In this document: piece by piece, positions 1 through 64,000 of the stretch | Position numbering within the stretch: the first letter of the stretch is position 1 | Layout of the letters: every line of letters starts with the position of its first letter | Source: Thermoleophilaceae bacterium | Lineage (GTDB): Bacteria > Actinomycetota > Thermoleophilia > Solirubrobacterales > Thermoleophilaceae | Length of the DNA stretch: 64,000 nucleotides | Direction: 5' to 3' | NCBI GenBank assembly: GCA_030448005.1 | Contig: JAUJNT010000002.1 | Coordinates: 389,729 to 453,728 of the forward strand | Program-made: the position numbers and the translations under genes | Notes under the pieces: generated by a model | Told to the model about the DNA's origin: nothing | The model's database searches: none | Seen by the model: only the letters and a program-made list of their open reading frames with translations

Positions 1-211
1 GTCAACCGTCGTGTGCTGAGTGTAGCCCCGGAGCTCGGGATCGTCACAAGGGGGCAACGCGCCCTCTTGTTCCCGGTGCTCCGAGGGGGCAAACGCTGGC
101 CTGCCCCGGAGGATCCGACGCCGCTCGACGCGGCGGGAGACCGCCGTGCGTCACGGGTGCACGGAAGGTGAGAGCGTAGCCGGGCCCTGGTCTTGGCGGC
201 CCGCTGGCGAA

Positions 212-293
212 TGGCGGGAGCAGGATTCGAACCTGCGTAGGCTTAGCCAACCGGTTTACAGCCGGTCTCCTTTAACCACTCGGACATCCCGCC
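212..293 (-). tRNA. tRNA-Tyr (GTA)
   Basis: On the minus strand the seven-base acceptor stem GGCGGGA pairs exactly with TCCCGCC. The anticodon arm CCGGCTGTAAACCGG puts GTA in the loop, which is Tyr. A long variable arm, as expected for bacterial tRNA-Tyr (class II), lies before a canonical T arm with GGTTCGAATCC. CCA is not encoded. About 82 bases, intact. Confidence 0.95.
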
Positions 294-320
294 AGAGCAG
301 GGAGCGATTGTAGACGGAGG

Positions 321-506
321 CTACGAAGCGTCCCTCAGGCGCTGCGCCCCGGGCAGGCATTCGGGCTTCTTGAGAGTGTTGGTCTCGATCTGGCGGATCC
401 GCTCGCGGGTCACCCCGAAGGCTCGTCCGACCTCCTCGAGGGTGCGAGCCTGATGGCCCATGAGGCCGTAGCGCATCTCCATGACCTCCCGCTCACGCTG
501 GGGAAG
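321..506 (-). pseudogene. C-terminal fragment of a primary-type sigma-70 factor (region 4)
   Basis: The minus strand encodes about 60 residues typical of sigma-70 region 4.2: [14 protein letters not shown], then [19 protein letters not shown] and NTLKK, ending in a stop at 321-323. The second helix [10 protein letters not shown] is the -35 recognition helix of the RpoD/HrdB family. Upstream of about 506 the frame is lost (stops and frame changes), and folE2 starts on the other strand at 536, so the rest of a protein normally longer than 300 residues is absent. This is a relic left between the tRNA gene and folE2. It could be expressed only as a short peptide. Identity as sigma region 4 is clear; which sigma factor it came from is not. 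Confidence 0.8.
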
Positions 507-535
507 GCAGCTTCCCCAGTATCGTCTGGAGGCCG

Positions 536-1537
536 ATGAGCGATGTCACCGCCCAACCCCACGAGGACGTTCAGGCCCGCCGCCCCGGCTCATATTCGAG
601 CCTCTCCCGGGTTGGGGTCACGAACGTCGAGAAGGTCGTGCGGATCCGGCCGAACGGCCCCGCGCAGCTCTTTTACGCAAAACTCGAGTGCTTCGTCGAC
701 CTCGGTCCGCTTCAGAAGGGCGCGCACATGTCGCGCTTCGAGGAGGTCATCAACGAGGCGATCGACGAGATCGTCCTCAAGGAGGCCTTCAAGGCAGAGA
801 CCCTGGCTCAGCACATCGCCGAGCGGGTGCGCGACCGACAGGACGGGCTGCGGGCGGAGGTAACGATCGCCGCGCGCTATCCCGAGCAGAAGCACGCACC
901 GGTCTCGGGCTCCCCAACTCAGGAGATCTACACGCTGTTCGGCTCCGCGGTGGCCTCAGCAATGGGTACGCGCCGAGTGGTCGGCGTGGAGGCGCACGGC
1001 ATGACCGCCTGCCCCTGCGCGCAGGAGATGGTGATCTCCAACTCGCGCGAGCGGCTCGAGGCCGAGGGCTTTGGCGAGGCGGAGATCGAGCGGATCTTCG
1101 ACAGCGTTCCAGTTGCCACGCACAACCAGCGAGGCATCGGGCGCCTACACGTGGGCTGTCCCGAGGGGTGCGCCGCTGAGATCGAGGCCGAGACGCTCCT
1201 TGGCATCGTGGAGCGTTCGATGAGCTCCGAGATATACGAGTTGCTGAAGCGCCCCGACGAGGTGGACGTGGTCGAGAAGGCCCACATGCGGCCACGCTTC
1301 GTGGAGGACTGCGTCCGGGAGATGGTGCGGATGGGAGTGGATGCCTTCGGCGGGCTCGGCGATGACGCATTCCTGATGGCGCGCCAGGAGAATCTCGAGA
1401 CGATTCACCGTCATAACGTCGTCGCGGAGCGCCACGGCCTGATGGGCGAGCTCAGCCGAGAGCTGCACGACGAGGTCAGCACGCGACGCCACGTCACGAT
1501 GCGCGAGTGGCTCGAGGACGCGCCCCCTCCAGGCTGA
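536..1537 (+). CDS. folE2: GTP cyclohydrolase, FolE2/MptA family
   Basis: 333 residues matching the type IB GTP cyclohydrolase (FolE2) and archaeal MptA family. These enzymes open the GTP ring to start folate, or in archaea methanopterin, synthesis. Visible family features are [15 protein letters not shown] near residue 65, [15 protein letters not shown] around 150-165 with the metal-binding cysteine, and [13 protein letters not shown] near 190. The very high match to the MptA layout (CPCAQE rather than canonical FolE HxxC motifs) makes MptA-like chemistry possible, but product specificity cannot be read. The start at 536 has a GGAGG-like site about 8 bases upstream. No other folate gene is adjacent. 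FolE2 is often used under zinc limitation because it does not strictly need zinc; no Zur site is seen here. Confidence 0.88.
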
Positions 1538-1559
1538 GCCACCGGCGCCGCCGCGGCTA

Positions 1560-1581
1560 ACGAGGGGCTGCTTGCCCTCGT
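1560..1581 (+). terminator. Possible hairpin terminator after folE2
   Basis: ACGAGGG (1560-1566) and CCCTCGT (1575-1581) form a perfect 7-bp stem with an 8-base loop, 22 bases after the folE2 stop. There is no clear T run, only TCTTC, so this is a weak terminator or a stabilising hairpin. Confidence 0.4.
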
Positions 1582-1694
1582 CTTCAGCTGCTCGATGAAG
1601 GACCGCTTGGAGGCATCAGCGGGTGGCCTTTCCGGCCAGGCCGAGCTTGGTGTCTCACGAGGAGCGGGGAGGGGCCCGATACAAGCCCACCGCG

Positions 1695-2138
1695 ATGGCA
1701 CGAGGTCACAACATCCAACTCTCCCAGGATGCGGCGCTCGTGGCCGCCTTGGCCGGGACGGCCATGTCTTTCTCACATTCGGCGGAGGACCAGGCCGAGC
1801 GCTGGCTGCGCGCGCTGAGGCTGCACGGCCAGGTCGGCTGTGCGCTTCAGGCGCTCGGCGTGGGCGAAGCCCCCCTCATGACGGGCTCCGAGCCCGTGAG
1901 GGGCACGCCGGCGAGTTCCCCACCGCTCGACGACGAGGCCGTCGACAGGGTGGTCAGGCGTGCCTGCGAGTACGCGACCGAGCGTGGCGCCCCCGTGGTC
2001 TGCACCGCAGACCTGCTGTTCGCGCTGTTCGAGGTCTACGACCGGCTCATGGACCGTGCGCTGTACCTGCGGGGCGCCTCGCGAGACGAGCTCGTGGAGC
2101 GGCTGGCCGGCGCGTGCGCCGAGGTCGAGCCCTCCTAG
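1695..2138 (+). CDS. Clp N-domain-like small protein
   Basis: 147 residues from the ATG at 1695; an upstream in-frame ATG at 1623 would add 24 residues of poor quality. The second half (VDRVVRRACEYATERGAPVVCTADLLFALFEVYDRLMDRAL) reads like one repeat of the Clp R/N-terminal domain: an alpha-helical segment around a TADLLFAL core, as in ClpA/ClpC/ClpS partners. No AAA+ domain follows, so this would be an adaptor-like or stand-alone Clp-N protein. The resemblance is by motif only. It converges with pgsA 10 bases downstream. Confidence 0.5.
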   Translation: MARGHNIQLSQDAALVAALAGTAMSFSHSAEDQAERWLRALRLHGQVGCALQALGVGEAPLMTGSEPVRGTPASSPPLDDEAVDRVVRRACEYATERGAPVVCTADLLFALFEVYDRLMDRALYLRGASRDELVERLAGACAEVEPS

Positions 2139-2148
2139 CACCGGCCCT

Positions 2149-2733
2149 TCAGCGGTTCTCGCCGGCGGGCGGCGGCGCCACCTGCGTCACGCCGGCCATC
2201 TCCTCGAGCCTGCGACGGAAGTTGAGGAAGTAGTCCGCCGCGGAGACGACGGTTACGAGCACCATCGCGTAGACCAGCGCCAGGACCCACAGGGCATCCT
2301 CGTTGGGCGCGGCGATGAGGGCCAGCACGGCGGCCGACTGGACCATGGTCTTTACCTTCCCGAGCGCACTCGCCGGAATGACGACGCCCTGCTGGCCGGC
2401 GGCGATGCGAAGGCCGCTTACCGCGAACTCGCGGGCGATGATCAGCATGGCCACCCAGGCCGCCACACGGTCGAGGCTCACGAGGGCCATCAGCGCCGCG
2501 GCGATGAGGAGCTTGTCCGCAACCGGGTCCATGACCTTGCCGAAGGTGGTGATCGCCGCCCGCGACCGGCGGGCTATGTACCCGTCCAGGCCGTCGGTGA
2601 GCGCCGCCAGCACGAACACCGCCGCTGCGATCGCGGGGCCGTGCTCGATCTCCTCGGTGAGCGCCACCACGACCACCGGCACGAGCAGGATTCGCAGCAG
2701 GGTGAGGAGATTCGGCAGGTTGAGCGGGAACAT
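2149..2733 (-). CDS. pgsA: CDP-diacylglycerol-glycerol-3-phosphate phosphatidyltransferase
   Basis: 194 residues starting MFPLNLPNLLTLLRILLVP, the standard PgsA N-terminus. The CDP-alcohol phosphotransferase signature is complete: DGLDGYIARR, eight residues, then GKVMDPVADK, fitting D-x2-DG-x2-AR-x8-G-x3-D-x3-D. Several hydrophobic helices follow, so it is an inner-membrane enzyme making phosphatidylglycerophosphate from CDP-diacylglycerol and glycerol 3-phosphate. The start at 2733 is chosen because family similarity begins there; the open frame continues upstream without similarity. A DUF3817-like membrane protein lies directly upstream on the same strand, 8 bases away. Confidence 0.93.
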   Translation of the reverse strand: MFPLNLPNLLTLLRILLVPVVVVALTEEIEHGPAIAAAVFVLAALTDGLDGYIARRSRAAITTFGKVMDPVADKLLIAAALMALVSLDRVAAWVAMLIIAREFAVSGLRIAAGQQGVVIPASALGKVKTMVQSAAVLALIAAPNEDALWVLALVYAMVLVTVVSAADYFLNFRRRLEEMAGVTQVAPPPAGENR

Positions 2734-2741
2734 GGCGGCGG

Positions 2742-3068
2742 CTATCCAGCGGGCGTGGCCTGGCGGCGGCGACGGCTGAGCAGCTCGATTCCCAGCGTGC
2801 TGCCGACCGGCCCGAGGGGCGAGACGGAGGCGGCCAGCAGAGGCCACGGGAAGACCCGCCGGCGACAGCCGACCGCGACAGCCACGCAAAGGAGGATCCA
2901 TCCCACCCCGTGCGACCATCCGAGGACCAGCTCGGCGTGCTCGCTCCAGCCGCCGATGGCCACCGCGAGGAGCGCGGAGAAGAGGCACAGCTCGAAGATC
3001 GAGAAGAGCCGCACGGCGGTGAAGTAGGACACTCCTGCAGAGTAGGCGTGCGTGTGCCCCGGCCGCAC
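2742..3068 (-). CDS. DUF3817-like integral membrane protein
   Basis: 108 residues with three hydrophobic stretches: FSIFELCLFSALLAVAI, LGWSHGVGWILLCVAVAV and WPLLAASVSPLGPVGSTLGI. The order (FRxFxxxE-type first helix, HG in the second, PxGP in the third) matches the small actinobacterial DUF3817 membrane family, whose function is unknown. The start could be internal (GTG or ATG nearer FTAVRLF). It sits 8 bases upstream of pgsA and is probably co-transcribed with it. Confidence 0.65.
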   Translation of the reverse strand: MRPGHTHAYSAGVSYFTAVRLFSIFELCLFSALLAVAIGGWSEHAELVLGWSHGVGWILLCVAVAVGCRRRVFPWPLLAASVSPLGPVGSTLGIELLSRRRRQATPAG

Positions 3069-3113
3069 GCTGCCGGAGGGTTCCTTCTTCTCTTCAGTCC
3101 TGCGGGGGGCCGA

Positions 3114-4799
3114 CTACTGCGTGGCGCAGGGCATGCACGGGTCGAAGCTGCGCACCGCCCGCAGGACGTCGATGTAACTCTCGTCCCCCGGGGCGCTCAA
3201 GAGCGGCGTCCCGATCACGGCCTGCTCGATCGGTCCGGGCTGCCCGCTCCCGTCCCTCGGAGACGCGGAGAACGTGGAGTGGGTGACCACCTGGTAGCTC
3301 TCGATCTGCCCCTTGTCCATCGTCATGTGGTGGTTGACGAGGCCACGAGGCGAGCCGCCTAGGCCCATGCCCTCGCGTGAGTCCTTGGGGATCCGGAACT
3401 CAGTGGAGATGCGCCCTTCTCCCTTGCGGAGGAGGTCCAGGCACATCAGCACGAGGTCGTAGGAGATGAGAGCGGTGTGGACGAGGGAGTAGGCGTTGGC
3501 GCGGTTGCGCTCGAGGGCGCCCCAGGACTGCGGCACCCTCCACTCGAGCTCGGTGGCGGGCAGTGAGGCCTGCGGGATCGAGAACCTCATGCCGCTTCCC
3601 GTCGGCTCGCAGAACATGCGGTGCGGCGACTTGTTGGCCACGGAGGTGATCCATAGCCGCGCGTAGCCGCCGCCCTCCATGGCGTGGCGGTCCCAGCGGG
3701 CGGCCGTGCACCACGAGTACTTGGAGGAGCTGGGCGAGCCCGGAGCGGGGATCGTCTCCTTGTTCCAGGCATGGTTGGCCGAGAGCGAGGTATCGCCAGA
3801 GGCCCCGCCGCCCGACCAGTTCTCGTAGAAGGAATGGTCGACGAACTCCTCGGTGCCACCGTGCAGCCGCTGCAGGTCGGTGGTGACGAGCCTGCCGTCC
3901 ACGACCGCGCCGGGTGTGGCCCACCGCGCCTCACCCCAGCGGGAGGCGTTCTCGTAGAGGGCGTCGTATGCCCACGGGTCGTCGAAATGACCGTTGTCGA
4001 TCAGGTTGGGCGCTCGCGCACCGACCTCGCGGTAGCGGGGGTTGGCCTCATAGAAGAAGTCGATGATGTCGTCCCAGACGGCCGCGACCTTGCGGCCGTA
4101 GTCGAAGAACTTGACGACCCGCAGCATGTAGATGTTCATGTCCGAGGTGTCGATCAGCGAGCTGATCCCGCCCGGCACCGTGGTCTGGGGGTGCGGGTAC
4201 TTCCCGCCGATGATCACGTAGCCCTCGCGTGCGATGCGGGTCATGTAGAGCGCCTCTGCGTACAGCTCACCACTGACGCGCGTGAGCCCGGTCATGATGT
4301 CCGAGATCCGCTCGTAGCCGTGCGTGGCAACACCGCGGGCGAGTGTGCCCTCGGCGCGCGCCCAGAGCTCCGGGTTCGTGGCCTTCACGACCGGCTCGGA
4401 GTAGTCCGGGCCGGCGAGCACGAACAGATGGTGCGCATGGGAGTAGAGGCACTCCGTGGCAAGCAGCAGGTTGCGTGCTGCCACAGCCATCGGCGGGGCC
4501 TGGATGTCGAACGCCATCTCGATCGCGTTGGCGGCGGTTGCGGCGTGGGAGCTGCCGCACACCCCGCAGATACGGCTCGCGATAAAGATCGCGTCGCGCG
4601 CGTCTCGGCCCTGGAGGATGGTCTCGTAGCCGCGGAACAGAGTGCCGAGCACCGAGGCGTCCACTACCTCCCCCCGGTCGTGATCGATGGTCGTGTGCAG
4701 GGCGAGCGCCCCGGCCACCCGGACGACGGGATCGAAGTTGACCTGGCGGGTGCCGCTCAGGCCGCCACCTTCCCTGGGTGTCTCAAGCCTGTACGCCAT
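3114..4799 (-). CDS. [NiFe] hydrogenase large subunit
   Basis: 561 residues. The N-terminal nickel ligands are in SRICGVCGSSH (C78, C81) and the C-terminal pair in FDPCMPCATQ (C555, C558). The protein ends three residues after the last cysteine, with Gln as the final residue. Most group 1 large subunits have DPCxxCxxH followed by a 15-25 residue tail that a dedicated endopeptidase removes; both the His and the tail are absent. The start overlaps the small-subunit stop by one base (TGATG), so translation is coupled. The layout fits a cytosolic-facing actinobacterial uptake hydrogenase that oxidises H2 and passes electrons to the respiratory chain. The subgroup (1f-1h region) cannot be fixed by eye. 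No hyp or hup maturation genes are in the window. Confidence 0.92.
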   Translation of the reverse strand: MAYRLETPREGGGLSGTRQVNFDPVVRVAGALALHTTIDHDRGEVVDASVLGTLFRGYETILQGRDARDAIFIASRICGVCGSSHAATAANAIEMAFDIQAPPMAVAARNLLLATECLYSHAHHLFVLAGPDYSEPVVKATNPELWARAEGTLARGVATHGYERISDIMTGLTRVSGELYAEALYMTRIAREGYVIIGGKYPHPQTTVPGGISSLIDTSDMNIYMLRVVKFFDYGRKVAAVWDDIIDFFYEANPRYREVGARAPNLIDNGHFDDPWAYDALYENASRWGEARWATPGAVVDGRLVTTDLQRLHGGTEEFVDHSFYENWSGGGASGDTSLSANHAWNKETIPAPGSPSSSKYSWCTAARWDRHAMEGGGYARLWITSVANKSPHRMFCEPTGSGMRFSIPQASLPATELEWRVPQSWGALERNRANAYSLVHTALISYDLVLMCLDLLRKGEGRISTEFRIPKDSREGMGLGGSPRGLVNHHMTMDKGQIESYQVVTHSTFSASPRDGSGQPGPIEQAVIGTPLLSAPGDESYIDVLRAVRSFDPCMPCATQ

Positions 4800-6100
4800 C
4801 AGATCTCCTCCCGAGGTAGGGACCGCTCTCTCAGGACGTCAACGCTCTGAGTGTGGTCGATCCCCTTCTGCGTGAGGATGTCGCGGCTCTTTGGCAGGGG
4901 CTGCTTCTTGTACCGGTTGCCGTGGTGGACGGTGCCGTTGTACTGGAGCTTCTTGTAGAAGTAGGCGGCGAACCTGTCGGTCCCCGAGCGGGGGCCGACG
5001 GCGCCCGCCCACGCGCTGGGGACCTCGTCGGCGTTGTCCCACAGGGGCTCGCGGTTGCCTGTCTTCATCGACATCCTGCGAAGCCGCCGGATCGCACCGC
5101 CGTAGACCTTGGAGATGCCGCCGGAGATGGCCGACCCTGGCGGGGGCTTGTGGAAGGGTGCGTACTTGTCGGGGAAGCCCGGCATCGTGCAACCGATGCA
5201 GGCCCCGCCCGCGACCATGCAGCCGCCCATGTGGTTGACGGCGCCGCGCTCGACGATGTTGCACTGGACGACCGGGCCCCAGCAGCCGATCTCGACGAGG
5301 CACATGTTGTCACCGGGCGCCTCGGCGAACACGCCCTCCTCGTAGTAGCCGGCCTTCGGACAGTGGCGGTGCACGGTTTCGCCGAACTGCCAAGCGGGAC
5401 GGCCCAGCTCGTCGAACTCGGGTGGCGGTCCGATGCCGGCCGCCCAGTGCAGGAGGCCGGCGAGGGTCTCGGTGAAGTTGTCGCCCACGGGAGCGCAGCC
5501 CGGCACGTTGATCACCGGAATGTTCCACGACGAGCGGTAGTTGCCACCCAGGAAGTCCATCAGGCTCATTGAGCCGGTGATGTTTCCGGCGGCGGCCGGG
5601 ATGCCGCCCCAGCTCGCGCAGGTGCCCATCGCCATCGTGGCAAGCGCACCAGGCGCAAGCCGATAGAGCCACTCGGTCACCCGGTCCGGCCGGTCGGACC
5701 CAGTGTGGGAGGAGATGCCGCCGGCGCCCATCGCCGAGAAGTAGCCCTCGGCGGAGGGCAGTGCCTCATCGTCGGGGACAGAGCCGTCGAGAACCACGAT
5801 GTAAGGCGCCCCGAGCCTGCCGGCCGCCGCCTGGCGGTACGGCTCGGTGAAGGCGTCGCCCGAGTGCTCGGAGAACATCGGATGATGGAGGATGACCTTG
5901 GGGATGCCCGGCAGGGTTCCCCACTGGAACTGCTCCATCGCGGGATTGCTGGCGCCGGCAAAGGAGATCGAGCAGCCCTCACAGCCCATGCCGTTGAGCC
6001 AGAAGACGTGAACGTTCTCGTCGGGCGCGATGCGGTTGGGAGCTCTCTCCGGGAGGGCTATCGCACCGTTTGATCTGCCTGCGCTGCTGTTATGGGCCAT
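4799..6100 (-). CDS. [NiFe] hydrogenase small subunit
   Basis: 433 residues from the ATG at 6100, which has a GGAGGAAG site about 9 bases upstream; an upstream in-frame ATG at 6181 is less likely. Iron-sulfur ligands are visible for all three clusters: NGMGCEGCS (C40, C43), GTCASWGG and VPGCAPVGDN for the proximal cluster; HRHCPK with CLVEIGCWGP for the distal cluster; QCN and GGCMVAGGACIGCTMPGFPD for the medial cluster. The N-terminus has no twin-arginine signal and no C-terminal membrane anchor is seen, so the enzyme probably stays on the cytoplasmic side. It is the first gene of the pair. It carries electrons from the NiFe site in the downstream large subunit. Confidence 0.92.
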   Translation of the reverse strand: MAHNSSAGRSNGAIALPERAPNRIAPDENVHVFWLNGMGCEGCSISFAGASNPAMEQFQWGTLPGIPKVILHHPMFSEHSGDAFTEPYRQAAAGRLGAPYIVVLDGSVPDDEALPSAEGYFSAMGAGGISSHTGSDRPDRVTEWLYRLAPGALATMAMGTCASWGGIPAAAGNITGSMSLMDFLGGNYRSSWNIPVINVPGCAPVGDNFTETLAGLLHWAAGIGPPPEFDELGRPAWQFGETVHRHCPKAGYYEEGVFAEAPGDNMCLVEIGCWGPVVQCNIVERGAVNHMGGCMVAGGACIGCTMPGFPDKYAPFHKPPPGSAISGGISKVYGGAIRRLRRMSMKTGNREPLWDNADEVPSAWAGAVGPRSGTDRFAAYFYKKLQYNGTVHHGNRYKKQPLPKSRDILTQKGIDHTQSVDVLRERSLPREEI

Positions 6101-6299
6101 CTCGCTCCGCTTCCTCCCCGCTCGGCTTTGACCTGGGACGCCAGACCTACACCTCGCACCCCTGGTGGGTCCCTGGTGCATGTTACATGCATCTAGTTAG
6201 CGCGAGGGCAACATACCCCGGATTCGGCCCGGGGGGCGCCACTCAGGTCCGATCCGGGCGCGGAACCGCTCACACCGCGGAGGGACGCCCCATGCGAAC

Positions 6300-6908
6300 T
6301 TAGCTGCGCTCCGCCTTACGGTCGGCCTTAGCCTTGGAGGCCGCCTCGCGCAGCCGCCGGGCCTCGTCCCGTGCCGTGAGCGCCTCCTCCCTCTCCTGGA
6401 GCGCCGCCGACCTCGTGCCGAGGTTCTCGAGCCTGACGCGCTTGGCGCGCTCCTCGATCGACTCCTGCCGCCGGGCGGCTGCCTTCGAGGCGGCCTCGCG
6501 CCGCTCCCGAGCTACCTCCTCCGCGCGTTTCCTCTCAGCCTCCTCGCGCTCCCGTGCCTCCGTTCGCTGCCGCTCCGCGTCCTCGGCAGCCCGGACGCGC
6601 GTGCGGTCGGCCTCCTCCTGGCCCTCCGCCGCCCGCTCTTCGGCACGCTCGGCATGGCGAGCGGCCTCTGCCCGTAGCCGCAGCGCGCGCTCGCGCTCGT
6701 CGGCGGCCTCGCGGCGGCGAACGGCGTCGTCGATCAGGACCTCGTCACCCAGCGCCTGTCCGGCCAGGCCACGCACGGTGGCCTCGGCGCGGTCGAGACC
6801 CACGGTCATCGACTCACCGCCCCTTGTGAGCTGCAGCACACCTTCGACGGGCAGCCTGATCGCTGTTAGATAGCCGCCGATCGCGGCCCTTGAGATCGTG
6901 CGAAGCAT
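6300..6908 (-). CDS. Charged coiled-coil protein
   Basis: 202 residues, not recognised as a named family. The first about 50 residues (ISRAAIGGYLTAIRLPVEGVLQL) look like a short amphipathic or membrane-associating segment. From about residue 55 to the end the protein is almost entirely Ala, Arg, Glu and Lys with heptad-like spacing, predicting one long coiled coil. It lies 3 bases downstream of the CsbD-like gene at 6912-7415, whose second half has the same composition. The pair is probably an operon with a structural or envelope-stress role; that is inference from the CsbD-like partner. Confidence 0.7.
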   Translation of the reverse strand: MLRTISRAAIGGYLTAIRLPVEGVLQLTRGGESMTVGLDRAEATVRGLAGQALGDEVLIDDAVRRREAADERERALRLRAEAARHAERAEERAAEGQEEADRTRVRAAEDAERQRTEAREREEAERKRAEEVARERREAASKAAARRQESIEERAKRVRLENLGTRSAALQEREEALTARDEARRLREAASKAKADRKAERS

Positions 6909-6911
6909 GGG

Positions 6912-7415
6912 TCAGTTCTCCTCTGGGTCTTTCAGGTCGGCTCTCTGTTCGGCCCTACGGGCCTCCTGCTCGAGCCGGCGGGCGGTCTCGGCCTCGGCCT
7001 CGGCTTGAGCGAGGGCCTCCTTCTCCTCTACATCGGCCGCGGACTCATCCACCCGGCGCTCGAGCTCTGCGGCGGTCTCCTGCCGTCGGGCGCGGGCTTC
7101 TGCCTCGAGCTCGACCTCGTGGCGATCGCGCTCGGCGGCTTCCTCGCGCGCCTTGGCCTCCAGCTCGTTGCGCAGGCCCTCGCGCTCGATCTCCGTCTGG
7201 GCCTTCTCGTCCTCGAGCTCGGCCTCGGCCTCGCGCTGGCTTGCCTCGGCGGCCTCTGCGTCGGCCTCCTGCTCGGCTTCCGCCTGGGCCTGCTGGAGCC
7301 GGCCCTCCCGGGCCAGGTCCTCCTTGCCGAGCGCCGATCCGGCGGCCTCCTTGGCGCGGCCCGCGAGCTTGCCCAAGGGGCCTCCCGTGGTCTGCTCCCT
7401 GTCGGGGTCCGTCAT
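6912..7415 (-). CDS. CsbD-like protein with long coiled-coil tail
   Basis: 167 residues. Residues about 12-45 (GPLGKLAGRAKEAAGSALG, then LAREGRLQQAQAEAEQEA) follow the CsbD stress-protein pattern of GK..AKEAAG..TG...LE.EG..QQ. The rest is an extreme Glu/Ala/Arg coiled coil. CsbD proteins are small general-stress proteins of unknown mechanism; here the motif heads a longer coiled-coil protein. It is transcribed together with the similar protein at 6300-6908. Confidence 0.65.
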   Translation of the reverse strand: MTDPDREQTTGGPLGKLAGRAKEAAGSALGKEDLAREGRLQQAQAEAEQEADAEAAEASQREAEAELEDEKAQTEIEREGLRNELEAKAREEAAERDRHEVELEAEARARRQETAAELERRVDESAADVEEKEALAQAEAEAETARRLEQEARRAEQRADLKDPEEN

Positions 7416-7600
7416 GTCTGGCCTTCCTTCGTTCTGGAAAGAGTGGGGTGCTGCGTTCTGGAAAGAATGGGGGCTGGTTACAGGCAGGTGGGCCTTGCGG
7501 CTCCTGGCGTCCCGCTCGCCGTAACGACATGCCCAATCACCCCCCGTCCGGAAACCGGTTCCGGGGACAGCGCATGAAGAGTGGCCGGGCCCGCTCGGGC

Positions 7601-8920
7601 TCAGAAGTCCCCGCCGCCGAAGTCGCCCCCGCCGAAGTCTCCTCCGCCGAAGTCGCCCCCGCCGAAGTCCCCGAAGTCTCCGCTCCCGGCCGTGTCGCCA
7701 CCGCCGAAATCGTCAGCGAAGGCGTCGGCGGTGAGACCGCCGAAGAGCCCGAGGCCGCCGCCCAGCATCGAGCCGACGAAGAGCCCCGGGAGCAGCCCGC
7801 CGCCGAAGAAACCGCCGGCCCAGGGCATGTAGGCCGGGCCCGCGTTCCAGTAGGGCGTGGCCTGTCCGGCCACGGTGACCTGGCGCACGTCCGGATCGAG
7901 CCCGTCCTCGAGCCGCTGGGCGTCGGCGGCGCACACCGGGACCGGGCGCGGAGCGCCCCCCGCGGGCGCCCACTCGGCGTCGGTGGTAGAGGGGCCGTGG
8001 CGCGGGTCGAAGAAGCAGGGCGGGCGGCGCTCGGGCACGGGCGTTCCCTCCAGGCGTGCGCGGGCGGCCGTCATCGCGTAGCGCCCCTCCTCGAGCGCTG
8101 AGGTCACGTGCTCCATGTCCTCCGCGCGCCGGGCGCGGTCCCAGGCCTCGTCGGCGGCCGTATAGCACTCGACCGCGCGCGCGTAGTCCCTCTTGGCGGC
8201 CGGATCGACGTCCGGCATCTCCACATCGAGGTCGAGTGCGCGGATGTCATCCCCCAGCGCCACCAGATCATCGCGTGCGAACTCCTTGACTTCGGCAAGC
8301 TGTGCGCGCTCCGCGCGACGGCGGCGCATGCGGCTGACGCCGAAGATCGCCAACGGGATCCCGAGGAGCAGAAGGAGGAAGCCACCGCCTCCCCCTCCAC
8401 CCCCATCGCGGCCGCCACGGCCTCCCGCCTCGCCCGCACGGCGCTCGTCGGCCACGCGCTCGACGAAGTCGGCAAGGACGGCATCGACACCCTGCGAGCG
8501 CCGCGCCTCGAAGGCCTCCGTGGCCAGCCGGCCCGCCTCCCCCTGCGGCAGGACGCCGCCGGTGGCCCCGGCGCGGAACTGCGAGCCCACGATCACCGCG
8601 TAAGTACCGGGCTCGCGCACGTCGAGCGCGATCCTCCGCAGGGCGGCACCGGCGTCGCCGCCCGCCGCGTCGAGCGCCTGCTCGGACAGCACCGCGATGC
8701 GGATCGGTCCGGCACCGGCCGCTCGGATCCTGGCACGCAGGCGATCGGCCTCTTCCGGAGAGAGGGCGTCCTCCGCCCCCGGGGCGACGAACACCGTGTC
8801 GGCGCGAAGAGCCTCCGCCGCCTGGGAGAGAGAGCTCTGGAGCGCCGCTGCCGACGCCGGCGATAGGAGGGCGAAGGCGATCCAGAGGATCGCCGCCGCG
8901 ACCGGGGTTGCCATTCTCAT
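7601..8920 (-). CDS. Secreted/membrane TPM-like protein with GGGDF tail
   Basis: 439 residues. An N-terminal signal or anchor segment (AAAILWIAFALLSPASAAA) is followed by an extracytoplasmic domain to about residue 165 (IRIAVLSEQAL and DVREPGTYAVIVGSQFRAG are TPM-like). Then come a Gly-rich linker, a transmembrane helix (GGFLLLLLGIPLAIFGV, about 175-195), a cytoplasmic alpha-helical domain and a Gly-rich hydrophobic segment (GGFFGGGLLPGLFVGSMLGGG). It ends in at least four tandem GGGDF units. This order resembles TPM-domain (YgcG-like) membrane proteins of actinobacteria; the function is unknown. Confidence 0.65.
   Translation of the reverse strand: MRMATPVAAAILWIAFALLSPASAAALQSSLSQAAEALRADTVFVAPGAEDALSPEEADRLRARIRAAGAGPIRIAVLSEQALDAAGGDAGAALRRIALDVREPGTYAVIVGSQFRAGATGGVLPQGEAGRLATEAFEARRSQGVDAVLADFVERVADERRAGEAGGRGGRDGGGGGGGGFLLLLLGIPLAIFGVSRMRRRRAERAQLAEVKEFARDDLVALGDDIRALDLDVEMPDVDPAAKRDYARAVECYTAADEAWDRARRAEDMEHVTSALEEGRYAMTAARARLEGTPVPERRPPCFFDPRHGPSTTDAEWAPAGGAPRPVPVCAADAQRLEDGLDPDVRQVTVAGQATPYWNAGPAYMPWAGGFFGGGLLPGLFVGSMLGGGLGLFGGLTADAFADDFGGGDTAGSGDFGDFGGGDFGGGDFGGGDFGGGDF
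7606..7665. repeat. Four 15-bp tandem repeats (GGGDF codons)
   Basis: Four consecutive 15-bp units of the form agtcgcccccgccga (7606-7620, 7621-7635, 7636-7650, 7651-7665), with a partial unit following, encode the GGDFG repeats at the C-terminus of the overlapping gene. The unit is a multiple of three, so copy-number change would alter tail length without a frameshift. Confidence 0.85.
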
Positions 8921-8974
8921 CCCATAGGCGTACCCGGGGGACGGTTGCGGAATCAGCCGCCTGCGAGAACCGGC

Positions 8975-10171
8975 TCAGCGCATGTTTCCCGTGTGCCCGA
9001 GGGAGTAGCGGCCGGGCTGGGGCCAGACGAGCATCCCGTGTGCGCCCGCGGCCACCGGAATCCGGGCGCGCAGGCGACCGTTGCCCGTGTCGATCGCGTA
9101 GACCTCGGCGTGGTAACGACCGCTCAGCCACAGCAGCTTGCCGTCCGCGGAGACGCCGCCCATGTCGGGGCTGCCGCCGCCGGGCAGCCGCCAGGTCTCG
9201 GACACCTTGCCGGTGTCGAAGTCGATCACCGAGACGGTGCCGGCAAGGCGGTTGGTGGCGTACATGACGCCTGCGTCGCGGCTGGGGTAGAGGCCGTGGG
9301 TGCCGCGGCCGGTGGCGATGAAGCCCTTGACGCGGAACTTCCGGGCGTCGATCTTCCAGACGCCGTTTGCCACCTCGTCGGCAACGTAGAAGAGCTCGCC
9401 GTCTGGCGAGAGGCGCACGTCGACGGGCTTCGCGCCGGGGTGATCGAGGCTGAGGCGCTCGATGACCTTCTTGCCAGGCACGTCGACCAGGAGCAACGTG
9501 CCGTCGAACTCGCAGCTCGTGACGGCGCGGCGGCCGTCCGCGGTGAAGTCCATGTGGTCGACGCCCGCGCAGCCCGCCGGAACCGACTTCTGGAGCTTCC
9601 AGGTCTTCGGGTGGCGGAAGTCAAGCCGCTGGAGCCGCTCCGCCACCACGATCGCGGAGCGCCCACCCGGGGTGAAGTAAAGGTTGTAGGGGTCATCCAC
9701 CGGGATCGGGCGGCCGTTCGGGCGCGCGGTGCGCGGGTCGATCGGAGTCAGGCTGTTCCCGCTGGTGTTGTTGACATAGAACGTCTTCATGTCATACGAC
9801 GGGGTGATGTGGTGCGGCAGATCGGCCACCGGGAAGCTGTCGACCACCTTGGCCCTCCCTGGATCGATCACGCTGACGGTGTCGGCCTCGGAGTTGGGCA
9901 CGTAGATGCGCTCGAGCTGACCCTTCACGGCCGGGCTCAGCATCCCCGCGCCGGTGTGGGCATAGACGCCCTCGGGCGACCCCGGTCCCCGCCCCGCTCG
10001 CCTAGCGGCGTCCGGGGAGCGGGGGGCACCGGGCCCGGCGCGCGACGCGTCCGCCTGCCGGCGAGGTGCATCCGCGTCCTCGTCTCGGTCCGAGACCCCC
10101 CAGGCGAGCGCGGTCAACACGAGCACGGCCACCGCCACGAAGGCGATCAGAGTTGGGCGAAGGCGATTCAC
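8975..10171 (-). CDS. YncE-like beta-propeller protein, membrane anchored
   Basis: 398 residues from a GTG at 10171 preceded by GGAG; the open frame upstream lacks similarity. An N-terminal hydrophobic segment (LIAFVAVAVLVLTALAWGV) anchors or exports it. The rest is a seven-blade-type propeller with repeating IYVPNSEADTVSVID, FYVNNTSGNSLTPID, FYVADEVANGVWKID and YATNRLAGTVSVIDFDTGKV strands, as in YncE/lactonase-like 40-residue repeats. Such proteins bind ligands or metals in the periplasm or on the surface. No catalytic assignment is possible. Confidence 0.75.
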   Translation of the reverse strand: MNRLRPTLIAFVAVAVLVLTALAWGVSDRDEDADAPRRQADASRAGPGAPRSPDAARRAGRGPGSPEGVYAHTGAGMLSPAVKGQLERIYVPNSEADTVSVIDPGRAKVVDSFPVADLPHHITPSYDMKTFYVNNTSGNSLTPIDPRTARPNGRPIPVDDPYNLYFTPGGRSAIVVAERLQRLDFRHPKTWKLQKSVPAGCAGVDHMDFTADGRRAVTSCEFDGTLLLVDVPGKKVIERLSLDHPGAKPVDVRLSPDGELFYVADEVANGVWKIDARKFRVKGFIATGRGTHGLYPSRDAGVMYATNRLAGTVSVIDFDTGKVSETWRLPGGGSPDMGGVSADGKLLWLSGRYHAEVYAIDTGNGRLRARIPVAAGAHGMLVWPQPGRYSLGHTGNMR

Positions 10172-10480
10172 GCGAGGATCTCCGTGGTCGTGTGAGCGCG
10201 CAAGGCGGCGGCTTGAGCACGCCGGTTCCGGTCGACAACCTCGCTCTTGCCCCGTGGATAATACCCCGACACCGCGCACAGCGAGGGCGCGGAGGCGTCG
10301 GCGACTCGTGGGCTCGGCGCTGGCAGATCGGGGACCTCGCCTAGCAGACCGGTCTCAGCGTGGGCGCGCTTCACCACTACGACGGGCTTGGCTTGCTGAA
10401 GCCCTCCGAGCGATCTAGAGCGCCATGCCGGCCTGGCCCTGCCCCCCTCGATACATCTGACGATTCGCCGGCCGCGGCGA

Positions 10481-10552
10481 TCAGGTGAGCAGAACGATCA
10501 AGACCACGACAGCGATGACGAGGGCGATGATGGCGATCATGCGGGTGTTCAT
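10481..10552 (-). CDS. Very small single-helix membrane protein
   Basis: 23 residues: MNTRM followed by one uninterrupted hydrophobic helix (IAIIALVIAVVVLIVLL) and a stop. A GGGAGA site lies about 7 bases before the ATG. The composition and the well-placed ribosome binding site support a real small membrane protein. No family is recognisable at this length. Confidence 0.5.
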   Translation of the reverse strand: MNTRMIAIIALVIAVVVLIVLLT

Positions 10553-10745
10553 GGGCGTCTCCCGACGTTGAGGCAGGGGCGCGCCGAACGGGCACGCGAG
10601 TGGCTGAACCCTACCGGATGTATGGCGCGGCCGATCTACACTCGCTCGGTGTCGGAAGCGGGAGCCAGCCCTCCAGGAGAGGGGCACGCCCTTTCCGGAG
10701 CTTGGGAGAGGGCCGCACCGGGCTTCATCGCGTGGGCACGCGCCG

Positions 10746-11402
10746 ATGCACGACAGCTACTGGCGCTTTCACAGGGATCAGTTCCTCGAGATCGTCCCCC
10801 CGCCCGGGCGCCTGACGCTCGACATCGGCTGCGGGGAGGGTCGGCTCTCCCGCGACCTGAAGGCGCTCGGCCACACGATCGTTGCCGTCGACTCGTCGCC
10901 GACCATGGTCGCCAACGCACGGCAGGCCGACGCCGCGATCGAGGTCCACCTCGCAGACGCGGCGAAGCTGCCGCTCGCTGACGCGGTCGCCGATCTGGCG
11001 ATCGCCTTCATGTCGTTGCAGGACATGGACGACATGCCAGGCGCGGTCCGAGAAGCGGCGCGCGTGCTCGAGCCGGGCGGTCGCCTCTGTCTGGCGATCG
11101 TTCATCCGCTCAACTCCGCCGGCTCCTTCGCCGGCGAGGGAGCCGACAGCCCCTTTGTCATCTCGGGCGCCTACCTCGAGCCCTTCCACTACACCGACGA
11201 GCTCGAGCGCGACGGGCTCGCCGTGACGTTCGCCAGCCGGCACCACCCGCTCGAGGACTACTTTGAGGCGCTCGCCGCCGCGGGGTTACTGGTCGAGCGG
11301 CTGCGAGAGCACCCCATGCCCGACGCGGCGATCAGGCGGCCGCGACAGCATCGCTGGCAGCGTGTCCCGATGTTCCTTCACATCCGGGCGCTACGCGACT
11401 AG
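10746..11402 (+). CDS. Class I SAM-dependent methyltransferase, 5' end probably frameshifted
   Basis: 218 residues with motif I LTLDIGCGEGRLSRDL (about 22-37), VVAVD-like acidic end of strand 2 (TIVAVDSSPTMV), and EAARVLEPGGRLCLAIVHP. This is a Methyltransf_11-type fold with unknown substrate. The family usually begins with a WExxAxxWIxWART segment before HDSYWRFHR. Exactly such a segment (AWERAAPGFIAWARAD) is present immediately upstream in another frame (about 10701-10744). Either a one-base error or mutation near 10744 removed the native start, or translation now starts at 10746 and skips about 20-40 residues. Confidence 0.8.
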   Translation: MHDSYWRFHRDQFLEIVPPPGRLTLDIGCGEGRLSRDLKALGHTIVAVDSSPTMVANARQADAAIEVHLADAAKLPLADAVADLAIAFMSLQDMDDMPGAVREAARVLEPGGRLCLAIVHPLNSAGSFAGEGADSPFVISGAYLEPFHYTDELERDGLAVTFASRHHPLEDYFEALAAAGLLVERLREHPMPDAAIRRPRQHRWQRVPMFLHIRALRD

Positions 11403-11514
11403 GGACGCCTCGGTCCCGCTGCCGCGCCTGGCTTCTGCGATTGCAATGGCGAGGGCGAGGTTTCGGGCTGGCGCAGGTGTCCTCCGCTCAACGAGTTAGG
11501 CTCACGGGTACGTG

Positions 11515-11784
11515 ATGCGGATCATAAAAAGAAAGCCCTTGGGAACGGCGTTGCTCGCTATCGGCCTGCTCGCCATACTTCTGGCCTTGCTCGCCGACGA
11601 AATCGGGATCGGCGGGCAACCGGGGTTCAACTGGAAGCAGGCGATCTTGCTCGCTGTGGGCGTCGCCGTCGCGCTCTTCGGCGGCGCCATCGTGACCGGG
11701 ATAGGAGGTCGGGCAGTCGAGGAGGCCACCGATCCCCCGCCGCGCAAGCTGCGTGAGGAGCGCCCGATGCCGCCTCCCGAGTAA
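11515..11784 (+). CDS. Small two-helix membrane protein
   Basis: 89 residues with two hydrophobic helices (LGTALLAIGLLAILLALLA and AILLAVGVAVALFGGAIVTGI) and a charged Pro-rich tail (RKLREERPMPPPE). A GTG at 11512 is an alternative start. The family is not recognised. It converges with the znuA-like gene 8 bases downstream. Confidence 0.55.
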   Translation: MRIIKRKPLGTALLAIGLLAILLALLADEIGIGGQPGFNWKQAILLAVGVAVALFGGAIVTGIGGRAVEEATDPPPRKLREERPMPPPE

Positions 11785-11792
11785 GACGCTCC

Positions 11793-12806
11793 TCATGCCC
11801 GCGGCCTGCAACTTATGCGCCCGCCGCTGAGGCCCTCGACGATCGCCTCCGTGTTCCAGGCGATCGAAGCTAGGTAGGTCTCGCCGCCGGAGCCCTCGGG
11901 GCCGAGTGTGTCTGCCCACAACGCCGCTCCCACCGTGGCCCCCGACTCCCGTGAGACGGCCCGCTCGAGCTCCGGGTTGTTCGAGGACTCCGGGAAGATC
12001 GCCTTGACCTTCTCTTTGCGGATCAGGTCGACCAGCTTCGTTATGTCCTTCGACGATGACTGGGCTCGGGTCGACAACGAGGGGATCACCGCGCCGATCA
12101 CCTCGAGCCCATAGCGGTCGGCGTAGTAGCCGAGCGCATCGTGGGTGGTTACGAGCTTGCGGGCAGAGCGAGGCAGCTTGCCGATGCAGCGCGCAACGGC
12201 CGTGTCGAGCTTTCGCAGCTTGACGAGGTAGGCCTCGGCGTTGCCCGCGTAGCTCGCGCGGCCACCGGGATCGGCCTCGGCGAGAGCGTCGCGGATCGCC
12301 TTCACGGCCGCCTCGGCGTTGCGCGGGTCCTGCCACCAATGTGGGTCCGCCTCGGGCTCCTTTTCGGAGCGCTTCTCCTGGCCGCTCTCGTCGGTGTGCT
12401 CATCCTCGCCCCCAGCGTGCTCTTCCTCGTGGCCCTGCTCGGCGGTGATCGTGCGCACGGAGGAGAGGATGTCCACCGTGTTGCCCGTCGCGCCGGCACT
12501 GTCGATCAGGTCGGACAGGAACTCGTCGAGGTCCCCGCCCGACCGAAGCACGACGTCTGCCCCCTCGAGGGCGCGAATGTCGCTGGGCCTCGGCTCGTAG
12601 CCGTGCGGGTCGGCGTTGGGAGCCAGGATCTGCTTCACGGCCGCTCTCTCGCCGCCCACCTGGCGGGCGAAATCGCCGAGCTGAGTGGTGGTGGCCACCA
12701 CCCTGACGGACGCGTCATCGCGACCGAAGCCCGCGTCCTCCCCGCAGGCGGCGACGATGGGCACGGGCAGGGCCAGGGTGAGTATGGCCAGCGCTTTCAC
12801 CCTCAT
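11793..12806 (-). CDS. znuA: Zinc/manganese ABC transporter substrate-binding lipoprotein (ZnuA-like)
   Basis: About 337 residues from the ATG at 12806. A lipobox (IVAAC, Cys at about 21) marks a lipoprotein. Metal-binding features of cluster 9 binding proteins are present: NADPHGYEP (H68), a His/Asp/Glu-rich loop (GHEEEHAGGEDEHTDE), DPHWWQDPRN and TTHDALGYYADRYGL. The His-rich loop favours zinc. A longer frame could start at 12836, but this would place a palindromic metal-regulator-like sequence inside the gene, so the later ATG is preferred. No permease or ATPase gene is adjacent; the neighbouring gene is on the other strand. The binding protein is therefore an orphan here. Confidence 0.85.
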   Translation of the reverse strand: MRVKALAILTLALPVPIVAACGEDAGFGRDDASVRVVATTTQLGDFARQVGGERAAVKQILAPNADPHGYEPRPSDIRALEGADVVLRSGGDLDEFLSDLIDSAGATGNTVDILSSVRTITAEQGHEEEHAGGEDEHTDESGQEKRSEKEPEADPHWWQDPRNAEAAVKAIRDALAEADPGGRASYAGNAEAYLVKLRKLDTAVARCIGKLPRSARKLVTTHDALGYYADRYGLEVIGAVIPSLSTRAQSSSKDITKLVDLIRKEKVKAIFPESSNNPELERAVSRESGATVGAALWADTLGPEGSGGETYLASIAWNTEAIVEGLSGGRISCRPRA

Positions 12807-12820
12807 GACCCGCACCTTAG

Positions 12821-12840
12821 CGATAACGATTCTCATTTGC
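12821..12840 (-). promoter_or_regulatory. Possible Zur/Fur-type operator upstream of znuA
   Basis: On the minus strand the segment reads gcaaatgagaatcgttatcg, an imperfect palindrome of the TGANAATNATTNTCA type bound by Fur-family regulators. It ends about 15 bases before the preferred znuA start. The position and the zinc-binding product support zinc-responsive repression by Zur. This is a pattern match only. Confidence 0.45.
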
Positions 12841-12885
12841 GCCGGGGTGTTCGCCTGACGGCGCAGTGGGACATGAGCGCACGGC

Positions 12886-13254
12886 GTGGGGTCGTGGGCC
12901 TCGAAGGCGAAGGCGACCGCCGCCGCACCCGGCTCTCGGGGTGCCCAGATGCTCTCTCGCAGTGGCGTTCACGCCAAACCCGCTTGCGAGGTAGGCTCAA
13001 AGCTCAGTGCCGTGTGCGTCAACTGTGCCTCCCAGGTGTGGCAGTCGAGCGCCAGCGCGGGCGGCCCCTCTGGGGTTCAGGCTCTCCTGGCGGCAGGAGC
13101 GGCGTCGTTTGCCGCGCGCGCGGTCGGGAACTGGCTCGCCGCGCGTGGCCTGGGGTGGGTCACGCAGAGGCGGATCACCGTGGCCACCGCACTGCTCGTG
13201 ATGCTGGCGGTAGTGGCCGTCGTGCTGGGCACGGCCGAGCGTGCTCTCTACTGA
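12886..13254 (+). CDS. Hypothetical protein with C-terminal membrane helix
   Basis: Up to 122 residues. Only the second half looks protein-like: ALLAAGAASFAARAVGNWLAARGLG followed by a hydrophobic helix (VATALLVMLAVVAVVLGTA). The start is uncertain and the first 60 residues are of low quality, so this may be a truncated membrane protein. No family is recognised. Confidence 0.3.
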   Translation: MGSWASKAKATAAAPGSRGAQMLSRSGVHAKPACEVGSKLSAVCVNCASQVWQSSASAGGPSGVQALLAAGAASFAARAVGNWLAARGLGWVTQRRITVATALLVMLAVVAVVLGTAERALY

Positions 13255-13314
13255 GAACCCTGTGCTCGAGCCGTACCAAACCCTTCAGCCGTCCTGACGC
13301 ACCAAGCTAATGCT

Positions 13315-13917
13315 TCAGGGCTTGATCACGCCACACGCCGCGCGGTCACCGGCGTCGCCGGTGTCGAGCGTTTCCGCATCGGGACCCGCCTTCCCTTTGC
13401 TCTTATAGCGCTCGGGGATGTTCGCCTGGTTGTCACGCATGGCGTGGACCATGAGCGCGCTCCCGTCCTGGTCGCGGACGTCCGCCAGCCGCAACCGGTC
13501 CGTGACGACGGTGAGGATCGCGGTTCCGTCCTTGCGAACGAGCAGCGTCGGCAGGTCACCGGCGTGCGCGCCGTGGTCGGCTCCATCTCCGGCCAGGTGG
13601 CCCATGGCCGAGGAGAAGGGCGCGCGCTCGCCGTCCTTTCGCGCCGCTGGATCGCACACACCGGCCTCGTGGACGTGGAAGCCGTGAAAGCCCGGTTCGA
13701 GGCCGCGAACATCGGCACGAACCTCGATGCCACCTTTGGTCTCAGTTAGCGAGGCCGAGCCCCCCGATCCCCCCTCGGCGAGTTCGAGCGTTACGTTGAC
13801 GCTTTGCCGCTCCTTCGCCGCGGGGCGTTCCGAGGGACTCTCGTCGTCTCCGCACCCGGCGAGCGTCCCGAGAGTCAGAGTGATCAGTGCGACCGCAAGG
13901 CACCTTCGGCGTTGCAT
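13315..13917 (-). CDS. sodC: Cu/Zn superoxide dismutase lipoprotein
   Basis: 200 residues. The lipobox LAGC places the acylated cysteine near residue 22, so the enzyme is on the outer face of the membrane. Metal-site motifs of SodC are present: GFHGFHVHEAGVC (copper ligands HVH and the disulfide Cys), GHLAGDGADHGAHAGDLP (zinc loop His and Asp), and ALMVHAMRDNQ with a late DRAACGVI carrying the second disulfide Cys. It converts superoxide to H2O2 and oxygen. It is a single gene transcribed away from its neighbours. Placing it near a zinc-binding lipoprotein may reflect metal handling, but they are not one operon. Confidence 0.92.
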   Translation of the reverse strand: MQRRRCLAVALITLTLGTLAGCGDDESPSERPAAKERQSVNVTLELAEGGSGGSASLTETKGGIEVRADVRGLEPGFHGFHVHEAGVCDPAARKDGERAPFSSAMGHLAGDGADHGAHAGDLPTLLVRKDGTAILTVVTDRLRLADVRDQDGSALMVHAMRDNQANIPERYKSKGKAGPDAETLDTGDAGDRAACGVIKP

Positions 13918-14265
13918 GTGCTCACCCTAGCCAATGTCTTCGTCGGCGTACTTGGTCATTTGTGCCAGCCGCCTTCTAGTACCTCGGTCGCAGGCGAAAA
14001 GCTGACTCTGACGCTGCTGTTCCTGGCGCTTTGCGACAAAACGTTGGCCGCGTCGCGCGCCGGAGCACCGGCCACTTTATGCGTGCCCACTTCGGCACCT
14101 TGATCTTCAGGCGCCTCGCCGGTCCGCGGGTTGCGGCCGTTGCGCGCCCCGCCCTCCGTGGTTGACGCAGTCGTCGTCTGCCGGCGCGGCGAGGCGGCCG
14201 CCGTAGAAGATCGGCTTCATGCCCCTACAAGGGGCGCGCGCTCAGATCTCGCCTAGTGGCCAGCA
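13918..14265. other. Intergenic region, nothing recognised
   Basis: About 350 bases between sodC and the DUF4383-like gene. No supported reading frame, RNA gene or repeat was seen. The promoter of sodC should lie at the left edge. Confidence 0.5.
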
Positions 14266-14784
14266 CTAGCGGCGTCGGGCTCCGGGCCCATCGCCGGCCC
14301 CGCCCTCTACCGCTTGGCGCTCCCTGCGACCCGATAGACCGATCGCTCCGGCCGTCAACCCGACGACGATCCCGGCCGCGGCAAGCGCCAGGTGCAGGAA
14401 GTTGTCCGGCGAGTCGACGGGCACGACGTTGAGGATGTCGCTGCCGTCGATGAAGCCCCACGCCGTCACGACGACGTAGAGCACGCCGAACACGAGCGCG
14501 CCCACGGCGGCGGACGCGGCCTTGAACGACATCAGCAGGAGGAACGCCCCCGTCGCGATGTGGACGATGTTGTGCCAGCCGTTCACCTCGAAGACGATGA
14601 AGTCGTCGCCCTGGACGGCCTCGCCTGTACCGAAGTCCCCGCTCGCAAACGGGAAGCCGAGGATGCCGGCGGCGATCAGCGCCAGGCCGCCGAGGAGACA
14701 GAAGGCTTGGGCGAGCGTTCGCGCGGCACCGGTTTTGGCGCCAGCGCGCCGAGCACTTTCAACCTGATCGCGGGATGCCTCCAT
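14266..14784 (-). CDS. DUF4383-like membrane protein
   Basis: 172 residues from the ATG at 14784, which follows a perfect AAGGAGG site. Four hydrophobic helices (LAQAFCLLGGLALIAAGILGF, NIVHIATGAFLLLMSFK, VGALVFGVLYVVVTAWGFI, NFLHLALAAAGIVVGLTAG) with conserved NGWHNIVH and DNFLH match the DUF4383 family of small actinobacterial membrane proteins. The function is unknown. It is divergent from the gapN gene, with about 260 bases between. Confidence 0.75.
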   Translation of the reverse strand: MEASRDQVESARRAGAKTGAARTLAQAFCLLGGLALIAAGILGFPFASGDFGTGEAVQGDDFIVFEVNGWHNIVHIATGAFLLLMSFKAASAAVGALVFGVLYVVVTAWGFIDGSDILNVVPVDSPDNFLHLALAAAGIVVGLTAGAIGLSGRRERQAVEGGAGDGPGARRR

Positions 14785-15043
14785 CACGAGACCTCCTTGG
14801 TCTTGTCCGGTTTGGAGGGCGAACCTGTACCCGGGCGGCTCGCCAGCAAACGCGCGTGAGTCAAGCGGCTTCTTATGCTCCCGATCGTCGGCATGCCGTC
14901 GTCTGCGATCGCTTCGCCGACCGCGAGCGCCGTAAGGCAGCGGCCCTTCCGCTCGCCCGGCTCGAGCGGCCCCGGCTCGCCGTAGTCGTCGAAGGGTCGC
15001 CACCTGCGACTAGTCCGTTTCAACTTCGGGTAGTTCTATTAGC

Positions 15044-16570
15044 ATGAGCGTCGTCGAAGCAGCTCACAAGGTCGAGCAGCCGACCGCGGTGAAGCTGCCG
15101 AAGCTCGCCGAGGGGGCTGTCGAGGCTGCGGAGGGAGGGATGCCGACGCTCCAGCTGCTCATCGACGGCGAGTGGCGGCCCGCCGGGAGCGGTGAGACCT
15201 TCGAGGTGCGCTCGCCGATCGACGGCAACGCGATCGCCCTGGCGCAGGCAGCGGACGAGGACGACGTGGAGGCCGCGATCGCCGCCGCCCGCTCCGCGCG
15301 CCCGCGCTTCCGCGAGATGAACGCCGCCGAGCGGATCGAGATCTGCGAGCGGGCGGCGGAGATCATCGCGGAGAACTTCGACGCGTTCGTCGAGACGATC
15401 GTCGTCGATCTCGGGAAGACGTCCGGTCAGGCGGAGTCGGAGGTCACGGCGACGCGCGAGCGCCTCGCGCTCGTGCGCGAGGAGGTGCGCAAGATCTTCG
15501 GCGAGTACCTGCCGGGCGACTGGATCCCCGACACCAAGGGGAAGTCGGGGATCGTCCTTCGCGAGCCGGTCGGGACCGTCGCGGCGATCGGGCCCTTCAA
15601 CTACCCGCTCTTCCTGACCGCGTCGAAGGTGATCCCGGCGCTCGCAGCCGGCAACACGGTCGTGGCCAAGGCGCCCTCCGACGACCCGATCGTACTGACG
15701 CTCTTCGCGCGGGCGCTCGAGGAGGCGGGGCTGCCGCCGGGGGCGCTCAACCTGGTGACGGGCCGGGGCGGCGAGATCGGCGACCGCTTCGCGAGCCACG
15801 AGGACGTGTCGATGATCTCCTTCACCGGCTCGTCGAAGGTCGGTCGCAGGCTCGCCGAGCTCGCGGGGCCAAAGCCGCTTCATCTCGAGCTCGGTGGGAA
15901 CGCCGCCGCGATCGTGCTCGCCGACGCCGACCTCCAGCTGGCCGTGCAGAAATCGGTCGCCGGCGCATTCAAGAACGCCGGCCAGCGCTGCGACGCCGTC
16001 AGCCGCGTGCTCGTCGAGGACGCGGTCTACGACGACTACCTGGAGCGGGCGGTCGACGCGGCGCGGGGCTATGCGCTCGGCGACCCGAGGGCGGATGGCG
16101 TGGACGTCGGTCCGCTCGTCTCAGAGCGCGCCGCGGCGAGCGTCAAGGAGCTCGTCACGGACGCGGTCGAGCGCGGCGCGCGGGTGCTGGCTGGAGGCGA
16201 GAGCGAGGGCTGCTACCACGAGCCCACCGTGCTCGCCGACGTGCCGCATGACGCTGAGATCATCTGGGAGGAGACCTTCGGCCCCGTCCTCGCGGTCGCC
16301 CGGGTGCCGGACCTCGAGGCGGCGCTCGAGCTGGCCAACGGCTCGCGCTACGGCCTCGACTCCTGCGTCTTCACTGCGAACCTCGACAGGGCGTGGGGGG
16401 CGGCGCGCGCGCTCGAGTGCGGGATGGTGACGGTCAACGACGTCCCCGCGCACGGAGTCGGCCACTTCCCGTTCGGTGGGCGCAAGCCGGATTCGGGAAT
16501 CGGGCGCGAGGGACTCGGCTACTCGATCGACGAGTGCACCGCGCTGAAGACGGTGGTGCTCCCGAGCTGA
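15044..16570 (+). CDS. gapN: NADP-dependent non-phosphorylating glyceraldehyde-3-phosphate dehydrogenase (GapN-like aldehyde dehydrogenase)
   Basis: 508 residues of the aldehyde dehydrogenase superfamily. Key residues are visible: GPFNYP (oxyanion N186), AKAPSDDP, SFTGSSKVG, LELGGN (general base E282) and NAGQRCDAVSRV (nucleophile C316). The GQRCDA[IV] context and the overall motif set resemble archaeal and plant GAPN. The enzyme oxidises glyceraldehyde 3-phosphate directly to 3-phosphoglycerate, making NADPH and no ATP. The following gene, 13 bases downstream, is the phosphoglycerate mutase ApgM, which uses that product, and this strongly supports GapN over a general aldehyde dehydrogenase. 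Succinate-semialdehyde or lactaldehyde dehydrogenase remain alternatives. Confidence 0.8.
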   Translation: MSVVEAAHKVEQPTAVKLPKLAEGAVEAAEGGMPTLQLLIDGEWRPAGSGETFEVRSPIDGNAIALAQAADEDDVEAAIAAARSARPRFREMNAAERIEICERAAEIIAENFDAFVETIVVDLGKTSGQAESEVTATRERLALVREEVRKIFGEYLPGDWIPDTKGKSGIVLREPVGTVAAIGPFNYPLFLTASKVIPALAAGNTVVAKAPSDDPIVLTLFARALEEAGLPPGALNLVTGRGGEIGDRFASHEDVSMISFTGSSKVGRRLAELAGPKPLHLELGGNAAAIVLADADLQLAVQKSVAGAFKNAGQRCDAVSRVLVEDAVYDDYLERAVDAARGYALGDPRADGVDVGPLVSERAAASVKELVTDAVERGARVLAGGESEGCYHEPTVLADVPHDAEIIWEETFGPVLAVARVPDLEAALELANGSRYGLDSCVFTANLDRAWGAARALECGMVTVNDVPAHGVGHFPFGGRKPDSGIGREGLGYSIDECTALKTVVLPS

Positions 16571-16583
16571 GCCCGCTCGCGCC

Positions 16584-17795
16584 ATGGCGACGGACGCAGC
16601 GCGACGCGAGCTGATCCAGAAGCTGGCGGTAGCGAACGAGAGCAAGCTATTGCTACTCGTCGCCGACGGGCTCGGCGGCGTGGCGCCCAGGCCGGGGAGC
16701 GGTACCGAGCTGGAGACCGCCCGGACGCCCAACCTCGACGACCTCGCCTCGCGCGGCACGCTGGGCCTGATGACTCCGGTCGCGCCGGGCATCACGCCCG
16801 GCAGCGGGCCGGGGCACCTCGGGCTCTTCGGCTTCGACCCGATGGAGGTCGTCGTCGGTCGTGGTGTCCTCGAGGCGTTGGGGATCGGATTCGCGCTCGA
16901 GCCGAGCGACGTCGCCGCGCGCTGCAACTTCTGCACCGTCGACGAGGAGGGCAGGATCACCGACCGTCGCGCCGGGCGGATCGCCTCCGAGGACGCGGAG
17001 AAGCTCGTTCGCAGGCTCGACGAGCTGTCGATCGACGGCGTCGAGGTCTTCGTCGAGCACGTCCGCGAGCATCGCTTCGTCCTCGTGCTCCGCGGCGAGG
17101 GACTCGAGGCGGACGTAGCCGACACCGACCCCCAGCACGAGGGATCGGCTCCGCTCGCCGCCGAGGCGCTCACCGATGCCTCCCGGGGTACGGCGGCGGT
17201 CATCGACCAGTTCGCGCGGAAGGCTCGCGAGGCGCTCGAGGGTGAGGCCGCGAACATGGTGCTCATAAGGGGGGCCAGCAAGCGGCCGGCGATCCCGTCG
17301 TTCCGCGACGCCTACCACCTGAGGAGCTTGGCGCTCGCCACGTATCCGATGTATCGCGGGCTCGCTCAGCTCGTCGGGATGGACTTCCGCGACGTCGCCA
17401 CGACGGAAGACCAGGTCGCCGCCGTCGGCGAGTCGTGGAGCGACTACGACTTCTTCTTCGTCCACTACAAGCCCACCGACAGCACCGGCGAGGACAAGGA
17501 CTTCGACGCGAAGGTGCAGGCGATCGAGGAGCTAGACGACGCCCTGCCGGCGCTCCTCGCGGGGGCGCCCGACGTGGTGGCCGTCACCGGCGATCACAGC
17601 ACGCCGAGCCTGCTAGGGAGCCACAGCTGGCACCCGATTCCGGTCGTCTTGGCGGCGGAGTCGTGCAGGCGCGACGGGATAGCGGCCTTCGGTGAGTCTC
17701 AGTGCCGTCTCGGAGGGCTCGGCCAGTTCGAGTCGAAGCACCTGCTGGCGCTGATGCTCGCGCACGCCCACCGCCTGGGCAAGTTCGGCGCCTGA
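16584..17795 (+). CDS. apgM: 2,3-bisphosphoglycerate-independent phosphoglycerate mutase, archaeal type
   Basis: 403 residues, the usual length for ApgM. Alkaline-phosphatase-superfamily metal motifs are present: LLLVADGLGG near the N-terminus, TPNLDDLA, PGSGPGHLGLFGFDP with the phosphorylated Ser, FFVHYKPTDSTGEDKDFDAK and VVAVTGDHSTPS. It interconverts 3-phosphoglycerate and 2-phosphoglycerate. It is the second gene after gapN on the same strand, so GapN output goes straight to the next glycolytic step. ApgM is common in archaea and scattered in bacteria. It converges with glcF, 13 bases away. Confidence 0.92.
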   Translation: MATDAARRELIQKLAVANESKLLLLVADGLGGVAPRPGSGTELETARTPNLDDLASRGTLGLMTPVAPGITPGSGPGHLGLFGFDPMEVVVGRGVLEALGIGFALEPSDVAARCNFCTVDEEGRITDRRAGRIASEDAEKLVRRLDELSIDGVEVFVEHVREHRFVLVLRGEGLEADVADTDPQHEGSAPLAAEALTDASRGTAAVIDQFARKAREALEGEAANMVLIRGASKRPAIPSFRDAYHLRSLALATYPMYRGLAQLVGMDFRDVATTEDQVAAVGESWSDYDFFFVHYKPTDSTGEDKDFDAKVQAIEELDDALPALLAGAPDVVAVTGDHSTPSLLGSHSWHPIPVVLAAESCRRDGIAAFGESQCRLGGLGQFESKHLLALMLAHAHRLGKFGA

Positions 17796-17808
17796 GCCGG
17801 AGCCCGCC

Positions 17809-19146
17809 CTACGGGGAAGCCGCGCGTGGGGACCCGGACGCCTGCTCGTAGGCGCGATCCAGCACCTGGAGGGTGTGCACGACCGGCAGCTCGCGGCCCA
17901 GCGCGCGAAGGTGGGCCTCGATCTGAGTGAGGCAGCCGATGTTGCCGGTGGCCACCGCCTCCGCGCCGGTCGCGAGCAGGGCCTCGGCCTTGCGGCGGCC
18001 GAGCTCGTCGGCGACGTCGGGCTTCTCGATGTTGTAGGTGCCCGCCGAGCCGCAGCAGAGCTCCCAGTCGTCGGGCTCGAGCAGGTTGACGTTCGGGATC
18101 GCGGCGAGCAGCGCGCGCGGCGCCGAGCGCACGCCCTGCGCGTGCGCAAGGTGGCAGGCGTCCTGGTATGCGAGCTCGAGCGGCTCGGGGAGCGGCGGCG
18201 GCGGCTTCAGCCCGAGCTCGTCGAGGAAGACGCTGACGTCGACGGTGCGCTCCGCGAGCTCCCGCGCCTGCCCCTCCTCGGCCGAGCCCTTGAAGAGGAG
18301 CCCGTACTCGCGCACCCCCGAGCCACAGCCCGCGGCGTTCGTCACGACCGCGTCCACGTCGTCCGGGAACGCCCGGAAGTTTCGGCGGGCGTGGGCCTTC
18401 GCGCGGGCAGACGCTCCGCTGTGCAGGTCAAGCGCGCCGCAGCAGCCCTGCTCGCGCGGGACCACCACCTCGACTCCGTTGCGCGCGAGCACCCTGAGCG
18501 TCGCCGAGTTGATCTCCGGCGCGAGCACCTGCTGGGCGCAACCCGCCAGCAGGGCGACGCGCGCGCGCCGCTCGCCGTCGGCGGGCTGGAGCTCTGGCAG
18601 CGGCCGGGCGCGTGGCAGCGTTTCGGGCAGCAGGTCGAGCATCGCACCGGCGCGCCCGGGTGCGAGCCGCCGCAGCGGCCGCGCTAGGCGCCCGAGCCGG
18701 GCCGCGACCCTGAAGCGGCGCGGATAGGGCAGCGTCTCTGCGATCAGCCGGCGCAGCAGGCGGTCGCGCCAGTCGCGCTCGCGGCGCTCCTCGGCGTGCG
18801 CCCGGTAGGGGACGATCAGCTCGTCGTAGCGCACGCCCGACGGGCAGGCCGTCACGCAGGCGTCGCAGCCGACGCAGCAATCGATGAAGGGAGCCGCCTC
18901 CTCCACCTCCATGTTGCCCTCGAGCACCTCCTTCATCAGGAAGATGCGCCCGCGGGGCGAGTCCATCTCCTCGCCGAGCACGACGTGCGTTGGACACGTG
19001 GGCAGGCAGAAGCCACAGTGGATGCACTGCTCGATGGCGGCCGCCATCTCCTCCGCCTGCGGCTCGTGCTGGTGGATCTTGATCTCGTGGAGCACTGGGA
19101 GGCTGACCGTGAATCGCCGGAGGACGATCGGCACCGGGAGCGACAC
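17809..19146 (-). CDS. glcF: Glycolate oxidase iron-sulfur subunit
   Basis: 445 residues. Two ferredoxin-type cluster motifs lie at the N-terminus: [12 protein letters not shown] (about 41-52) and [12 protein letters not shown] (about 91-102). Two CCG domains follow: [13 protein letters not shown] and [12 protein letters not shown]. This is the GlcF layout; it carries electrons from the FAD subunits to the quinone pool. It is the last gene of the glcD-glcE-glcF run, 121 bases after glcE, and the gap contains a hairpin and a short direct repeat. Confidence 0.92.
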
Positions 19147-19203
19147 TGCACTCTACCGGCCGCCTGAGAATCTCGGTGCGGTGAGGGCATCGGTGCGGTG
19201 CTC

Positions 19204-19256
19204 GCCCGATCAGCGATCGGGCTGCGCTCCTTCCGCGGGCGATCGGGCTGCGCTCC
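19204..19256. repeat. Hairpin plus 18-bp direct repeat between glcE and glcF
   Basis: GCCCGATC (19204-19211) and GATCGGGC (19215-19222) form a perfect 8-bp stem with a 3-base loop. The sequence gcgatcgggctgcgctcc occurs twice (19213-19230 and 19239-19256), 8 bases apart. It lies in the transcribed gap of the glc operon and could tune the glcF level or be a REP-like element. Confidence 0.6.
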
Positions 19257-19267
19257 TCCCGCCGCGC

Positions 19268-20353
19268 CTACACGTCCGGGAACCGGCCCGAGGGATCGAG
19301 AGCCGACTTCACCCGCTGCGCGAAGGCGCCGCCGCGGTGGGTGCCGACCATCGGCTTGGGAGGCGAGCCGGTGAGAAAGACGCCGGCGAGGCCGAGCGAG
19401 CGCAGCAGCTCGTCGAGCTCCTGCGCCGGCCGCTCCCCTGGCCAGGCAAGCCACGCGATGTTGGCGCCGGCGCCGTAGCGGCGCTTCACCGCGAGCGGCT
19501 CGAGCTTCGCCTCGAGCTCCGGCACCCGCTTCGGGACGAGCGCCACCTTCACGATCGCCGCGTCCTCGGCCACCCAGGCGAAGTCGCGGACCTCGCGCCA
19601 GAGGGCGCCCTCCTCCTCGCCCTCGAGTCGCTCCCCCGACCGTTCGAGGATGCCCTCGAGGCGCTCGAGCCGCGCCGGCATCGCGTCGGCGAGGCCGGCC
19701 AGGCGCAGCCACAGCCGCCCGGGCGGCTCGAGGTCGAGCGCCTCGAGGTCGAGCGGAGCGGTCGCGAGCGCTCCCATCAGCGCGAGCGCGTCGTCGAGGC
19801 CGGCGCAGTCGACGGTCAGCGTGGCCCACGCCTGCGGCTGGGGGAAGACCTTGAACGAGAGCTCGACCATCACGCCGAGCCGCCCGGCGCTTCCCACCAT
19901 CAGCTTCGAGAGGTCGAAGCCGGCCGCGTTCTTGACGACCCGCCCGCCGGCGCGCACGAGCCTGCCCTCGCCGTCGAGGAAGCGCACGCCGAGGATGAAG
20001 TCCCTGACCCCGCCGCTGCGGTAGCGCAGCGGACCCGAGGTGCCCGCCGCCACCGCGCCCCCGAGCGTCGCTCCGGCGGCGACCAGCGGCGGGTCGAACG
20101 GCAGGTACTGCCCATTCTCGGCGAGCGCCGCCTCGATCTCGCCCAGCGACGTGCCGGCGCGGGCGGTGAAGGTGAGCTCCTCCGGGTCGTACTCCTCGAT
20201 CCCCGTGAGTCCCGACACGTCGAGGGTGACGGTGCCGTCGGGCGGGCTCGACAGCGCGGGCTTCGTACCGGCGCCGCGGGGCAGCACGCGCTCGTGCCCG
20301 CGGAGCGCCTCCTGGGCCTCCTCGACCGCGTCCGGTCGCAACCTCACGCTCAC
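19268..20353 (-). CDS. glcE: Glycolate oxidase FAD-binding subunit GlcE
   Basis: 361 residues with a PCMH-type FAD domain in the first half: [65 protein letters not shown] and [27 protein letters not shown], the last being the typical GlcE pattern. The end reads [36 protein letters not shown], a normal GlcE terminus. The start overlaps the glcD stop by 4 bases (ATGA), so the two are translationally coupled. Confidence 0.92.
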
Positions 20354-21843
20354 CGCGTGTCGCGCCGCGCCTCACCCGAAGAGGCGCCGCCCGGCGGCGG
20401 GCCGGCGGTACCGGCGACGGCCGCCGAGCTCGGCGCCGCGTCGGGATCTGCGGCCTCGTCGCGCTCCAGCTCCTCCTCGGGCAGGAACATCTTGCCGCGG
20501 TTGGCGATCTGAGCCGGGTCGACCGCCCGCCAGAGCCGGCGCATCATCTCGATGTCCTCCTCGCCGAACATCTCCGGCAGGAAGGCGCGCTTCTCCATGG
20601 CGATCCCGTGCTCGCCGGTGACCGAGCCGCCGAGCCGGATGCACATGCGCAGGATCTCGCCCGCGAGCTCCTCGGCCCGCTCGAGGGCACCCTCCTCGCT
20701 GCCCTTGAAGAGGATCAGCGGGTGCAGGTTGCCGTCGCCCGCGTGGAAGACGTTCGCGACGCGGATGCCGTGCTCCTCCGAGAGCCGCCCGATCTCGGCG
20801 AGCGCCTCGCCGAGCCGCGTGCGAGGCACGACGCCGTCCTGGACGATGTAGTCGGGCGAGAGCCAGCCGACCGCCGAGAAGGCGCTCTTTCGCCCCTCCC
20901 AGTAGAGCGCGCGCTGGGCGTCGTCGTCCGGTTCGCGCACCTCCGTCGCACCGGCGCCCTCGAGCACCTCGAGCAGCTGCTCGAACTCGCGGTCGACGGT
21001 CTCGTGGTCGCCCTCGAGCTCGACGATCATGAGCGCCTCGATGCCCTCGGGATAGCCCGGCTTGACCGAGCCCTCCGCAGCCTCGATCGCGAGCTTGTCC
21101 ATGATCTCCATCGCCACCGGCAACAGCCCCGCGGCGACGACCTTGGCGGCGGCGTTGCCGGCGGCCTCGAGGCTCTCGTAGGCGGACAGCACGGTGCGGG
21201 TCCTGTCGGCGCTCGGCATCAGCCGCAGCGTGATCTCGAGCGCGATGCCGAACATGCCCTCGGAGCCCACGAACAGGCCCATCCAGTCCGGACCGACCGG
21301 CTCGATGCTCTCCCCGCCGAGCTCGACCAGCTCGCCGTCGGGCAGTACGACCTTCGCGCCCAGCACGCTGCTGCTCGTCATGCCGTGCTTGAGGCAGTGC
21401 GCACCACCGGCGTTGAAGGCGAGGTTGCCGCCGATCGAGCAGATCGACTGGCTCGACGGGTCGGGCGCATAGAAGAGGTTGTGGGGGGCGGCGGCCGCGC
21501 TCACCTGCGAGTTGATCGCCCCCGGCTCGACGACCGCGGTTCGCTGCTCGGGGTCGAGCTCGAGGATGCGGTTGAGGCGGTTGAGCGCGATCACGATGCC
21601 CTCCTCGATCGGGAGTGAGCCGCCCGAGAGGCTCGTGCCGCTGCCGCGGGCGACGTAGGGCACGCCGAGGCGGTGGCACGCGCGGACCGTCTCGACCACC
21701 TCGTCCGTGCTCTCCGCCAGCACCACCGCCCGCGGCGAGGCGCGGAAGGACGTCAGCGCGTCGCACTCGTAGGGGGCGAGCTCAGCTCGACTCGTCAGGA
21801 TCCGCGCAGGAGGATAGATCGCCCCCAGCGCGGAAAGCAGCAT
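20350..21843 (-). CDS. glcD: Glycolate oxidase FAD subunit GlcD
   Basis: 497 residues. The PCMH FAD domain shows [18 protein letters not shown], the cofactor-binding [22 protein letters not shown], and [20 protein letters not shown]. The C-terminal FAD-oxidase domain contains [18 protein letters not shown] and [39 protein letters not shown], the GlcD/lactate dehydrogenase signature. The last about 40 residues are an Ala/Pro-rich extension that overlaps glcE by 4 bases. It oxidises glycolate (or D-lactate) to glyoxylate. The glyoxylate-handling genes that follow upstream on the same strand favour glycolate. Confidence 0.93.
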
Positions 21844-21943
21844 CGCCCGCTCCGTTCCGGGTCTGCCTACTCGTCTGCGTCCCCTTGGTCTTCGTCTGTG
21901 CCCCTCGGTTCAAGGCGGCGACTCGATGCCCCCGCAAGCAAGC

Positions 21944-22841
21944 CTACGACGTCGCCGCCTCCGCCTCCGACACGCCGGCAAGCTCCTCGTAGAAGCGCGC
22001 GATGACCGCGTGGTCCTCGTCGCCGTGGCCCGAGGCGAGCAGGGCGTTCATCACCTCGGCGGCCTGGGCCGTAGCCAGCAGCGGCACCCCTTCCTCGCGC
22101 GCCGCCTGCAGGGCGATGGCGAGGTCCTTTCGGTGCAGCGAGAGCTTGAACCCGGGTCGAACGAGTGCTCGAGCATGCGCTCCCCGTGCATCTCGAGGAT
22201 CTTGCTCTGAGCGAGGCCCCCGAGCAGCGCCTCGCGCACCTTGGCCGCGTCGACGCCTGACTTGCGCACGAGCGTCAGCGCCTCCGCGACCGCCTGGATG
22301 GTGAGCGCCACGACCACCTGGTTGGCCGCCTTGGCCACCTGGCCCGCGCCGGGCGGGCCGATGTGGGTCACGGCCTTGCCCATCACCTCGAGGATCGGCC
22401 GCGCGCGCTCGACCGCGTCGTCGCTTCCTCCGACCATGATCGCCAGGTCGCCCGACTCGGCGGCGGGCTGGCCGCCCGAGACCGGCGCGTCCACGGCCTC
22501 GACGCCCTTTTCCTCGAGCACCTCATGCACCCTGCGCGAGGTGGCCGGCGCGATGCTCGACATGTCGATGTAGAGCTTGCCCTCGCTCACTCCCGCGGCG
22601 ACGCCGTCCTCGCCGAGGACCAGCTCCTCGACCTGAGGCGAGTCGGGCAGCATCGTGATCACGACGTCGCTCTTCTCGGCGACCTCGCGCGGCGAGGACG
22701 CCTTCTCGCCTCCCCCTCCGCGAACTGGTCCGCCTTCTCCTCGGTGCGGTTGTAGACGACCAGCTCGTAGTCCGCCTCCCGCAGGTTCTCAGCCATCGGC
22801 TGCCCCATGATTCCCAGCCCGATGAACCCGATCGTCTCCAT
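21944..22841 (-). CDS. glxR: Tartronate semialdehyde reductase (2-hydroxy-3-oxopropionate reductase), two apparent frameshifts
   Basis: Three reading frames together make one complete protein of about 298 residues. It begins METIGFIGLGIMGQPMAENL (NADP Rossmann motif) and continues through VVITMLPDSP, the catalytic VDAPVSGGQPAAESGDLAIMVGG and HIGPPGAGQVAKAANQVVVAL with the active Lys. It ends FKLSLHRKDLAIALQ and NALLASGHGDEDHAVIARFYEELAG. Frame breaks are at a C run, 22712-22716, and at CCC, 22151-22153; adding one base at each restores the family sequence exactly. It reduces tartronate semialdehyde to glycerate. It sits between the glc genes and hyi. Confidence 0.85.
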
Positions 22842-22855
22842 GGTCCGCTCCTCCC

Positions 22856-23645
22856 TCAGATCTTCAGTCCGTAGCTCTCCACCCAGTCGAGCGACGCGCG
22901 CGTGTCACCGTCGGGCGCGTACTCGAGGCCCACCCAGCCCTCGTATCCGGAGCCGTCGATGTGCTCGAACACGAAGGCGTAGTCGATCTCCCCGGTGCCC
23001 GGCTGATGGCGACCGGGGTTGTCCGCGACCTGCACGTGGTCGATCCGCTCGAGCAGCTCGTCGAAGCGCTCGCAGAGGTTCCCCTCCATCTTCTGCGCGT
23101 GGTAGAAGTCGAACTGGAAGCGCAGGTTGTCGGCGTCGACCTCGTCGAGCAGCTTCACCACGTCCGCTGTGTAGGGGATGAAGAAGCCCTCCACGTCGTA
23201 GCTGTTGACCGGCTCGACGAGCAGCGTGCGTCCATCCTCCTTGAGCGCCCGCGCCGCGTGGCGGACGTTCTCGACCAACACGTCCCACTGCTCGTCGTAG
23301 GAGCGCTCGTCGAGCCTCAGCCCGGCCAGGCAGTTGAGGCGCGGGCAGTCGAGCACGCGGGCGTATTCGCGCGCCTGCTCGACGCCCTCGCGGAACTCCT
23401 CGACCCGGTCGGGGTCGGAGGCGGTGCCGCGGTCGCCGGCGTCCCAGTCGCCGGCGGGCAGGTTGAAGAGCACCTGCTCGAGCCCGGTGTCGTCGAGCCG
23501 CGCGCGGATCGCGTCCGCCTCCTCCTCGTAGGGGAACATGTACTCGACCGCGCTGAAGCCGGCGTCCTTCGCGCGCGGCGAAGCGGTCGAGCAGCGACTC
23601 CTCCTCGCCGAACATGAACGACAGGTTGGCGGCGAATCTCGGCAT
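22856..23645 (-). CDS. hyi: Hydroxypyruvate isomerase, one apparent frameshift
   Basis: About 262 residues of the AP endonuclease 2/xylose isomerase-like barrel family. The N-terminus MPRFAANLSFMFGEEESLLDRFAA is in one frame. From about 23578 the rest continues in another: KDAGFSAVEYMFPYEEEADAI, LFNLPAGDWDAGDRG, LLVEPVNSYDVEGFFI, FQFDFYHAQKMEGNL, HVQVADNPGRHQPGTGEIDYAFVF and YEGWVGLEYAP. These are the Hyi metal and substrate motifs. The break near 23577-23582 is a one-base event. Hyi interconverts hydroxypyruvate and tartronate semialdehyde. It is 14 bases upstream of glxR in the same direction. Confidence 0.88.
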
Positions 23646-23738
23646 CTCGTCAGCTCCTTTCGGTGTGGGCGACCCTGGAAGCGACCGGCTCGCCGGCGAG
23701 CGGGGCCGCGCGCGGCTCGCCCTTCGGGAAGGCCATGG

Positions 23739-25545
23739 TCAGACCTCGCCCGTCGCGGCCGGTTGCTCCTCGAGGTCCTCGACCGGTTCGGGCTCCTTGA
23801 TCTCGTCGATCGACGTGCCCATCGCGGCGTCGGCCTCGCGCTCGATCAGCACCTCGACGAGCGCCGGCCGGCGCTCGCGCTCCGAGGTCTCGACGGCCCA
23901 CGCAAGCGCCTCCTGGATCTCCTCCGGCCGGGTGACCCGGCGGCCGAAGGCGCCCATGCCCTCCATCACCTTGACGTGGTCCATCCCGTAGGACTCGTCG
24001 TAGGAGAGGTCGACGCCGTAGTTCATCTCGAACTTGGTCTCCGCCTGCCTGATCAGGCCCATGTAGGCGTTGTTGATCATCACCAGCACGTAGGGCACGC
24101 TGTACTGGCAGGCGACGGCGACCTCCTCCATCAGAACTCGGAAGCTGTAGTCGCCGACGATGCCGACGACGGTCTGGTCGGGGCGGGCGATCTTCGCCCC
24201 CAGGCACGCCGGCACCTCCCAGCCGAGCGGTCCGGCCTGGCCGCAGATCAGGTAGTGGCGCGGCTTGTAGATCTCCTGGAATTGTCCGGACCAGATCTGG
24301 TACAGGCCGATCGCGGTGACGAACACGGTGTCCGCGTCGAAGAAGTCGTTGATCTCCTGGAAGACGCGCTGGGGCTTGATCGGCACGTCGTCGAAGTCGG
24401 TCTTGCGGCGAAGTCGCCGGCGCAGGTCGAGCGTGTGCTCGGCCCATTCCGTCGTCTCGCGCTCGTCCCGTGCGCCGCTTGGCCGCTTCGAGCAGCGCCT
24501 CGACGGTGAGCCGCGCGTCGCCCACGAGCCCGAGGTCGGGGGCGAGCGCGCGACCGATCTGGAGTCGGCTCCACGTCGGCGTGGATGAAGCGGCGCTCAC
24601 CACGGTAGACCTCGGCGTCGCCCATGTGGCGCTCGGCGAATCGCGCCCCGATCGCCAGGACGAGATCCGACTCGAGGAAGGCCTGGTTGCCCGCGCGCGT
24701 CTGGGTCTGTATTCCGGCCAGCCCGACGTAGAGCGGATGGTCGACCGGGATCGAGCCCCAGCCCATCAGGGTCGGCAGCACCGGCACCGGGATCTGCAGG
24801 TGCTCGGCCAGCGCCACGAGCGCCTCGGAGGCCTCGGCGATGATCACGCCGCCGCCTGGCATGAGGAGCGGGCGCTCGGCCTCGAGCAGCATGTCGAGCG
24901 CGCGCTCGACGGCGGCCGGATGGGGCGCGGTGGGGAAGACCGGCAGCGGGGCGTCGGCCTCGGGGTCGTAGACGATCTCTCCCTGCGCCACGTCGAGCGG
25001 CAGGTCCACGTGGACCGGGCCCGGCCTGCCCTCGCGCATGGTGCGAAAGGCGTCGCGGAATACCCAAGGGAGCTGCGCGGACTCCTTGACCAGGTAGCTC
25101 TTCTTCACCACCGGCTTGACGATCTCGGCGATCTCGACCGCCTGAAAGGCCTCCTGGTGGAGCTTTGCCACCGGCGCCTGGCCGGTGATGGTGAGGATCG
25201 GAATCGAATCGGCCCAGGCGGTGTAGAGGCCGGTCACCATGTTCGTGCCGGCCGGTCCCGAGGTGCCGACGGCGACCCCGATCCCGCCGGTGGCCCGAGA
25301 GTACGCGTCGGCGGCGTGGGTGCCGCCTTCCTCGTGGCGGACGATGACGTGCTTGATCGAGCTGTGTTCGAGCGCGGCCTTGTAAAGGGGGAGCACGGCC
25401 GCTCCGGGGATGCCGAACATGACCGACGCCCTCGGACTCGAGGGGGAGCACGGCCGCCTGGGATGCCGAACATGACCTCGACGCCCTCGGACTCGAGCAC
25501 GCTCACGACCGCCTGCATGGCGGGCATGCGCTCGATGGGGCTCAT
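23739..25545 (-). CDS. gcl: Glyoxylate carboligase (tartronate-semialdehyde synthase), several apparent frameshifts
   Basis: A TPP-dependent enzyme of about 590 residues assembled from several frames. The N-terminus SPIERMPAMQAVVSVLESEGVEVMFGIPG is followed by AAVLPLYKAALEHSSIKHVIVRHEEGGTHAADAY, TSGPAGTNMVTGLYTAW, LPVLPTLMGWGSIP-like middle-domain motifs and the TPP site GQAGPLGWEVPACLGAK, GIVGDYSFRVLMEE, VLVMINNAYMGLIRQAE. As known for Gcl, the usual catalytic Glu of TPP enzymes is replaced; GIPGAAV is consistent. Breaks lie at about 25441 (a 55-bp duplication), about 24560 and about 24475. It joins two glyoxylates to tartronate semialdehyde plus CO2. Confidence 0.85.
25387..25496. repeat. 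Imperfect 55-bp tandem duplication inside gcl
   Basis: 25387-25441 and 25442-25496 are two copies of one 55-base segment, both beginning ggggg agcacggccg and ending ctcggactcga. They differ by a few small indels: copy 1 keeps the codons for PGAAV intact, copy 2 keeps the codons for EGVEVMFG. Only one composite copy is needed for a normal Gcl. Confidence 0.85.
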
Positions 25546-25721
25546 CGCGGGCCCTCGCCTGCTCGTCACGGGCCGGTCGCGCACGGCGACCGTGCGGACG
25601 TAGACGAGCAGGGCGAAGAATCGGGAAGATGGGGGTCACCTTGAGAACGCCGCGGAAGATATCGCCTTGGGTCGGGGCGCGCAGCACTGCGTTCTCGACG
25701 CAGCCTCCGCGGCCGGCGTCG

Positions 25722-26750
25722 ATGAGCCGCCCGTCACTCGTCGCGCCCGACGGGTTCAAGGGGAGCTTTACGGCGGTGGAAGTCGCGGCCGCCATCGCGC
25801 GCGGCCTGCGGGCGGCCGGCCGCGAGGCGATCGAGCTGCCCGTGGCGGACGGGGGCGAGGGCACCATGGACGTGCTCCTCGAGGCCCTCGGAGGCGAGCG
25901 CCGGACGGCTACCGTCGCCGATCCGCTCGGCCGCCCGGTCGAGGCGACCTTCGGCGTGCTACCCGGCGCGCGCACCGCCATCGTCGAGGCGGCCCAGGCC
26001 AGCGGGCTGCACCACGTGGCCGAGGACGAGCGCGACGCATGGGCGGCGAGCTCACGCGGCACCGGCGAGCTCATCGCCGCCGCGGCCGAGGCGGGGGCCG
26101 AGAAGATCCTGGTGACGGTCGGTGGCTCGGCCACGACCGACGGCGGCATGGGGGCGGTCGAGGCGCTCGGCGCGACGGGCGCCGACCCCAGCATCGAGGT
26201 GCTCTGCGACGTGCGCACGCCGTTCGAGGACGCGGCGCAGGTCTTCGCTCCACAGAAGGGCGCCGATCCCGAGACCGTCGAGCGCCTGACGCGCCGTCTG
26301 CATCGGCTTGCAGAGGCCGCGCCGCGCGACCCGCGCGGAGTGCCGATGACCGGCGCGGCGGGCGGGCTGTCGGGCGGTCTGTGGGCGCACCGGGGAGCGC
26401 GGCTCGTGCCGGGCGCCGCCTACGTTCTCGACGCCGTGGGCTTCGACGATCGCCTCCGGGAAGCGGCCTTCGCCGTGACCGGCGAGGGTCGCCTGGACGG
26501 GCAGACGCTCGCGGGCAAGGTACTGGCCGAGGTCGCGACCCGCTGCCGGCAGCGGGGCGTGGCCTGCCACGCGGTCGTCGGCCAAAACGCCCTCGAGCCG
26601 TTCGAGGGGCGGATCCTCGACCTGGCGAGCGTGACCGAGGCCACCACCGTGGAAGAGCTCGAGGCCGCCGGGCGCAGCGTCGTGAGCGCGCGAGGGAGAC
26701 TGACGGCCGCGCCGTCCACCCTTCGCCAGTCGTTTACTGGCCCCTCCTAG
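25722..26750 (+). CDS. glxK: Glycerate 2-kinase (GarK/GlxK type)
   Basis: 342 residues from the ATG at 25722. Family features are APDGFKGSFTAVEVAAAIARGL, PVADGGEGTMDVLLEALGG, VGGSATTDGGMGAVEALGA, MTGAAGGLSGGLWAHRGARLVPGA and FAVTGEGRLDGQTLAGKV. This is the class II glycerate kinase, which makes 2-phosphoglycerate. It is divergent from gcl (about 180 bases apart), so one control region can serve both. With glcDEF, gcl, hyi and glxR it completes glycolate-to-glycolysis salvage. The stop codon overlaps the end of the convergent oxidase gene by 4 bases. Confidence 0.92.
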   Translation: MSRPSLVAPDGFKGSFTAVEVAAAIARGLRAAGREAIELPVADGGEGTMDVLLEALGGERRTATVADPLGRPVEATFGVLPGARTAIVEAAQASGLHHVAEDERDAWAASSRGTGELIAAAAEAGAEKILVTVGGSATTDGGMGAVEALGATGADPSIEVLCDVRTPFEDAAQVFAPQKGADPETVERLTRRLHRLAEAAPRDPRGVPMTGAAGGLSGGLWAHRGARLVPGAAYVLDAVGFDDRLREAAFAVTGEGRLDGQTLAGKVLAEVATRCRQRGVACHAVVGQNALEPFEGRILDLASVTEATTVEELEAAGRSVVSARGRLTAAPSTLRQSFTGPS

Positions 26751-27864
26751 GCGTCGGACTGGGCCCCGCCGCGCTGGCCCAGCTTCGCCTGCGGCCGCAG
26801 CTCGCTAGGCAGCCCCTCGCCCAGAGCGGCGCGCGCGAGCGCGCGCCCCAGTCCCGGCGCCTGCTTGAAGAGGTTGTGGCCCGCCACGAAGAAGATCCCG
26901 TCCAGCTCCCAGACCGCGACGCCGTCGCTGCTCCAGGGCAGCTCCGTGACCCAGCAGTGGCGCGGCTCCAGGGGATCGGGGTCGAGCCCGGGCAGCGCCT
27001 CCTTCACGTAGGCGCTCGCCCGCTCCGCCAGCGATGCCAGGGCGCCGGGGTCGACGAGGCTGCCGTCCTCGCGCACCTCGACCGCCTGGCTGAGGCCGAC
27101 CGCGTAGCGGCGGTTGCCGGCGACCGGAGCCGCATAGGCTCCGACTTCCCCGAACTGCCCGCTCGAGTCCTGCAGGCAGGCGAGCCTCGGGGGCGGATCG
27201 CCGCGCACCTCGAAGGCGCCCCGCACGTGCGCACCCAGCCTCACCGGCAACGAGAGCCCCATGCCGCGCGCAAGTCCGGCCGTGCCGCGCCCGGCACAGA
27301 CGACGACGCTCGCGTGCTCGCAGGTGCTGCCGCCGGCGCGCACCTCGACCGTGTCGCGTCCGGTCGCCTCGAGCGAGATGACCTCGTCGGCGACCAGCGC
27401 GTCGCCGAGCTCCCCTGCGAGCGCCTCGATGGCGGCGCTGGTGCGAATCGCTCCCCCTGCTCGTCGAGCATCGCCGGCCCCTCGTACGACGCGAGCGGGG
27501 GCAGCAGCTCTCCGAGCTCCGCCGCCCCGACCATCCGGACCGGAATCTGCCCGTCGTCCTCGAGCACGCGCAACCGGTCCTTCACTGTGGGACCGAGTGC
27601 CAGCACGCCGTCGCTCGAGATCAGTTCGACGCCCAGGCGCTCCTCCCATTCGTTCCACACGGCGCGGCTGCTGCGGGTGAGGGCGACAAGGCGCGGGTCG
27701 TCATGCGCGTGCCGAAAGATGCGCGACTCGCCGCCGGATTGCCCGTTCCCCGGCACGCCGCTCTCGTAGACCCGAACGTCGGCCCCCTGCTCGGCGAGGG
27801 CATATGCGGTCGAGAGCCCGACGATGCCGGCGCCGATCACCCCGACTTGCGGTGCCTGTGCCAC
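26747..27864 (-). CDS. FAD-dependent DAO-family oxidase (sarcosine/amine oxidase-like), one apparent frameshift
   Basis: About 372 residues. It starts with the FAD Rossmann motif VGVIGAGIVGLSTAYALAEQGADVRVYE, then SGGESRIFRHAHDDPRLVALT, as in monomeric sarcosine oxidase/N-methyl amino acid oxidases. The reading frame changes at a C run (27453-27457). With one extra base the protein continues GGAIRTSAAIEALAGEL, through VVVCAGRGTAGLARG and FFVAGHNLFKQAPGLGRALA, a typical DAO C-terminus. The substrate cannot be read. Glycine or a related amine giving glyoxylate would fit the neighbouring module, but that is inference. Confidence 0.8.
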
Positions 27865-28705
27865 GCGGTCACTATCTCACCGTCGCGCCCTCCGCGTGCG
27901 ATGGGTGGGGCTCGTCGATCAACGGACCGGGCACGACTCGATCTGCTCTTCCCAGCGCCGGTCTCGGCGTTCGTCGCGGTCTCGCTCACCCGCCGGTGGG
28001 TCGACGCCTGACCGGCGGCTCGATGGCGTCGCTCCTCGAGTGCTTCCGCCACTCGGCTGCATCTGCGGCCTCGAGCGCGAGCGCCGCGCGCGTCCTGCAA
28101 GCCGCGGTAGAATGGTAGGCTTTGCTGCGAAACGGCGGTGTTACGTTGGGACGGGGCTAGCGCCGAACATCGCGCTCGAGGTTCCGCTGGTCGGCGAGGG
28201 CTTGTTCCGTGCGCCGCTGGGGCGGGGGAGACCGTGCAGCTTGCAGGCGAGCTCGACGTCGTCTGCAACTTTACTAGCACCGGACGACCGTCTCGGGCAC
28301 CTTCTCTAGCAACGCACAAGAAGGTCGGCTGTCGGCTCCGTCACACGCGGTCGAAGGTCGGGGATGATGCAGCCTGATGCCGTTCGCCGGCGCATCAAAC
28401 AGCTTTTCGTTTGTGAGCCTGTTTCGGCTAACTGGCCCAGGCCGAGCAAGATGTCCACGTTCACTCATCTTACGTTTTTAGCGGAGCAGGATGTGACCGT
28501 AAACGGGTCCTCGACAGAATGTAAATCGCGGTGAATCGAAGCACTCCGTCGACGACTCCGAGTCGATCGCGAAATCGAAGGCGGGCTGGATCGCATCGCG
28601 CCGTTCGATCGCCGCGTAACCGTGGCAGCGCGATCTCCGGCGACGAATGCTCGACTCCGCGTCGGTCACGAGCCGCTCGCCCGCCGAGAGCGCTGACTCG
28701 AGTAG
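27865..28705. other. About 840 bases with no intact gene
   Basis: Open frames are short, overlap on both strands and have no recognisable motifs. AT-richer stretches around 28370-28520 stand out against the local base composition. The lost 5' end of the following metalloprotease-like gene may lie at the right edge. Confidence 0.5.
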
Positions 28706-29334
28706 GCGCTGAGCTGGGGGAGCTATCACTGGGCTCGCCAGTCGAATCCGTTCGCCGTGCAGCTCGGCGAGAATCTCTCGACCGCCGCATGGGAGACCGC
28801 TCTTTCGGGCGCATCTGCGGACTGGACGGCCTCGAGGGTCCTCGACTCGCCAGTCGTCGTTGGAGCCACGGCAGGGCGGAAGTGCCGCCCGACGAGCGGC
28901 CGCGTCGAGGTCTGCAACGCCGCCTACGGGAACAATGGCTGGCTCGGGCTCGCGTCGGTCTGGTCGTCCGGCGGCCACATCGTCCAGGCCACCGTGAAGC
29001 TGAACGACACCTACTTCAACACCTCGTCCTACAACACGCCGGCGTGGCGCAGGTCGGTGACCTGCCAGGAGGTGGGACACACCTTCGGGCTCGACCACCA
29101 GAGCGAGGACCCGGAGGTGAACATGGGCACCTGCATGGACTACCACAAGGTCCCGAACCTATCTCCCAACCAGCACGACTACGAGCAGCTCGAGACGATC
29201 TACGGGCACCTCGACGCGACGACGACACTGGCGGCGAGCACAGCTGCGAGTGGCCGGGGCTCAAGCGCGTGAAGGACTCGCTGTTCGTCGAAGATCTCGG
29301 GCGCGGGAAGAAGCGCCTCGTGTGGGTTTTCTGA
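28706..29334 (+). CDS. Secreted metalloprotease-like protein with degenerate zinc motif, 5' truncated
   Basis: The readable protein begins [21 protein letters not shown] directly after an in-frame stop at 28703-28705; a GTG at 28757 is the only in-frame start codon noted. A signal peptide is therefore missing or out of frame. Downstream are [10 protein letters not shown] and [30 protein letters not shown]. This is the metzincin-type HExxHxxGxxH pattern with the first His replaced by Gln ([11 protein letters not shown]), followed by a Met-containing segment like a Met-turn. Near 29250 the frame probably shifts, because a family-like ending [21 protein letters not shown] continues in another frame to 29334. 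Catalytic activity is doubtful; a zinc-free structural or binding role is possible. Confidence 0.6.
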
Positions 29335-29871
29335 AAGGACCACGGCCCGCCCCACGCGCCACCGGTCGAGGGCTAGTTGCTGCTCGGCGAGGCGGACTAC
29401 CGGGTCCGGGAGCCATAGAGTCGAGCCAGCCGGATAGCGCGGCGGCTCGTTTGAGGGGCCGCGCGGTAGGTTGTGCCGTAGGCCCAGCCGGCGCGCGGGT
29501 TGGATGACGAGTCCGCCTTGCCGTTGGTTGCGGTGGATAGGACGCGTGCGTAGGCGGCGGATCCCAAGTGCGCGGCAGGCGAGCGCGCGCACCGTCGGGC
29601 AGTGGCAGGTCCCCGTTATCGGTCGAGACGAGCTCGACCTGGATCCCGTGCGGGGGTAGACGACGACCGCCGCGGTGCAAGAAGGCGACCGCGGTGGTGG
29701 CCTTTTCACCGGCGAGCACTTCGACCTACGGAGCCTCCAGGCGCTTACACCCCTGGAGACCGCGGAACCTGGGCGGTATGGGTATGAGTCGCTGCACTGG
29801 CGATCGTGACACGGCCAACCGCTGGAGGGGCGCGGAGGCGGGGCGAAACCCCGCCTCCGGCCCAGAAACGA
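29335..29871. other. Intergenic region, nothing recognised
   Basis: About 540 bases between the metalloprotease-like gene and the end of the LVIVD/PA protein. No supported gene or repeat seen. Confidence 0.45.
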
Positions 29872-31836
29872 TCAGTTGTCCGAGCCCGGCCCCGTGTAGT
29901 CGAACAGGTACAAACCGTAGTCGCGGTCGGACAACGCGATCAGGCGGTTCCCTCGGGAGGTGAACTGCTCCACGCCCCAGAAGTTGTTGCCGCCCGCGTC
30001 GATGAAGCGACCGGTCTCCCGCAGTCCGCGGTTCCCGAACCTCAGCACACGGAAACCGCCCGAGTAGTACGCGGAGTACGCCAGCCGGGAATCGGGATCG
30101 GTGGCGAGCTCGTGGATCGAAAGATCGCCAAACCCCGACGCGAAGCGCGGGTCGAGCGCTTCGGGAATTGCATAGGCGTCGACCTCGGTCATCTTGCCGG
30201 CCTCGTTGCGGTAGAGGTGCGCGTAGCCCCAGCCGTCGAACTCGGAGCTGACCGTCGCGTTGCGACCGGTTGTACCGACCGCCGGATCGGAGTTGTTCGT
30301 GATGCCGAAGACGGCAGGCAGCACGTCCTGCCGGCGGGTGAAGACGCCGGGGAGGTCACCGCCGCTGACGACGACGCCGTTCGTGAGAAGCGGGTCGCCG
30401 TCGGGGCGGTTGGCGTTGTTGTAGATGATCCAGCCGTCCCAGCCCGCGGCCTTGACGGAGTTGACCTTCTCCTCGAACGAGCAGAGCCCGCGCACGATTA
30501 CAGCAAGATCGTCCGTGTTGGGATCGCGATCGTCGGCTGGTGCGGCCGGCACCGTGTCGCCTCCCGTCAACGCGCAGGCGCGGCCGACGAACGTGGTGCG
30601 CGGCCCGAGACGGCCGTCGGGCAGGTCATCGATGCGCGCCTCGGTATCCGTCGCCTCCGCGGCGTTGAAGGCACCGCCTTCGACGACGTTCACTCGCGCG
30701 CGGGTCGGGGAGAAGTCCTCGTCGGCGGCGAGGATGAACCTGTCGTCGGCAGAGAACTCCGCCTGGTGGGCGTTGCCCTCCGGCGGCTCGAGCTTGGTCA
30801 GCGGGTCGGGGCCGTCAAACGACGTGTCTCCGATGTAGCGCGGGTTGGCGGGGTCATCGACGTCGAGTGTGACGTAGCCGGCGTCCCAGTAGGAAGCGAG
30901 CAACGTCTGCGTGCCGTTGATCTCCTTCACCACCATGTCGTGGTGAAGGATCAGGTTCCCGAACGCCGAGTTGTCGACGATCTGGGGGAACTCCTCGACG
31001 AGGTCGAACTCCCCGACTGGCTTCGGGGCGCGGGGGTCGGTGATGTCAAATATGTCGACGTCGTGCAGCTCAGCGTTGTCGACGATCACGATGAAGGCCT
31101 TACGGCCGGCCTGCCACATGAACGCGCTGTGTGAGTCATTCACGCGCTCCTGGCCGACGAGCGATCCGTCATCCGGCCCGCTGTCGCCGAAACCCTGGAC
31201 GAGAATCCGCGGTCGGCGCGGATTTGAGACGTCGTAGAGGTCAAAGCCGCCGCCCCGCTCCACATTGGCGCAGCGCTCGTTGTTGACGGCCAGCACATCC
31301 CCGCGGAAGTCCTCTGTGCGCAGCCGGAGGGTATGCGCGCCCTCGCCGTGGTAGTTGCCCGGAAGAGCGGGGATGAACCCGGCCTCGCGCGGCTGGGCTG
31401 GGCGGTTGATGTCAACGACGTAGGTGCCGCCCCTGGTGCAGGTGGGATCAGCCCAGGAGTTCAGATAGGCGAACCCCCCGAAGACCGACAGGTCCGCGAT
31501 CTGCTCCTCGGCGATGTCGCCGAACTGGCTCGTCGGCGACAGCTTCGAGACCAGTCGCACGTTCTTGCGCGTGGGGAGCAGATGGCCCTCGTTGTCGCCG
31601 TGCTGGTGAGCCATAGCGTCAACCGGTCCCTCGAGCGCCGGATTGTCGCTCACGCCGGTGCCGAAGGCATCCCCACGCACCGCCTGACGCTGCTCCTCTA
31701 GTTTGGCGGCCTTAGCCGCCAGCCGCGTCGAGCGATCGGGTCCGGTCGGCTGCCTCGCGGCGGCTGTCGCGACCGACAGGCAGAGCAGGGCGGCGAGACT
31801 CCCGACTAGCGTCGCCCTGAGGCACCACACTCTCAT
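29872..31836 (-). CDS. Secreted LVIVD-repeat protein with inserted PA domain
   Basis: 654 residues with a signal peptide (LVGSLAALLCLSVATAAARQ). The chain is built from LVIVD-type strands: FGGFAYLNSWADPTCTRGGTYVVDINRPAQPREAGFIP, FDLYDVSNPRRPRIL, VDIFDITDPRAPKPVGEF and VTLDVDDPANPRYIGD. Around residues 400-500 a protease-associated domain is inserted (GRACAL, AVIVRGLCSFEEKVNSVKAAGWDGWIIYNNANRPDGDP, LPGVFTRRQDVLPAVFGI). The C-terminus returns to propeller strands. It is presumably an extracellular binding protein. Two further LVIVD proteins follow at 34.5 and 36.8 kb on the opposite strand. Confidence 0.8.
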   Translation of the reverse strand: MRVWCLRATLVGSLAALLCLSVATAAARQPTGPDRSTRLAAKAAKLEEQRQAVRGDAFGTGVSDNPALEGPVDAMAHQHGDNEGHLLPTRKNVRLVSKLSPTSQFGDIAEEQIADLSVFGGFAYLNSWADPTCTRGGTYVVDINRPAQPREAGFIPALPGNYHGEGAHTLRLRTEDFRGDVLAVNNERCANVERGGGFDLYDVSNPRRPRILVQGFGDSGPDDGSLVGQERVNDSHSAFMWQAGRKAFIVIVDNAELHDVDIFDITDPRAPKPVGEFDLVEEFPQIVDNSAFGNLILHHDMVVKEINGTQTLLASYWDAGYVTLDVDDPANPRYIGDTSFDGPDPLTKLEPPEGNAHQAEFSADDRFILAADEDFSPTRARVNVVEGGAFNAAEATDTEARIDDLPDGRLGPRTTFVGRACALTGGDTVPAAPADDRDPNTDDLAVIVRGLCSFEEKVNSVKAAGWDGWIIYNNANRPDGDPLLTNGVVVSGGDLPGVFTRRQDVLPAVFGITNNSDPAVGTTGRNATVSSEFDGWGYAHLYRNEAGKMTEVDAYAIPEALDPRFASGFGDLSIHELATDPDSRLAYSAYYSGGFRVLRFGNRGLRETGRFIDAGGNNFWGVEQFTSRGNRLIALSDRDYGLYLFDYTGPGSDN

Positions 31837-32491
31837 GAGAACCTCCTCGGTGAAAGTCGTCGGTCCGTCCGAGTGCGCTCTCCGCAGGCCGTCCCTGCGG
31901 TTACACCAGGGCGGTATGGGTGAAGTAACCTATACCGCAAGCCAGCCTCATGTCACGTGCGTGGGCACGATCTGTCGGACCGATCGAATGGCTCCTGAGC
32001 CGCGATCTCAAGGACCAGGCGCTGCGCCACTTCCCGCCGGGGTACTACAGCGCCGACAGCGCCCCGACGGTGACCGCCTGCCTGCCCACAACCTCGGGCG
32101 CTGAACCTACCTGCTCGGCCTCACCGATCCAGCCCGCGGGCGGCCACCGGGCACTTCTGGCTGTTCTCACGCCCGTGGCGGATCACAAGGAGCGGCGCCT
32201 CACGCCCCACCTGCCCGCCCGCGGAGCCTGAAAACACCCTCTCATTCGAGGCGCTCACCCGCATCCGGGCGCTCCCGGCCGCCGTCCCAGAAGATCCGCC
32301 CAGTAGGTCGCCACTCCAGCGGAGGCGCCGCCGAAGTTCTCCTCGGTGGGGTCGGGCGTCGGTCATCGAGCCTGGCGATGTTGAGCAGGGTTCCGGCCTT
32401 GAAGTTCCCGTTCAGGATGTGGCGCGGCCGTGGAGTAGAGTCAGCTGCCCGGACCGGCAGGGCCCGAGACCGCCCACGGTACATTGCTCCA
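31837..32491. other. Intergenic, possible gene remnants
   Basis: No intact gene. On the minus strand near 32250-32420 short pieces (HILNGNFKAGTLLNIARLD in one frame, EENFGGASAGVATYWADLLG in another) look protein-like and may be a small frameshifted relic of unknown family. Confidence 0.3.
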
Positions 32492-33860
32492 GTGCTTGCG
32501 AGCTCCGGGTTGTGGATTCTCGCAGCGAGCCTCGTGTTCTTCGCGGGTGCACTGTCAGCGCTGCCGGCGCCCGCCCGCGCTAGCCCCCTTTTCCCGATCT
32601 GCACCGATCACCCGCGGGGATATGACCCCTTCAAGGCGGCCGACGTGGTCGCCGAGGGTGTGCTGCTCTCTGGTCCATCCTTTCATGGCGCCCTGCTTTC
32701 CCCCGCGCGCTTTCATGTCGTTCGCTACCTGAAGGATCGAGGACCGCGGGTCATTCGGATCAGGACCCCTCAGCGGCAGGTTGCCACGGATACCGTCCGC
32801 TATCTAGGCGACGGCCAGTATGGCATCGTGCCCGAGTTCGCCAGGATCCCGGACAACGCCCAGACCCCTCGCGCGGGTGAGGCCTACCGGATCTTCGCGC
32901 GAACGCGCCGGCGTCACGGCAAGCGTCGTGAGGTTATGCATCGCATCGACACGTGCACTGGCGATGACCGCCGGATCTCGATCCGCCGCCTGCTTCGGCC
33001 CGTTCCCCGCACGCTTGTGAGGAGGCGCGGCGGACGCGAGCTCTGGAGCGCGTCCCTCTATCGCCGCCGCGGCCGGCCGCACTGTCTGCGCCTCTTTCAC
33101 GAAGGACTCGGACCCTCACGCGTACCTTTTCGGCCCTCGCGACCATGGGGCCTGCGGGTCCCTGCGGAGGCGTCGCGCCACGCTCATCGCTGTGGACACC
33201 GGGAGTTCGGCGACTGGCGTCGCACTTGCAGGGAACGGCTTGCGCGGGTTCACCGCCTCGCGCCTGTCCGATGGGGTCAGTGTCGCCGCGACCGCGCGCG
33301 CCGGCGTCGCGCTCGCCCTTCTGCCTCGAGGGCTCGAGCGAAGGGAAATCGGCATCATCGCCCGTTATCGCGACGGCTCGACTCGCATGTTCGGGAACTC
33401 TGAGCGGCGCGTGAGCGTCGCGGATCCGCTCGGCAGCTCTCCCTGGGTTGCAGAGCACGAGCGTGCCTACCCTGGCACCGCGGCGAGGCGGGCATGCGTA
33501 GTCCTCTGGCTTGATCCACGGCTTGGCCGCTCAGGGGAATGCGGCAGCGCCTCCCCGTTCTTCTTTGTGATACGCCGCAACAGCCGATCGACCTACGACG
33601 AGGCCGGCAGACCGGTCATGACCCGGCGGCGCACGGTCGTCTTCGGAGCGATCTCGCAGACGGTGAGCGATGTAACGGTGACGGGCTCGGACGGTCCGCG
33701 GCGACCGGCGATCTCAAGGCGCGGGCGGTCGTTCATCGCCGTCTTCGCCGGTCATGTCCCCGTTTCGCAGCTGACCCTCAACTTCGTCCTGAGCGACGGC
33801 AGAACTCTCTCCTACACGGGCCGCCGCGAGCTCAACCTGGCGCCGCCTCCGCGGCGGTAG
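32492..33860 (+). CDS. Secreted hypothetical protein(s), frame change in the middle
   Basis: The first part starts at a GTG at 32492 with a clear signal peptide (LWILAASLVFFAGALSALPAPARAS). It continues FPICTDHPRGYDPFKAADVVAEGVLLSG and FHVVRYLKDRGPRVIRIRTP to HRIDTCTGDD. From about 33020 a second frame becomes protein-like: TVCASFTKDSDPHAYLFGPRDHGACGSLRR, then VDTGSSATGVALAGNGLRGFTASRL and a hydrophilic C-terminus ending at 33860. This could be one secreted protein of about 455 residues with a single indel between 33010 and 33135, or two adjacent secreted proteins. No family is recognised. Cys residues in both parts suggest disulfides outside the cell. Confidence 0.5.
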
Positions 33861-34554
33861 GACTTCCGCGCCGAGTCTCCTGCCGCGTCGCTCGCGATCT
33901 GACACCCCGAGAGCTCGCGCGCATCGCCTACGCCGGGCGGGCCTCGAGAGCTCGACTCTTCGAAAACGAAGATCCGCTTTTCGCGCCGGCGCACCAGGAG
34001 CCCGACGCGGGCCCGGCTTGCGATCGCCCTCTAAAGCGGAAGCCCCAGGGGGGCCTCCCTATCCTGTCCGCGTGCCAGCAGTCGCTGCCTCCGACATTGC
34101 CACGCTCCCGCTCTCAACTCCTTACGGGCACGCGAGTCCGCCCAGATTGAGACGCAGCGGCGCTCCCGGACTCTGCGGAAAGGAGTAGCCCAGCCGATTT
34201 CCGTGTGCGTGATAGTCCCGGCGCAAAGGAATAACGAAGCGGTCCGAAAACGCCCGAAGGGTTCGGGCGAGCCTCCTCCAAACTCTTCTTGCCGGCGCTC
34301 CGCGGGATCACGGGCACTCCTCGTCGTGGAGCGGAACGGCGATGCGCGGGAACGCGCACAGCCCGGCAGGAGGACGAGCAGCTCACCCGCTCTGGTCGAC
34401 CGCCGGCTCGTCATCGTCTATGTGCTCTGCCCATACGCCGTATCGAGCCAGCCTAGTAGGGACGTGGTTCGGGCCACGCGCCGGGAGAGTTGACATCACC
34501 TTCGCCACTTGATAGAGGTCACCCTGATCATAAAGGGGACCTAAAGGGGGGAAC
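33861..34554. other. About 690 bases without a supported gene
   Basis: No motif-bearing frame on either strand. An AT-richer segment (34180-34260 and 34480-34550) precedes the next gene and should contain its promoter; a ribosome binding site aaggggggaac lies just before the ATG at 34555. Confidence 0.45.
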
Positions 34555-36171
34555 ATGGCTGATCTCCGACGCAGCTTGCCGGTCGCGCTCCTCGCGCTCT
34601 TAGCGCTCCTGGTGCTGGCGCCGACGGCCGCCGCTGTCCACAACGAGGACCGCCACAGCGTGAACATGGCGAACCTGTTCAATTCGCCGAACGGTTCGGG
34701 TACCGTCAACTCGGACCTGGCCTTCTGGGGCAGCCGCGCGTACGCGGGTGACTACGGCGGCTTCCGGATCTTCGACATCTCAAATCCGGCCAGTCCGTCG
34801 CAGCTCGTCAATTTCCGTTGCTGGGGGCCGCAGAACGACCCGGTCGTGTGGGACAACAGGCTGCTGTTCCTGGCGGTAGACCGGACGCTGCCGGGTCCGG
34901 AATGCAGTCCTACGCAGCCCAATCCGCTGCCGGCGCACGACGATCCCAACGGCTGGGAGGGCGTGCGGATCTTCGACGTCAGCAACCCGGCCGAGCCGCG
35001 GTTCATCAAGGGCGTCTACACCGATTGCGGTGCACACACGATCACGCTCTACCCAAAGAACCCGGCGCAGCTGCTGCTCTACGTGTCCTCGTACCCGCTG
35101 CGGCCGGGTCCGACGTGCGGCGAGGTCCGCGGGCCCGAGAGTGGCAACAGCCCGCTTCACGAGAAGATCTCCGTGATCCGGGTCCCCGTCAGCAATCCTC
35201 AGCGGGCGAGGGTGATCGCCCAGCCGCGGATCTCCTACCCGGGCGATCCGGACAACAAGTTCGACCCCGATGAGCATGCCCTGTCGGGGTTCGGCGACCT
35301 GACGGCGTGTCATGACATCGGCGTGTTCGTCGAGCTGCAGCTGGCCGCGGCGGCGTGCGCCGAGCAGGCGCAGCTCTGGCGCATCAAGCCCAACGGGATC
35401 CCCGATACGGAGAATCCGCTCTGGGTCTACGACGACAACACCGACACCGATGGTCCGGGCGGCGGCGACTCGGCGGTCGACTTCTGGCACTCCGGGACGT
35501 TCAGCTCGGACGGCAGGGTCGTCAACTTCATCGACGAGTCCTTCGGAATCGGCTGTCCGCCCGTCACACCGGGCGTGGGCGACACCGGCCGGATGTTCTT
35601 CCTCCGCACGCGCACGGGGCGCAAGCTCAGCGACTTCACGCTGCCGCGCACGGAGTCGGCCCTCGATCCACAAGGCGGCGAGACGGCCTACTGCTCGGCG
35701 CACCTGGGCAACGCCGTCCGCGCTAGCGACAGGGACCTGTTGGTCAACGCCTGGTACATGGGTGGCGTGGACGTGATCGATTTCACGGACCCGCGCAACC
35801 CAAGGGAGGTCGCCTACTACGACGCAGGGCCGTTTGGGCCGCTTGGCTCGGACAACTGGTCGGCGTACTGGTACGAGGGACCGTCCCTGCCCGGGCCCGG
35901 CAGATCGCTGACGATCTACGGGACGGACGGCGTGCACAATCCGGCAACCGGAAGAGGGTTGCAGGTCTTCCGAGCCGGACTCCGAGCGGAGGAGGAGCCT
36001 GTCGACCGCTTAAACCCGCAGACGCAGGAGCGGCTGATCGGGCGCGGCCAGGTGGAGGTGAGGGCGAGCAGGCTCAAGCAGCGCCAAAGGGGCGCGAGGC
36101 CCAGGGCGCGGGGCGCAGCCACGCTTGAGTCCCAAGCCAAAAAGAGAGCCCTGAACCGCCTCGCTCCATAG
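34555..36171 (+). CDS. Secreted LVIVD-repeat protein
   Basis: 538 residues with a signal peptide (LPVALLALLALLVLAPTAAAV). LVIVD-type strands are DLAFWGSRAYAGDYGGFRIFDISNPASPSQLV, GVRIFDVSNPAEPRFIKGVY, SVIRVPVSNPQRARVI and GGVDVIDFTDPRNPREVAYYD. Conserved cysteines suggest disulfides. Near the end LNPQTQE is followed by a basic Arg/Lys-rich tail of about 50 residues. It is a paralogue of the protein at 36817-38226, which has the same order of motifs and the same LNPQTQE, and of the larger one at 29872-31836. Probable surface or cell-wall-binding propeller; ligand unknown. Confidence 0.82.
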   Translation: MADLRRSLPVALLALLALLVLAPTAAAVHNEDRHSVNMANLFNSPNGSGTVNSDLAFWGSRAYAGDYGGFRIFDISNPASPSQLVNFRCWGPQNDPVVWDNRLLFLAVDRTLPGPECSPTQPNPLPAHDDPNGWEGVRIFDVSNPAEPRFIKGVYTDCGAHTITLYPKNPAQLLLYVSSYPLRPGPTCGEVRGPESGNSPLHEKISVIRVPVSNPQRARVIAQPRISYPGDPDNKFDPDEHALSGFGDLTACHDIGVFVELQLAAAACAEQAQLWRIKPNGIPDTENPLWVYDDNTDTDGPGGGDSAVDFWHSGTFSSDGRVVNFIDESFGIGCPPVTPGVGDTGRMFFLRTRTGRKLSDFTLPRTESALDPQGGETAYCSAHLGNAVRASDRDLLVNAWYMGGVDVIDFTDPRNPREVAYYDAGPFGPLGSDNWSAYWYEGPSLPGPGRSLTIYGTDGVHNPATGRGLQVFRAGLRAEEEPVDRLNPQTQERLIGRGQVEVRASRLKQRQRGARPRARGAATLESQAKKRALNRLAP

Positions 36172-36816
36172 GCGAGGGGGGCTCGAAGCCGGCGTGAGCG
36201 GGGCCGCCGATGGTGGCCCCGCTGCTTTGGACGTCAGGCAATCTGCGCGACCGGCTCGGCGACGCGAAGCCGGAACCGCCGGCGGGATCAGCGCAGAGCG
36301 CCACCATGACGTGATCGCAGTTGATCGGCAGCACCAACCGGCGCTATAACGGGCGCGTGGAACGACTTCAGCCCGCGGCTCAGCGCTTTGAGACGCGCGC
36401 GCTACGGCGAACCCCCCGATCGGTCGGCCTCCGGCACGAAGCGCGCGAACAGGTCGCGGGTCCACTCGCGCTCGAAGGCCTGGGTCGAGTAGTGGACGGC
36501 GAGGGGCCCCGATCGCCGCGAGCGACAGCGCGCCAAGCGGATAGACGAAGGAGAGCACCGTGCCGCCGTTGAAAGCGAGCTGAGCCACGAGCGCATGGGC
36601 GGCCCGCTTTGCGCCTTGCTGCCGGCGCCGACGCCTCATGGGGCGGGTAATGGTAGGAGGCCACCGCGAGGTTCGTGTTCGTGTTCGGATCGCGGACCAG
36701 TCTGCCCTGCTTGACAATGTCGAGCCGACGTAAGAGACTCGAACCTGCGCAGCGAGGCAGATCGAGCCGGTTAAGGCGCTGTGCGGCTTGGTGAGCTCAG
36801 CGGGAGGTGCGGTGTC
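36172..36816. other. Gap between LVIVD paralogues with possible minus-strand remnant
   Basis: No intact gene. On the minus strand between about 36640 and 36400, two frames together read AKRAAHALVAQLAFNGGTVLSFVYPLGALSLAAIG and then HYSTQAFEREWTRDLFARFVPEADR, which looks like a broken membrane protein. Family not recognised. Confidence 0.3.
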
Positions 36817-38226
36817 GTGACTCGGTTCAGTCGGTCCGCCTTCGTGGTCGCGGTTGCTTTGGCGATACTTGCTCTGCCGGCGGTCGCCGCCGCCGAGCAC
36901 GCAACTCGGCCGGCGGAGAACATCTTCGCGAGGGGTCACAGCGCCCACCCCGCCACCTTTTTCGGCGAGCCCGACGGCGTGCGCCACGTAAGCACGGACC
37001 TCGCGTTTCGGGGGTCGCTTGCTTTTCAAGGCAACTACGACGGGTTTCGGATCGTCGACATTTCCAGCTCGGACGATCCCAGGGAGTTAATCCACCAGCG
37101 CTGCAATGGTGACCAGGGGGACGTCGTCGTGTGGGGCGACATCCTCGTGCGCTCCTGGAATTCCAAGAAGTCGAGCGATCGCACCTGCGACGGCGAGACC
37201 GTCCCCGCTGGATGGGAGGGGGTGCACGTCTTCGATGTCAGCAATTTGAGCGACCCGCAGCTCGTCGCTTCGGTCGAGCTTCCGTGCGGGTCGCATACCG
37301 TGACAGCGGCGGGCGTCTCCGGGCGCCGGCTGATCGTCTACAGCAACAACTCGAGCAGCGCAGGTTGCGGCGCCACAACCGACGTGGCGGCCCAGAACGC
37401 GGCCGGTGACTTCATGGACGTCATCGCGGTGCCGCTGAGAGACCCCGCCGGGGCGCGCCTCGCCCGCCGCGAGCCGCTCGCCGGCCCGACCACCGACGTC
37501 CGCACCGGCTGCCACGACGCCGGCGTGATCCTCGGCGCTGTCAACAAGGTCGCCTGCGCGAGCGCCGACACCATCAACGTCTGGGACGTCGGGCCCAACG
37601 ACACGCCCGGTGGCAGCCTCACAAATCCAAGACTGCTGTTTACGATCACCGAGCCGGGCGTCGGCCAGGCCGGCACGAACGGTCGCTGGCACTCGGCCGC
37701 CTTCACGTGGGATGGTGAGGTTCTCGTCACCGGCTGGGAACCCGGCGGGGGCGCGGAGGCGGAGTGCGAGGCGACCGACCCTGAGGTCGACAAGAGCATG
37801 TTCTTCTACGACGCCGCCACCGGCGCGAAGCTCGGCCAGTGGGTGCTTCCGCGGCCGCAGTCCGCCGCTGAGAACTGCACGATCCACAACTACAACATCG
37901 TGCCGCTGCGCAGCGGCCGGTATGTCGCGGTGGGCGGCCACTACCAGGCCGGCACGTGGGTGACGGAGTTCACCGACCCGGCAAATCCGGTCGCGCTCGC
38001 CTGGTCTGACCCGCCGCCGGTCGGGCAGGTGACGACGCCGGCTGGCACGCTCGTCAATGAGCTCGGCGGTGCGTGGGCCTCTTACCAGTACAACAACTTC
38101 ACCTACGAGTCGGACATCACCAGGGGCTTGAACGTCTTCCGCCTCGGACGCCGGCAGCTCGCCGGAGCGATCCGGCTGCCGAGCCTGAACCCGCAGACGC
38201 AGGAGTTCTCACTCCGAGTTCGGTAG
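36817..38226 (+). CDS. Secreted LVIVD-repeat protein (paralogue)
   Basis: 469 residues from a GTG at 36817, chosen because GGGAGG lies about 11 bases upstream and the signal peptide (AFVVAVALAILALPAVAAA) then starts near residue 7; a GTG at 36781 is possible. Strands DLAFRGSLAFQGNYDGFRIVDISSSDDPRELI, GVHVFDVSNLSDPQLVASV, YDAATGAKLGQWVLP and GTWVTEFTDPANPVAL correspond in order to those of the upstream paralogue. It ends with LNPQTQEFSLRVR, sharing the LNPQTQE segment, but lacks the basic tail. Probably tandem duplication followed by divergence. Confidence 0.82.
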   Translation: MTRFSRSAFVVAVALAILALPAVAAAEHATRPAENIFARGHSAHPATFFGEPDGVRHVSTDLAFRGSLAFQGNYDGFRIVDISSSDDPRELIHQRCNGDQGDVVVWGDILVRSWNSKKSSDRTCDGETVPAGWEGVHVFDVSNLSDPQLVASVELPCGSHTVTAAGVSGRRLIVYSNNSSSAGCGATTDVAAQNAAGDFMDVIAVPLRDPAGARLARREPLAGPTTDVRTGCHDAGVILGAVNKVACASADTINVWDVGPNDTPGGSLTNPRLLFTITEPGVGQAGTNGRWHSAAFTWDGEVLVTGWEPGGGAEAECEATDPEVDKSMFFYDAATGAKLGQWVLPRPQSAAENCTIHNYNIVPLRSGRYVAVGGHYQAGTWVTEFTDPANPVALAWSDPPPVGQVTTPAGTLVNELGGAWASYQYNNFTYESDITRGLNVFRLGRRQLAGAIRLPSLNPQTQEFSLRVR

Positions 38227-38367
38227 CGTACGTACCGGGGCTTACTCGCGATGTCGGGCTTAGGCTTGGCACTCGACGCTTGAGCAGCAGCCCCGCTCCA
38301 CCCGGCGTTGCTCGAGCCGTCGCAGCAGCCGCAATGCCGTCGGGCGGCTCACGTCGAGGCACGTGCG

Positions 38368-38757
38368 TCACAGCACGGTCGTTGAAACGCCGGCGACCTC
38401 GGCGAGCCGCGCCTGGGCGACATCGAGCGTATATAGCTCACGTGAGCAAGCGGCGGCTGTCGCGATGATCAGCAAATCGGTCGCCTTTGCGGTCCGTCGC
38501 TGCGCGCGCGCGGTCGCCAACACCTCTCCATAGCGCTCCGCTACCGGCTCGTCGACGGGTATCGGCGCGAACGCGCCACGCACCGCGGCGAGCCTGCGAC
38601 TTCGGTCCCGGGCGACCGACTCGTCAACTGCCATCAGAACGCCGGCTCGCAACTCTCCGAGCGTGACGACCGAGATTGCGGCCGACTCGGGCAGCTCGAG
38701 CGCTGCCGCTTCATCGCGCGCGAGGAGGACGCTCGTGTCGAGGAGGCTGCCGCTCAC
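38368..38757 (-). CDS. vapC: PIN-domain toxin, VapC family
   Basis: 129 residues with the PIN acidic residues in place: LLDTSVLLARDE (first Asp near residue 7), ISVVTLGELRAGV (Glu), TAKATDLLIIATAA (Asp) and TLDVAQARLAEVAG. VapC toxins are magnesium-dependent RNases, often cutting tRNA or rRNA. The start overlaps the antitoxin stop by 4 bases (ATGA), as is usual for vapBC. It seems complete. Confidence 0.9.
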   Translation of the reverse strand: MSGSLLDTSVLLARDEAAALELPESAAISVVTLGELRAGVLMAVDESVARDRSRRLAAVRGAFAPIPVDEPVAERYGEVLATARAQRRTAKATDLLIIATAAACSRELYTLDVAQARLAEVAGVSTTVL

Positions 38758-39020
38758 GCCGCTGGCCAGGGATCGTCGAGCGGCGCCTCCGCGGCGTCGA
38801 GGTCCGCCGCCAGGGCGTCGTCGACCGGCTCGGCAAGGATGCGTCGAAGTGTCGCCCGGTCGACGTCCTTTCTGGGCTCGCCGGCCGCGCCCGGCGGGAT
38901 GACGCGCGCGACGGGACGGCCGCGCACTGTGACGGTGAAGGTCTCGCCGGACTCCGCTGCACGCAGCACGGCCGAGATGTTGTTACGCAGCTCCCGCTGG
39001 GGAATCACACGATCAGACAT
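38754..39020 (-). CDS. vapB: Antitoxin, Phd/VapB family
   Basis: 88 residues. The N-terminal IPQRELRNNISAVLRAAESGETFTVTVRGRPVARVIP is the Phd/YefM-type DNA-binding domain. The C-terminus (RRILAEPVDDALAADLDAAEAPLDDPW) is the acidic toxin-binding tail. It lies directly upstream of vapC with a 4-base overlap. A palindrome covers the bases just before its start codon, fitting autoregulation. Confidence 0.9.
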   Translation of the reverse strand: MSDRVIPQRELRNNISAVLRAAESGETFTVTVRGRPVARVIPPGAAGEPRKDVDRATLRRILAEPVDDALAADLDAAEAPLDDPWPAA

Positions 39021-39021
39021 T

Positions 39022-39038
39022 TGCTACACATCGTAGCA
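39022..39038 (-). promoter_or_regulatory. Probable VapB operator
   Basis: TGCTAC (39022-39027) and GTAGCA (39033-39038) form a perfect 6-bp palindrome with 5 bases between, ending one base before the vapB start codon. The position fits an operator bound by the antitoxin or toxin-antitoxin complex. Confidence 0.55.
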
Positions 39039-39208
39039 GTGCTTTCTCGGGTCGAGAGCTGACGCCCAGTATTGACTGAGCGCCGCGCTGGCCCCGCATC
39101 CGGCGAGAGAAACGGGCGAGGTGCCGCAGGCGTCGGTCGCTCGCGCGACGAGGCGATGAGTCTTGCGCTGGGACGCCGTCGAGGAAGACCGCCTAGACGC
39201 CAGCTTTG

Positions 39209-39363
39209 CAGCCCTTCTGCGAAGCCGACGCCCGGATTCGAACGGGGGACCCCTTCAATACGAGAGACTTCGGGGGTGGTTCTGGGTCTTATGTAGTCCG
39301 GCGAGTGTGGCTAGGTTTTCCCTGCTATCAGCCGGTTCGGACAAATATAAGGGGACTCGAGAG
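39209..39363 (-). repeat. Direct repeat copy A with degenerate tRNA-Thr(CGT) 3' half
   Basis: About 155 bases, roughly 85% identical by eye to 52788-52943 in the same orientation. On the minus strand both copies read from an anticodon-loop-like CTCGTA(A/T)TGAAGGGGTC through a T-arm to CGTCGGCTTCG, the 3' half of a tRNA-Thr(CGT). The 5' half is absent and replaced by a shared about 85-base unrelated sequence. In this copy the T stem is degenerate. This is the structure expected of an attachment site left by a tRNA-integrating element. Confidence 0.7.
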
Positions 39364-39898
39364 ACGACGTCGACCGGCGCGTTTCGCCTCGCGGGCAGGA
39401 TGGGGTACGCGCCGCATGCGAGCGCGCGCAGCGGCCAGTAGAGGACGTTGAACGAGGCGGTCCAGCCGCTGTGGCGGTCGCCGACGATGATCTCAGTCGC
39501 ACGACGGCGATTGGCAGCCGCTCGCTTGCACGCCTGACGAGCCGCTCTGCCTCGCGGAAGGCACCGCGAGGACGTCGAACCACGGCATCAGCCTGCACGC
39601 GAGTGGCCGCGGCCACCGCGGAGGCCTTCGCCGAGGCACTCGGCGGCCGCTTCGACGGCCGAGGCTGAATCTGGCCCAGACCGGCTCGCCGAGCTTGAGC
39701 GGGACCGTAAGCAGTTTCTGGCGATAGCGCGGTGCCCGCCCGAGGCGGCCCTCGATGGGCGGAGAGCGCCTCGAAGGACGGGCGTGGAGCGCCCGAGGGC
39801 GGCGAAAAGAGCGCGGCCCAGCCGACGTGCATCGGCGCCTGAGGCGACTCGAGCGCGACAAAGGCCTTGTCGAGAGCGGACAGGGGGAAGAGGCTCAC
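39364..39898 (-). pseudogene. 5' fragment of a WS/DGAT wax ester synthase/acyltransferase
   Basis: Minus strand, start MSLFPLSALDKAFVALESPQAPMHVGWAALFSPP, the usual beginning of WS/DGAT O-acyltransferases. In a second frame IEGRLGRAPRYRQKLLTVPLKLGEPVWA continues the family N-terminus. The catalytic HHxxxDG motif is not found, and the coding signal ends where repeat copy A begins. The full family is about 450-500 residues, so most of the gene has been lost, apparently at the repeat boundary. It begins 10 bases after the end of the coiled-coil gene upstream. Confidence 0.65.
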
Positions 39899-39908
39899 CG
39901 TACGCTTC

Positions 39909-40445
39909 CTAGCTCTCGCCCCCCGAGCCCGAGCCGCCGCTACCGGTGAGGACCTCGCGTGCCTTGTCGAGCGGCCCGCGATTCGGGTCGGGCAGCCGCT
40001 CGGTGACGCGCTCTACCTCGCCCTTCAGTCCGCCGATCGTCTTGTGTAGCTCGGTGATCTCTCCGCTGAGCCCCTCCACCTTCTCGTTCAGGGATGCCTG
40101 GTCGCGCTCGAGCGCCCGCATCGTCTCGTGCGCGCCCTCGAGCTGCTCGACTACCGCTCGCTCGAGGCCCTCGAGCGCCGGCAGTACGGTCTCGAGCGGC
40201 TCGGCCTGGCGGCTGATGCGCTCGACCGTCGCGGGCATTGGCTCGACCCGCTCCTTGATGTCCTTGGTTACCGCTGCGAGCGGCTCGGTCTGCTCACGTA
40301 CTGCGCTGAGGTCTGAGCGCATCTCGGCGAGGGCGCCGGCTGCCTGGGCGAGTACGTCAAGCGCCCGCTCGGGCAGGCGCAGCGGTGCCGTCAGACCGGA
40401 AAGAAGACTCCCCTTGACGGACTCCGATGTGCCTTCTGCGCTCAC
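39909..40445 (-). CDS. Coiled-coil protein
   Basis: 178 residues from a GTG at 40445 (an upstream start at 40475 is possible). After a short hydrophobic N-terminal stretch (LLSGLTAPLRLPERALDVLAQAAGALAEM), residues about 45-155 form long amphipathic helices (ERISRQAEPLETVLPALEGLERAVVEQLEGA and EKVEGLSGEITELHKTIGGLKGEVERVTERLP). It ends in a Gly/Ser tail. No family is recognised. It is directly upstream of the WS/DGAT fragment on the same strand. Confidence 0.6.
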   Translation of the reverse strand: MSAEGTSESVKGSLLSGLTAPLRLPERALDVLAQAAGALAEMRSDLSAVREQTEPLAAVTKDIKERVEPMPATVERISRQAEPLETVLPALEGLERAVVEQLEGAHETMRALERDQASLNEKVEGLSGEITELHKTIGGLKGEVERVTERLPDPNRGPLDKAREVLTGSGGSGSGGES

Positions 40446-40734
40446 GCTCTTCCCAGTGGCGAGGACCGCTCGCACGCGGCGAAAGTGCGGTCATCGCTCG
40501 CAGCGTAGCCTACGTGCGAAGGAGGCTGTCCTCCCGCGCGGCTGGTGAACCGACAGCCGTGCGCGGACGTCCTAATGACGCAACCCTTCGACTCGACCCG
40601 CTGATCCACTGCTGCTCCCAAACTTTGAACTACGCGCGCGCTAGGTAAATGCGGCGCTGTAAATGCGGCGCTGGGCCACCTTTGGATCACCGTCTGGTTT
40701 GCCCCGCCGCTCGCTGTTCAGTGACTGCCGCTAG

Positions 40735-42024
40735 TCAAGTCCCAGGACGTGGTGTAAGAGAGAGGCACCCACCTCGTCGGTGTGAATGGTGGCTGCTCAG
40801 GCCGTGGTGAGCTCGAGGGCCTCCTGTGCGTCTGTTTGATGGGGCCGCTGCTCGAGCAGCGGTCCGATCGGATTGGCGGCTCATGTAGGCACGGCCGACG
40901 AGCCACTCGTCGTTTGCCTCGATCGCGAGCATGCTCGTCAGGCGGATCAGTGAGCGGTCGTCGGGGAGGATCCCGACGACGTCGGTGCGCCGGCCGATCT
41001 CGCGGTTGAAGCGCTCGAGCGGATTGGTGGAGCGCAGCTTGCGCCAGGGCTCGGTTGGGAAGGCATAGAAGGCGAGGATGTCCTCCTCTGCCTCTTCGAG
41101 CAGCGCCGCGACCTTCGGTAGTGCCCGCTCGAGCTGGGCGACCGCCTCGCCCAGGCGCCCGCGCGCCTCCTCGCCTGCCTCGGCGCCGAAGATCGGGCGG
41201 ATCAGCGCGCCGAGCAGGCCGTGCTGGTCCTTGCGCGCGTGACCGAGGCAATCCCTGAGGAAGTGAACGGTGCAGCGCTGCCAGGCACAACCGAGCACGG
41301 TGGCGAGCGCTGCCTTGAGTCCCGGGTGGGCGTCGGAGATCGCCAGCTGAACACCCGTCAGGCCACGCTTGACGAGGCTCCTGAGGAACTCGCGCCAGAA
41401 CGCCTCGGTCTCCGCCTCGCCGACATCGAGGCCGATGATCTCCCGCCGGCCGCTCTCGTGCACGGCGTGGGCGACAACGACGCACTTGCGCTGCACACGG
41501 CCGCCGTCGCGGACCTTCTCGACCTTCGCGTCGAGGAACAGGTAGGGGTAGCGGCCCTCCAGCGGGCGCTCCCTGAAGGCCTCGACCTGCTCGTCAAGCA
41601 GCGCGCAGACACGCGAAACCTCGGACCTCGAGATCCTCAGCCCAAGCGATTCGACCAGCTGGTCCACCCGCCGCGTCGAGACCCCGCAGACATAGGCCTG
41701 CTGCACGACCGACACAAGCGCCTGCTCAGAGCGCTTGCGCGGCTTCAGGAAGCCCGGGAAGTAGCTGCCCTGGCGCAGCTTCGGGATCTGCAACTCGATC
41801 TCGCCAGCGCGCGTGTCCCACCGCCGCGCCCGATAGCCGTTGCGGTGAGTCGCGCGGTCATCGGGCCGGCGCTCCCCGAGCTCAGCGCCGACCAGCTCCG
41901 AGACCTCCGCCTCCATCAACTCGCGCACAAGCAGCCTAAGCGACTCGCGCAGCACATCTGCGTGCTCATCAAGCAGCACTTGCCTGACGACCTCCTCGAC
42001 CGCCATCCTTTCCTGACCGGCCAC
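40735..42024 (-). CDS. IS256-family transposase, C-terminus altered by a frameshift
   Basis: 429 residues of the mutator-like DDE family: ATHRNGYRARRWDTRAGEIELQIPKLRQGSYFP, first Asp in YLFLDAKVEKVRDGG, second in LAISDAHPGLKAAL, Cys-His context WQRCTVHFLRDCL, and the Glu in RSTNPLERFNREIGRR. The ending is abnormal: after YMSRQS the frame runs through the terminal repeat. Removing one base near 40870 instead gives SIGPLLEQRPHQTDAQEALELTTA and a stop at 40798, a more natural terminus. The catalytic core is intact, so activity is possible. Confidence 0.9.
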   Translation of the reverse strand: MAGQERMAVEEVVRQVLLDEHADVLRESLRLLVRELMEAEVSELVGAELGERRPDDRATHRNGYRARRWDTRAGEIELQIPKLRQGSYFPGFLKPRKRSEQALVSVVQQAYVCGVSTRRVDQLVESLGLRISRSEVSRVCALLDEQVEAFRERPLEGRYPYLFLDAKVEKVRDGGRVQRKCVVVAHAVHESGRREIIGLDVGEAETEAFWREFLRSLVKRGLTGVQLAISDAHPGLKAALATVLGCAWQRCTVHFLRDCLGHARKDQHGLLGALIRPIFGAEAGEEARGRLGEAVAQLERALPKVAALLEEAEEDILAFYAFPTEPWRKLRSTNPLERFNREIGRRTDVVGILPDDRSLIRLTSMLAIEANDEWLVGRAYMSRQSDRTAARAAAPSNRRTGGPRAHHGLSSHHSHRRGGCLSLTPRPGT

Positions 42025-42131
42025 TGTGGTGCCTCCTTTGCTGTCGAACCTTGAGAAGTCCGACGAGCATGAGCGCCGCGGTGGCCAGAACTACGTTCCG
42101 TCCGCCGCCCTCCTACACCACGCTATGGGAC
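40739..42131 (-). mobile_element. IS256-family insertion sequence
   Basis: About 1.39 kb bounded by imperfect terminal inverted repeats: left end 40739-40760 (gtcccaggacgtggtgtaagag) and right end 42110-42131, whose complement is gtcccatagcgtggtgtaggag, 18 of 22 bases identical. Length and transposase type fit IS256. No obvious target duplication is seen at these borders, so the ends may extend a few bases further. The right end lies 14 bases before the start of the phosphotransferase gene. Confidence 0.85.
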
Positions 42132-42145
42132 GTCACCCCCGTCCG

Positions 42146-43018
42146 ATGCGCGAGGAACTGCTACTGCCGGCGCTCTCGCGTCTCACGACCGCGTTCGGTC
42201 ACGTCACGCTGACTCGGAAGCTGGTTGTGATGGACGAGCGCATCGTGTTCGAAGCGGCGGTGCCCGCGGGTCTTGTGATCGTCAAAGTCGGCAGCGACGG
42301 CGACCGGTCTGCAAGAGAGCTGCCGCCCTGCGGGGCGCGGCCTGCTCTGGGCTGCCCGTGCAGCAGGTTGTGTTGGCGGAGCGAGCGGAGCCGCCGCTCA
42401 TCGTTCTCCAACGACTTGCGGGACAGCCCGTGCGGCTCAGGGACCGTCGGCTCGGCTGGGCAGCGGTGGGCCGCGCTCTGCGAACCCTGCACGATACCCC
42501 TGCTCCCTCAGAGCTTCGGGCCGCGGCAGGGCACAGCGGAGGGTGGCCGCACCACTTGCACTGGGCTGACACCGAGAGGGAGCGTCACCTCGAGGTGCGG
42601 ATCTTGCCCCCCGACCTCGTCCACCGCCTGCACGCGGAGGTCCTAGAGGCGTTCCACGACCTCCCCGAACCTGCTTCCTGCTTCCTGCTTCCTGCACGGA
42701 GATGCCCACGCGGATCATTTCCTTGTCGACGAGGCAACCGGTGAAAGGCTGACGGGCATCATCGATTTTGGCGATGCTGCCACCGGCGATCCGGCCTGGG
42801 ATCTCAGTGTGGTGACAAAGCGTCGGCCTGACATCGTCCCGCTCATCATTAACGCCTACGGGGCGGACGCAGACATGCGGAGGTGGGTCAGCCGAGTTCT
42901 TCCGGCATATCAGGCGCTGCGCCTTCTATCTGAAGTCATCTGGCTTAACGACCGGGCCCTCGACACATCTGAAGCGGCGAAAGCGCTTGTCGAGCGGCAG
43001 CGATGTCGTGATGCTTGA
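42146..43018 (+). pseudogene. Phosphotransferase (APH fold), two frame breaks
   Basis: About 285 residues in three frames. Frame one: MREELLLPALSRLTTAFG to GLVIVKVGSDGDRSAR (ATP-binding Lys region). Frame two: GLPVQQVVLAERAEPPLIVLQRLAGQPV, then WAAVGRALRTLHDTP. Frame three: LHGDAHADHFLV (catalytic loop, Asp and the following basic context), GIIDFGDAATGDPAWDLSVV (metal-binding IDFGD) and YQALRLLSEVIWLND. The first break is near 42316. The second is at a 7-bp repeat at 42670-42695; loss of one repeat unit restores the frame just before LHGD. Small-molecule or antibiotic phosphotransferase; substrate unknown. It starts 14 bases from the IS256 end. Confidence 0.75.
42670..42695 (+). repeat. Heptanucleotide repeat (cctgctt)x3 before the APH catalytic loop
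   Basis: cctgctt occurs three times in a row (42670-42690), followed by the partial unit cctgc. With two units the coding frame would run continuously into LHGDAHADH; with three it is out of frame. Strand slippage at such a repeat can switch a gene off and on. Confidence 0.75.
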
Positions 43019-43236
43019 TGGCCCAGTGGCGCGTCTCGAATTTGGGCAGCGCCTCGGCGCTGGCCCCTAACGTATCGAGTCTCACCCGGCCGTATTCCGG
43101 CTTTCCGAATATCCGTACGTCGCCAGCCAACGCTCGGTGGAAGTAGAACCGGCGGCAAAGATCGGCGTCGGAGGGACCCCGCCGAGCGGTGGGCCAACGC
43201 CGGCGACCATGCGGTCGTGCCCCGCGCTCGTCGGCA

Positions 43237-44019
43237 CTACCACGGCTCTCGCGCCAAGCCGCTTACGAACGCCATCTCCGCCTCCAGCCCTGAGCGTGCC
43301 CGGTGCCACAAACTGCGCGCCCGGGCGCTCGCGTAGGCGCGCTCACTCAGCTCTTCGCAGGTCGCCTCTTGCCGTAGCAGCACCGCATCGATCCAGCCCT
43401 CCTGCGGCGGGGAGCCATAGGTGCGGAGGAATCGACGAGCGCGCGCGCGAGGATCGGTCACGTCGGCTGCTCCGACTTCCTGGCGTCGCTCCACCGAGTA
43501 GAGGGGCACCCAGTGCCAAAGCGCGAAGGCGAGATCCCACGAACGAGTGGCGGGTGCCGCCGAGTCCCAATCGATGAAGCCGCGCGGCCGACGACCGCTG
43601 AAGACGGTGTTCCAGGGCGCAAGATCGTTATGGCAAACGACCTTCGAGTCGGCGGGGAAAGGAGGAAGGCGCTCGATCGGGGGAGCAGTGCGCCATTCGG
43701 CCGGAGGTATGAATGTCACCGCCGCGTCGTGGAAGCGGCGAATCAAACGTGCAACGGCCACGAGCACGTCGTCGCTCCAGACCCACGACGGCGGCCTTCC
43801 TGTCGCAACCTGGCCCTCGAGGTACTCCACGACATGAAGCCCTTCCGCATCCGTGCCGAAGGAACGCGGGGCGCCGTCAAACCCCACCGCGTGGAGGTGC
43901 CTGAGAAACAGATCGAGAAACCGACTCGTCGCATGGCCAGGTCGAACCACCCGATCACCGACCCGACGGACATCTGTCTGGAAGCCGCCCTCAAGCGGTA
44001 CGCCCTCACGGCCAGGCAC
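43237..44019 (-). CDS. Phosphotransferase (APH fold)
   Basis: 260 residues from a GTG at 44019. Begins VPLEGGFQTDVRRVGDRVVRPGHATSRFLDLFLRHLHAVGFDGAP; LHVVEYLEGQVA is the hinge. The catalytic loop is VVCHNDLAPWNTVFSG and the metal-binding segment GFIDWDSAAPATRSWDLAFALW. This is the typical aminoglycoside phosphotransferase/choline kinase fold, related to macrolide or small-molecule kinases of actinobacteria. Intact. It is one of three APH-fold genes within 6 kb. Confidence 0.85.
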   Translation of the reverse strand: MPGREGVPLEGGFQTDVRRVGDRVVRPGHATSRFLDLFLRHLHAVGFDGAPRSFGTDAEGLHVVEYLEGQVATGRPPSWVWSDDVLVAVARLIRRFHDAAVTFIPPAEWRTAPPIERLPPFPADSKVVCHNDLAPWNTVFSGRRPRGFIDWDSAAPATRSWDLAFALWHWVPLYSVERRQEVGAADVTDPRARARRFLRTYGSPPQEGWIDAVLLRQEATCEELSERAYASARARSLWHRARSGLEAEMAFVSGLAREPW

Positions 44020-44317
44020 GAGCGCATATTGGCACCCGCGTGTCGACGCGAGGTCTTCAACCCGCGCGACGGCGCGAAGCCGGCCGACTCGGCGGGCTCA
44101 CAGAAGTACGCGAGCACGTCTGATCCAGCCGCTCGTCATCACGAGACCGCCCTGCATCGCGCTGGCCCGACGCCCGGCAGGGACGCTATTCCTGCGATCC
44201 AAATATCCGCACATCGCCAGGTACCGCCACCTGGGCCACCGGAGAGGGCCCTACCGGCGACCACGGAAGGGGCTGAACCGCCTTGACGAAGAAGACGCCG
44301 AAGGCGCAACCCTACCC
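44020..44317. other. Short gap, nothing recognised
   Basis: No supported gene. The promoter for the minus-strand phosphotransferase should lie at the left edge. Confidence 0.4.
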
Positions 44318-44493
44318 CCGGGCTGTTCGCCACCCCGGCGCCCGAGTTTCTAAAGGGGGCGATCGGCTGGCGCCACAAGAGCGAGCACTACTCGTCCACG
44401 CGGTGGTGTCGGCGCGGGTTTCTGATCGTGTTCCCAGACGGCATCGAGGAGATCGACCCGGACGGCAACCGCATCCGCTTGTCGGCGCTCTAG
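44318..44493 (+). pseudogene. Fragment of an unknown small protein
   Basis: One frame ending in TAG at 44491-44493 reads GLFATPAPEFLKGAIGWRHKSEH, then STRWCRRGFLIVFPDGIEEIDPDGNRIRLSAL, which looks like genuine protein with alternating strand residues. There is no start codon in frame (an Arg run and a stop lie upstream), so it is a 3' remnant or frameshifted. Family unknown. Confidence 0.35.
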
Positions 44494-44811
44494 GCGCCCT
44501 AGGGCGCACGACGAGGTCCAAGACCCCCTGGGCACGCTGGCGGTTCGCGCCAAGTCTTGAACGGCATCGACTGTGCGAATCAGCCAGAAGTGGTGGCGCA
44601 CGCGCTCCACGGCGGCCGGCCACTTGACCTCGGCAGCCTACGGCCGCGGCGCGCGGCTGCAAGGCCAGCACTGCGTGCCGCCTGCGGCGGCCCCTGTCGG
44701 GGCGCGCCTCCCTGGCGGGCCCTCGCCCTGCGCGCTCGGGTTCCGCCGCGCCGCCTTCTAGCGGCCGTCTGGCGCCTCGCGTCAAGCGACCAACCACCGA
44801 GGAGGCAGAGG

Positions 44812-45072
44812 ATGGCCACCAGCACCGCAGGCGAGCGCAAGGTCCTCGCCCGCTACGAGGCAGACGAGGGCGAGCGCCAGCTCGTCGCCCAGCGCATCAA
44901 CGGCCACGTCGCCCTCAGCGACATCCCGGCAGGCGAGCAGGGCCGCGTACACCTCGTCGAGCGGCACATCGGCGCGCTCGCCGAGCTCGACGCGCTCGTC
45001 GAGGACTACCTCGCCAAGGCAGCCGAGTGCGGGCGCTGCCCAATGGCTCCCGGCGCCTGGTGGGGCGCGTAG
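44812..45072 (+). CDS. Small conserved-looking hypothetical protein
   Basis: 86 residues from the ATG at 44812, preceded by gaggaggcagag. Largely acidic and alpha-helical (RKVLARYEADEGERQLVAQRINGHVALSDI, HLVERHIGALAELDALVEDYLAKAAECG), with a CGRC pair near the end. No known family. Good ribosome binding site and composition support a real gene. Confidence 0.6.
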   Translation: MATSTAGERKVLARYEADEGERQLVAQRINGHVALSDIPAGEQGRVHLVERHIGALAELDALVEDYLAKAAECGRCPMAPGAWWGA

Positions 45073-45184
45073 CGGTTGCTGGTCGCTGCTCTGCGAGCTA
45101 GCAAGCGAGGTACGATCGTCCCATGACCGGCTTCATCTAGCGCTAGCTCCCTGGCCCGCGTGAGCGCGCCCGAGGTCCTCCGGC

Positions 45185-45206
45185 GGCGGCTGTCCCGACA
45201 GCCGCT
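45185..45206 (+). promoter_or_regulatory. Hairpin in the leader of the TlyA-like gene
   Basis: GGCGGCTGTC (45185-45194) pairs with GACAGCCGCT (45197-45206), 9-10 bp with a tiny loop. It ends about 7 bases before the ribosome binding site gaggagg of the gene at 45225. It is placed to affect initiation or mRNA stability. Confidence 0.45.
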
Positions 45207-45224
45207 GAATCAGAGGAGGACCTC

Positions 45225-45947
45225 ATGGGCCGCAAGGGCCGCCGGCTGCGCAAGCTCACGCACGAGCTCGCGCAGCGTTTCCCGCAGCTGGAAGATCCAG
45301 AGGCAACGATCGCCGACGGGCAAGTGCTCGTCGACGGCTTTCCCAGCAGCAACCCCGCTTCGCTTATTCCCGTCGGAGTGCCGCTGGCGCTCCGCGAACC
45401 GGCGGTGCTGCGAGGCGAGGCAAAGCTCCGCCACGCGATCGAGGCGTTCGAAGTCGACATCACCGACCGAGTCGCCGTCGACATCGGAGCCGCCGCAGGC
45501 GGCTTTACCCGCGTGCTGCTCCAAGCCGGCGCGCGCCGGGTCTACGCCGTCGACGCCGGCTACGGCCAGCTGCTCGGGTCGCTGCGGCAAGACCCGCGTG
45601 TCATCAACCTTGAGCGAACGAATCTAGGAGACCTCTCCAGCGCTCTTGTCCCCGATGACGTCGGGGTGATCACAATGGATCTCTCCTACCTTGCCGTGGC
45701 GCGTGCAGCGCCGCAGCTGGCGACACTGCGCCTCGCCGGTGGGGCGGAGCTCATAGCGCTCGTTAAGCCGATCTACGAGCTCCGGGCCGGCGCCTTGCCC
45801 ACCAGCGAGCGCCAATACCAGGCCGCCATCGAGCAGGCGACCGATGGGCTCGGCGCTAGCGGGTGGAAGGTGATCGCGACCGAACGCTCGCCGGTGCGCG
45901 GAGGCCGAGGGGCCGTCGAGTGGCTCGTTCATGGGCTGCGTGCTTAG
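45225..45947 (+). CDS. TlyA-like FtsJ-type rRNA methyltransferase
   Basis: 240 residues. The N-terminal about 55 residues resemble a short S4-like RNA-binding part (IADGQVLVDGFPSSNPASLIPVGVPLAL). The methyltransferase domain begins VAVDIGAAAGGFTRVLLQAGARRVYAVDAGYGQL (about 83-115), then LVPDDVGVITMDLSYLAV with the catalytic Asp region and LIALVKPIYE with the conserved Lys. TlyA methylates 16S and 23S rRNA at 2'-OH positions in actinobacteria. This copy is somewhat shorter than typical TlyA (about 270), and it lies in the accessory region. A strong GAGGAGG site precedes it. Confidence 0.75.
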   Translation: MGRKGRRLRKLTHELAQRFPQLEDPEATIADGQVLVDGFPSSNPASLIPVGVPLALREPAVLRGEAKLRHAIEAFEVDITDRVAVDIGAAAGGFTRVLLQAGARRVYAVDAGYGQLLGSLRQDPRVINLERTNLGDLSSALVPDDVGVITMDLSYLAVARAAPQLATLRLAGGAELIALVKPIYELRAGALPTSERQYQAAIEQATDGLGASGWKVIATERSPVRGGRGAVEWLVHGLRA

Positions 45948-46063
45948 TGCAGCCCGCCGGAGGTACCGTCCTGTCGGAGGTCGTCGTTGGGCGCGGCTCG
46001 GCTTTTGAGTTGCGCCATCTGCCGATCGGTCACGGCGCGTCTCCGGGAGGCTTGCGGTTCTAA

Positions 46064-46457
46064 TGCGGCTGTGCGGTAAAGGCGCCATCGACGAGCAGGC
46101 CGGGCGCAAGCTGTCGTCGGGCCAGCGCTCGCCAGCCGCGATCACGACCGCAGGCCGCTCCGGCGTCGCGTATCCGCTCTCGCGCAGCCAGCTGGCCGTC
46201 GCGGTGAAGTTCCGCAGCGAAGCAGCGAGCACCGCCGCGTCACCGGCGGCCACCGCGATTGCCGAGCCGTTCGGCGATGGGAGGACGAGCCGTTGGTAGA
46301 CGCGCGTCCGCGCCTCGATGGCAACGCTGACCGACGTAGTGAACGACAGCACGTCGACGACAACCACGCATCCGTGCGGCGCGGCCAGCTGCTCGGCGCC
46401 AACCGATCCCCAGTCGAAGCGCACCCCGAAGCACGCCTGCCGAAGGCAGCTGCTCAC
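46064..46457 (-). pseudogene. comB: 2-phosphosulfolactate phosphatase (ComB) relic
   Basis: Minus strand: FGVRFDWGSVGAEQL, then CVVVVDVLSFTTSVSVAIEART, as in ComB, followed by LVLPSPNGSAIAVAAGDAAVLAASLRNFTATASWLRESG and VIAAGERWPDDSLRPA. About 35 residues of the normal family are missing between RVYQ and LVLPSPNGS, and the C-terminal third is absent or out of frame. ComB acts in coenzyme M synthesis and relatives occur widely in bacteria. This copy is clearly decayed. Confidence 0.7.
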
Positions 46458-46636
46458 CCGGCAAGCCTGCCAGATTCACACCGCCGCGAGCGGGCCGTGA
46501 CCGGCGGGTCGCAGCGGGCCGACGCCGAAACCGGCGAAGGCCCTCCGGAAAGAGCCTTCTGCCAGGCCCCGGACGACGGCCCATGCCGGAGCGTAAGCTC
46601 CATCCGCGCCAAACGCCGGACCGTCAAGGGAGCCAG

Positions 46637-46920
46637 ATGAACAAGACAGAGCTGATCGATGCCATCGCAAGGGGTCCGGAGCGAGCCGGGCGCAGACGGC
46701 ACGTGTGATCGAAGGTTTCACCACGGTCGTCGGTAAGGCGCTCAAGAAGGGCGACGAGGTCGCGCTCACGGGCTTCGGGAAGTTCTCCGTCGTTAAGCGC
46801 GGGGCCCGCAAAGGCCGCAACCCGCAGACCGGCGAGACGGTGAAGATGAGGGCGTCAAAGGCGCCGAAGTTCACGGCGGGTAGTGGGCTGAAGAGCACGG
46901 TGGCGGGCAAGCGCAGGTAG
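46637..46920 (+). CDS. hup: HU-type DNA-binding protein, apparent frameshift near the start
   Basis: The first frame gives MNKTELIDAIARG. From about 46675 a second frame continues ASRAQTARVIEGFTTVVGKALKKGDEVALTGFGKFSVVKRGARKGRNPQTGETVKM and ends with a basic tail. Together they are a complete 94-residue HU: dimerisation helices, then the DNA-binding arm with RNPQTGE. One added G in ggggt (46671-46674) joins them, so this is probably a sequence error. HU bends DNA and packages the nucleoid. Confidence 0.88.
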
Positions 46921-46956
46921 CCGGCAAGACACTGCTCGGACGCCTCGCGCGCGCTG

Positions 46957-47815
46957 ATGCGCCCCGGAATGCGACACTCGCTCGCAGTGGCTCATCAGCG
47001 CTCAGCTGACGAAGCGCTCGACCAGCGCGGCCGGATCCGCCGGCGCGGCAACGTCGTTCTGCGGCCACTAGCGCCATGGAGCCCGAGCGTACTGGCGGTC
47101 CTGCGCCATCTGGAACACGAGGCCTTCCAGGGGGCGCCAGCCGTAGTCGGCGAGGGCGTCGCCGACGGCCAGCAAGCGCTCGGCTTCATCCCCGGCGAGA
47201 GCCCGCATCCGCGCGCCTGGAGTGATGAGGCGGTCGGCGAAGTCGGGGTCCTGCTCCGCGACCTCCACCGAGCAACTGCCTCCTTCGTTCCGCCGGCGGG
47301 CGCGGTCTGGCGCCCATGGTTCGGCCGCGACCTACCAGGCTCCTTACCGACCATTGGACACTGCGACACCGGGCCTTGGAACATCATCGCGCGGGACGGA
47401 GCCCCCGTCGCGTTCGCCGACTGGGAGAACTGCGGGCCGGTCGACGCGCGCTGGGAGCTTGTGCAGACGACCTGGCTCAACGCCCAGCTTCATGACGACG
47501 ATGTAGCAGAACGCAACCGCCTCCCGGACGTCGCCACACGTGCCCGGCAAGTCCGGATGATCCTCGACGGATACGGGCTCCCAGCGAACGAACGTGAGGG
47601 CTTTGTGGATGCGCTGTCCAGCTCGCCGTTTGCAGCGCGGCTCAGGACGCGATCGACGGAGGCGTCACACCCGACTCGATCCTTCCCATCCAGGGACCGG
47701 GGCGCTCAGGCGGCGAGCCGCTCCTCGCCCATCTTGCATGGGGCCTCCATGGCGAACACGCTCAGCCGCGTGGATGCTCCGCAACAGGCGCATTCTCGAG
47801 CGAGCGCTCGCGTAG
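46957..47815 (+). CDS. Phosphotransferase (APH fold), frame changes near the C-terminus
   Basis: About 285 residues. After a poorly defined start, RIRRRGNVVLRPLAPWSPSVLAVLRHLEHEAFQGAPAVVGEG is the N-lobe and LGFIPGESP the hinge. Then come VGVLLRDLHRATASF, the catalytic loop TIGHCDTGPWNIIARDG and FADWENCGPVDARWELVQTTWL. Near 47620 the frame changes, and the last family-like segment (TRSAAWMLRNRRILERALA) reads in another frame to a stop at 47813-47815. Likely two indels in the last 65 codons; the catalytic part is intact. Third APH-fold gene of this region. Confidence 0.75.
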
Positions 47816-48104
47816 CGACCGGCAGAAGGCGGGATTATCGGGGCCCGGACAAACGCTAGCGCAGAGCAGTCGCCCTGGGCGGCCTCGTCGCCCGCGAGCA
47901 GTCCGTCGGGCGAGAGCCGTAATGGCAAGCATGCCCCACGGTCGGCACCGACGCGACCCACGGGCAGGTTGAGCCCTTCTCGCGAGTCAACCATCAAGGC
48001 CTACACCAGGCGTGGCTTTCAGTTGGGGCGACTGGATCTGCTCGTCTGTCGCCTCATCGGGCAAGAGCTCCGTGGTCAGTCCCAGGCGCTGGCGGAGCAA
48101 CTCA
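47816..48104. other. Gap before the purH relic
   Basis: About 290 bases with no supported gene. Confidence 0.35.
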
Positions 48105-48680
48105 ACGCAATGTTCGTCGAGCTCATCTCGCGCCGGGGTACGACGACGACGCGCTCGAGGTCCTCCAGGAGAAGGAGAACGTCCGCATCTTGCGCGATGG
48201 GGAGAAGCGCTCGTGGCCGGTCTTCGACCACGAGTTCAAGCGCGTGCTCGGCGGCATCCTGGTGCAGGACCGCGACGAGGACATCGAGCCGCGCGACGAG
48301 ATGACAGTGGTGACCGAGCGCAAGCCGAGTGAGCGCAAATGGGGGACCTGTCGTTCGCCTGGAAGGTGTGCAAGCACGTGCGCTCGAACGCCATCGTCCT
48401 GGCCGGCAACGTCACGACGGTAGGCATCGGCGCCGGGCAGATGAGCCGCGTCGACTCGGTTCGCATCGCGGTGGACAAGGCGCGCCTTCCGATCGAGGGC
48501 TCAGCGCTCGCCTCCGATGCCTTCTTCCCCTTCGCCGACGGCCCGAGGTCGCCGCCGAGGCCGGTGTCAAGGCGATCATCCAGCCCGGCGGCTCGCGCCG
48601 CGACCCCGAGGTCGTCGAGGCCTGCGACAAGGCTGCCCATGGCGATGGTCTCAACCTCGCGGCGACACTTCCGCCACTAG
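48105..48680 (+). pseudogene. purH: C-terminal relic of purH (AICAR transformylase domain)
   Basis: Pieces in alternating frames spell the end of bifunctional Pur[147 protein letters not shown] and the terminal RRHFRH. The IMP cyclohydrolase domain and about half of the transformylase domain are absent upstream, and there are at least three frame changes. A full purH is essential for purine synthesis, so an intact copy should exist elsewhere; this is a duplicated, decayed fragment. Confidence 0.88.
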
Positions 48681-48824
48681 CCCGAACCCGGCCGCGCGAC
48701 GGATCCGGCCACGGGAGTGGCAATGGGCCAACCTCAGGCGAGGGTGATCCGCGGAGCCGCCCCCGGCGCATGGGCCCTCGAGGGCCGTGCCCTCACTCTG
48801 CACACCAACGTAGGGAGGCCCTCT

Positions 48825-50240
48825 ATGAAAAAACTCAGCATTCTCGTGGTCCTGGTGGCCGCGGCGATCGCGGTCCCGCTCAGCATCGGCTCGAGCCACC
48901 GCGAAGCGCCGAACATCTCGATGGACCCGTCGGCGGACAACACCGATGTCTACGCCTTCACGCCGAAGTCCGATCCGGGCTCGGTGGCGATCGTCGCCAA
49001 CTGGTTCCCGAATCAGGTTCCGGCCAACGGACCGAACTTCTTCCGGTTCGACGACCGCGCGCGGTACTACGTCAACATCGACAACACCGGTGATGGCAAG
49101 GCGGATCTCCGCTACCGCTACAAGTTCAAGACGCGCACGGTGAACCGGAACTCCTTCCTGTTCGCCACCCCCCAGGTGACCTCGCTCACCGACCCGCAGC
49201 TGAACGTGCGCCAGTCGTACACGATCGTCAAGGAGCGCTACCGGAAGGGCCGGCTCCTCTCGGCGCGTCGCGTAGGCAAGAGGTTCCGGGTTGCCCCGAG
49301 CAACGTCGGGCCTAAGACGATGCCGAACTACCAGCACCTCTCCCGTCAAGCGGTTCGCAACCTCCCCGGTGGCGGGCAAGTGTTCGCCGGGCAGCGTGAG
49401 GACCCGTTCTTCGTGGACCTCGGAGCGACGTTCGACTCGATCAACTTCCGCGTTCCCACCGGGAACTCGGGGGCGGGCAAGGACGACTTCTCGGGCCTCA
49501 ACACCCAGTCGATCGTCATGAAGCTCCCCGAGCGACTGGTGACCAAGAACCGGAAGTCGGTCTCCTCGGCCAAGTCGCGCAACGCCGTCGTCGGCGTGTG
49601 GTCCTCCACCGAGCGCCCGCGCCTCCAGGTCACCAACTCGAGCCGGGGTGGCAAGGGCGGTTTCCGCCAGGTCTCGCGGCTCGGCAACCCGCTCGTGAAC
49701 GAGGTCGTCATTCCGCTCGGCCGCAAGGACGAATTCAACCGGACCAAGCCCCACCAGGACGCCCGCCGGTTCGGCAGGTTCGTCCTCAACCCGGAGCTCG
49801 CGCGGGTGATGAACGCGCTCTACCCGGGTGTGGTCAACGCTCCGGAGAAGAACCGCGACGACATCGTCACGGCGCTGCTCCAGGGCATCCCGGGGCTCAA
49901 CCGGCAGGTGAAGGGCCCGAACGCGCCCGCGGTTGACACCCTGAAGCTGAACCTCGGCGTCGCGCCGGCCGCCGACCCGAACCGTTTCGGGGTACTGGCC
50001 GGGGACAACGCCGGCTTCCCGAACGGCCGCCGGCTCACCGACGACGTGGTCGACATCGAGCTGCGGGTGATCGCCGGGTTCCTGAAGGGGAACAAGGTGC
50101 CGCTCGGCGACGGGGTTGACCAGAACGACGCTCCGTTCTCGGACGCGTTCCCGTACGTGGCGGAGCCGGTGTCCGGATTCGACAGTGATCCGTCGAACCG
50201 GCGCGAGCCGCCGCACGCACCGACGCCCGGGCAGCCCTAG
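48825..50240 (+). CDS. Secreted DUF4331 protein
   Basis: 471 residues from the ATG at 48825, with gggagg upstream. An N-terminal signal (LSILVVLVAAAIAVPLSIGSSHREAP) leads into the DUF4331 hallmark SSHREAPNISMDPSADNTDVYAF, then VAIVANWFPNQVPANGPNFFRFDDRARYYVNIDNTGDGKADLRYRYKF and later IPLGRKDEFNRTKPHQDA and DDVVDIELRVIAGF. The family is secreted and of unknown function, often beside TPR proteins. Here a TPR protein follows 72 bases downstream, across a strong hairpin. Confidence 0.88.
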   Translation: MKKLSILVVLVAAAIAVPLSIGSSHREAPNISMDPSADNTDVYAFTPKSDPGSVAIVANWFPNQVPANGPNFFRFDDRARYYVNIDNTGDGKADLRYRYKFKTRTVNRNSFLFATPQVTSLTDPQLNVRQSYTIVKERYRKGRLLSARRVGKRFRVAPSNVGPKTMPNYQHLSRQAVRNLPGGGQVFAGQREDPFFVDLGATFDSINFRVPTGNSGAGKDDFSGLNTQSIVMKLPERLVTKNRKSVSSAKSRNAVVGVWSSTERPRLQVTNSSRGGKGGFRQVSRLGNPLVNEVVIPLGRKDEFNRTKPHQDARRFGRFVLNPELARVMNALYPGVVNAPEKNRDDIVTALLQGIPGLNRQVKGPNAPAVDTLKLNLGVAPAADPNRFGVLAGDNAGFPNGRRLTDDVVDIELRVIAGFLKGNKVPLGDGVDQNDAPFSDAFPYVAEPVSGFDSDPSNRREPPHAPTPGQP

Positions 50241-50261
50241 ACGCCCGGACCAGGCAAGGGA

Positions 50262-50295
50262 GAGGAGGGGACCCGCCATGGCGGGTCCCCTCCTC
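50262..50295 (+). terminator. Strong hairpin between DUF4331 and TPR genes
   Basis: GAGGAGGGGACCCGC (50262-50276) and GCGGGTCCCCTCCTC (50281-50295) form a perfect 15-bp stem with a CATG loop. No T run follows, so it may be a factor-dependent terminator or an mRNA-stabilising processing site that sets the ratio of the two genes. Confidence 0.7.
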
Positions 50296-50312
50296 GTCCC
50301 GCCCTCTACCGA

Positions 50313-51620
50313 ATGACCCTACGCCGCCCGCATCTGCTCACCGTCCTCGTGCCGCTCGCGGTGTTCGCTGTCGCGCTCGCGCTGTTCGGTGCGGTGAACG
50401 GATCCGAGTCGTCATCTCAGCCCGGCGATGGCCGCGAGGCCGCGGCCGCCGGCGGCTCGACCGACCAGCGGCTGCGCGCTCATGAGCGGGCTATCCGCGA
50501 CGGCGCGACCAGCAGCAAGAGCTATGCGGCATTCGGCAACCTGTTGCTCCAGAAGGCCCGCGAGACCGGTGACCCCAGCTTCGGCACGCGTGCGGAGCGC
50601 GCCTTTCGCACGAGCCTGCGAAGTGACCCCCGAAGCGTGGACGCGGTCGTCGGCGTGGGCACGGTCGCCCTCGCCCGCCACGATTTCCGTGCGGGGCTCG
50701 AGTACGGAAAGCGTGCTCGCCGCCTGGCCCCGTCACTCGTCCTCCCCTTCGGCGTTCTGGCCGACGCCCAGATCGAGCTCGGCCGCTATGAGCAGGCCGG
50801 CCGAACGCTCCAGCGCATGGTCGATCTCAAGCCCAACCTGGCCTCCTACTCCCGCGTCTCGTACTTTCGCGAGCTCCACGGCGACATCCCCGGCGCGATC
50901 GAGGCGATGCGGCTCGCCGCATCCGCCGGCGGCGCCCCCGAGGGGACCGCCTACGTCCAGAGTCTGCTGGGCGACCTCGAGCTGAACCGCGGTCGCGGGA
51001 CCGCCGCGCGCGAGGCCTATCGCCGCGCCCTCCAGCAGGCGCCGGGGCACCTTCCCGCGACCGTGGGGCTCGCCCGCCTCGACGCCGGCAGCGGCCGATT
51101 GGACGCGTCCATCCGGCGCCTGCGACAGGTCGTCGCCCGGCTGCCTCTGCCGGAGTACACGGGCTTGCTCGGGGAGACCGAACTCGCCGCCGGGCGCCGC
51201 GCCGAGGGCCGCCGACACGTCGAGCGGGCGGTCCTGACCGAGCGCCGGGTGCTGGCCGCCCCCGGAGGGAAAGCCGACGCGGGCATGGTCCTCCTCGAGG
51301 CCGACTACGGGGATCGGCGAAGGGCCGCTCGCATGGCCCGACGCGTCTGGGCTGCCGCTCCCAGCGTCATCGCGGCCGACGCCCTCGGATGGGCGCTCAC
51401 GCGCACCGGCCGCCCGGTGGCCGGGGTGAAGTGGGGCATGAGGGCGCTGCGCCTCGGCTCGCGCGACCCAATGTTCCTCTTCCACGCCGGAATGAGCGCG
51501 AAGGCGGCCGGCCGCCCTGCGCTCGCGCGTCGGCTCCTCGCCCGCGCGCTGCGCTCGAACCCGAGCTTCTCGGCCCTGCACGCGCCGCGTGCCCGACGCG
51601 CGCTGCGCAGCCTCTCTTGA
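50313..51620 (+). CDS. Membrane-anchored TPR protein
   Basis: 435 residues. One N-terminal membrane segment (LLTVLVPLAVFAVALALFGAV) is followed by about ten TPR-like helical pairs: SYAAFGNLLLQKARETGDPSFGTRAERAF, VDAVVGVGTVALARHDFRAGLEYGKRARRLAP, GVLADAQIELGRYEQAGRTLQRMVDLKP, LLGDLELNRGRGTAAREAYRRALQQAPGHLP. It is presumably extracytoplasmic. It follows the DUF4331 gene, a common pairing, so the two likely work together; their function is unknown. Confidence 0.8.
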   Translation: MTLRRPHLLTVLVPLAVFAVALALFGAVNGSESSSQPGDGREAAAAGGSTDQRLRAHERAIRDGATSSKSYAAFGNLLLQKARETGDPSFGTRAERAFRTSLRSDPRSVDAVVGVGTVALARHDFRAGLEYGKRARRLAPSLVLPFGVLADAQIELGRYEQAGRTLQRMVDLKPNLASYSRVSYFRELHGDIPGAIEAMRLAASAGGAPEGTAYVQSLLGDLELNRGRGTAAREAYRRALQQAPGHLPATVGLARLDAGSGRLDASIRRLRQVVARLPLPEYTGLLGETELAAGRRAEGRRHVERAVLTERRVLAAPGGKADAGMVLLEADYGDRRRAARMARRVWAAAPSVIAADALGWALTRTGRPVAGVKWGMRALRLGSRDPMFLFHAGMSAKAAGRPALARRLLARALRSNPSFSALHAPRARRALRSLS

Positions 51621-51676
51621 GCTGACGCGCGAGGCGCCGGTACGCGCTCGGGCATTCAGGGCCCGGCCAGCCGGCC

Positions 51677-52760
51677 CTAGGCGCTCACCCGGAGGCCGTC
51701 GCCCACTTCCCGCCCCAGCCGCTCGACACGGACCTCGGGATGCTCGAACAGAGTGCATTTCGTCCGCACGACCCGCAGGCAGAACGCCTCGACGTCGACC
51801 GCCGCGAAGGTCTCCGGCGCCGCCGAGCGGAGGTGATCGGCTCGCACCGAAGGCGACGGGACGATCGAGGACGCCGCTTGGCGCGACCGGGAGCGTCTTG
51901 GTGCCGCTGGCCGCGAGCGAGCCGAGCTTGTATGCCTTGCTCGGGTACTCGATGAACCACCTGGCGCCCATGATCCGCCTGCGGTTGGTCCGGCGGTCAG
52001 GACCGGCCTTCGCCTGCGGGCCGTGGGCTATCTCGACGTTCGGAGGCCACTGTGCCCGACCGTTCGTCCTGAGCTCATCCACGTAGAGCTCCGCGTCCAC
52101 GCCGACTTCCCAGACGCGCCGGTTCAGGTAGCTCGACAGACCCTTGATGTCGGTCTCGCTCTCGGTTCCGTCGCGGTTCGGATCGCCCAGGACGGTGTCG
52201 TCGGCCGGGCTCCCACCGAGCAGCACGATGACCGTCCCGTGGTCCTCGATCCAGTCGGGCTTGATGCTCTCCCAGTCGCAGCCGTGCTCCTCGTCGTCGT
52301 ATGGCGCGTATACGGCCTCGAGCGTGCTCTCGCCGGTGTCCGGATCCTCGGCATGCTCGACCTTGAGGCCAGACTCCCCACTGTCGGAGATGCGGTGAAT
52401 CCAGATCATCGACGGGTCCCCGTCGACCCACGACACGACCACCACGCCGTGCGTGTTTCAAGGCAATAGCGAGGTCTTTGCGCCGACGCCGAAGTTTTCG
52501 TGCTCGCCGCCGATGGGCTTTCCGCCACCGCCGTAGGTGTTGAAGAACTCCATCATCTGCTCGGCGTCCATGCCAGAACCGTTATCGGCGATCAGCCGAC
52601 GGTATACGCCCTTGTTCGCGACCGCCTGCCATTCAATCCCGAACTCGACCCGAGTGGCGCCTGCTTCGCGGGCGTTGATGTAGGTCTCCCGCGCCCACTG
52701 GAAGGGCCCGCTCTCGCGGTAGGTGCGGTTGACGAGGTGCTGCGTCCCGGCCGTCTCCAT
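51677..52760 (-). pseudogene. GHKL (HSP90-type) ATPase-domain protein with in-frame TGA and frameshift
   Basis: From METAGTQHLVNRTYRESGPFQWARETYINAREAGATRVEFG through RRLIADNGSGMDAEQMMEFF (N box-like helix and G1 box) and ENFGVGAKTSLLP the frame is a GHKL ATPase. The codon after LLP is TGA (52458-52460), and the same frame then continues NTHGVVVVSWVDGDPSMIWIHRISDSGE to RWFIEYPSKAYKLG. A TGG Trp would join them. Past about 51900 the frame shifts and a tail FEHPEVRVERLGREVGDGLRVSA runs to a stop at 51677-51679. The remainder of a larger protein (transducer domain, middle) may be lost. It begins 28 bases from repeat copy B. Confidence 0.65.
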
Positions 52761-52787
52761 CGGCAGGAACGCGCCATCGCGCGTGTG

Positions 52788-52943
52788 CAGGCCTTTTCTC
52801 GAAGCCGACGCGGGGACTCGAACCCCGGACCCCTTCATTACGAGGGACTCCGGGGGGTGTTCTGGGTCTTATGTGGTCCGGCGAGTGTGGCTGGTTTTCC
52901 CTGCTAATCAGCGGTTTGGACCGATATCAGGGGGACTCGAGAA
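52788..52943 (-). repeat. Direct repeat copy B with tRNA-Thr(CGT) 3' half
   Basis: Same unit as 39209-39363. On the minus strand this copy reads CTCGTAATGAAGGGGTC from the anticodon loop (CGT in CTCGTAA), a good T-arm (CGGGG TTCGAGT CCCCG) and CGTCGGCTTCG. The 5' half of the tRNA (acceptor 5' strand, D arm, 5' anticodon stem) is not present. Breakpoint in the anticodon loop is typical of tyrosine-recombinase attachment sites. A tyrosine recombinase gene lies 1.3 kb away at 54255. Confidence 0.75.
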
Positions 52944-53202
52944 GACCCGCTGGGACCTTGTTTGACGGCCGGATGTTGGCGAAAATGTTGGCGGATCGGC
53001 TTCTTCTTAACATTTCTCAGCCGCTGTTCTCTGCTCAGGCGCCGGCCGCCCCTAAGGAGCGGCCGTGCGGGAGGACGGGAAGCCTGGGGTGCATGCCGCT
53101 CGCTTAAGCGAAGACTCGTTTGGTCCCGATTCGGCTTGACGTGCGGGAGCGTCTCGCGCACAGAGAAGGAGCGCAATCAGCGGCCGCGCGGCGATTCCTT
53201 CG

Positions 53203-53252
53203 TGGCCAACTGAGTCACGCCGGCGCGCGTCGCCAGCGTGACCGCTCTCGCC
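53203..53252 (+). repeat. 50-bp inverted repeat, left arm
   Basis: Identical at 48 of 50 positions to the reverse complement of 54091-54140. Starts tggccaactgagtc and ends gaccgctctcgcc. The two arms face each other across 838 bases holding the GNAT gene. Confidence 0.92.
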
Positions 53253-53380
53253 AAGACCAGCTGCAGTGTGCGCCAGCCGACACCCGCTGCTCGTCCATTG
53301 CGAGCACGTCAACCGCATCCACCAAAACGCTCGCTCTCACGGAGGAGCGACACGTGGTCGATCGGGCTGTCGGACAGGCG

Positions 53381-53938
53381 CTACCCGCCTTCGGGGGTGA
53401 TCGGGCGCTCCATCAGCACACCCGAGGTGGTGACGCCGTCCGGCATTCGGATGTCGACGCGCTCCACCTCTCGGAATCCGAAGGCGCGGTAGAGCGGTTC
53501 GCCCGGGAGCGTTGCCATCAGCACGAGGTCTTGGAACCCCTCGCTGCGCGCGGCCCGCTCGCACGCCTCGAGAATCGCCCTACCGATGCCGCGCCGCCCA
53601 GTTCCCACGGACGAACATCGCCCGAACGCGAGCGGGCTCGCTCGCCGGGTCGAGCAATCGCTCGTCATCGTCTGCTGCGCGGGAGCCGTGTACAGCTTCG
53701 CCCGCCTGCTCCATCCCCCACACGCGACAAGCTCACCGTCGGCCTCGTGCACGAAGTAGGTGCCGTCCTCGATCAGCCGCATGTCGAGATGCGCGATGTG
53801 GATCGCGCCGCTGGCGACCTGGCGGTCGTCGTAGAAGCTGGGGAAGAGGTCGAGCGCGGACTGGCGCATCAGCTCCTGAATCCGCGGAGCGTCGGCGACG
53901 ACGGCGAGTCGCTGGGGCGGAGGGCCGAGCCGGCTCAT
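53381..53938 (-). CDS. GNAT-family N-acetyltransferase
   Basis: 185 residues. Begins with the alpha1 region (DAPRIQELMRQSALDLFPSFYDDRQVASGAIHIAHLDMRLI), beta2-3 strands (TYFVHEADGELVACGGWSRRAKLY), the acetyl-CoA loop RRGIGRAILEACERAARSEGFQDLVLMATLPGEPLYRAFGF and a short tail. Between about 53645 and 53595 the expected strand before the loop (DPASEPARVRAMFVRGNWA) is found in a neighbouring frame, so two compensating indels are likely. The GNAT product is a small-molecule acetyltransferase of unknown substrate. The gene sits inside the 50-bp inverted repeat. Confidence 0.8.
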   Translation of the reverse strand: MSRLGPPPQRLAVVADAPRIQELMRQSALDLFPSFYDDRQVASGAIHIAHLDMRLIEDGTYFVHEADGELVACGGWSRRAKLYTAPAQQTMTSDCSTRRASPLAFGRCSSVGTGRRGIGRAILEACERAARSEGFQDLVLMATLPGEPLYRAFGFREVERVDIRMPDGVTTSGVLMERPITPEGG

Positions 53939-54090
53939 CTACGCGAGTATGGGCGGAAGCGGCGACGATCACCAGTCGCCTCGTCGTACCGCTTGCGCGT
54001 GATGGAGGCGTCTCGAGCGAACCCCCACACACGCTCGGATCGGACGAGAAGCAAGCGTCTCGCTGAGGCTCGCACGGCGCCGCTGCTCTG

Positions 54091-54140
54091 GGCGAGAGCG
54101 GTCACGCTGGCGACGTGCGCCGGCGCGACTCAGTTGGCCA
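54091..54140 (-). repeat. 50-bp inverted repeat, right arm
   Basis: Inverse partner of 53203-53252 with two mismatches. It lies 114 bases upstream of the tyrosine recombinase start. Confidence 0.92.
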
Positions 54141-54254
54141 CCGACCGGTCGTGTGATCGTCCTCGGTGGCCTCTCCCCGCGCCCATGCAGGGCCGAGCGC
54201 CTGGTCTTGCGGTAGGGCAGTCGCCGTTCTGATCGTTCTACCAGGAGGTTCCAG

Positions 54255-54956
54255 TTGTCCACGCCTGAGGCAGTCGATGTGGCGGGGCGGCGACGGTCGC
54301 CGGCGACGTTCTCCGAGTTCCAGCGCGGCCGTGCTCCGAAGAACAAAGGACTTCGCTACCCGGCGGATCCACCGCGTGTAGAGGAGATCGTGGCGGTCAT
54401 GCGCCAGGCCGGCGAGGGGCTCGGCGGGCTGCGGCTTCGGGGGCTGATCGTCGTGCTGTGGCGGGCCGGCCTGCGGATCCAGGAGGCGCTCGATCTCGCC
54501 GAGGGCGATCTTGACCCCAGGCGCGGCGCGCTTCTCGTCCGCAATGGCAAGAACGGTCGCCGGCGCGAGGTCGGCATGGACGACTGGGGCTGGGAGCACC
54601 TGGCGCTGTGGAGCTCGCGGCGGCTCGAGCTCCCGCCCGGGCCGCTGTTCTGCATCATCGACGGCCCGACGTGCGGGCGAGCCTGGCCGCAGACCGGTGT
54701 GCGTGCGCAACTCCGTCGCTTCGCTGGCCAGGCTGGCGTTCGCCGGCGGTTCGCTCCTCACCAGCTCCGGCATGCACACGCGGTCGAAATGGCGCGCGAG
54801 GGGGTTCCGTTGAACGTGATCCAGCGCCAGCTCGGGCACAGCAACCTCGGCGTCACGTCCGTCTACCTCCAGGGCATCGACAGCGCCGAGGTCATCAACG
54901 CCATCCACGATCGGCGGCCGCCGATGATGCCTGCCACGGCGGGCTTGAAGCTTTGA
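54255..54956 (+). CDS. Tyrosine recombinase (XerC/D-like), catalytic domain only
   Basis: 233 residues from a TTG with CCAGGAGG 9 bases upstream. Catalytic residues are visible: Arg in RAGLRIQEALDL (R74), the KNGKNGRR strand Lys near 100, H169 and R172 in PHQLRHAHA, H195 in RQLGHSNLGVTSVY and the Tyr nucleophile Y204. An N-terminal SAM-like DNA-binding domain is nearly absent (about 35 residues before the core). This is the short form known from integrative elements and DNA inversion enzymes. It follows the inverted repeat; no excisionase is seen. Confidence 0.88.
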   Translation: MSTPEAVDVAGRRRSPATFSEFQRGRAPKNKGLRYPADPPRVEEIVAVMRQAGEGLGGLRLRGLIVVLWRAGLRIQEALDLAEGDLDPRRGALLVRNGKNGRRREVGMDDWGWEHLALWSSRRLELPPGPLFCIIDGPTCGRAWPQTGVRAQLRRFAGQAGVRRRFAPHQLRHAHAVEMAREGVPLNVIQRQLGHSNLGVTSVYLQGIDSAEVINAIHDRRPPMMPATAGLKL

Positions 54957-55363
54957 GTCGGCTGCCACGGACCGGCCAATAGCCGGTCCGTGGCCGAAGC
55001 GGTCGCGCCGACTGGCGCGTGCTCACTTCCCGCCGTGGCTGTTGCTGGATGGTTTCGAGCTAGGTGAGCCCGGTGTGATCCAACCTTCTTGGATCGATAC
55101 CAGCACCATCGCGAACTGCATTTGCCTCGCGGGCGGGCGATTTGCACAATCCCGTTACCGAGCCTCGGCGCCGATCGATGCTGCGCTAGATGCGTGGCCG
55201 AGGAGCGTGAGGTCGGACGCTGCCGCATGTCGAGGAGGCGGCACTCAGCAGGGCACAGCGCAATCAACGATCAAAAGCATTGACACTCGTCAGCACACCG
55301 GGGAGACTGCCACCTACGAAACGAGCGGTTCTCTAACTTAGCCACGCAAGGAGTCTTCTCTAG
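54957..55363. other. Gap after the recombinase
   Basis: A short palindrome after the recombinase stop (cacggaccggccaatagccggtccgtg, 54967-54993) is a 10-bp stem and may be its terminator: CACGGACCGG pairs with CCGGTCCGTG. The rest contains no supported gene. Confidence 0.55.
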
Positions 55364-55843
55364 ATGGCGGCTTCAAGCCCCTCTCCGCCTGCCGACCCTT
55401 CCCCCGACAGACCTCAGGGAATAGTTGGAAAGGTCGATACAGCTCCGGCTGGAAAGGTTGAGCAACTCAAGGTCATCGGGGGCCTCTTGGCGCTGGTAGC
55501 AGGTCTTATTACCCTCCTGGTGGTCCTCGCGTTCGCGAACCGCAAGGGGGTGTCCTCGAACCAATTCAGGCAGCTCGCCACTACAGTGATCGGAGTCGTC
55601 GGTTCCATAGTGGGCGCGTACTTCGGTCTTAAAATCGGCACCGACGGGACCGACAAGGCTCTTGAGGCCCAGAGGCAAGAGGCAGCACGCGCGCAGATCT
55701 TCGCCGCGCATCTCCCACCTAAGGAGGCTCTCGAGGCACTGCAGCTTGCGTTCCCTGGGGCGGGTCAGGCACCTCCACAGCCGAATCCACCGCCTCCTGC
55801 GGGTCAGCCCGCTCCTCCGGCGAATCCACGGCCTGCGGCCTGA
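55364..55843 (+). CDS. Membrane protein with Pro-rich tail
   Basis: 159 residues. After a Pro/Ser-rich N-terminus there are two hydrophobic helices (LKVIGGLLALVAGLITLLVVLAFA and TTVIGVVGSIVGAYFGLKIG), then an amphipathic helix (EAQRQEAARAQIFAAHLPPKEALEALQLAF) and a Pro/Ala-rich end. The glycine-zipper second helix is like that of small two-helix membrane proteins. No family is recognised. Confidence 0.65.
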   Translation: MAASSPSPPADPSPDRPQGIVGKVDTAPAGKVEQLKVIGGLLALVAGLITLLVVLAFANRKGVSSNQFRQLATTVIGVVGSIVGAYFGLKIGTDGTDKALEAQRQEAARAQIFAAHLPPKEALEALQLAFPGAGQAPPQPNPPPPAGQPAPPANPRPAA

Positions 55844-55987
55844 GTGGGCGGCACCTCCCCTCCGCGAAAACCGTTGCGTACGGGTCCGACCCTCAACGCC
55901 ACCTCTGGCCACTGACGGCATCCTCGTGCCCGCTCCGGCGCACAGCAATCGGCGGTCTCGTCGGCACCGACCTTATCGCTTCGTGTC

Positions 55988-57106
55988 GTGAGCGATACGC
56001 CAACAGTATCTTGGCGACTCATGAGTCGCACAGAGCAGTCACCCGAGCCCGTCTCGGTCAGCGACGAGTTCAGCGAGGTTTCAGGTCTCACCCCTATTAG
56101 AAGTGCCCGCGTGTTAGAAGCGAACCAGTGGCGACTCGGCTTTTGGACGGTTCTCGACGAACCAGCGGTGGAAACGGCCGTACTGTCGGTCGGTCAGCGG
56201 GCTGATGCAAACGTCGACGGACGCTGTTGGGAGGCCAAGATGGCCGGCCCGTTTAAGACGTTGGGCACTGATACGACCGATAGCGAGGCGGTCGCGTACC
56301 ACGATGGATTCATCTACATCTTCGGGTCTCACTTCGGGAAAAAGAGCCTGGATCCCGACAGAGCCTTCACGGCGCGGTTCGCAGAAGACGCCTGTGTCTC
56401 CGCCGGGAGTGCGGCCGCGCTCGAGATAAGGAAGGACGAGTTTCGCCTACATCGAGCGATCAACGACGCGCTCGCCTCCGCAGGGCTCACGCTGCTACCG
56501 ATCTCTCCGAGCGCTGCAGACCGCTTCATCGAAGCCACTCGTCGGCGAGGTGAGAGAATGGGTGAAGAGTGGGCAACCCGCATTCAGGCTCAAGACTGGC
56601 CCTTGAACGTCGAGGGGGCGGCGTTCCTGCCCAACGACAACCTGCTCCTCGGGTTGCGATCTCCGGTCACTGCAACCGGTCATCCGATCTTGGTGGAACT
56701 CGACATCTTTGTCTCGGCGTCCGAGTGGACTCAGAAGACACCGCGCGTCGAATCCATTTGGGTGCTAAACGACGTCGGGTCGTCCAAGCATCCTGTAGGT
56801 GTGCGCGACCTCGACGCAGGCGATGAAACAGAGCCGCTGTCCGTGATCGTCGGCAAGCTAGATGGCGAACTGCTTCGCAAGCGCGATCACGACCCCACAA
56901 TTCCATTCGCGCACTGGCGCACAACGCTCCCTGCCAGCCAAAGCGACGCGCGGACGCGGTGGGAAATGGTCCGGGACTTTGAGTCTGACATCGGGCGGGT
57001 CGAGGGAGTCGCCCGGCTTCCGGACGGTCGCTTCATCTACGCGAGCGACGAAAAGCGCTTGGTGCTGAGATACGACGCGGCCAACGCGTCAGCGGCGTCG
57101 ACGTAG
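55988..57106 (+). CDS. DUF3616-like beta-propeller protein
   Basis: 372 residues (an ATG at 56021 is an alternative start). Reads DSEAVAYHDGFIYIFGSHFGKKSLD, LNVEGAAFLPNDNLLLGLRSPVTATGHPILVELD and RVEGVARLPDGRFIYASDEKRLVLRYD. These NVEGxxxxxxxLLLGLRxP strands resemble DUF3616 proteins, predicted propellers of unknown function. No signal peptide. Single gene. Confidence 0.6.
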   Translation: MSDTPTVSWRLMSRTEQSPEPVSVSDEFSEVSGLTPIRSARVLEANQWRLGFWTVLDEPAVETAVLSVGQRADANVDGRCWEAKMAGPFKTLGTDTTDSEAVAYHDGFIYIFGSHFGKKSLDPDRAFTARFAEDACVSAGSAAALEIRKDEFRLHRAINDALASAGLTLLPISPSAADRFIEATRRRGERMGEEWATRIQAQDWPLNVEGAAFLPNDNLLLGLRSPVTATGHPILVELDIFVSASEWTQKTPRVESIWVLNDVGSSKHPVGVRDLDAGDETEPLSVIVGKLDGELLRKRDHDPTIPFAHWRTTLPASQSDARTRWEMVRDFESDIGRVEGVARLPDGRFIYASDEKRLVLRYDAANASAAST

Positions 57107-57178
57107 ACGACTGCTTCGGCCACCAAGGAGTCGCGCCGCCTCGCGCCGGCGACTGCTTGGGGAGCCGACGACCGGATA

Positions 57179-57391
57179 GTGGCCGATCCAGTCGTCTCCT
57201 TCGTAGGTGCGCGCGTACGCGCTGGCGCTCGCGCAAGGGACGCAGACCTCGTTGCCGAGGCCGCCACGGCCGCAAACCTCGACCTCCGGCTCGCCGAGGC
57301 CGTGCATGACTGGTTCGCCGACGCGGAGGCAGCCGACTGGGGCGAACGCGACTACTCCGCCATCATCGCGCGAATCCTCGGCCCTCGCTGA
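57179..57391 (+). pseudogene. C-terminal fragment of an NAD(P)-dependent oxidoreductase
   Basis: About 70 residues from a GTG. DADLVAEAATAANLDLRLAEAVHDWFADAEAADWGERDYSAIIARILG resembles the last helices of 3-hydroxyisobutyrate dehydrogenase-type enzymes (KDLxLAxExAxxxGxxLPxxxAxxxxFxxAxxxGxGxxDxSAxI). The Rossmann and catalytic parts are missing upstream. Confidence 0.45.
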
Positions 57392-57607
57392 CGAAGGATG
57401 CGGCGAAGCGCGCGTCGTGAGGTGGTCGGCTGCGAGCGCGCGTGCGCGTGTAGGAGGGAGGCTTACGCAAATGGCCAGGATGTGTCGGTCAGGGGAGATC
57501 GGTAGCGACCTCGACCAGGACCGAGACGACCGCCGCTCAGCGCTCACGCAAGCCACCGAGCAATGGCAGGCTCAACCTGCCATGGGTTGGGCTCCGCGCA
57601 CCGCGCG

Positions 57608-58444
57608 TCAGCGATTACCGGTCCGCTCGCCGACCAGCCCGGGGAGATTCGCGGCAGGGAGATGGATCCAGCCCTCGACTGCTGCTCGCTGTCGCTCGTC
57701 GGCAGTTCGGGGCGGGATCGTCCCGCCGAGTTCGGCCGCGCGAGCCACGAGGGCACATATCAGCGCGTCCAGATGGTCGTCCTCGAGCGCTACTGCCTCG
57801 AGCAACCCATCAGCGTCTTCGAGTGGAAGCCGATCGCGGATGATCCCCAACAACGCCACGCGCTTGTCCGCCGCGTCCTTGCCCTTATAGCTCTCGCGCG
57901 CCGCCAGGCTCCCGGCCGCGCCGGCGGTCCAGTGGCGTAGCGCTGGGTCGGGGTACACCTCGCAGCACAGGCCACTCCCGTCGCGCTGCACCGCCTCGCG
58001 ACCGCGATGCTGCGCGATGTCGGTCAGGAGCATCGCGCAGCGCATCGCCGGTCCCGCGATCTTGTCCGAGCTGACCGAAAGCGGCCACTTCCCGGCACGA
58101 GCATGAACGGCCTCATCTGTCCGGCGCAGGCGCAACGCCGCGATCTCGTTGTCAAGCCCGACCGGCCAAGCTGGCGCCTCGCGGTAGGCGGCGATCGCGT
58201 CCATAAACGACTCGGGCCAGCCGAACGGAGCGTCGATCCCCACCTTTGTGATCGGCCCGCCCCAGTCACCGCGGATCCCGTACGCAGTGGTCGAGAGCCA
58301 CTTCGTGTGAAGGACGGTCCCGTCGCCGGCCTTACCCCGATAGAGAGCCATGACGCGCGGCGGATCGTCGCCCCAGCGGATTAGGCAGACGGCCGTCTTC
58401 GCCGGCTGCGAGGCGAGATCAACTCCCATCGTCAAGGTGCTCAC
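57608..58444 (-). CDS. DUF429 protein (RNase H-like fold)
   Basis: 278 residues. The first strand TMGVDLASQPAKTAVCLIRW has the acidic residue of the RNase H-like fold, and KVGIDAPFGWPESFMDAI is the second DUF429 motif. VSSDKIAGPAMRCAML and LCCEVYPDPALRHWTAGAAG follow, ending with LEDDHLDALICALVARA, which carries the late acidic pair. DUF429 proteins are predicted nucleases of unknown role, often in accessory regions. Intact, no coupled neighbour. Confidence 0.8.
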   Translation of the reverse strand: MSTLTMGVDLASQPAKTAVCLIRWGDDPPRVMALYRGKAGDGTVLHTKWLSTTAYGIRGDWGGPITKVGIDAPFGWPESFMDAIAAYREAPAWPVGLDNEIAALRLRRTDEAVHARAGKWPLSVSSDKIAGPAMRCAMLLTDIAQHRGREAVQRDGSGLCCEVYPDPALRHWTAGAAGSLAARESYKGKDAADKRVALLGIIRDRLPLEDADGLLEAVALEDDHLDALICALVARAAELGGTIPPRTADERQRAAVEGWIHLPAANLPGLVGERTGNR

Positions 58445-58624
58445 TGGCCCACCCTAACCCCGAGGCGCCTCCGGAAGGGGGCCTCCGCTCGAGGACGCGG
58501 GCGATCCTCTCGGTGACGAATCCCACCGGCTACTTCCTCGCTTGCCGCGGGCGGCACCGCTGCCCGATGATTGGGCTTCGCGCCGTCGGCTCCCGCGAAC
58601 GCCACCAAACGAGGAGGGGTACAC

Positions 58625-58834
58625 GTGCTTCGTACAATCCAGATCCCGGATGAGACGATCCAGTTCGAGCGGACGCCGCAGGACAAGGGAGTCCAATGCA
58701 CGCTGAGAGTCACGCGGTATGACCGCGTGTCAGGCGCCCAGTGGGCTATCAACGGAAGGCCGATCGGCACGGGGCTCGACGTCGCGTACATCGTGGCCGC
58801 CACGCTGAAGGCGATGGAGGTGGAGGGCGGTTGA
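58625..58834 (+). CDS. Small hypothetical protein
   Basis: 69 residues from a GTG at 58625 with gaggagggg eight bases before. Beta-rich (LRTIQIPDETIQFERTP, VQCTLRVTRYDRVSGAQWAINGRPIGTGLD) with a C-terminal helix. No known family. The very good ribosome binding site supports it. Confidence 0.6.
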   Translation: MLRTIQIPDETIQFERTPQDKGVQCTLRVTRYDRVSGAQWAINGRPIGTGLDVAYIVAATLKAMEVEGG

Positions 58835-58878
58835 TAGGCGATCGGTGCGCGCGGTCGCTGCGGCGACCGGATGTCGGC

Positions 58879-59523
58879 TCAGGCCGCGATCCTCGGCCAC
58901 GGCCGCACACCGGTCGCGGGGCGCAGCGAAACGAGGCGAAGCTCGAAGTCGCTATGCACAGGAAACGCCCCTATGACGCGCACCGAGAGGACTTCGGGCC
59001 CCCGCTCTGGCTGATTACCGCGCGCGCCGATTACGAGGTCCTCGCCGACGGTAGAGCCGTAGTTCGGACCGCGGCGGGGATGGAGTCGACGCCCCCAGGC
59101 TTCAATGGGATCCAGCTCACCGGAGGTGAAGAGATCAGCGCACTCGCTCGCCCCCCACTCGGTCAGCGAGGCGCCGGTCGCGATGTAGAGATCGTCGTAC
59201 CCGTGCTCTGAGCCCAGCAGTGCCAGCTTGACGGCGTCCCAGACGCTCTCGAAGAGCTTCCCCGGCAGCGCGTACGACCACTTGAGCTCCATCAGCAGCC
59301 GTGGCTCGGCGGCGACGATGTCGACGGGTCCAAGGCCACGGAAGTGCTGCGAGTGAAGGGTTCGCGAGACCGGCCGCTTGCCGGTGTACTCCTCGAACAC
59401 ATCCTTCATGAACGGATCGAGGTGACGGCGCTCGCGCAACTCGGCGCCCGGCAGCTCGGTCATCGCCATGCGCTCAGCGACGCGCGCGCTTATCTCAGGG
59501 ACGAGGTTCTCAGTTTCGGTCAT
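58879..59523 (-). CDS. PD-(D/E)XK-like nuclease-fold protein, second gene of a coupled pair
   Basis: 214 residues. The central part HSQHFRGLGPVDIVAAEPRLLMELKWSYALPGKLFESVWDAVKLALLGSEHGYDDLYIATGAS has the core arrangement D68 ... E79-x-K81 (GPVDIV, strand, MELKW) of PD-(D/E)XK nucleases, followed by a helix and strand as in that fold. Upstream is a helical region (ERRHLDPFMKDVFEEYTG). The start overlaps the stop of the gene at 59520-60707 by 4 bases (ATGA). No named family is recognised; nuclease activity is inferred from three residues and their spacing. Confidence 0.65.
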   Translation of the reverse strand: MTETENLVPEISARVAERMAMTELPGAELRERRHLDPFMKDVFEEYTGKRPVSRTLHSQHFRGLGPVDIVAAEPRLLMELKWSYALPGKLFESVWDAVKLALLGSEHGYDDLYIATGASLTEWGASECADLFTSGELDPIEAWGRRLHPRRGPNYGSTVGEDLVIGARGNQPERGPEVLSVRVIGAFPVHSDFELRLVSLRPATGVRPWPRIAA

Positions 59524-60707
59524 GCGCGATGTCGCCGGTCTTCGCCACCGAGGCGGTGCTTCTCGCGCGCACACGCTCGGGTCTCGTCCTCGAGCTCCAT
59601 CAGGGGCAGCAGCTGCTGCCACGAGATCGAGGCGAACCGGAAGCGCTGCGGATCGGCGTTGGCCGCGAAGGCCTCGGCGAGAATCTTCGGCCAGCCGGGC
59701 CAAGCGCCAGAGCCGCCGAAGTACGGGTTCTGCTCGTCGTAGACCAAGCCGAAGACGGCTAGCTGGCCAGGCTTGGCCAGAGCACGGGCGGCGGCAGCGT
59801 TGCGGACCGCCTGGTAGGGAAGACTGATCGGACACGGCCCCGGCGGCTCACGCGCCGGCAGGCCAAGTAGATCGGCTGCCGCCGCCCAGTAAGCCTCGCG
59901 GCCTTCGATGCGAGTCGCGCATCGGCCCTTAAGCGGATTGCCTCCATCTGCGCCGCAGGAGCAGGCCCCAAGCCCCTGCTCGGCGCGCTTGATCTCGATG
60001 CAGATCAGCGCGCTCGGGTCGTCGACGAGGACGTCGACGGCGGTCTGGCGTGGCTGCTCGCCAAGTACGTCGGCCGTCAGCGTCTGCTCGAAGTCGATCT
60101 GTGGCGAGTGGTCGCCTGCAGGCGGCAACGGCGAGAGCGCGTCCCAGAGCCAGGAGAGCGTCGGGTCGAGACGGGCCGACTGCCCGAGGAGGCCGACGGC
60201 GAGCGTTTGACTCGACTTGCCAGAGAGGTGCCACCGGTGCCACTCGCCCCCCGCAACGAGATCGCCCAGAGCCCCCCAGCTCGGCGGCAGCGCCGCGGCG
60301 AGATCCCGGGCTGAGTGCTCCTGCTCGCCACGGAGATCATCGTGCTCGCCGAAGTAGCGCTTGTAGTGCTCGGTCAGATCCTTGTCATACGCACGCCACT
60401 GACGCGCGCACTCGGCGTCGACCTCGACGCGCGACCAGCCGGCCAGGGTCCTCGAGGGCTCCGGCAACCGGAGCTCCTTGCGGATAGTGGCGACCGCCTT
60501 CTCGTGCAACTCGGCAGCCTCCTCCGCGGAGACGCCGAGCGCGTGCGCCGCCTCATCGAGGGACAGGCCCTCGTACCAGAGCAGGGTCGCCACCAGCTTC
60601 TGGGCCTCAGGCAGGGCGCCAATCATCTGCGCCAGCTGCTCCCTGTCCATACCGTCAAACCCGTCCACCGCCGTCTGCCTCCAAGTCAAGGTCGTCAGGC
60701 CGACCAT
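59520..60707 (-). CDS. Sigma region 4-like HTH fused to PD-(D/E)XK-like nuclease domain
   Basis: 395 residues (an ATG at 60650 would remove 19). Residues about 29-80, IGALPEAQKLVATLLWYEGLSLDEAAHALGVSAEEAAELHEKAVATIRKEL, match sigma region 4.2 of the FliA/SigF type (LP..x..v..l.yyEGlsl.EiA..LGvs...v..lh.kAv..lR). The middle is helical. From about 205, IDFEQTLTADVLGEQPRQTAVDVLVDD leads to ALICIEIKRAEQGLGACSCG: D225, E238, K240, a PD-(D/E)XK-like core. A Cys cluster (C249, C251, C263) and YW/QAVRNAAAARAL follow. The fusion is unusual. Coupled by ATGA to the second nuclease-like gene. Confidence 0.65.
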   Translation of the reverse strand: MVGLTTLTWRQTAVDGFDGMDREQLAQMIGALPEAQKLVATLLWYEGLSLDEAAHALGVSAEEAAELHEKAVATIRKELRLPEPSRTLAGWSRVEVDAECARQWRAYDKDLTEHYKRYFGEHDDLRGEQEHSARDLAAALPPSWGALGDLVAGGEWHRWHLSGKSSQTLAVGLLGQSARLDPTLSWLWDALSPLPPAGDHSPQIDFEQTLTADVLGEQPRQTAVDVLVDDPSALICIEIKRAEQGLGACSCGADGGNPLKGRCATRIEGREAYWAAAADLLGLPAREPPGPCPISLPYQAVRNAAAARALAKPGQLAVFGLVYDEQNPYFGGSGAWPGWPKILAEAFAANADPQRFRFASISWQQLLPLMELEDETRACAREKHRLGGEDRRHRA

Positions 60708-61234
60708 ATCTCTGACGAAGCGGATGCCTGCCGTGGCCGGCGCCTCGGGTACATCAGCACCCCAGCAGTCTTGCCGGCAAGCTCGGGCAGCTGGAGCGAA
60801 GGAGCCAACCGTCGTTCAAGTTCGGGTGAGCATCGTGGCCTTCACTGATGAAGGGGCCGCCACGCGCAGGCTCAACCAGCCGGCGCAGAGCAGCGCCGCG
60901 AGCGCCTGCTCAGGGGCATCCCCACGCGGCGGGGCCATGACCGCGACGAGTACCCGGCCGCTGTAGGGCGAGGGCGGCCGATCGGCAGATCGCGGGCGCT
61001 CGTGCGCGGGACGAACCCGCGCGGTTAGAAGGCCGACGTGATCTACGCCCGAGCGGCGAGAACCGCTCGCACGGATTTATGGCGACGAAGGCGATGAACA
61101 GCCTGCAAATTACGTCCCCGGCTTGCTGATGACGTTGGCCGAAGCAAGAGCGAGCGGGGCGGTCCTCGGACGATCCCTTCGCGCGCCGAATCCGATAAGG
61201 CGCTGCGCCCGAGCCGGCACCACTGCTTTGTGGC
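60708..61234. other. Gap upstream of the coupled pair
   Basis: About 530 bases with no supported gene; the promoter of the pair at 58879-60707 should be at the left edge. Confidence 0.4.
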
Positions 61235-62541
61235 GTGGCTGTTGCGTAAACCGGGGCTGCGGGGTGGTCGGGACGATTCCGGTATGTCTCAGAACTTCGT
61301 GATCGTGATCAGGAGCTTTTGGCGCTGCGGGAGTGGCTGCCGGCGGGCCATTTCGCGTGGTTTGTAGTCGACGCCGTCGCGGGCTGGACCTCTCGGCTAC
61401 GGCGTCTATCGCGACGATGGGCATGGGCGAAGCGCACGTCGCGCGCTGCTTCTCTCGCCTACGCGCGCGCGCGTCGCGCTGTCCTTTCACGCGCGGGCGG
61501 GCAGCGGGCAACTGGGCTCGCGCGTCGCCACGAGGCGGCGCTCGCCGAGCGCTTCGGCGAGGTGTTGTCGTTGTGCGCCGAGGCGGGGCTGGTCGAGCTT
61601 GGGGTGGTCGCGATCGACGGCACGAAACTGCACGCGAACGCAAGCCGTGACGCGAACACAGACTACGAGCAGATCGCCAGCGAGATCCTCGAGCAGGCCG
61701 ACGCTGTCGACCGCGAGGAGGAAAAGCGTTGACGTGTTGCCAGAGGGCAGCGTGGCGTGGTTGCGCGAGGCCCGCCAGCGCCTTCAGCGCCGCGCTCGCC
61801 GGCGTCCGAGTCCTCGCCGACCGGTTGTAAAAGGAGCTCGCGGTCGAGCGCCGCGCGGCGAGCTGGTCGGCCAGGAGCGCCCATATGCATGAAGCCGGCC
61901 GAGCCCTGTGTACGCGGCTGGGGTGATCAACACCTCCGATCCCGGCGCAGATTGAAGGCGCCGCAGGGTTATTTGCAGGGCTACAACGCGCGAGGCCGCG
62001 CGTTAACGATCGCCAGATCGTGATCGCCGCTGAGGTCAATGCCTCCACCGCCGATTTCGGCAACCTCGATGGTCGACGCCACCCTCGGCGAGCTCACGAA
62101 CGCCGGCGTGTCCGAGACGCCTGAAGGTGGTCGCCGACGCCGGCTACTGGCTCACAGAACAGATGCATGAGATTGTCAACCGAGGGATCCAGGTGCTCGT
62201 CCCGCCGGACGCGAGCGGACGCAACCACGACCAGGGTGGGATGGCGGCCCCTACGAGGTGCGCAGATCGACCGCGGCGGCGAGCTCTATCGAAAACGCCA
62301 GGGCATGATCGAGCCCGTCTTCGCGACACGAAGTTCAACCGCGATCGCTTCTTACGCCGCGGCAGAGCCGCCGCGCGGTCGGGCCGATCACCGCGACTCA
62401 CAACCTCAGCAAGCTCTACCGCCACCGGGCCGCCCTCGCCATCGGGTGAGGGAGGCTACCCCGGGACAAGGCCCGGCCAAAAGCGACCTGCGAGCGGATC
62501 CAGCCGACGCTCGCGCATCGCGCGGATTACGCAACGGCCAC
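61235..62541 (+). mobile_element. IS1182-like element, decayed
   Basis: Terminal inverted repeats gtggctgttgcgtaaac (61235-61251) and its imperfect complement at 62525-62541 (gtggccgttgcgtaatc when reversed), 15 of 17 identical, bracket a broken transposase. About 1.3 kb, shorter than a full element because of an internal deletion. Confidence 0.7.
61284..62449 (+). pseudogene. IS1182-like transposase relic
   Basis: Starts MSQNF, then in shifted frames RDRDQELLALREWLPAGHFAWFVVDAVAG, a gap, RRHEAALAERFGEVLSLCAEAGLVELGVVAIDGTKLHANASRDANTDYEQIASEILEQADAVDREEE (first catalytic Asp), and later APQGYLQGYNA, DRQIVIAAEVNASTADFGNLD, TNAGVSETP, VVADAGYWLTEQMHEIVNRGIQVLVPPDAS (second Asp) and HNLSKLYRHRAALAIG at the end. 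At least five frame changes and a deletion after residue about 60; not functional. Confidence 0.85.
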
Positions 62542-62852
62542 TGGCCGAAGCGGTCGCGGGCATCCCGGCCAAGCTGTCCTTTCACGCGTGGGGGCAGACT
62601 GGGCTAGCCGTCGAGCTGAGCAAGCGCGTGGCCTTCTTAGGCATCGCTCCTCGTGCGGAGCCGCCGGAATTCCGCCTAGAAAAAGCGCAGCGTGGCCCGT
62701 TCTCCCGCTCGCCGGCGGAGTCCTCCCATGTAAAAACGCAGCGGGCCTGGTCAGCCACGCCCATATGCATGAAGCGTCCGTGTGCGGAGCCAGTGCAAGC
62801 TCCGGGCTGAAGCGGGAGGTTGTCGTCGGGACCCTCGGCCCGAGGCGATACC
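62542..62852. other. Flank of the IS1182 relic
   Basis: About 310 bases. The segment cccatatgcatgaagc (62759-62774) also occurs inside the relic at about 61880-61895, and gctgtcctttcacgcg (about 62573) at about 61479, so pieces of the element or a related one were duplicated here. No gene. Confidence 0.5.
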
Positions 62853-63551
62853 TCACCCGCCGGGCCGGTTCATCTCCGGTGTTCGAGAGGACGAGCTGCC
62901 TGACTCTCCCCTTGGAGTCTGTCCTAACGGACTGCTGCGTTCCACCCGCGGCCAGACCTCCGTGCCTCGAGACGGAGTCGCGCGTTCGGTCCCATCCGCC
63001 TCCGGCCCCGCCGTCGCCTCGGCCTGTGCCTCCGCCCGTGTCCTCAATGCTGTTACTGCAGTGGTGAGAATCGTGTCCACACGCTCACGGAGGGCGACGG
63101 CGCCCTCATACTCAAGGATTAGCGAGCTTCGCCGGACCTCATCCAGAAACGCCTCGAGGCGGCTCGCCTGATCAGCATCGAGATCGCCCGGCCGGATCGC
63201 GCGGCTACATCTCAGCACCCCGACGTAAGCCCCATGGGCGCTGGCTTCCTCGATCTCCTCAACGGTGCCGGACTCAGCTTCGCCTGTGGGAGATCCGAGG
63301 CGATGCCAGAACAGCGCGATGACGACGTCCGCATCCTCTACGAGCTGCTTGTTGAGCGACTCCTGCGGGCGGGTGCCATGCTCTGCCGCCGAATGGTGGC
63401 TCCAGTGCGTCGGTACGACGGTTGCACTCTGCTGTCGTCCATAGAGAACGTTCCACCTAGCGACGGCTTCGAAGGCTGCCCGGATGTCCTCCTCCGGAAG
63501 ATCGCTCGGGGCAGAGACCAGCAACTGGTATGCCGTCGTGCTGTAAGGCAC
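62853..63551 (-). CDS. DUF4062/TIR-like domain protein
   Basis: About 232 residues from a GTG at 63551; the longer open frame upstream lacks similarity. STTAYQLLVSAPSDLPEEDIRAAFEAVARWNVLYG, VVPTHWSHHSAAEHGTRPQESLNKQLVEDADVVIALFWHRLGSPTGEAESGTVEEIEEASAHGAYVGVLRCSR and LEAFLDEVRRSSLILEYE form a flavodoxin/TIR-like fold of the DUF4062 type. The Glu in ESGTVEEIE is in the position of the NAD-cleaving Glu of TIR enzymes; that function is inference. It ends in a Thr/Arg/Pro-rich tail. It is divergent from the gene at 63684. Confidence 0.7.
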   Translation of the reverse strand: MPYSTTAYQLLVSAPSDLPEEDIRAAFEAVARWNVLYGRQQSATVVPTHWSHHSAAEHGTRPQESLNKQLVEDADVVIALFWHRLGSPTGEAESGTVEEIEEASAHGAYVGVLRCSRAIRPGDLDADQASRLEAFLDEVRRSSLILEYEGAVALRERVDTILTTAVTALRTRAEAQAEATAGPEADGTERATPSRGTEVWPRVERSSPLGQTPRGESGSSSSRTPEMNRPGG

Positions 63552-63683
63552 TGAGCCGAGCGTAGCCGCCGCCTGTACCGCTGGTCCAGAAGCGCTGCTT
63601 GCCGCCCAGTCCCGCTCGGCGAGATGGAAGTTCGACAGGGCTTCGCGAGAGTGGCAGAATCGCAACGGAGCGCGTGTCCAATA

Positions 63684-64000
63684 TGGCTGATACGTGGAAG
63701 CATCTGTCGACGGCGTCGCGGCTCGCCGGTCACGTGAGGCGGCTTGAGGAGGAAATCCAGGGGGCGTGGTCACGGAGATGCTGGAGGAGCTCGGGACGGT
63801 CCTGACGACCTCAGCGCGTGACCACCTTTTGCAGGCGGCCCGAAGCAACGACCCCGAAGCTCGAATCAGATCGGCAGCTGACGGATTCCAAGAGGCCTAC
63901 TTCGCGCAAGTCAGGGCTACTGAGCGCGGATCGAGCCGCACTCTTCGAATGATCACGCGCCCCACGAAGCTGCGAAGGGCGTTCAGAACCGCCGGGGAGT
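63684..64000 (+). CDS. Hypothetical protein, cut by the window end, one apparent frameshift
   Basis: MADTWKHLSTASRLAGHVRRLEEEIQG, then after a G run (63760-63764) in the next frame VVTEMLEELGTVLTTSARDHLLQAARSNDPEARIRSADGFQEAYFAQVRATERGSSRTLRMITRPTKLRRAFRTAGE to the edge. One extra G joins both. Helical; family unknown. It is divergently placed from the DUF4062 gene, with a 130-base intergenic region. Confidence 0.55.

What the first reader, a model, noticed from the sequence alone, without database searches (positions are those of the whole stretch)
53203..54956. 50-bp inverted repeat around a GNAT gene beside a tyrosine recombinase: possible invertible segment
Two 50-base arms (53203-53252 and 54091-54140) are inverted and 96% identical, enclosing 838 bases with a GNAT acetyltransferase read leftward. 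A catalytic-core-only tyrosine recombinase starts 114 bases beyond the right arm. Known DNA inversion systems (for example FimB/FimE or Mpi/Tsr-type recombinases with inverted repeats) have this geometry. If the segment flips, the GNAT promoter or orientation would change relative to flanking genes. Alternatives: ends of a small transposon with no transposase inside, or two copies of an attachment site in opposite orientation.
Basis: partly seen in the sequence, partly recalled or inferred. Interest (0 to 1): 0.75.

Follow-up and report, generated by a model that had tools for sequence, protein, structure and literature searches.

The report
Inverted-site gene modules with own recombinase
The repeat pair around this acetyltransferase gene looks like two recombination sites bounding a small movable gene module beside the enzyme that probably moves it, and the same kind of sites and modules recur next to the same enzyme across a little-studied order of soil bacteria, suggesting an undescribed gene-shuffling system.

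Summary
The inverted repeat is real and larger than reported: arms 53202-53305 and 54033-54141, about 105 bp, 80% identical, outer 50 bp 96%. It occurs only once in the genome. The adjacent core-only tyrosine recombinase belongs to a multicopy, partly decayed Solirubrobacterales family. Around its homologues, inverted repeats enclosing cargo recur: another GNAT (L088), two RibD_C/DHFR-like genes (L118), others. A profile grown from the arms reveals an unannotated site family with an ~85-nt core: two tandem ~28-bp dyads (half-site ACGCCYGCTT; TCGTCC nearly invariant). Hits at E<0.1: 72 in 776 kb around recombinases versus 1 in 780 kb of control DNA; held-out splits gave 17:0, 1:0, 16:0, 9:1. 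Sites beside the recombinase obey an orientation rule (24/29): S+ cargo S- REC S+ cargo S-. This geometry matches Acinetobacter dif modules, not integrons (sites inverted, no covariation, no integron-type integrase) and not a simple FimB-type switch. Best reading: a dif-module-like system with a dedicated recombinase; this GNAT unit is one module, probably decaying (two frameshifts in the GNAT). Recombination, and therefore inversion, is inferred, not shown. Sites also occur in genomes lacking the close recombinase. New variant of a known kind.

The parts
53202..53305 (+). left arm = recombination site S+ (outer end GTGGCC, dyad B, then dyad A with TCGTCC toward the gene)
   Evidence: the repeat finder, blastn, held-out hit of site model R1 at 53240-53309, 12.6 bits, E 0.012 in 64 kb
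53381..53938 (-). cargo: GNAT acetyltransferase ORF with two compensating frameshifts in the middle (probable pseudogene or sequence error)
   Evidence: Acetyltransf_1 E 8.6e-07, only residues 115-155 match; frameshift read directly from sequence
54033..54141 (-). right arm = recombination site S-
   Evidence: model R1 54029-54106, 34.7 bits (this copy was in the training set); best site in own genome
54211..54242 (+). weak form of the conserved GGTAGAGCAG...CTGTTCTACC palindrome upstream of the recombinase ribosome-binding site (role unknown)
   Evidence: k-mer enrichment upstream of homologues; alignment of upstream regions
54255..54956 (+). core-only tyrosine recombinase, 233 aa, catalytic R74 K99 H169 R172 H195 Y204 present
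   Evidence: Pfam, alignment A3, AF2 model: confident core domain, no folded N-terminal domain, Foldseek best matches XerA/XerH
54985..55045 (+). weak, probably decayed third site S+ immediately downstream of the recombinase
   Evidence: R1 9.0 bits, E 0.16; matches the right arm over 28 nt at 79% (I2); orientation as the rule predicts
57085..57164 (-). possible further site S- (weak)
   Evidence: profile E 0.018; not found by R1 at E<=0.5
61136..61228 (+). possible further site S+ (weak)
   Evidence: profile E 0.043; R1 12.5 bits, E 0.013 at 61176-61226

Best explanation
The segment is one module of a chromosomal, dif-module-like gene-shuffling system. Each module is one or a few cargo genes bounded by two inversely oriented copies of a composite site (S). 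The core of S is ~85 nt and holds two tandem dyads, B and A, i.e. four half-sites of the form ACGCCYGCTT, with an asymmetric TCGTCC in A that gives S its polarity. A dedicated Xer-like, core-only tyrosine recombinase sits between modules: S+ cargo S- REC S+ cargo S-. Inferred mechanism: the recombinase binds the half-sites as double-stranded DNA and exchanges strands in a dyad spacer. Pairing of S+ with S- inverts a module; pairing of like-oriented sites, in one or in two molecules, excises or fuses module pairs, so cargo is shuffled and relocated. Shown here: the repeat, the site family, its association with the recombinase, the orientation rule, the cargo. Inferred: that the recombinase acts on S, which dyad is cut, and that modules move. 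In this window the GNAT module and the flanking sites look old (GNAT disturbed, A spacers of the two arms differ, downstream S+ degraded), so current flipping is doubtful.
For: Independent loci show the same layout: L088 (118-bp arms, 88%, around a different GNAT, arm end 229 bp upstream of the recombinase), L118 (106-bp arms, 86%, around two DHFR-family genes), L095, L106. Inverted repeats >=75 bits: several recombinase loci versus none in 780 kb control. Profile grown from the arms: 72 hits versus 1 control at E<0.1 in equal amounts of DNA; held-out half-splits at E<1: 17:0, 1:0, 16:0, 9:1, with none or one in shuffled DNA. Orientation: upstream of REC '-' 14/16, downstream '+' 10/13, together 24/29, p 5e-4; successive sites '+-' 18 of 29. 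Site model across 232 genomes: 37 of 65 genomes with the recombinase carry sites versus 32 of 167 without, odds ratio 5.6, p 5e-8. In the own genome, strong sites lie at this locus and near other recombinase copies. Cargo is diverse: RibD_C, amidase, GCS2, FAD oxidoreductase, DUF4279, DUF1326 with PpoB2, transposases, GNAT. Site anatomy, paired inverted half-sites with a short spacer, is what tyrosine recombinases of this class use (established knowledge; XerA/XerH are the nearest folds).
Against: No recombination product was observed. Twelve site-bearing genomes that were checked have no close recombinase, only distant tyrosine recombinases, so sites can exist without it or may be served by another enzyme. 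In such arrays the orientation rule is weak: +- 14, ++ 13, -- 10, -+ 6. One held-out split gave only 1 hit. The left arm scores low with R1 (12.6 bits). Many recombinase copies are frameshifted, so much of the system is decayed. Homology between recombinase modules does not end at one fixed point relative to the sites. Most data are metagenome-assembled genomes.
Confidence: 0.6

Rival explanations
1. A simple invertible switch: the recombinase flips the 940-bp GNAT segment to change its expression (FimB/FimE or Mpi/Tsr type).
For: Inverted repeats next to a tyrosine recombinase; cargo orientation differs between loci (GNAT leftward here, rightward in L088).
Against: Arms are long composite sites belonging to arrays that also flank the recombinase and other genes; cargo differs between loci; GNAT is disturbed; no second orientation in any genome searched.
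Confidence: 0.12
2. Remnant of a non-autonomous transposon: the arms are terminal inverted repeats of a mobile insertion cassette carrying GNAT, mobilised by an absent transposase; the recombinase is a bystander.
For: Arms share a sharp outer end (GTGGCC) and identity falls inward, as in terminal inverted repeats.
Against: No target-site duplication in the flanks (left ...TTC, right CGA...); no transposase or other element with these ends in own or related genomes; related sites flank the recombinase itself and occur singly.
Confidence: 0.12
3. The sites are interspersed palindromic repeats (REP/BIME-like) or transcription terminators that gather in mobile islands, not recombination sites of this enzyme.
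For: Each site holds two hairpin-capable dyads; some genomes carry at least 15-19 sites with no close recombinase.
Against: Nearly absent from 780 kb of ordinary chromosome; strong concentration and oriented placement around the recombinase; no covariation typical of a structure-only element.
Confidence: 0.13
4. True integron or an integron-derived cassette array (IntI plus attC).
For: Tyrosine recombinase, single-gene cargo of the type seen in cassettes, four-half-site palindromic sites, recombinase-less arrays reminiscent of CALINs.
Against: Integron-integrase models match only residues 146-208 and far below cut-off; no folded N-terminal domain; neighbouring sites inverted rather than direct near the recombinase; half-sites conserved in sequence with no covariation.
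Confidence: 0.05

Closest known systems
dif/pdif modules of Acinetobacter (PMC13141974, PMC11705084, PMC12907356)
   Same: Small cargo modules bounded by inversely oriented tyrosine-recombinase sites; orientation of successive sites alternates (C and D modules); inversion of single modules and loss of module pairs follow from the geometry; modules carry assorted accessory genes and IS elements; arrays on plasmids and chromosomes.
   Different: Here the site core is ~85 nt with two dyads and an unrelated sequence instead of one short XerC/XerD site; the candidate enzyme is a dedicated core-only recombinase lying in the array, not host XerC/XerD; chromosomal in Solirubrobacterales; activity unproven.
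Integron cassette arrays (IntI/attC) and CALINs
   Same: Tyrosine recombinase, palindromic four-half-site sites, mostly single-gene cargo, arrays that can lack the recombinase.
   Different: Sites inverted around cargo and recombinase; sequence-conserved half-sites without covariation; no IntI features in the enzyme.
FimB/FimE fimS and Mpi/Tsr invertible promoters
   Same: Core-only or small tyrosine recombinase next to an inverted repeat.
   Different: Those flip a promoter between short repeats; here whole genes lie between ~105-nt composite sites in arrays.
XerA/XerH single-recombinase systems (PDB 5hxy, 4a8e, 5jjv)
   Same: Nearest solved sequences and folds of the catalytic domain.
   Different: The recombinase here lacks the folded N-terminal domain and is multicopy and mobile-looking.

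Membership tests
dif/pdif modules | cargo bounded by two inversely oriented recombination sites | tested here: met
   window arms; L088, L118, L095; '+-' 18 of 29 successive pairs
dif/pdif modules | site orientation alternates along the array (C and D modules) | tested here: inconclusive
   holds next to the recombinase (24/29), weak in recombinase-less arrays
dif/pdif modules | site is a short XerC-spacer-XerD site | tested here: not met
   ~85-nt core with two dyads, half-site ACGCCYGCTT, TCGTCC
dif/pdif modules | mobilised by host XerC/XerD | not testable with these tools
integron | integron integrase with its N-terminal domain | tested here: not met
   TIGR02249 51 bits versus cut-off 265, residues 149-207 only; no folded N-terminal domain in the model
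integron | attC sites conserved as structure (folded hairpin), not as sequence | tested here: not met
   no covariation above column shuffles within dyads (56/500) or across them (150/500); TCGTCC nearly invariant
integron | cassettes joined in direct orientation | tested here: not met
   inverted around cargo and recombinase near the recombinase
FimB/FimE- or Mpi-type inversion switch | both orientations of the segment occur | not testable with these tools
   no reads; no second copy in own genome or 231 relatives
FimB/FimE- or Mpi-type inversion switch | invertible segment carries a promoter for a flanking gene | not tested
   no promoter analysis; segment holds a whole gene
non-autonomous transposon (MIC) | same ends on an autonomous element with transposase | tested here: not met
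   no element with these ends in own genome or the order
non-autonomous transposon (MIC) | target-site duplication | tested here: not met
   flanks ...GATTCCTTC and CGACCGGTC... share no direct repeat

The most novel reading that the evidence does not exclude
A previously undescribed chromosomal gene-cassette system of Solirubrobacterales: dedicated core-only tyrosine recombinases shuffle modules bounded by inversely oriented four-half-site recombination sites, evolved independently of integrons and of Xer-driven dif modules, with recombinase-less site arrays left behind in several genera.
Probability: 0.45. Interest if true: 0.85.

Novelty: new variant of a known kind. Interest (0 to 1): 0.72.

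Why it matters
Known gene-capture systems that pair a tyrosine recombinase with movable single-gene units are essentially integrons and Acinetobacter dif modules. A third one, in Actinobacteria, with a minimal single-domain recombinase and an inverted-site layout, would show that such systems arose more than once, would give a defined substrate for asking how inversely oriented modules relocate (an open point for dif modules, PMC13141974), and would provide a way to find unannotated accessory-gene arrays in soil bacteria. The site profile makes it directly testable.

Tried and rejected
Arms as a genome-wide repeat: rejected, two copies only. Arms found by DNA similarity in relatives: only chance-level hits. 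Synteny with the recombinase of G007, which lies at a similar contig coordinate: coincidence, no shared flanks; its locus is a beta-propeller-like repeat gene family. Perfect mobile unit with fixed ends around the recombinase: homology limits vary. attC-like folding: fold z-scores mixed, no covariation. A single repeated 120-nt element inside L118 turned out to be part of a methyltransferase gene. IR in L104 is an IS with transposase. G020:C47 hit to the arm: chance. Phage and plasmid collections hold only distant recombinase relatives, below 35% identity in the listed hits. Literature searches found no paper on such a system in Solirubrobacterales or Thermoleophilia; the library holds open-access papers only.

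Full report
Observation. Ungapped it is 71 nt at 89%; with small gaps it runs 53202-53305 and 54033-54141 at 80%, the outer 50 nt being 96% identical. No comparable repeat exists in the rest of the window and only these two copies exist in the 3.23-Mb genome. The enclosed GNAT ORF (53381-53938, minus) matches Pfam only at its C-terminal half; the sequence shows why: about 34 codons in the middle are out of frame between two compensating indels. The recombinase (54255-54956) is a 233-aa catalytic domain with all active-site residues, without a folded N-terminal domain, nearest to XerA/XerC-like enzymes.

The recombinase family. The own genome holds further copies, three of them essentially complete or nearly so and others broken. 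Sixty-five of 232 genomes of the order carry it, and 79 loci came from a species-wide genome collection, nearly all labelled Solirubrobacterales, Solirubrobacter, Conexibacter or Thermoleophilaceae. Many copies are frameshifted, including some in isolates. Phage and plasmid collections hold only distant relatives.

From one repeat to a site family. Scanning 82 recombinase loci for inverted repeats gave WIN (this window), L088 and, with wider windows, L118, L095, L106 and a few others. L088 repeats the window's design with different sequences: 118-bp arms, 88% identical, around another GNAT, upstream of the recombinase. L118 has 106-bp arms around two DHFR-family genes. At >=75 bits several recombinase loci had such repeats and 780 kb of control DNA had none; two target cases have other explanations (L104 is an IS; L037/L080 surrounds the recombinase itself within a repeat-gene region). 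Aligned outer end to inner end, the arms of WIN, L118 and L095 share a skeleton. A profile built from them and iterated on target loci gave 72 hits at E<0.1 in 776 kb of non-redundant target DNA against 1 in 780 kb of control. Because the iterated profile was trained on targets, I repeated it with loci split in halves, training on one half only: held-out halves gave 17, 1, 16 and 9 hits at E<1 against 0, 0, 0 and 1 in controls more than twice as large, and 0 or 1 in shuffled DNA. The weak second split shows that success depends on which sites are seen in training.

Anatomy of the site. In the alignment of 39 sites two dyads are evident: B, roughly ACGCCYGCTT-spacer-AAGCGGGCGY, and A, ACGCCTGC-nnnTCGTCCnnn-GCGGGCGT, with TCGTCC nearly invariant. 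Pairing within dyads, or across them as in a folded attC, shows no covariation beyond column composition, so sequence, not a fold, appears to be conserved. That fits half-sites bound as double-stranded DNA.

Orientation rule and arrays. Taking TCGTCC as the polarity mark, sites within 400 bp upstream of the recombinase are '-' in 14 of 16 cases and downstream '+' in 10 of 13 (24 of 29, p 5e-4); successive sites are '+-' in 18 of 29. Hence S+ cargo S- REC S+ cargo S-. Clear arrays are L107 (Mutator transposase; 320-aa ORF; recombinase; 159-aa ORF), L074 (IS110, 109-aa ORF, RibD_C; recombinase; 210-aa ORF; amidase) and L125. Other cargo: GCS2 (L144), FAD oxidoreductase (L072), DUF4279 (L119), DUF1326 with PpoB2 (L136), NucS_C-like (L125).

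The window as an array. S+ at 53240-53309 (12.6 bits, not in the training set), S- at 54029-54106 (34.7 bits, in the training set), recombinase, and a faint S+ at 54985-55045 exactly where the rule predicts it (9.0 bits; also seen as the short repeat I2). Two further weak candidates lie at 57085-57164 and 61136-61228, and a stronger one lies just beyond the window, at G000:C1:454156-454212.

Distribution. A sequence-only model of the site (R1) matched 69 of 232 genomes; 37 of the 65 recombinase-positive genomes had sites against 32 of 167 others (odds ratio 5.6, p 5e-8). Some of these have only distant tyrosine recombinases; their arrays resemble integrase-less integron clusters in layout, and there the orientation rule is weak. 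This is the main caution: either sites persist after loss of the enzyme, or another enzyme serves them.

What it works like and what it is. The layout is that of Acinetobacter dif modules: inversely oriented sites around each module, with two module polarities that alternate (PMC13141974). There, single modules invert and adjacent pairs can be lost, while movement of single modules is attributed to cointegrate formation and resolution; module excision was not detected in one direct test (PMC11705084). The system here is not a member of that group, since site and enzyme differ. It is not an integron: the enzyme lacks the integron-integrase features tested, sites are inverted, and they are not conserved as structure. 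A lone FimB-like switch is unlikely because the same sites flank the recombinase and other genes.

Confidence. The site family and its link to the recombinase I regard as well supported. That the recombinase acts on these sites is probable but unproven. That the GNAT segment flips today is doubtful: the GNAT is disturbed, the A spacers of the two arms differ (CTCGTCCATT versus CTCGTCCGAT) and the downstream site is degraded.

Noticed in passing
window 52786-52942 and 39207-39362: 159-bp direct repeat (85%) containing 3' fragments of tRNA-Thr(CGT); intact tRNA-Thr lies at G000:C1 about 316.4 kb. Looks like attachment-site scars of an integrated island next to the GNAT module.
   Followed up: partly
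window 52458-52838 and 51.7-52.4 kb (minus): A GHKL/HSP90-like ATPase gene appears split by a frameshift near 52458; with the GNAT frameshifts this suggests decay or indel errors in the assembly.
   Followed up: no
upstream of recombinase homologues, e.g. L118, L110, L115 at about -45 to -15; window 54211-54242: Conserved palindrome GGTAGAGCAG-n6-9-CTGTTCTACC just before the ribosome-binding site, different from the S sites; possible autoregulatory or second recombination site.
   Followed up: partly
L037 (G007:C1:434000-454000): Several long genes made of 180-bp (60-aa) repeats, with ~58-bp repeats beside them in both orientations, plus a ~300-bp inverted repeat around the recombinase: a possible repeat-protein shuffling locus.
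   Followed up: partly
L106:1101-1495 and 4344-4746: 416-nt inverted arms (72%) that hold several tandem copies of site-like motifs around three ORFs, next to a recombinase copy.
   Followed up: partly
L336-L355 (genera g46/g47 and others): Site arrays with at least 15-19 sites per genome in some species, some without the close recombinase; true counts unknown because of the scoring cap.
   Followed up: partly
window 59520-60707 (minus): 395-aa protein with sigma-70 region 4 fused to a REase-ARP-like domain, possibly a defence gene in the island.
   Followed up: no
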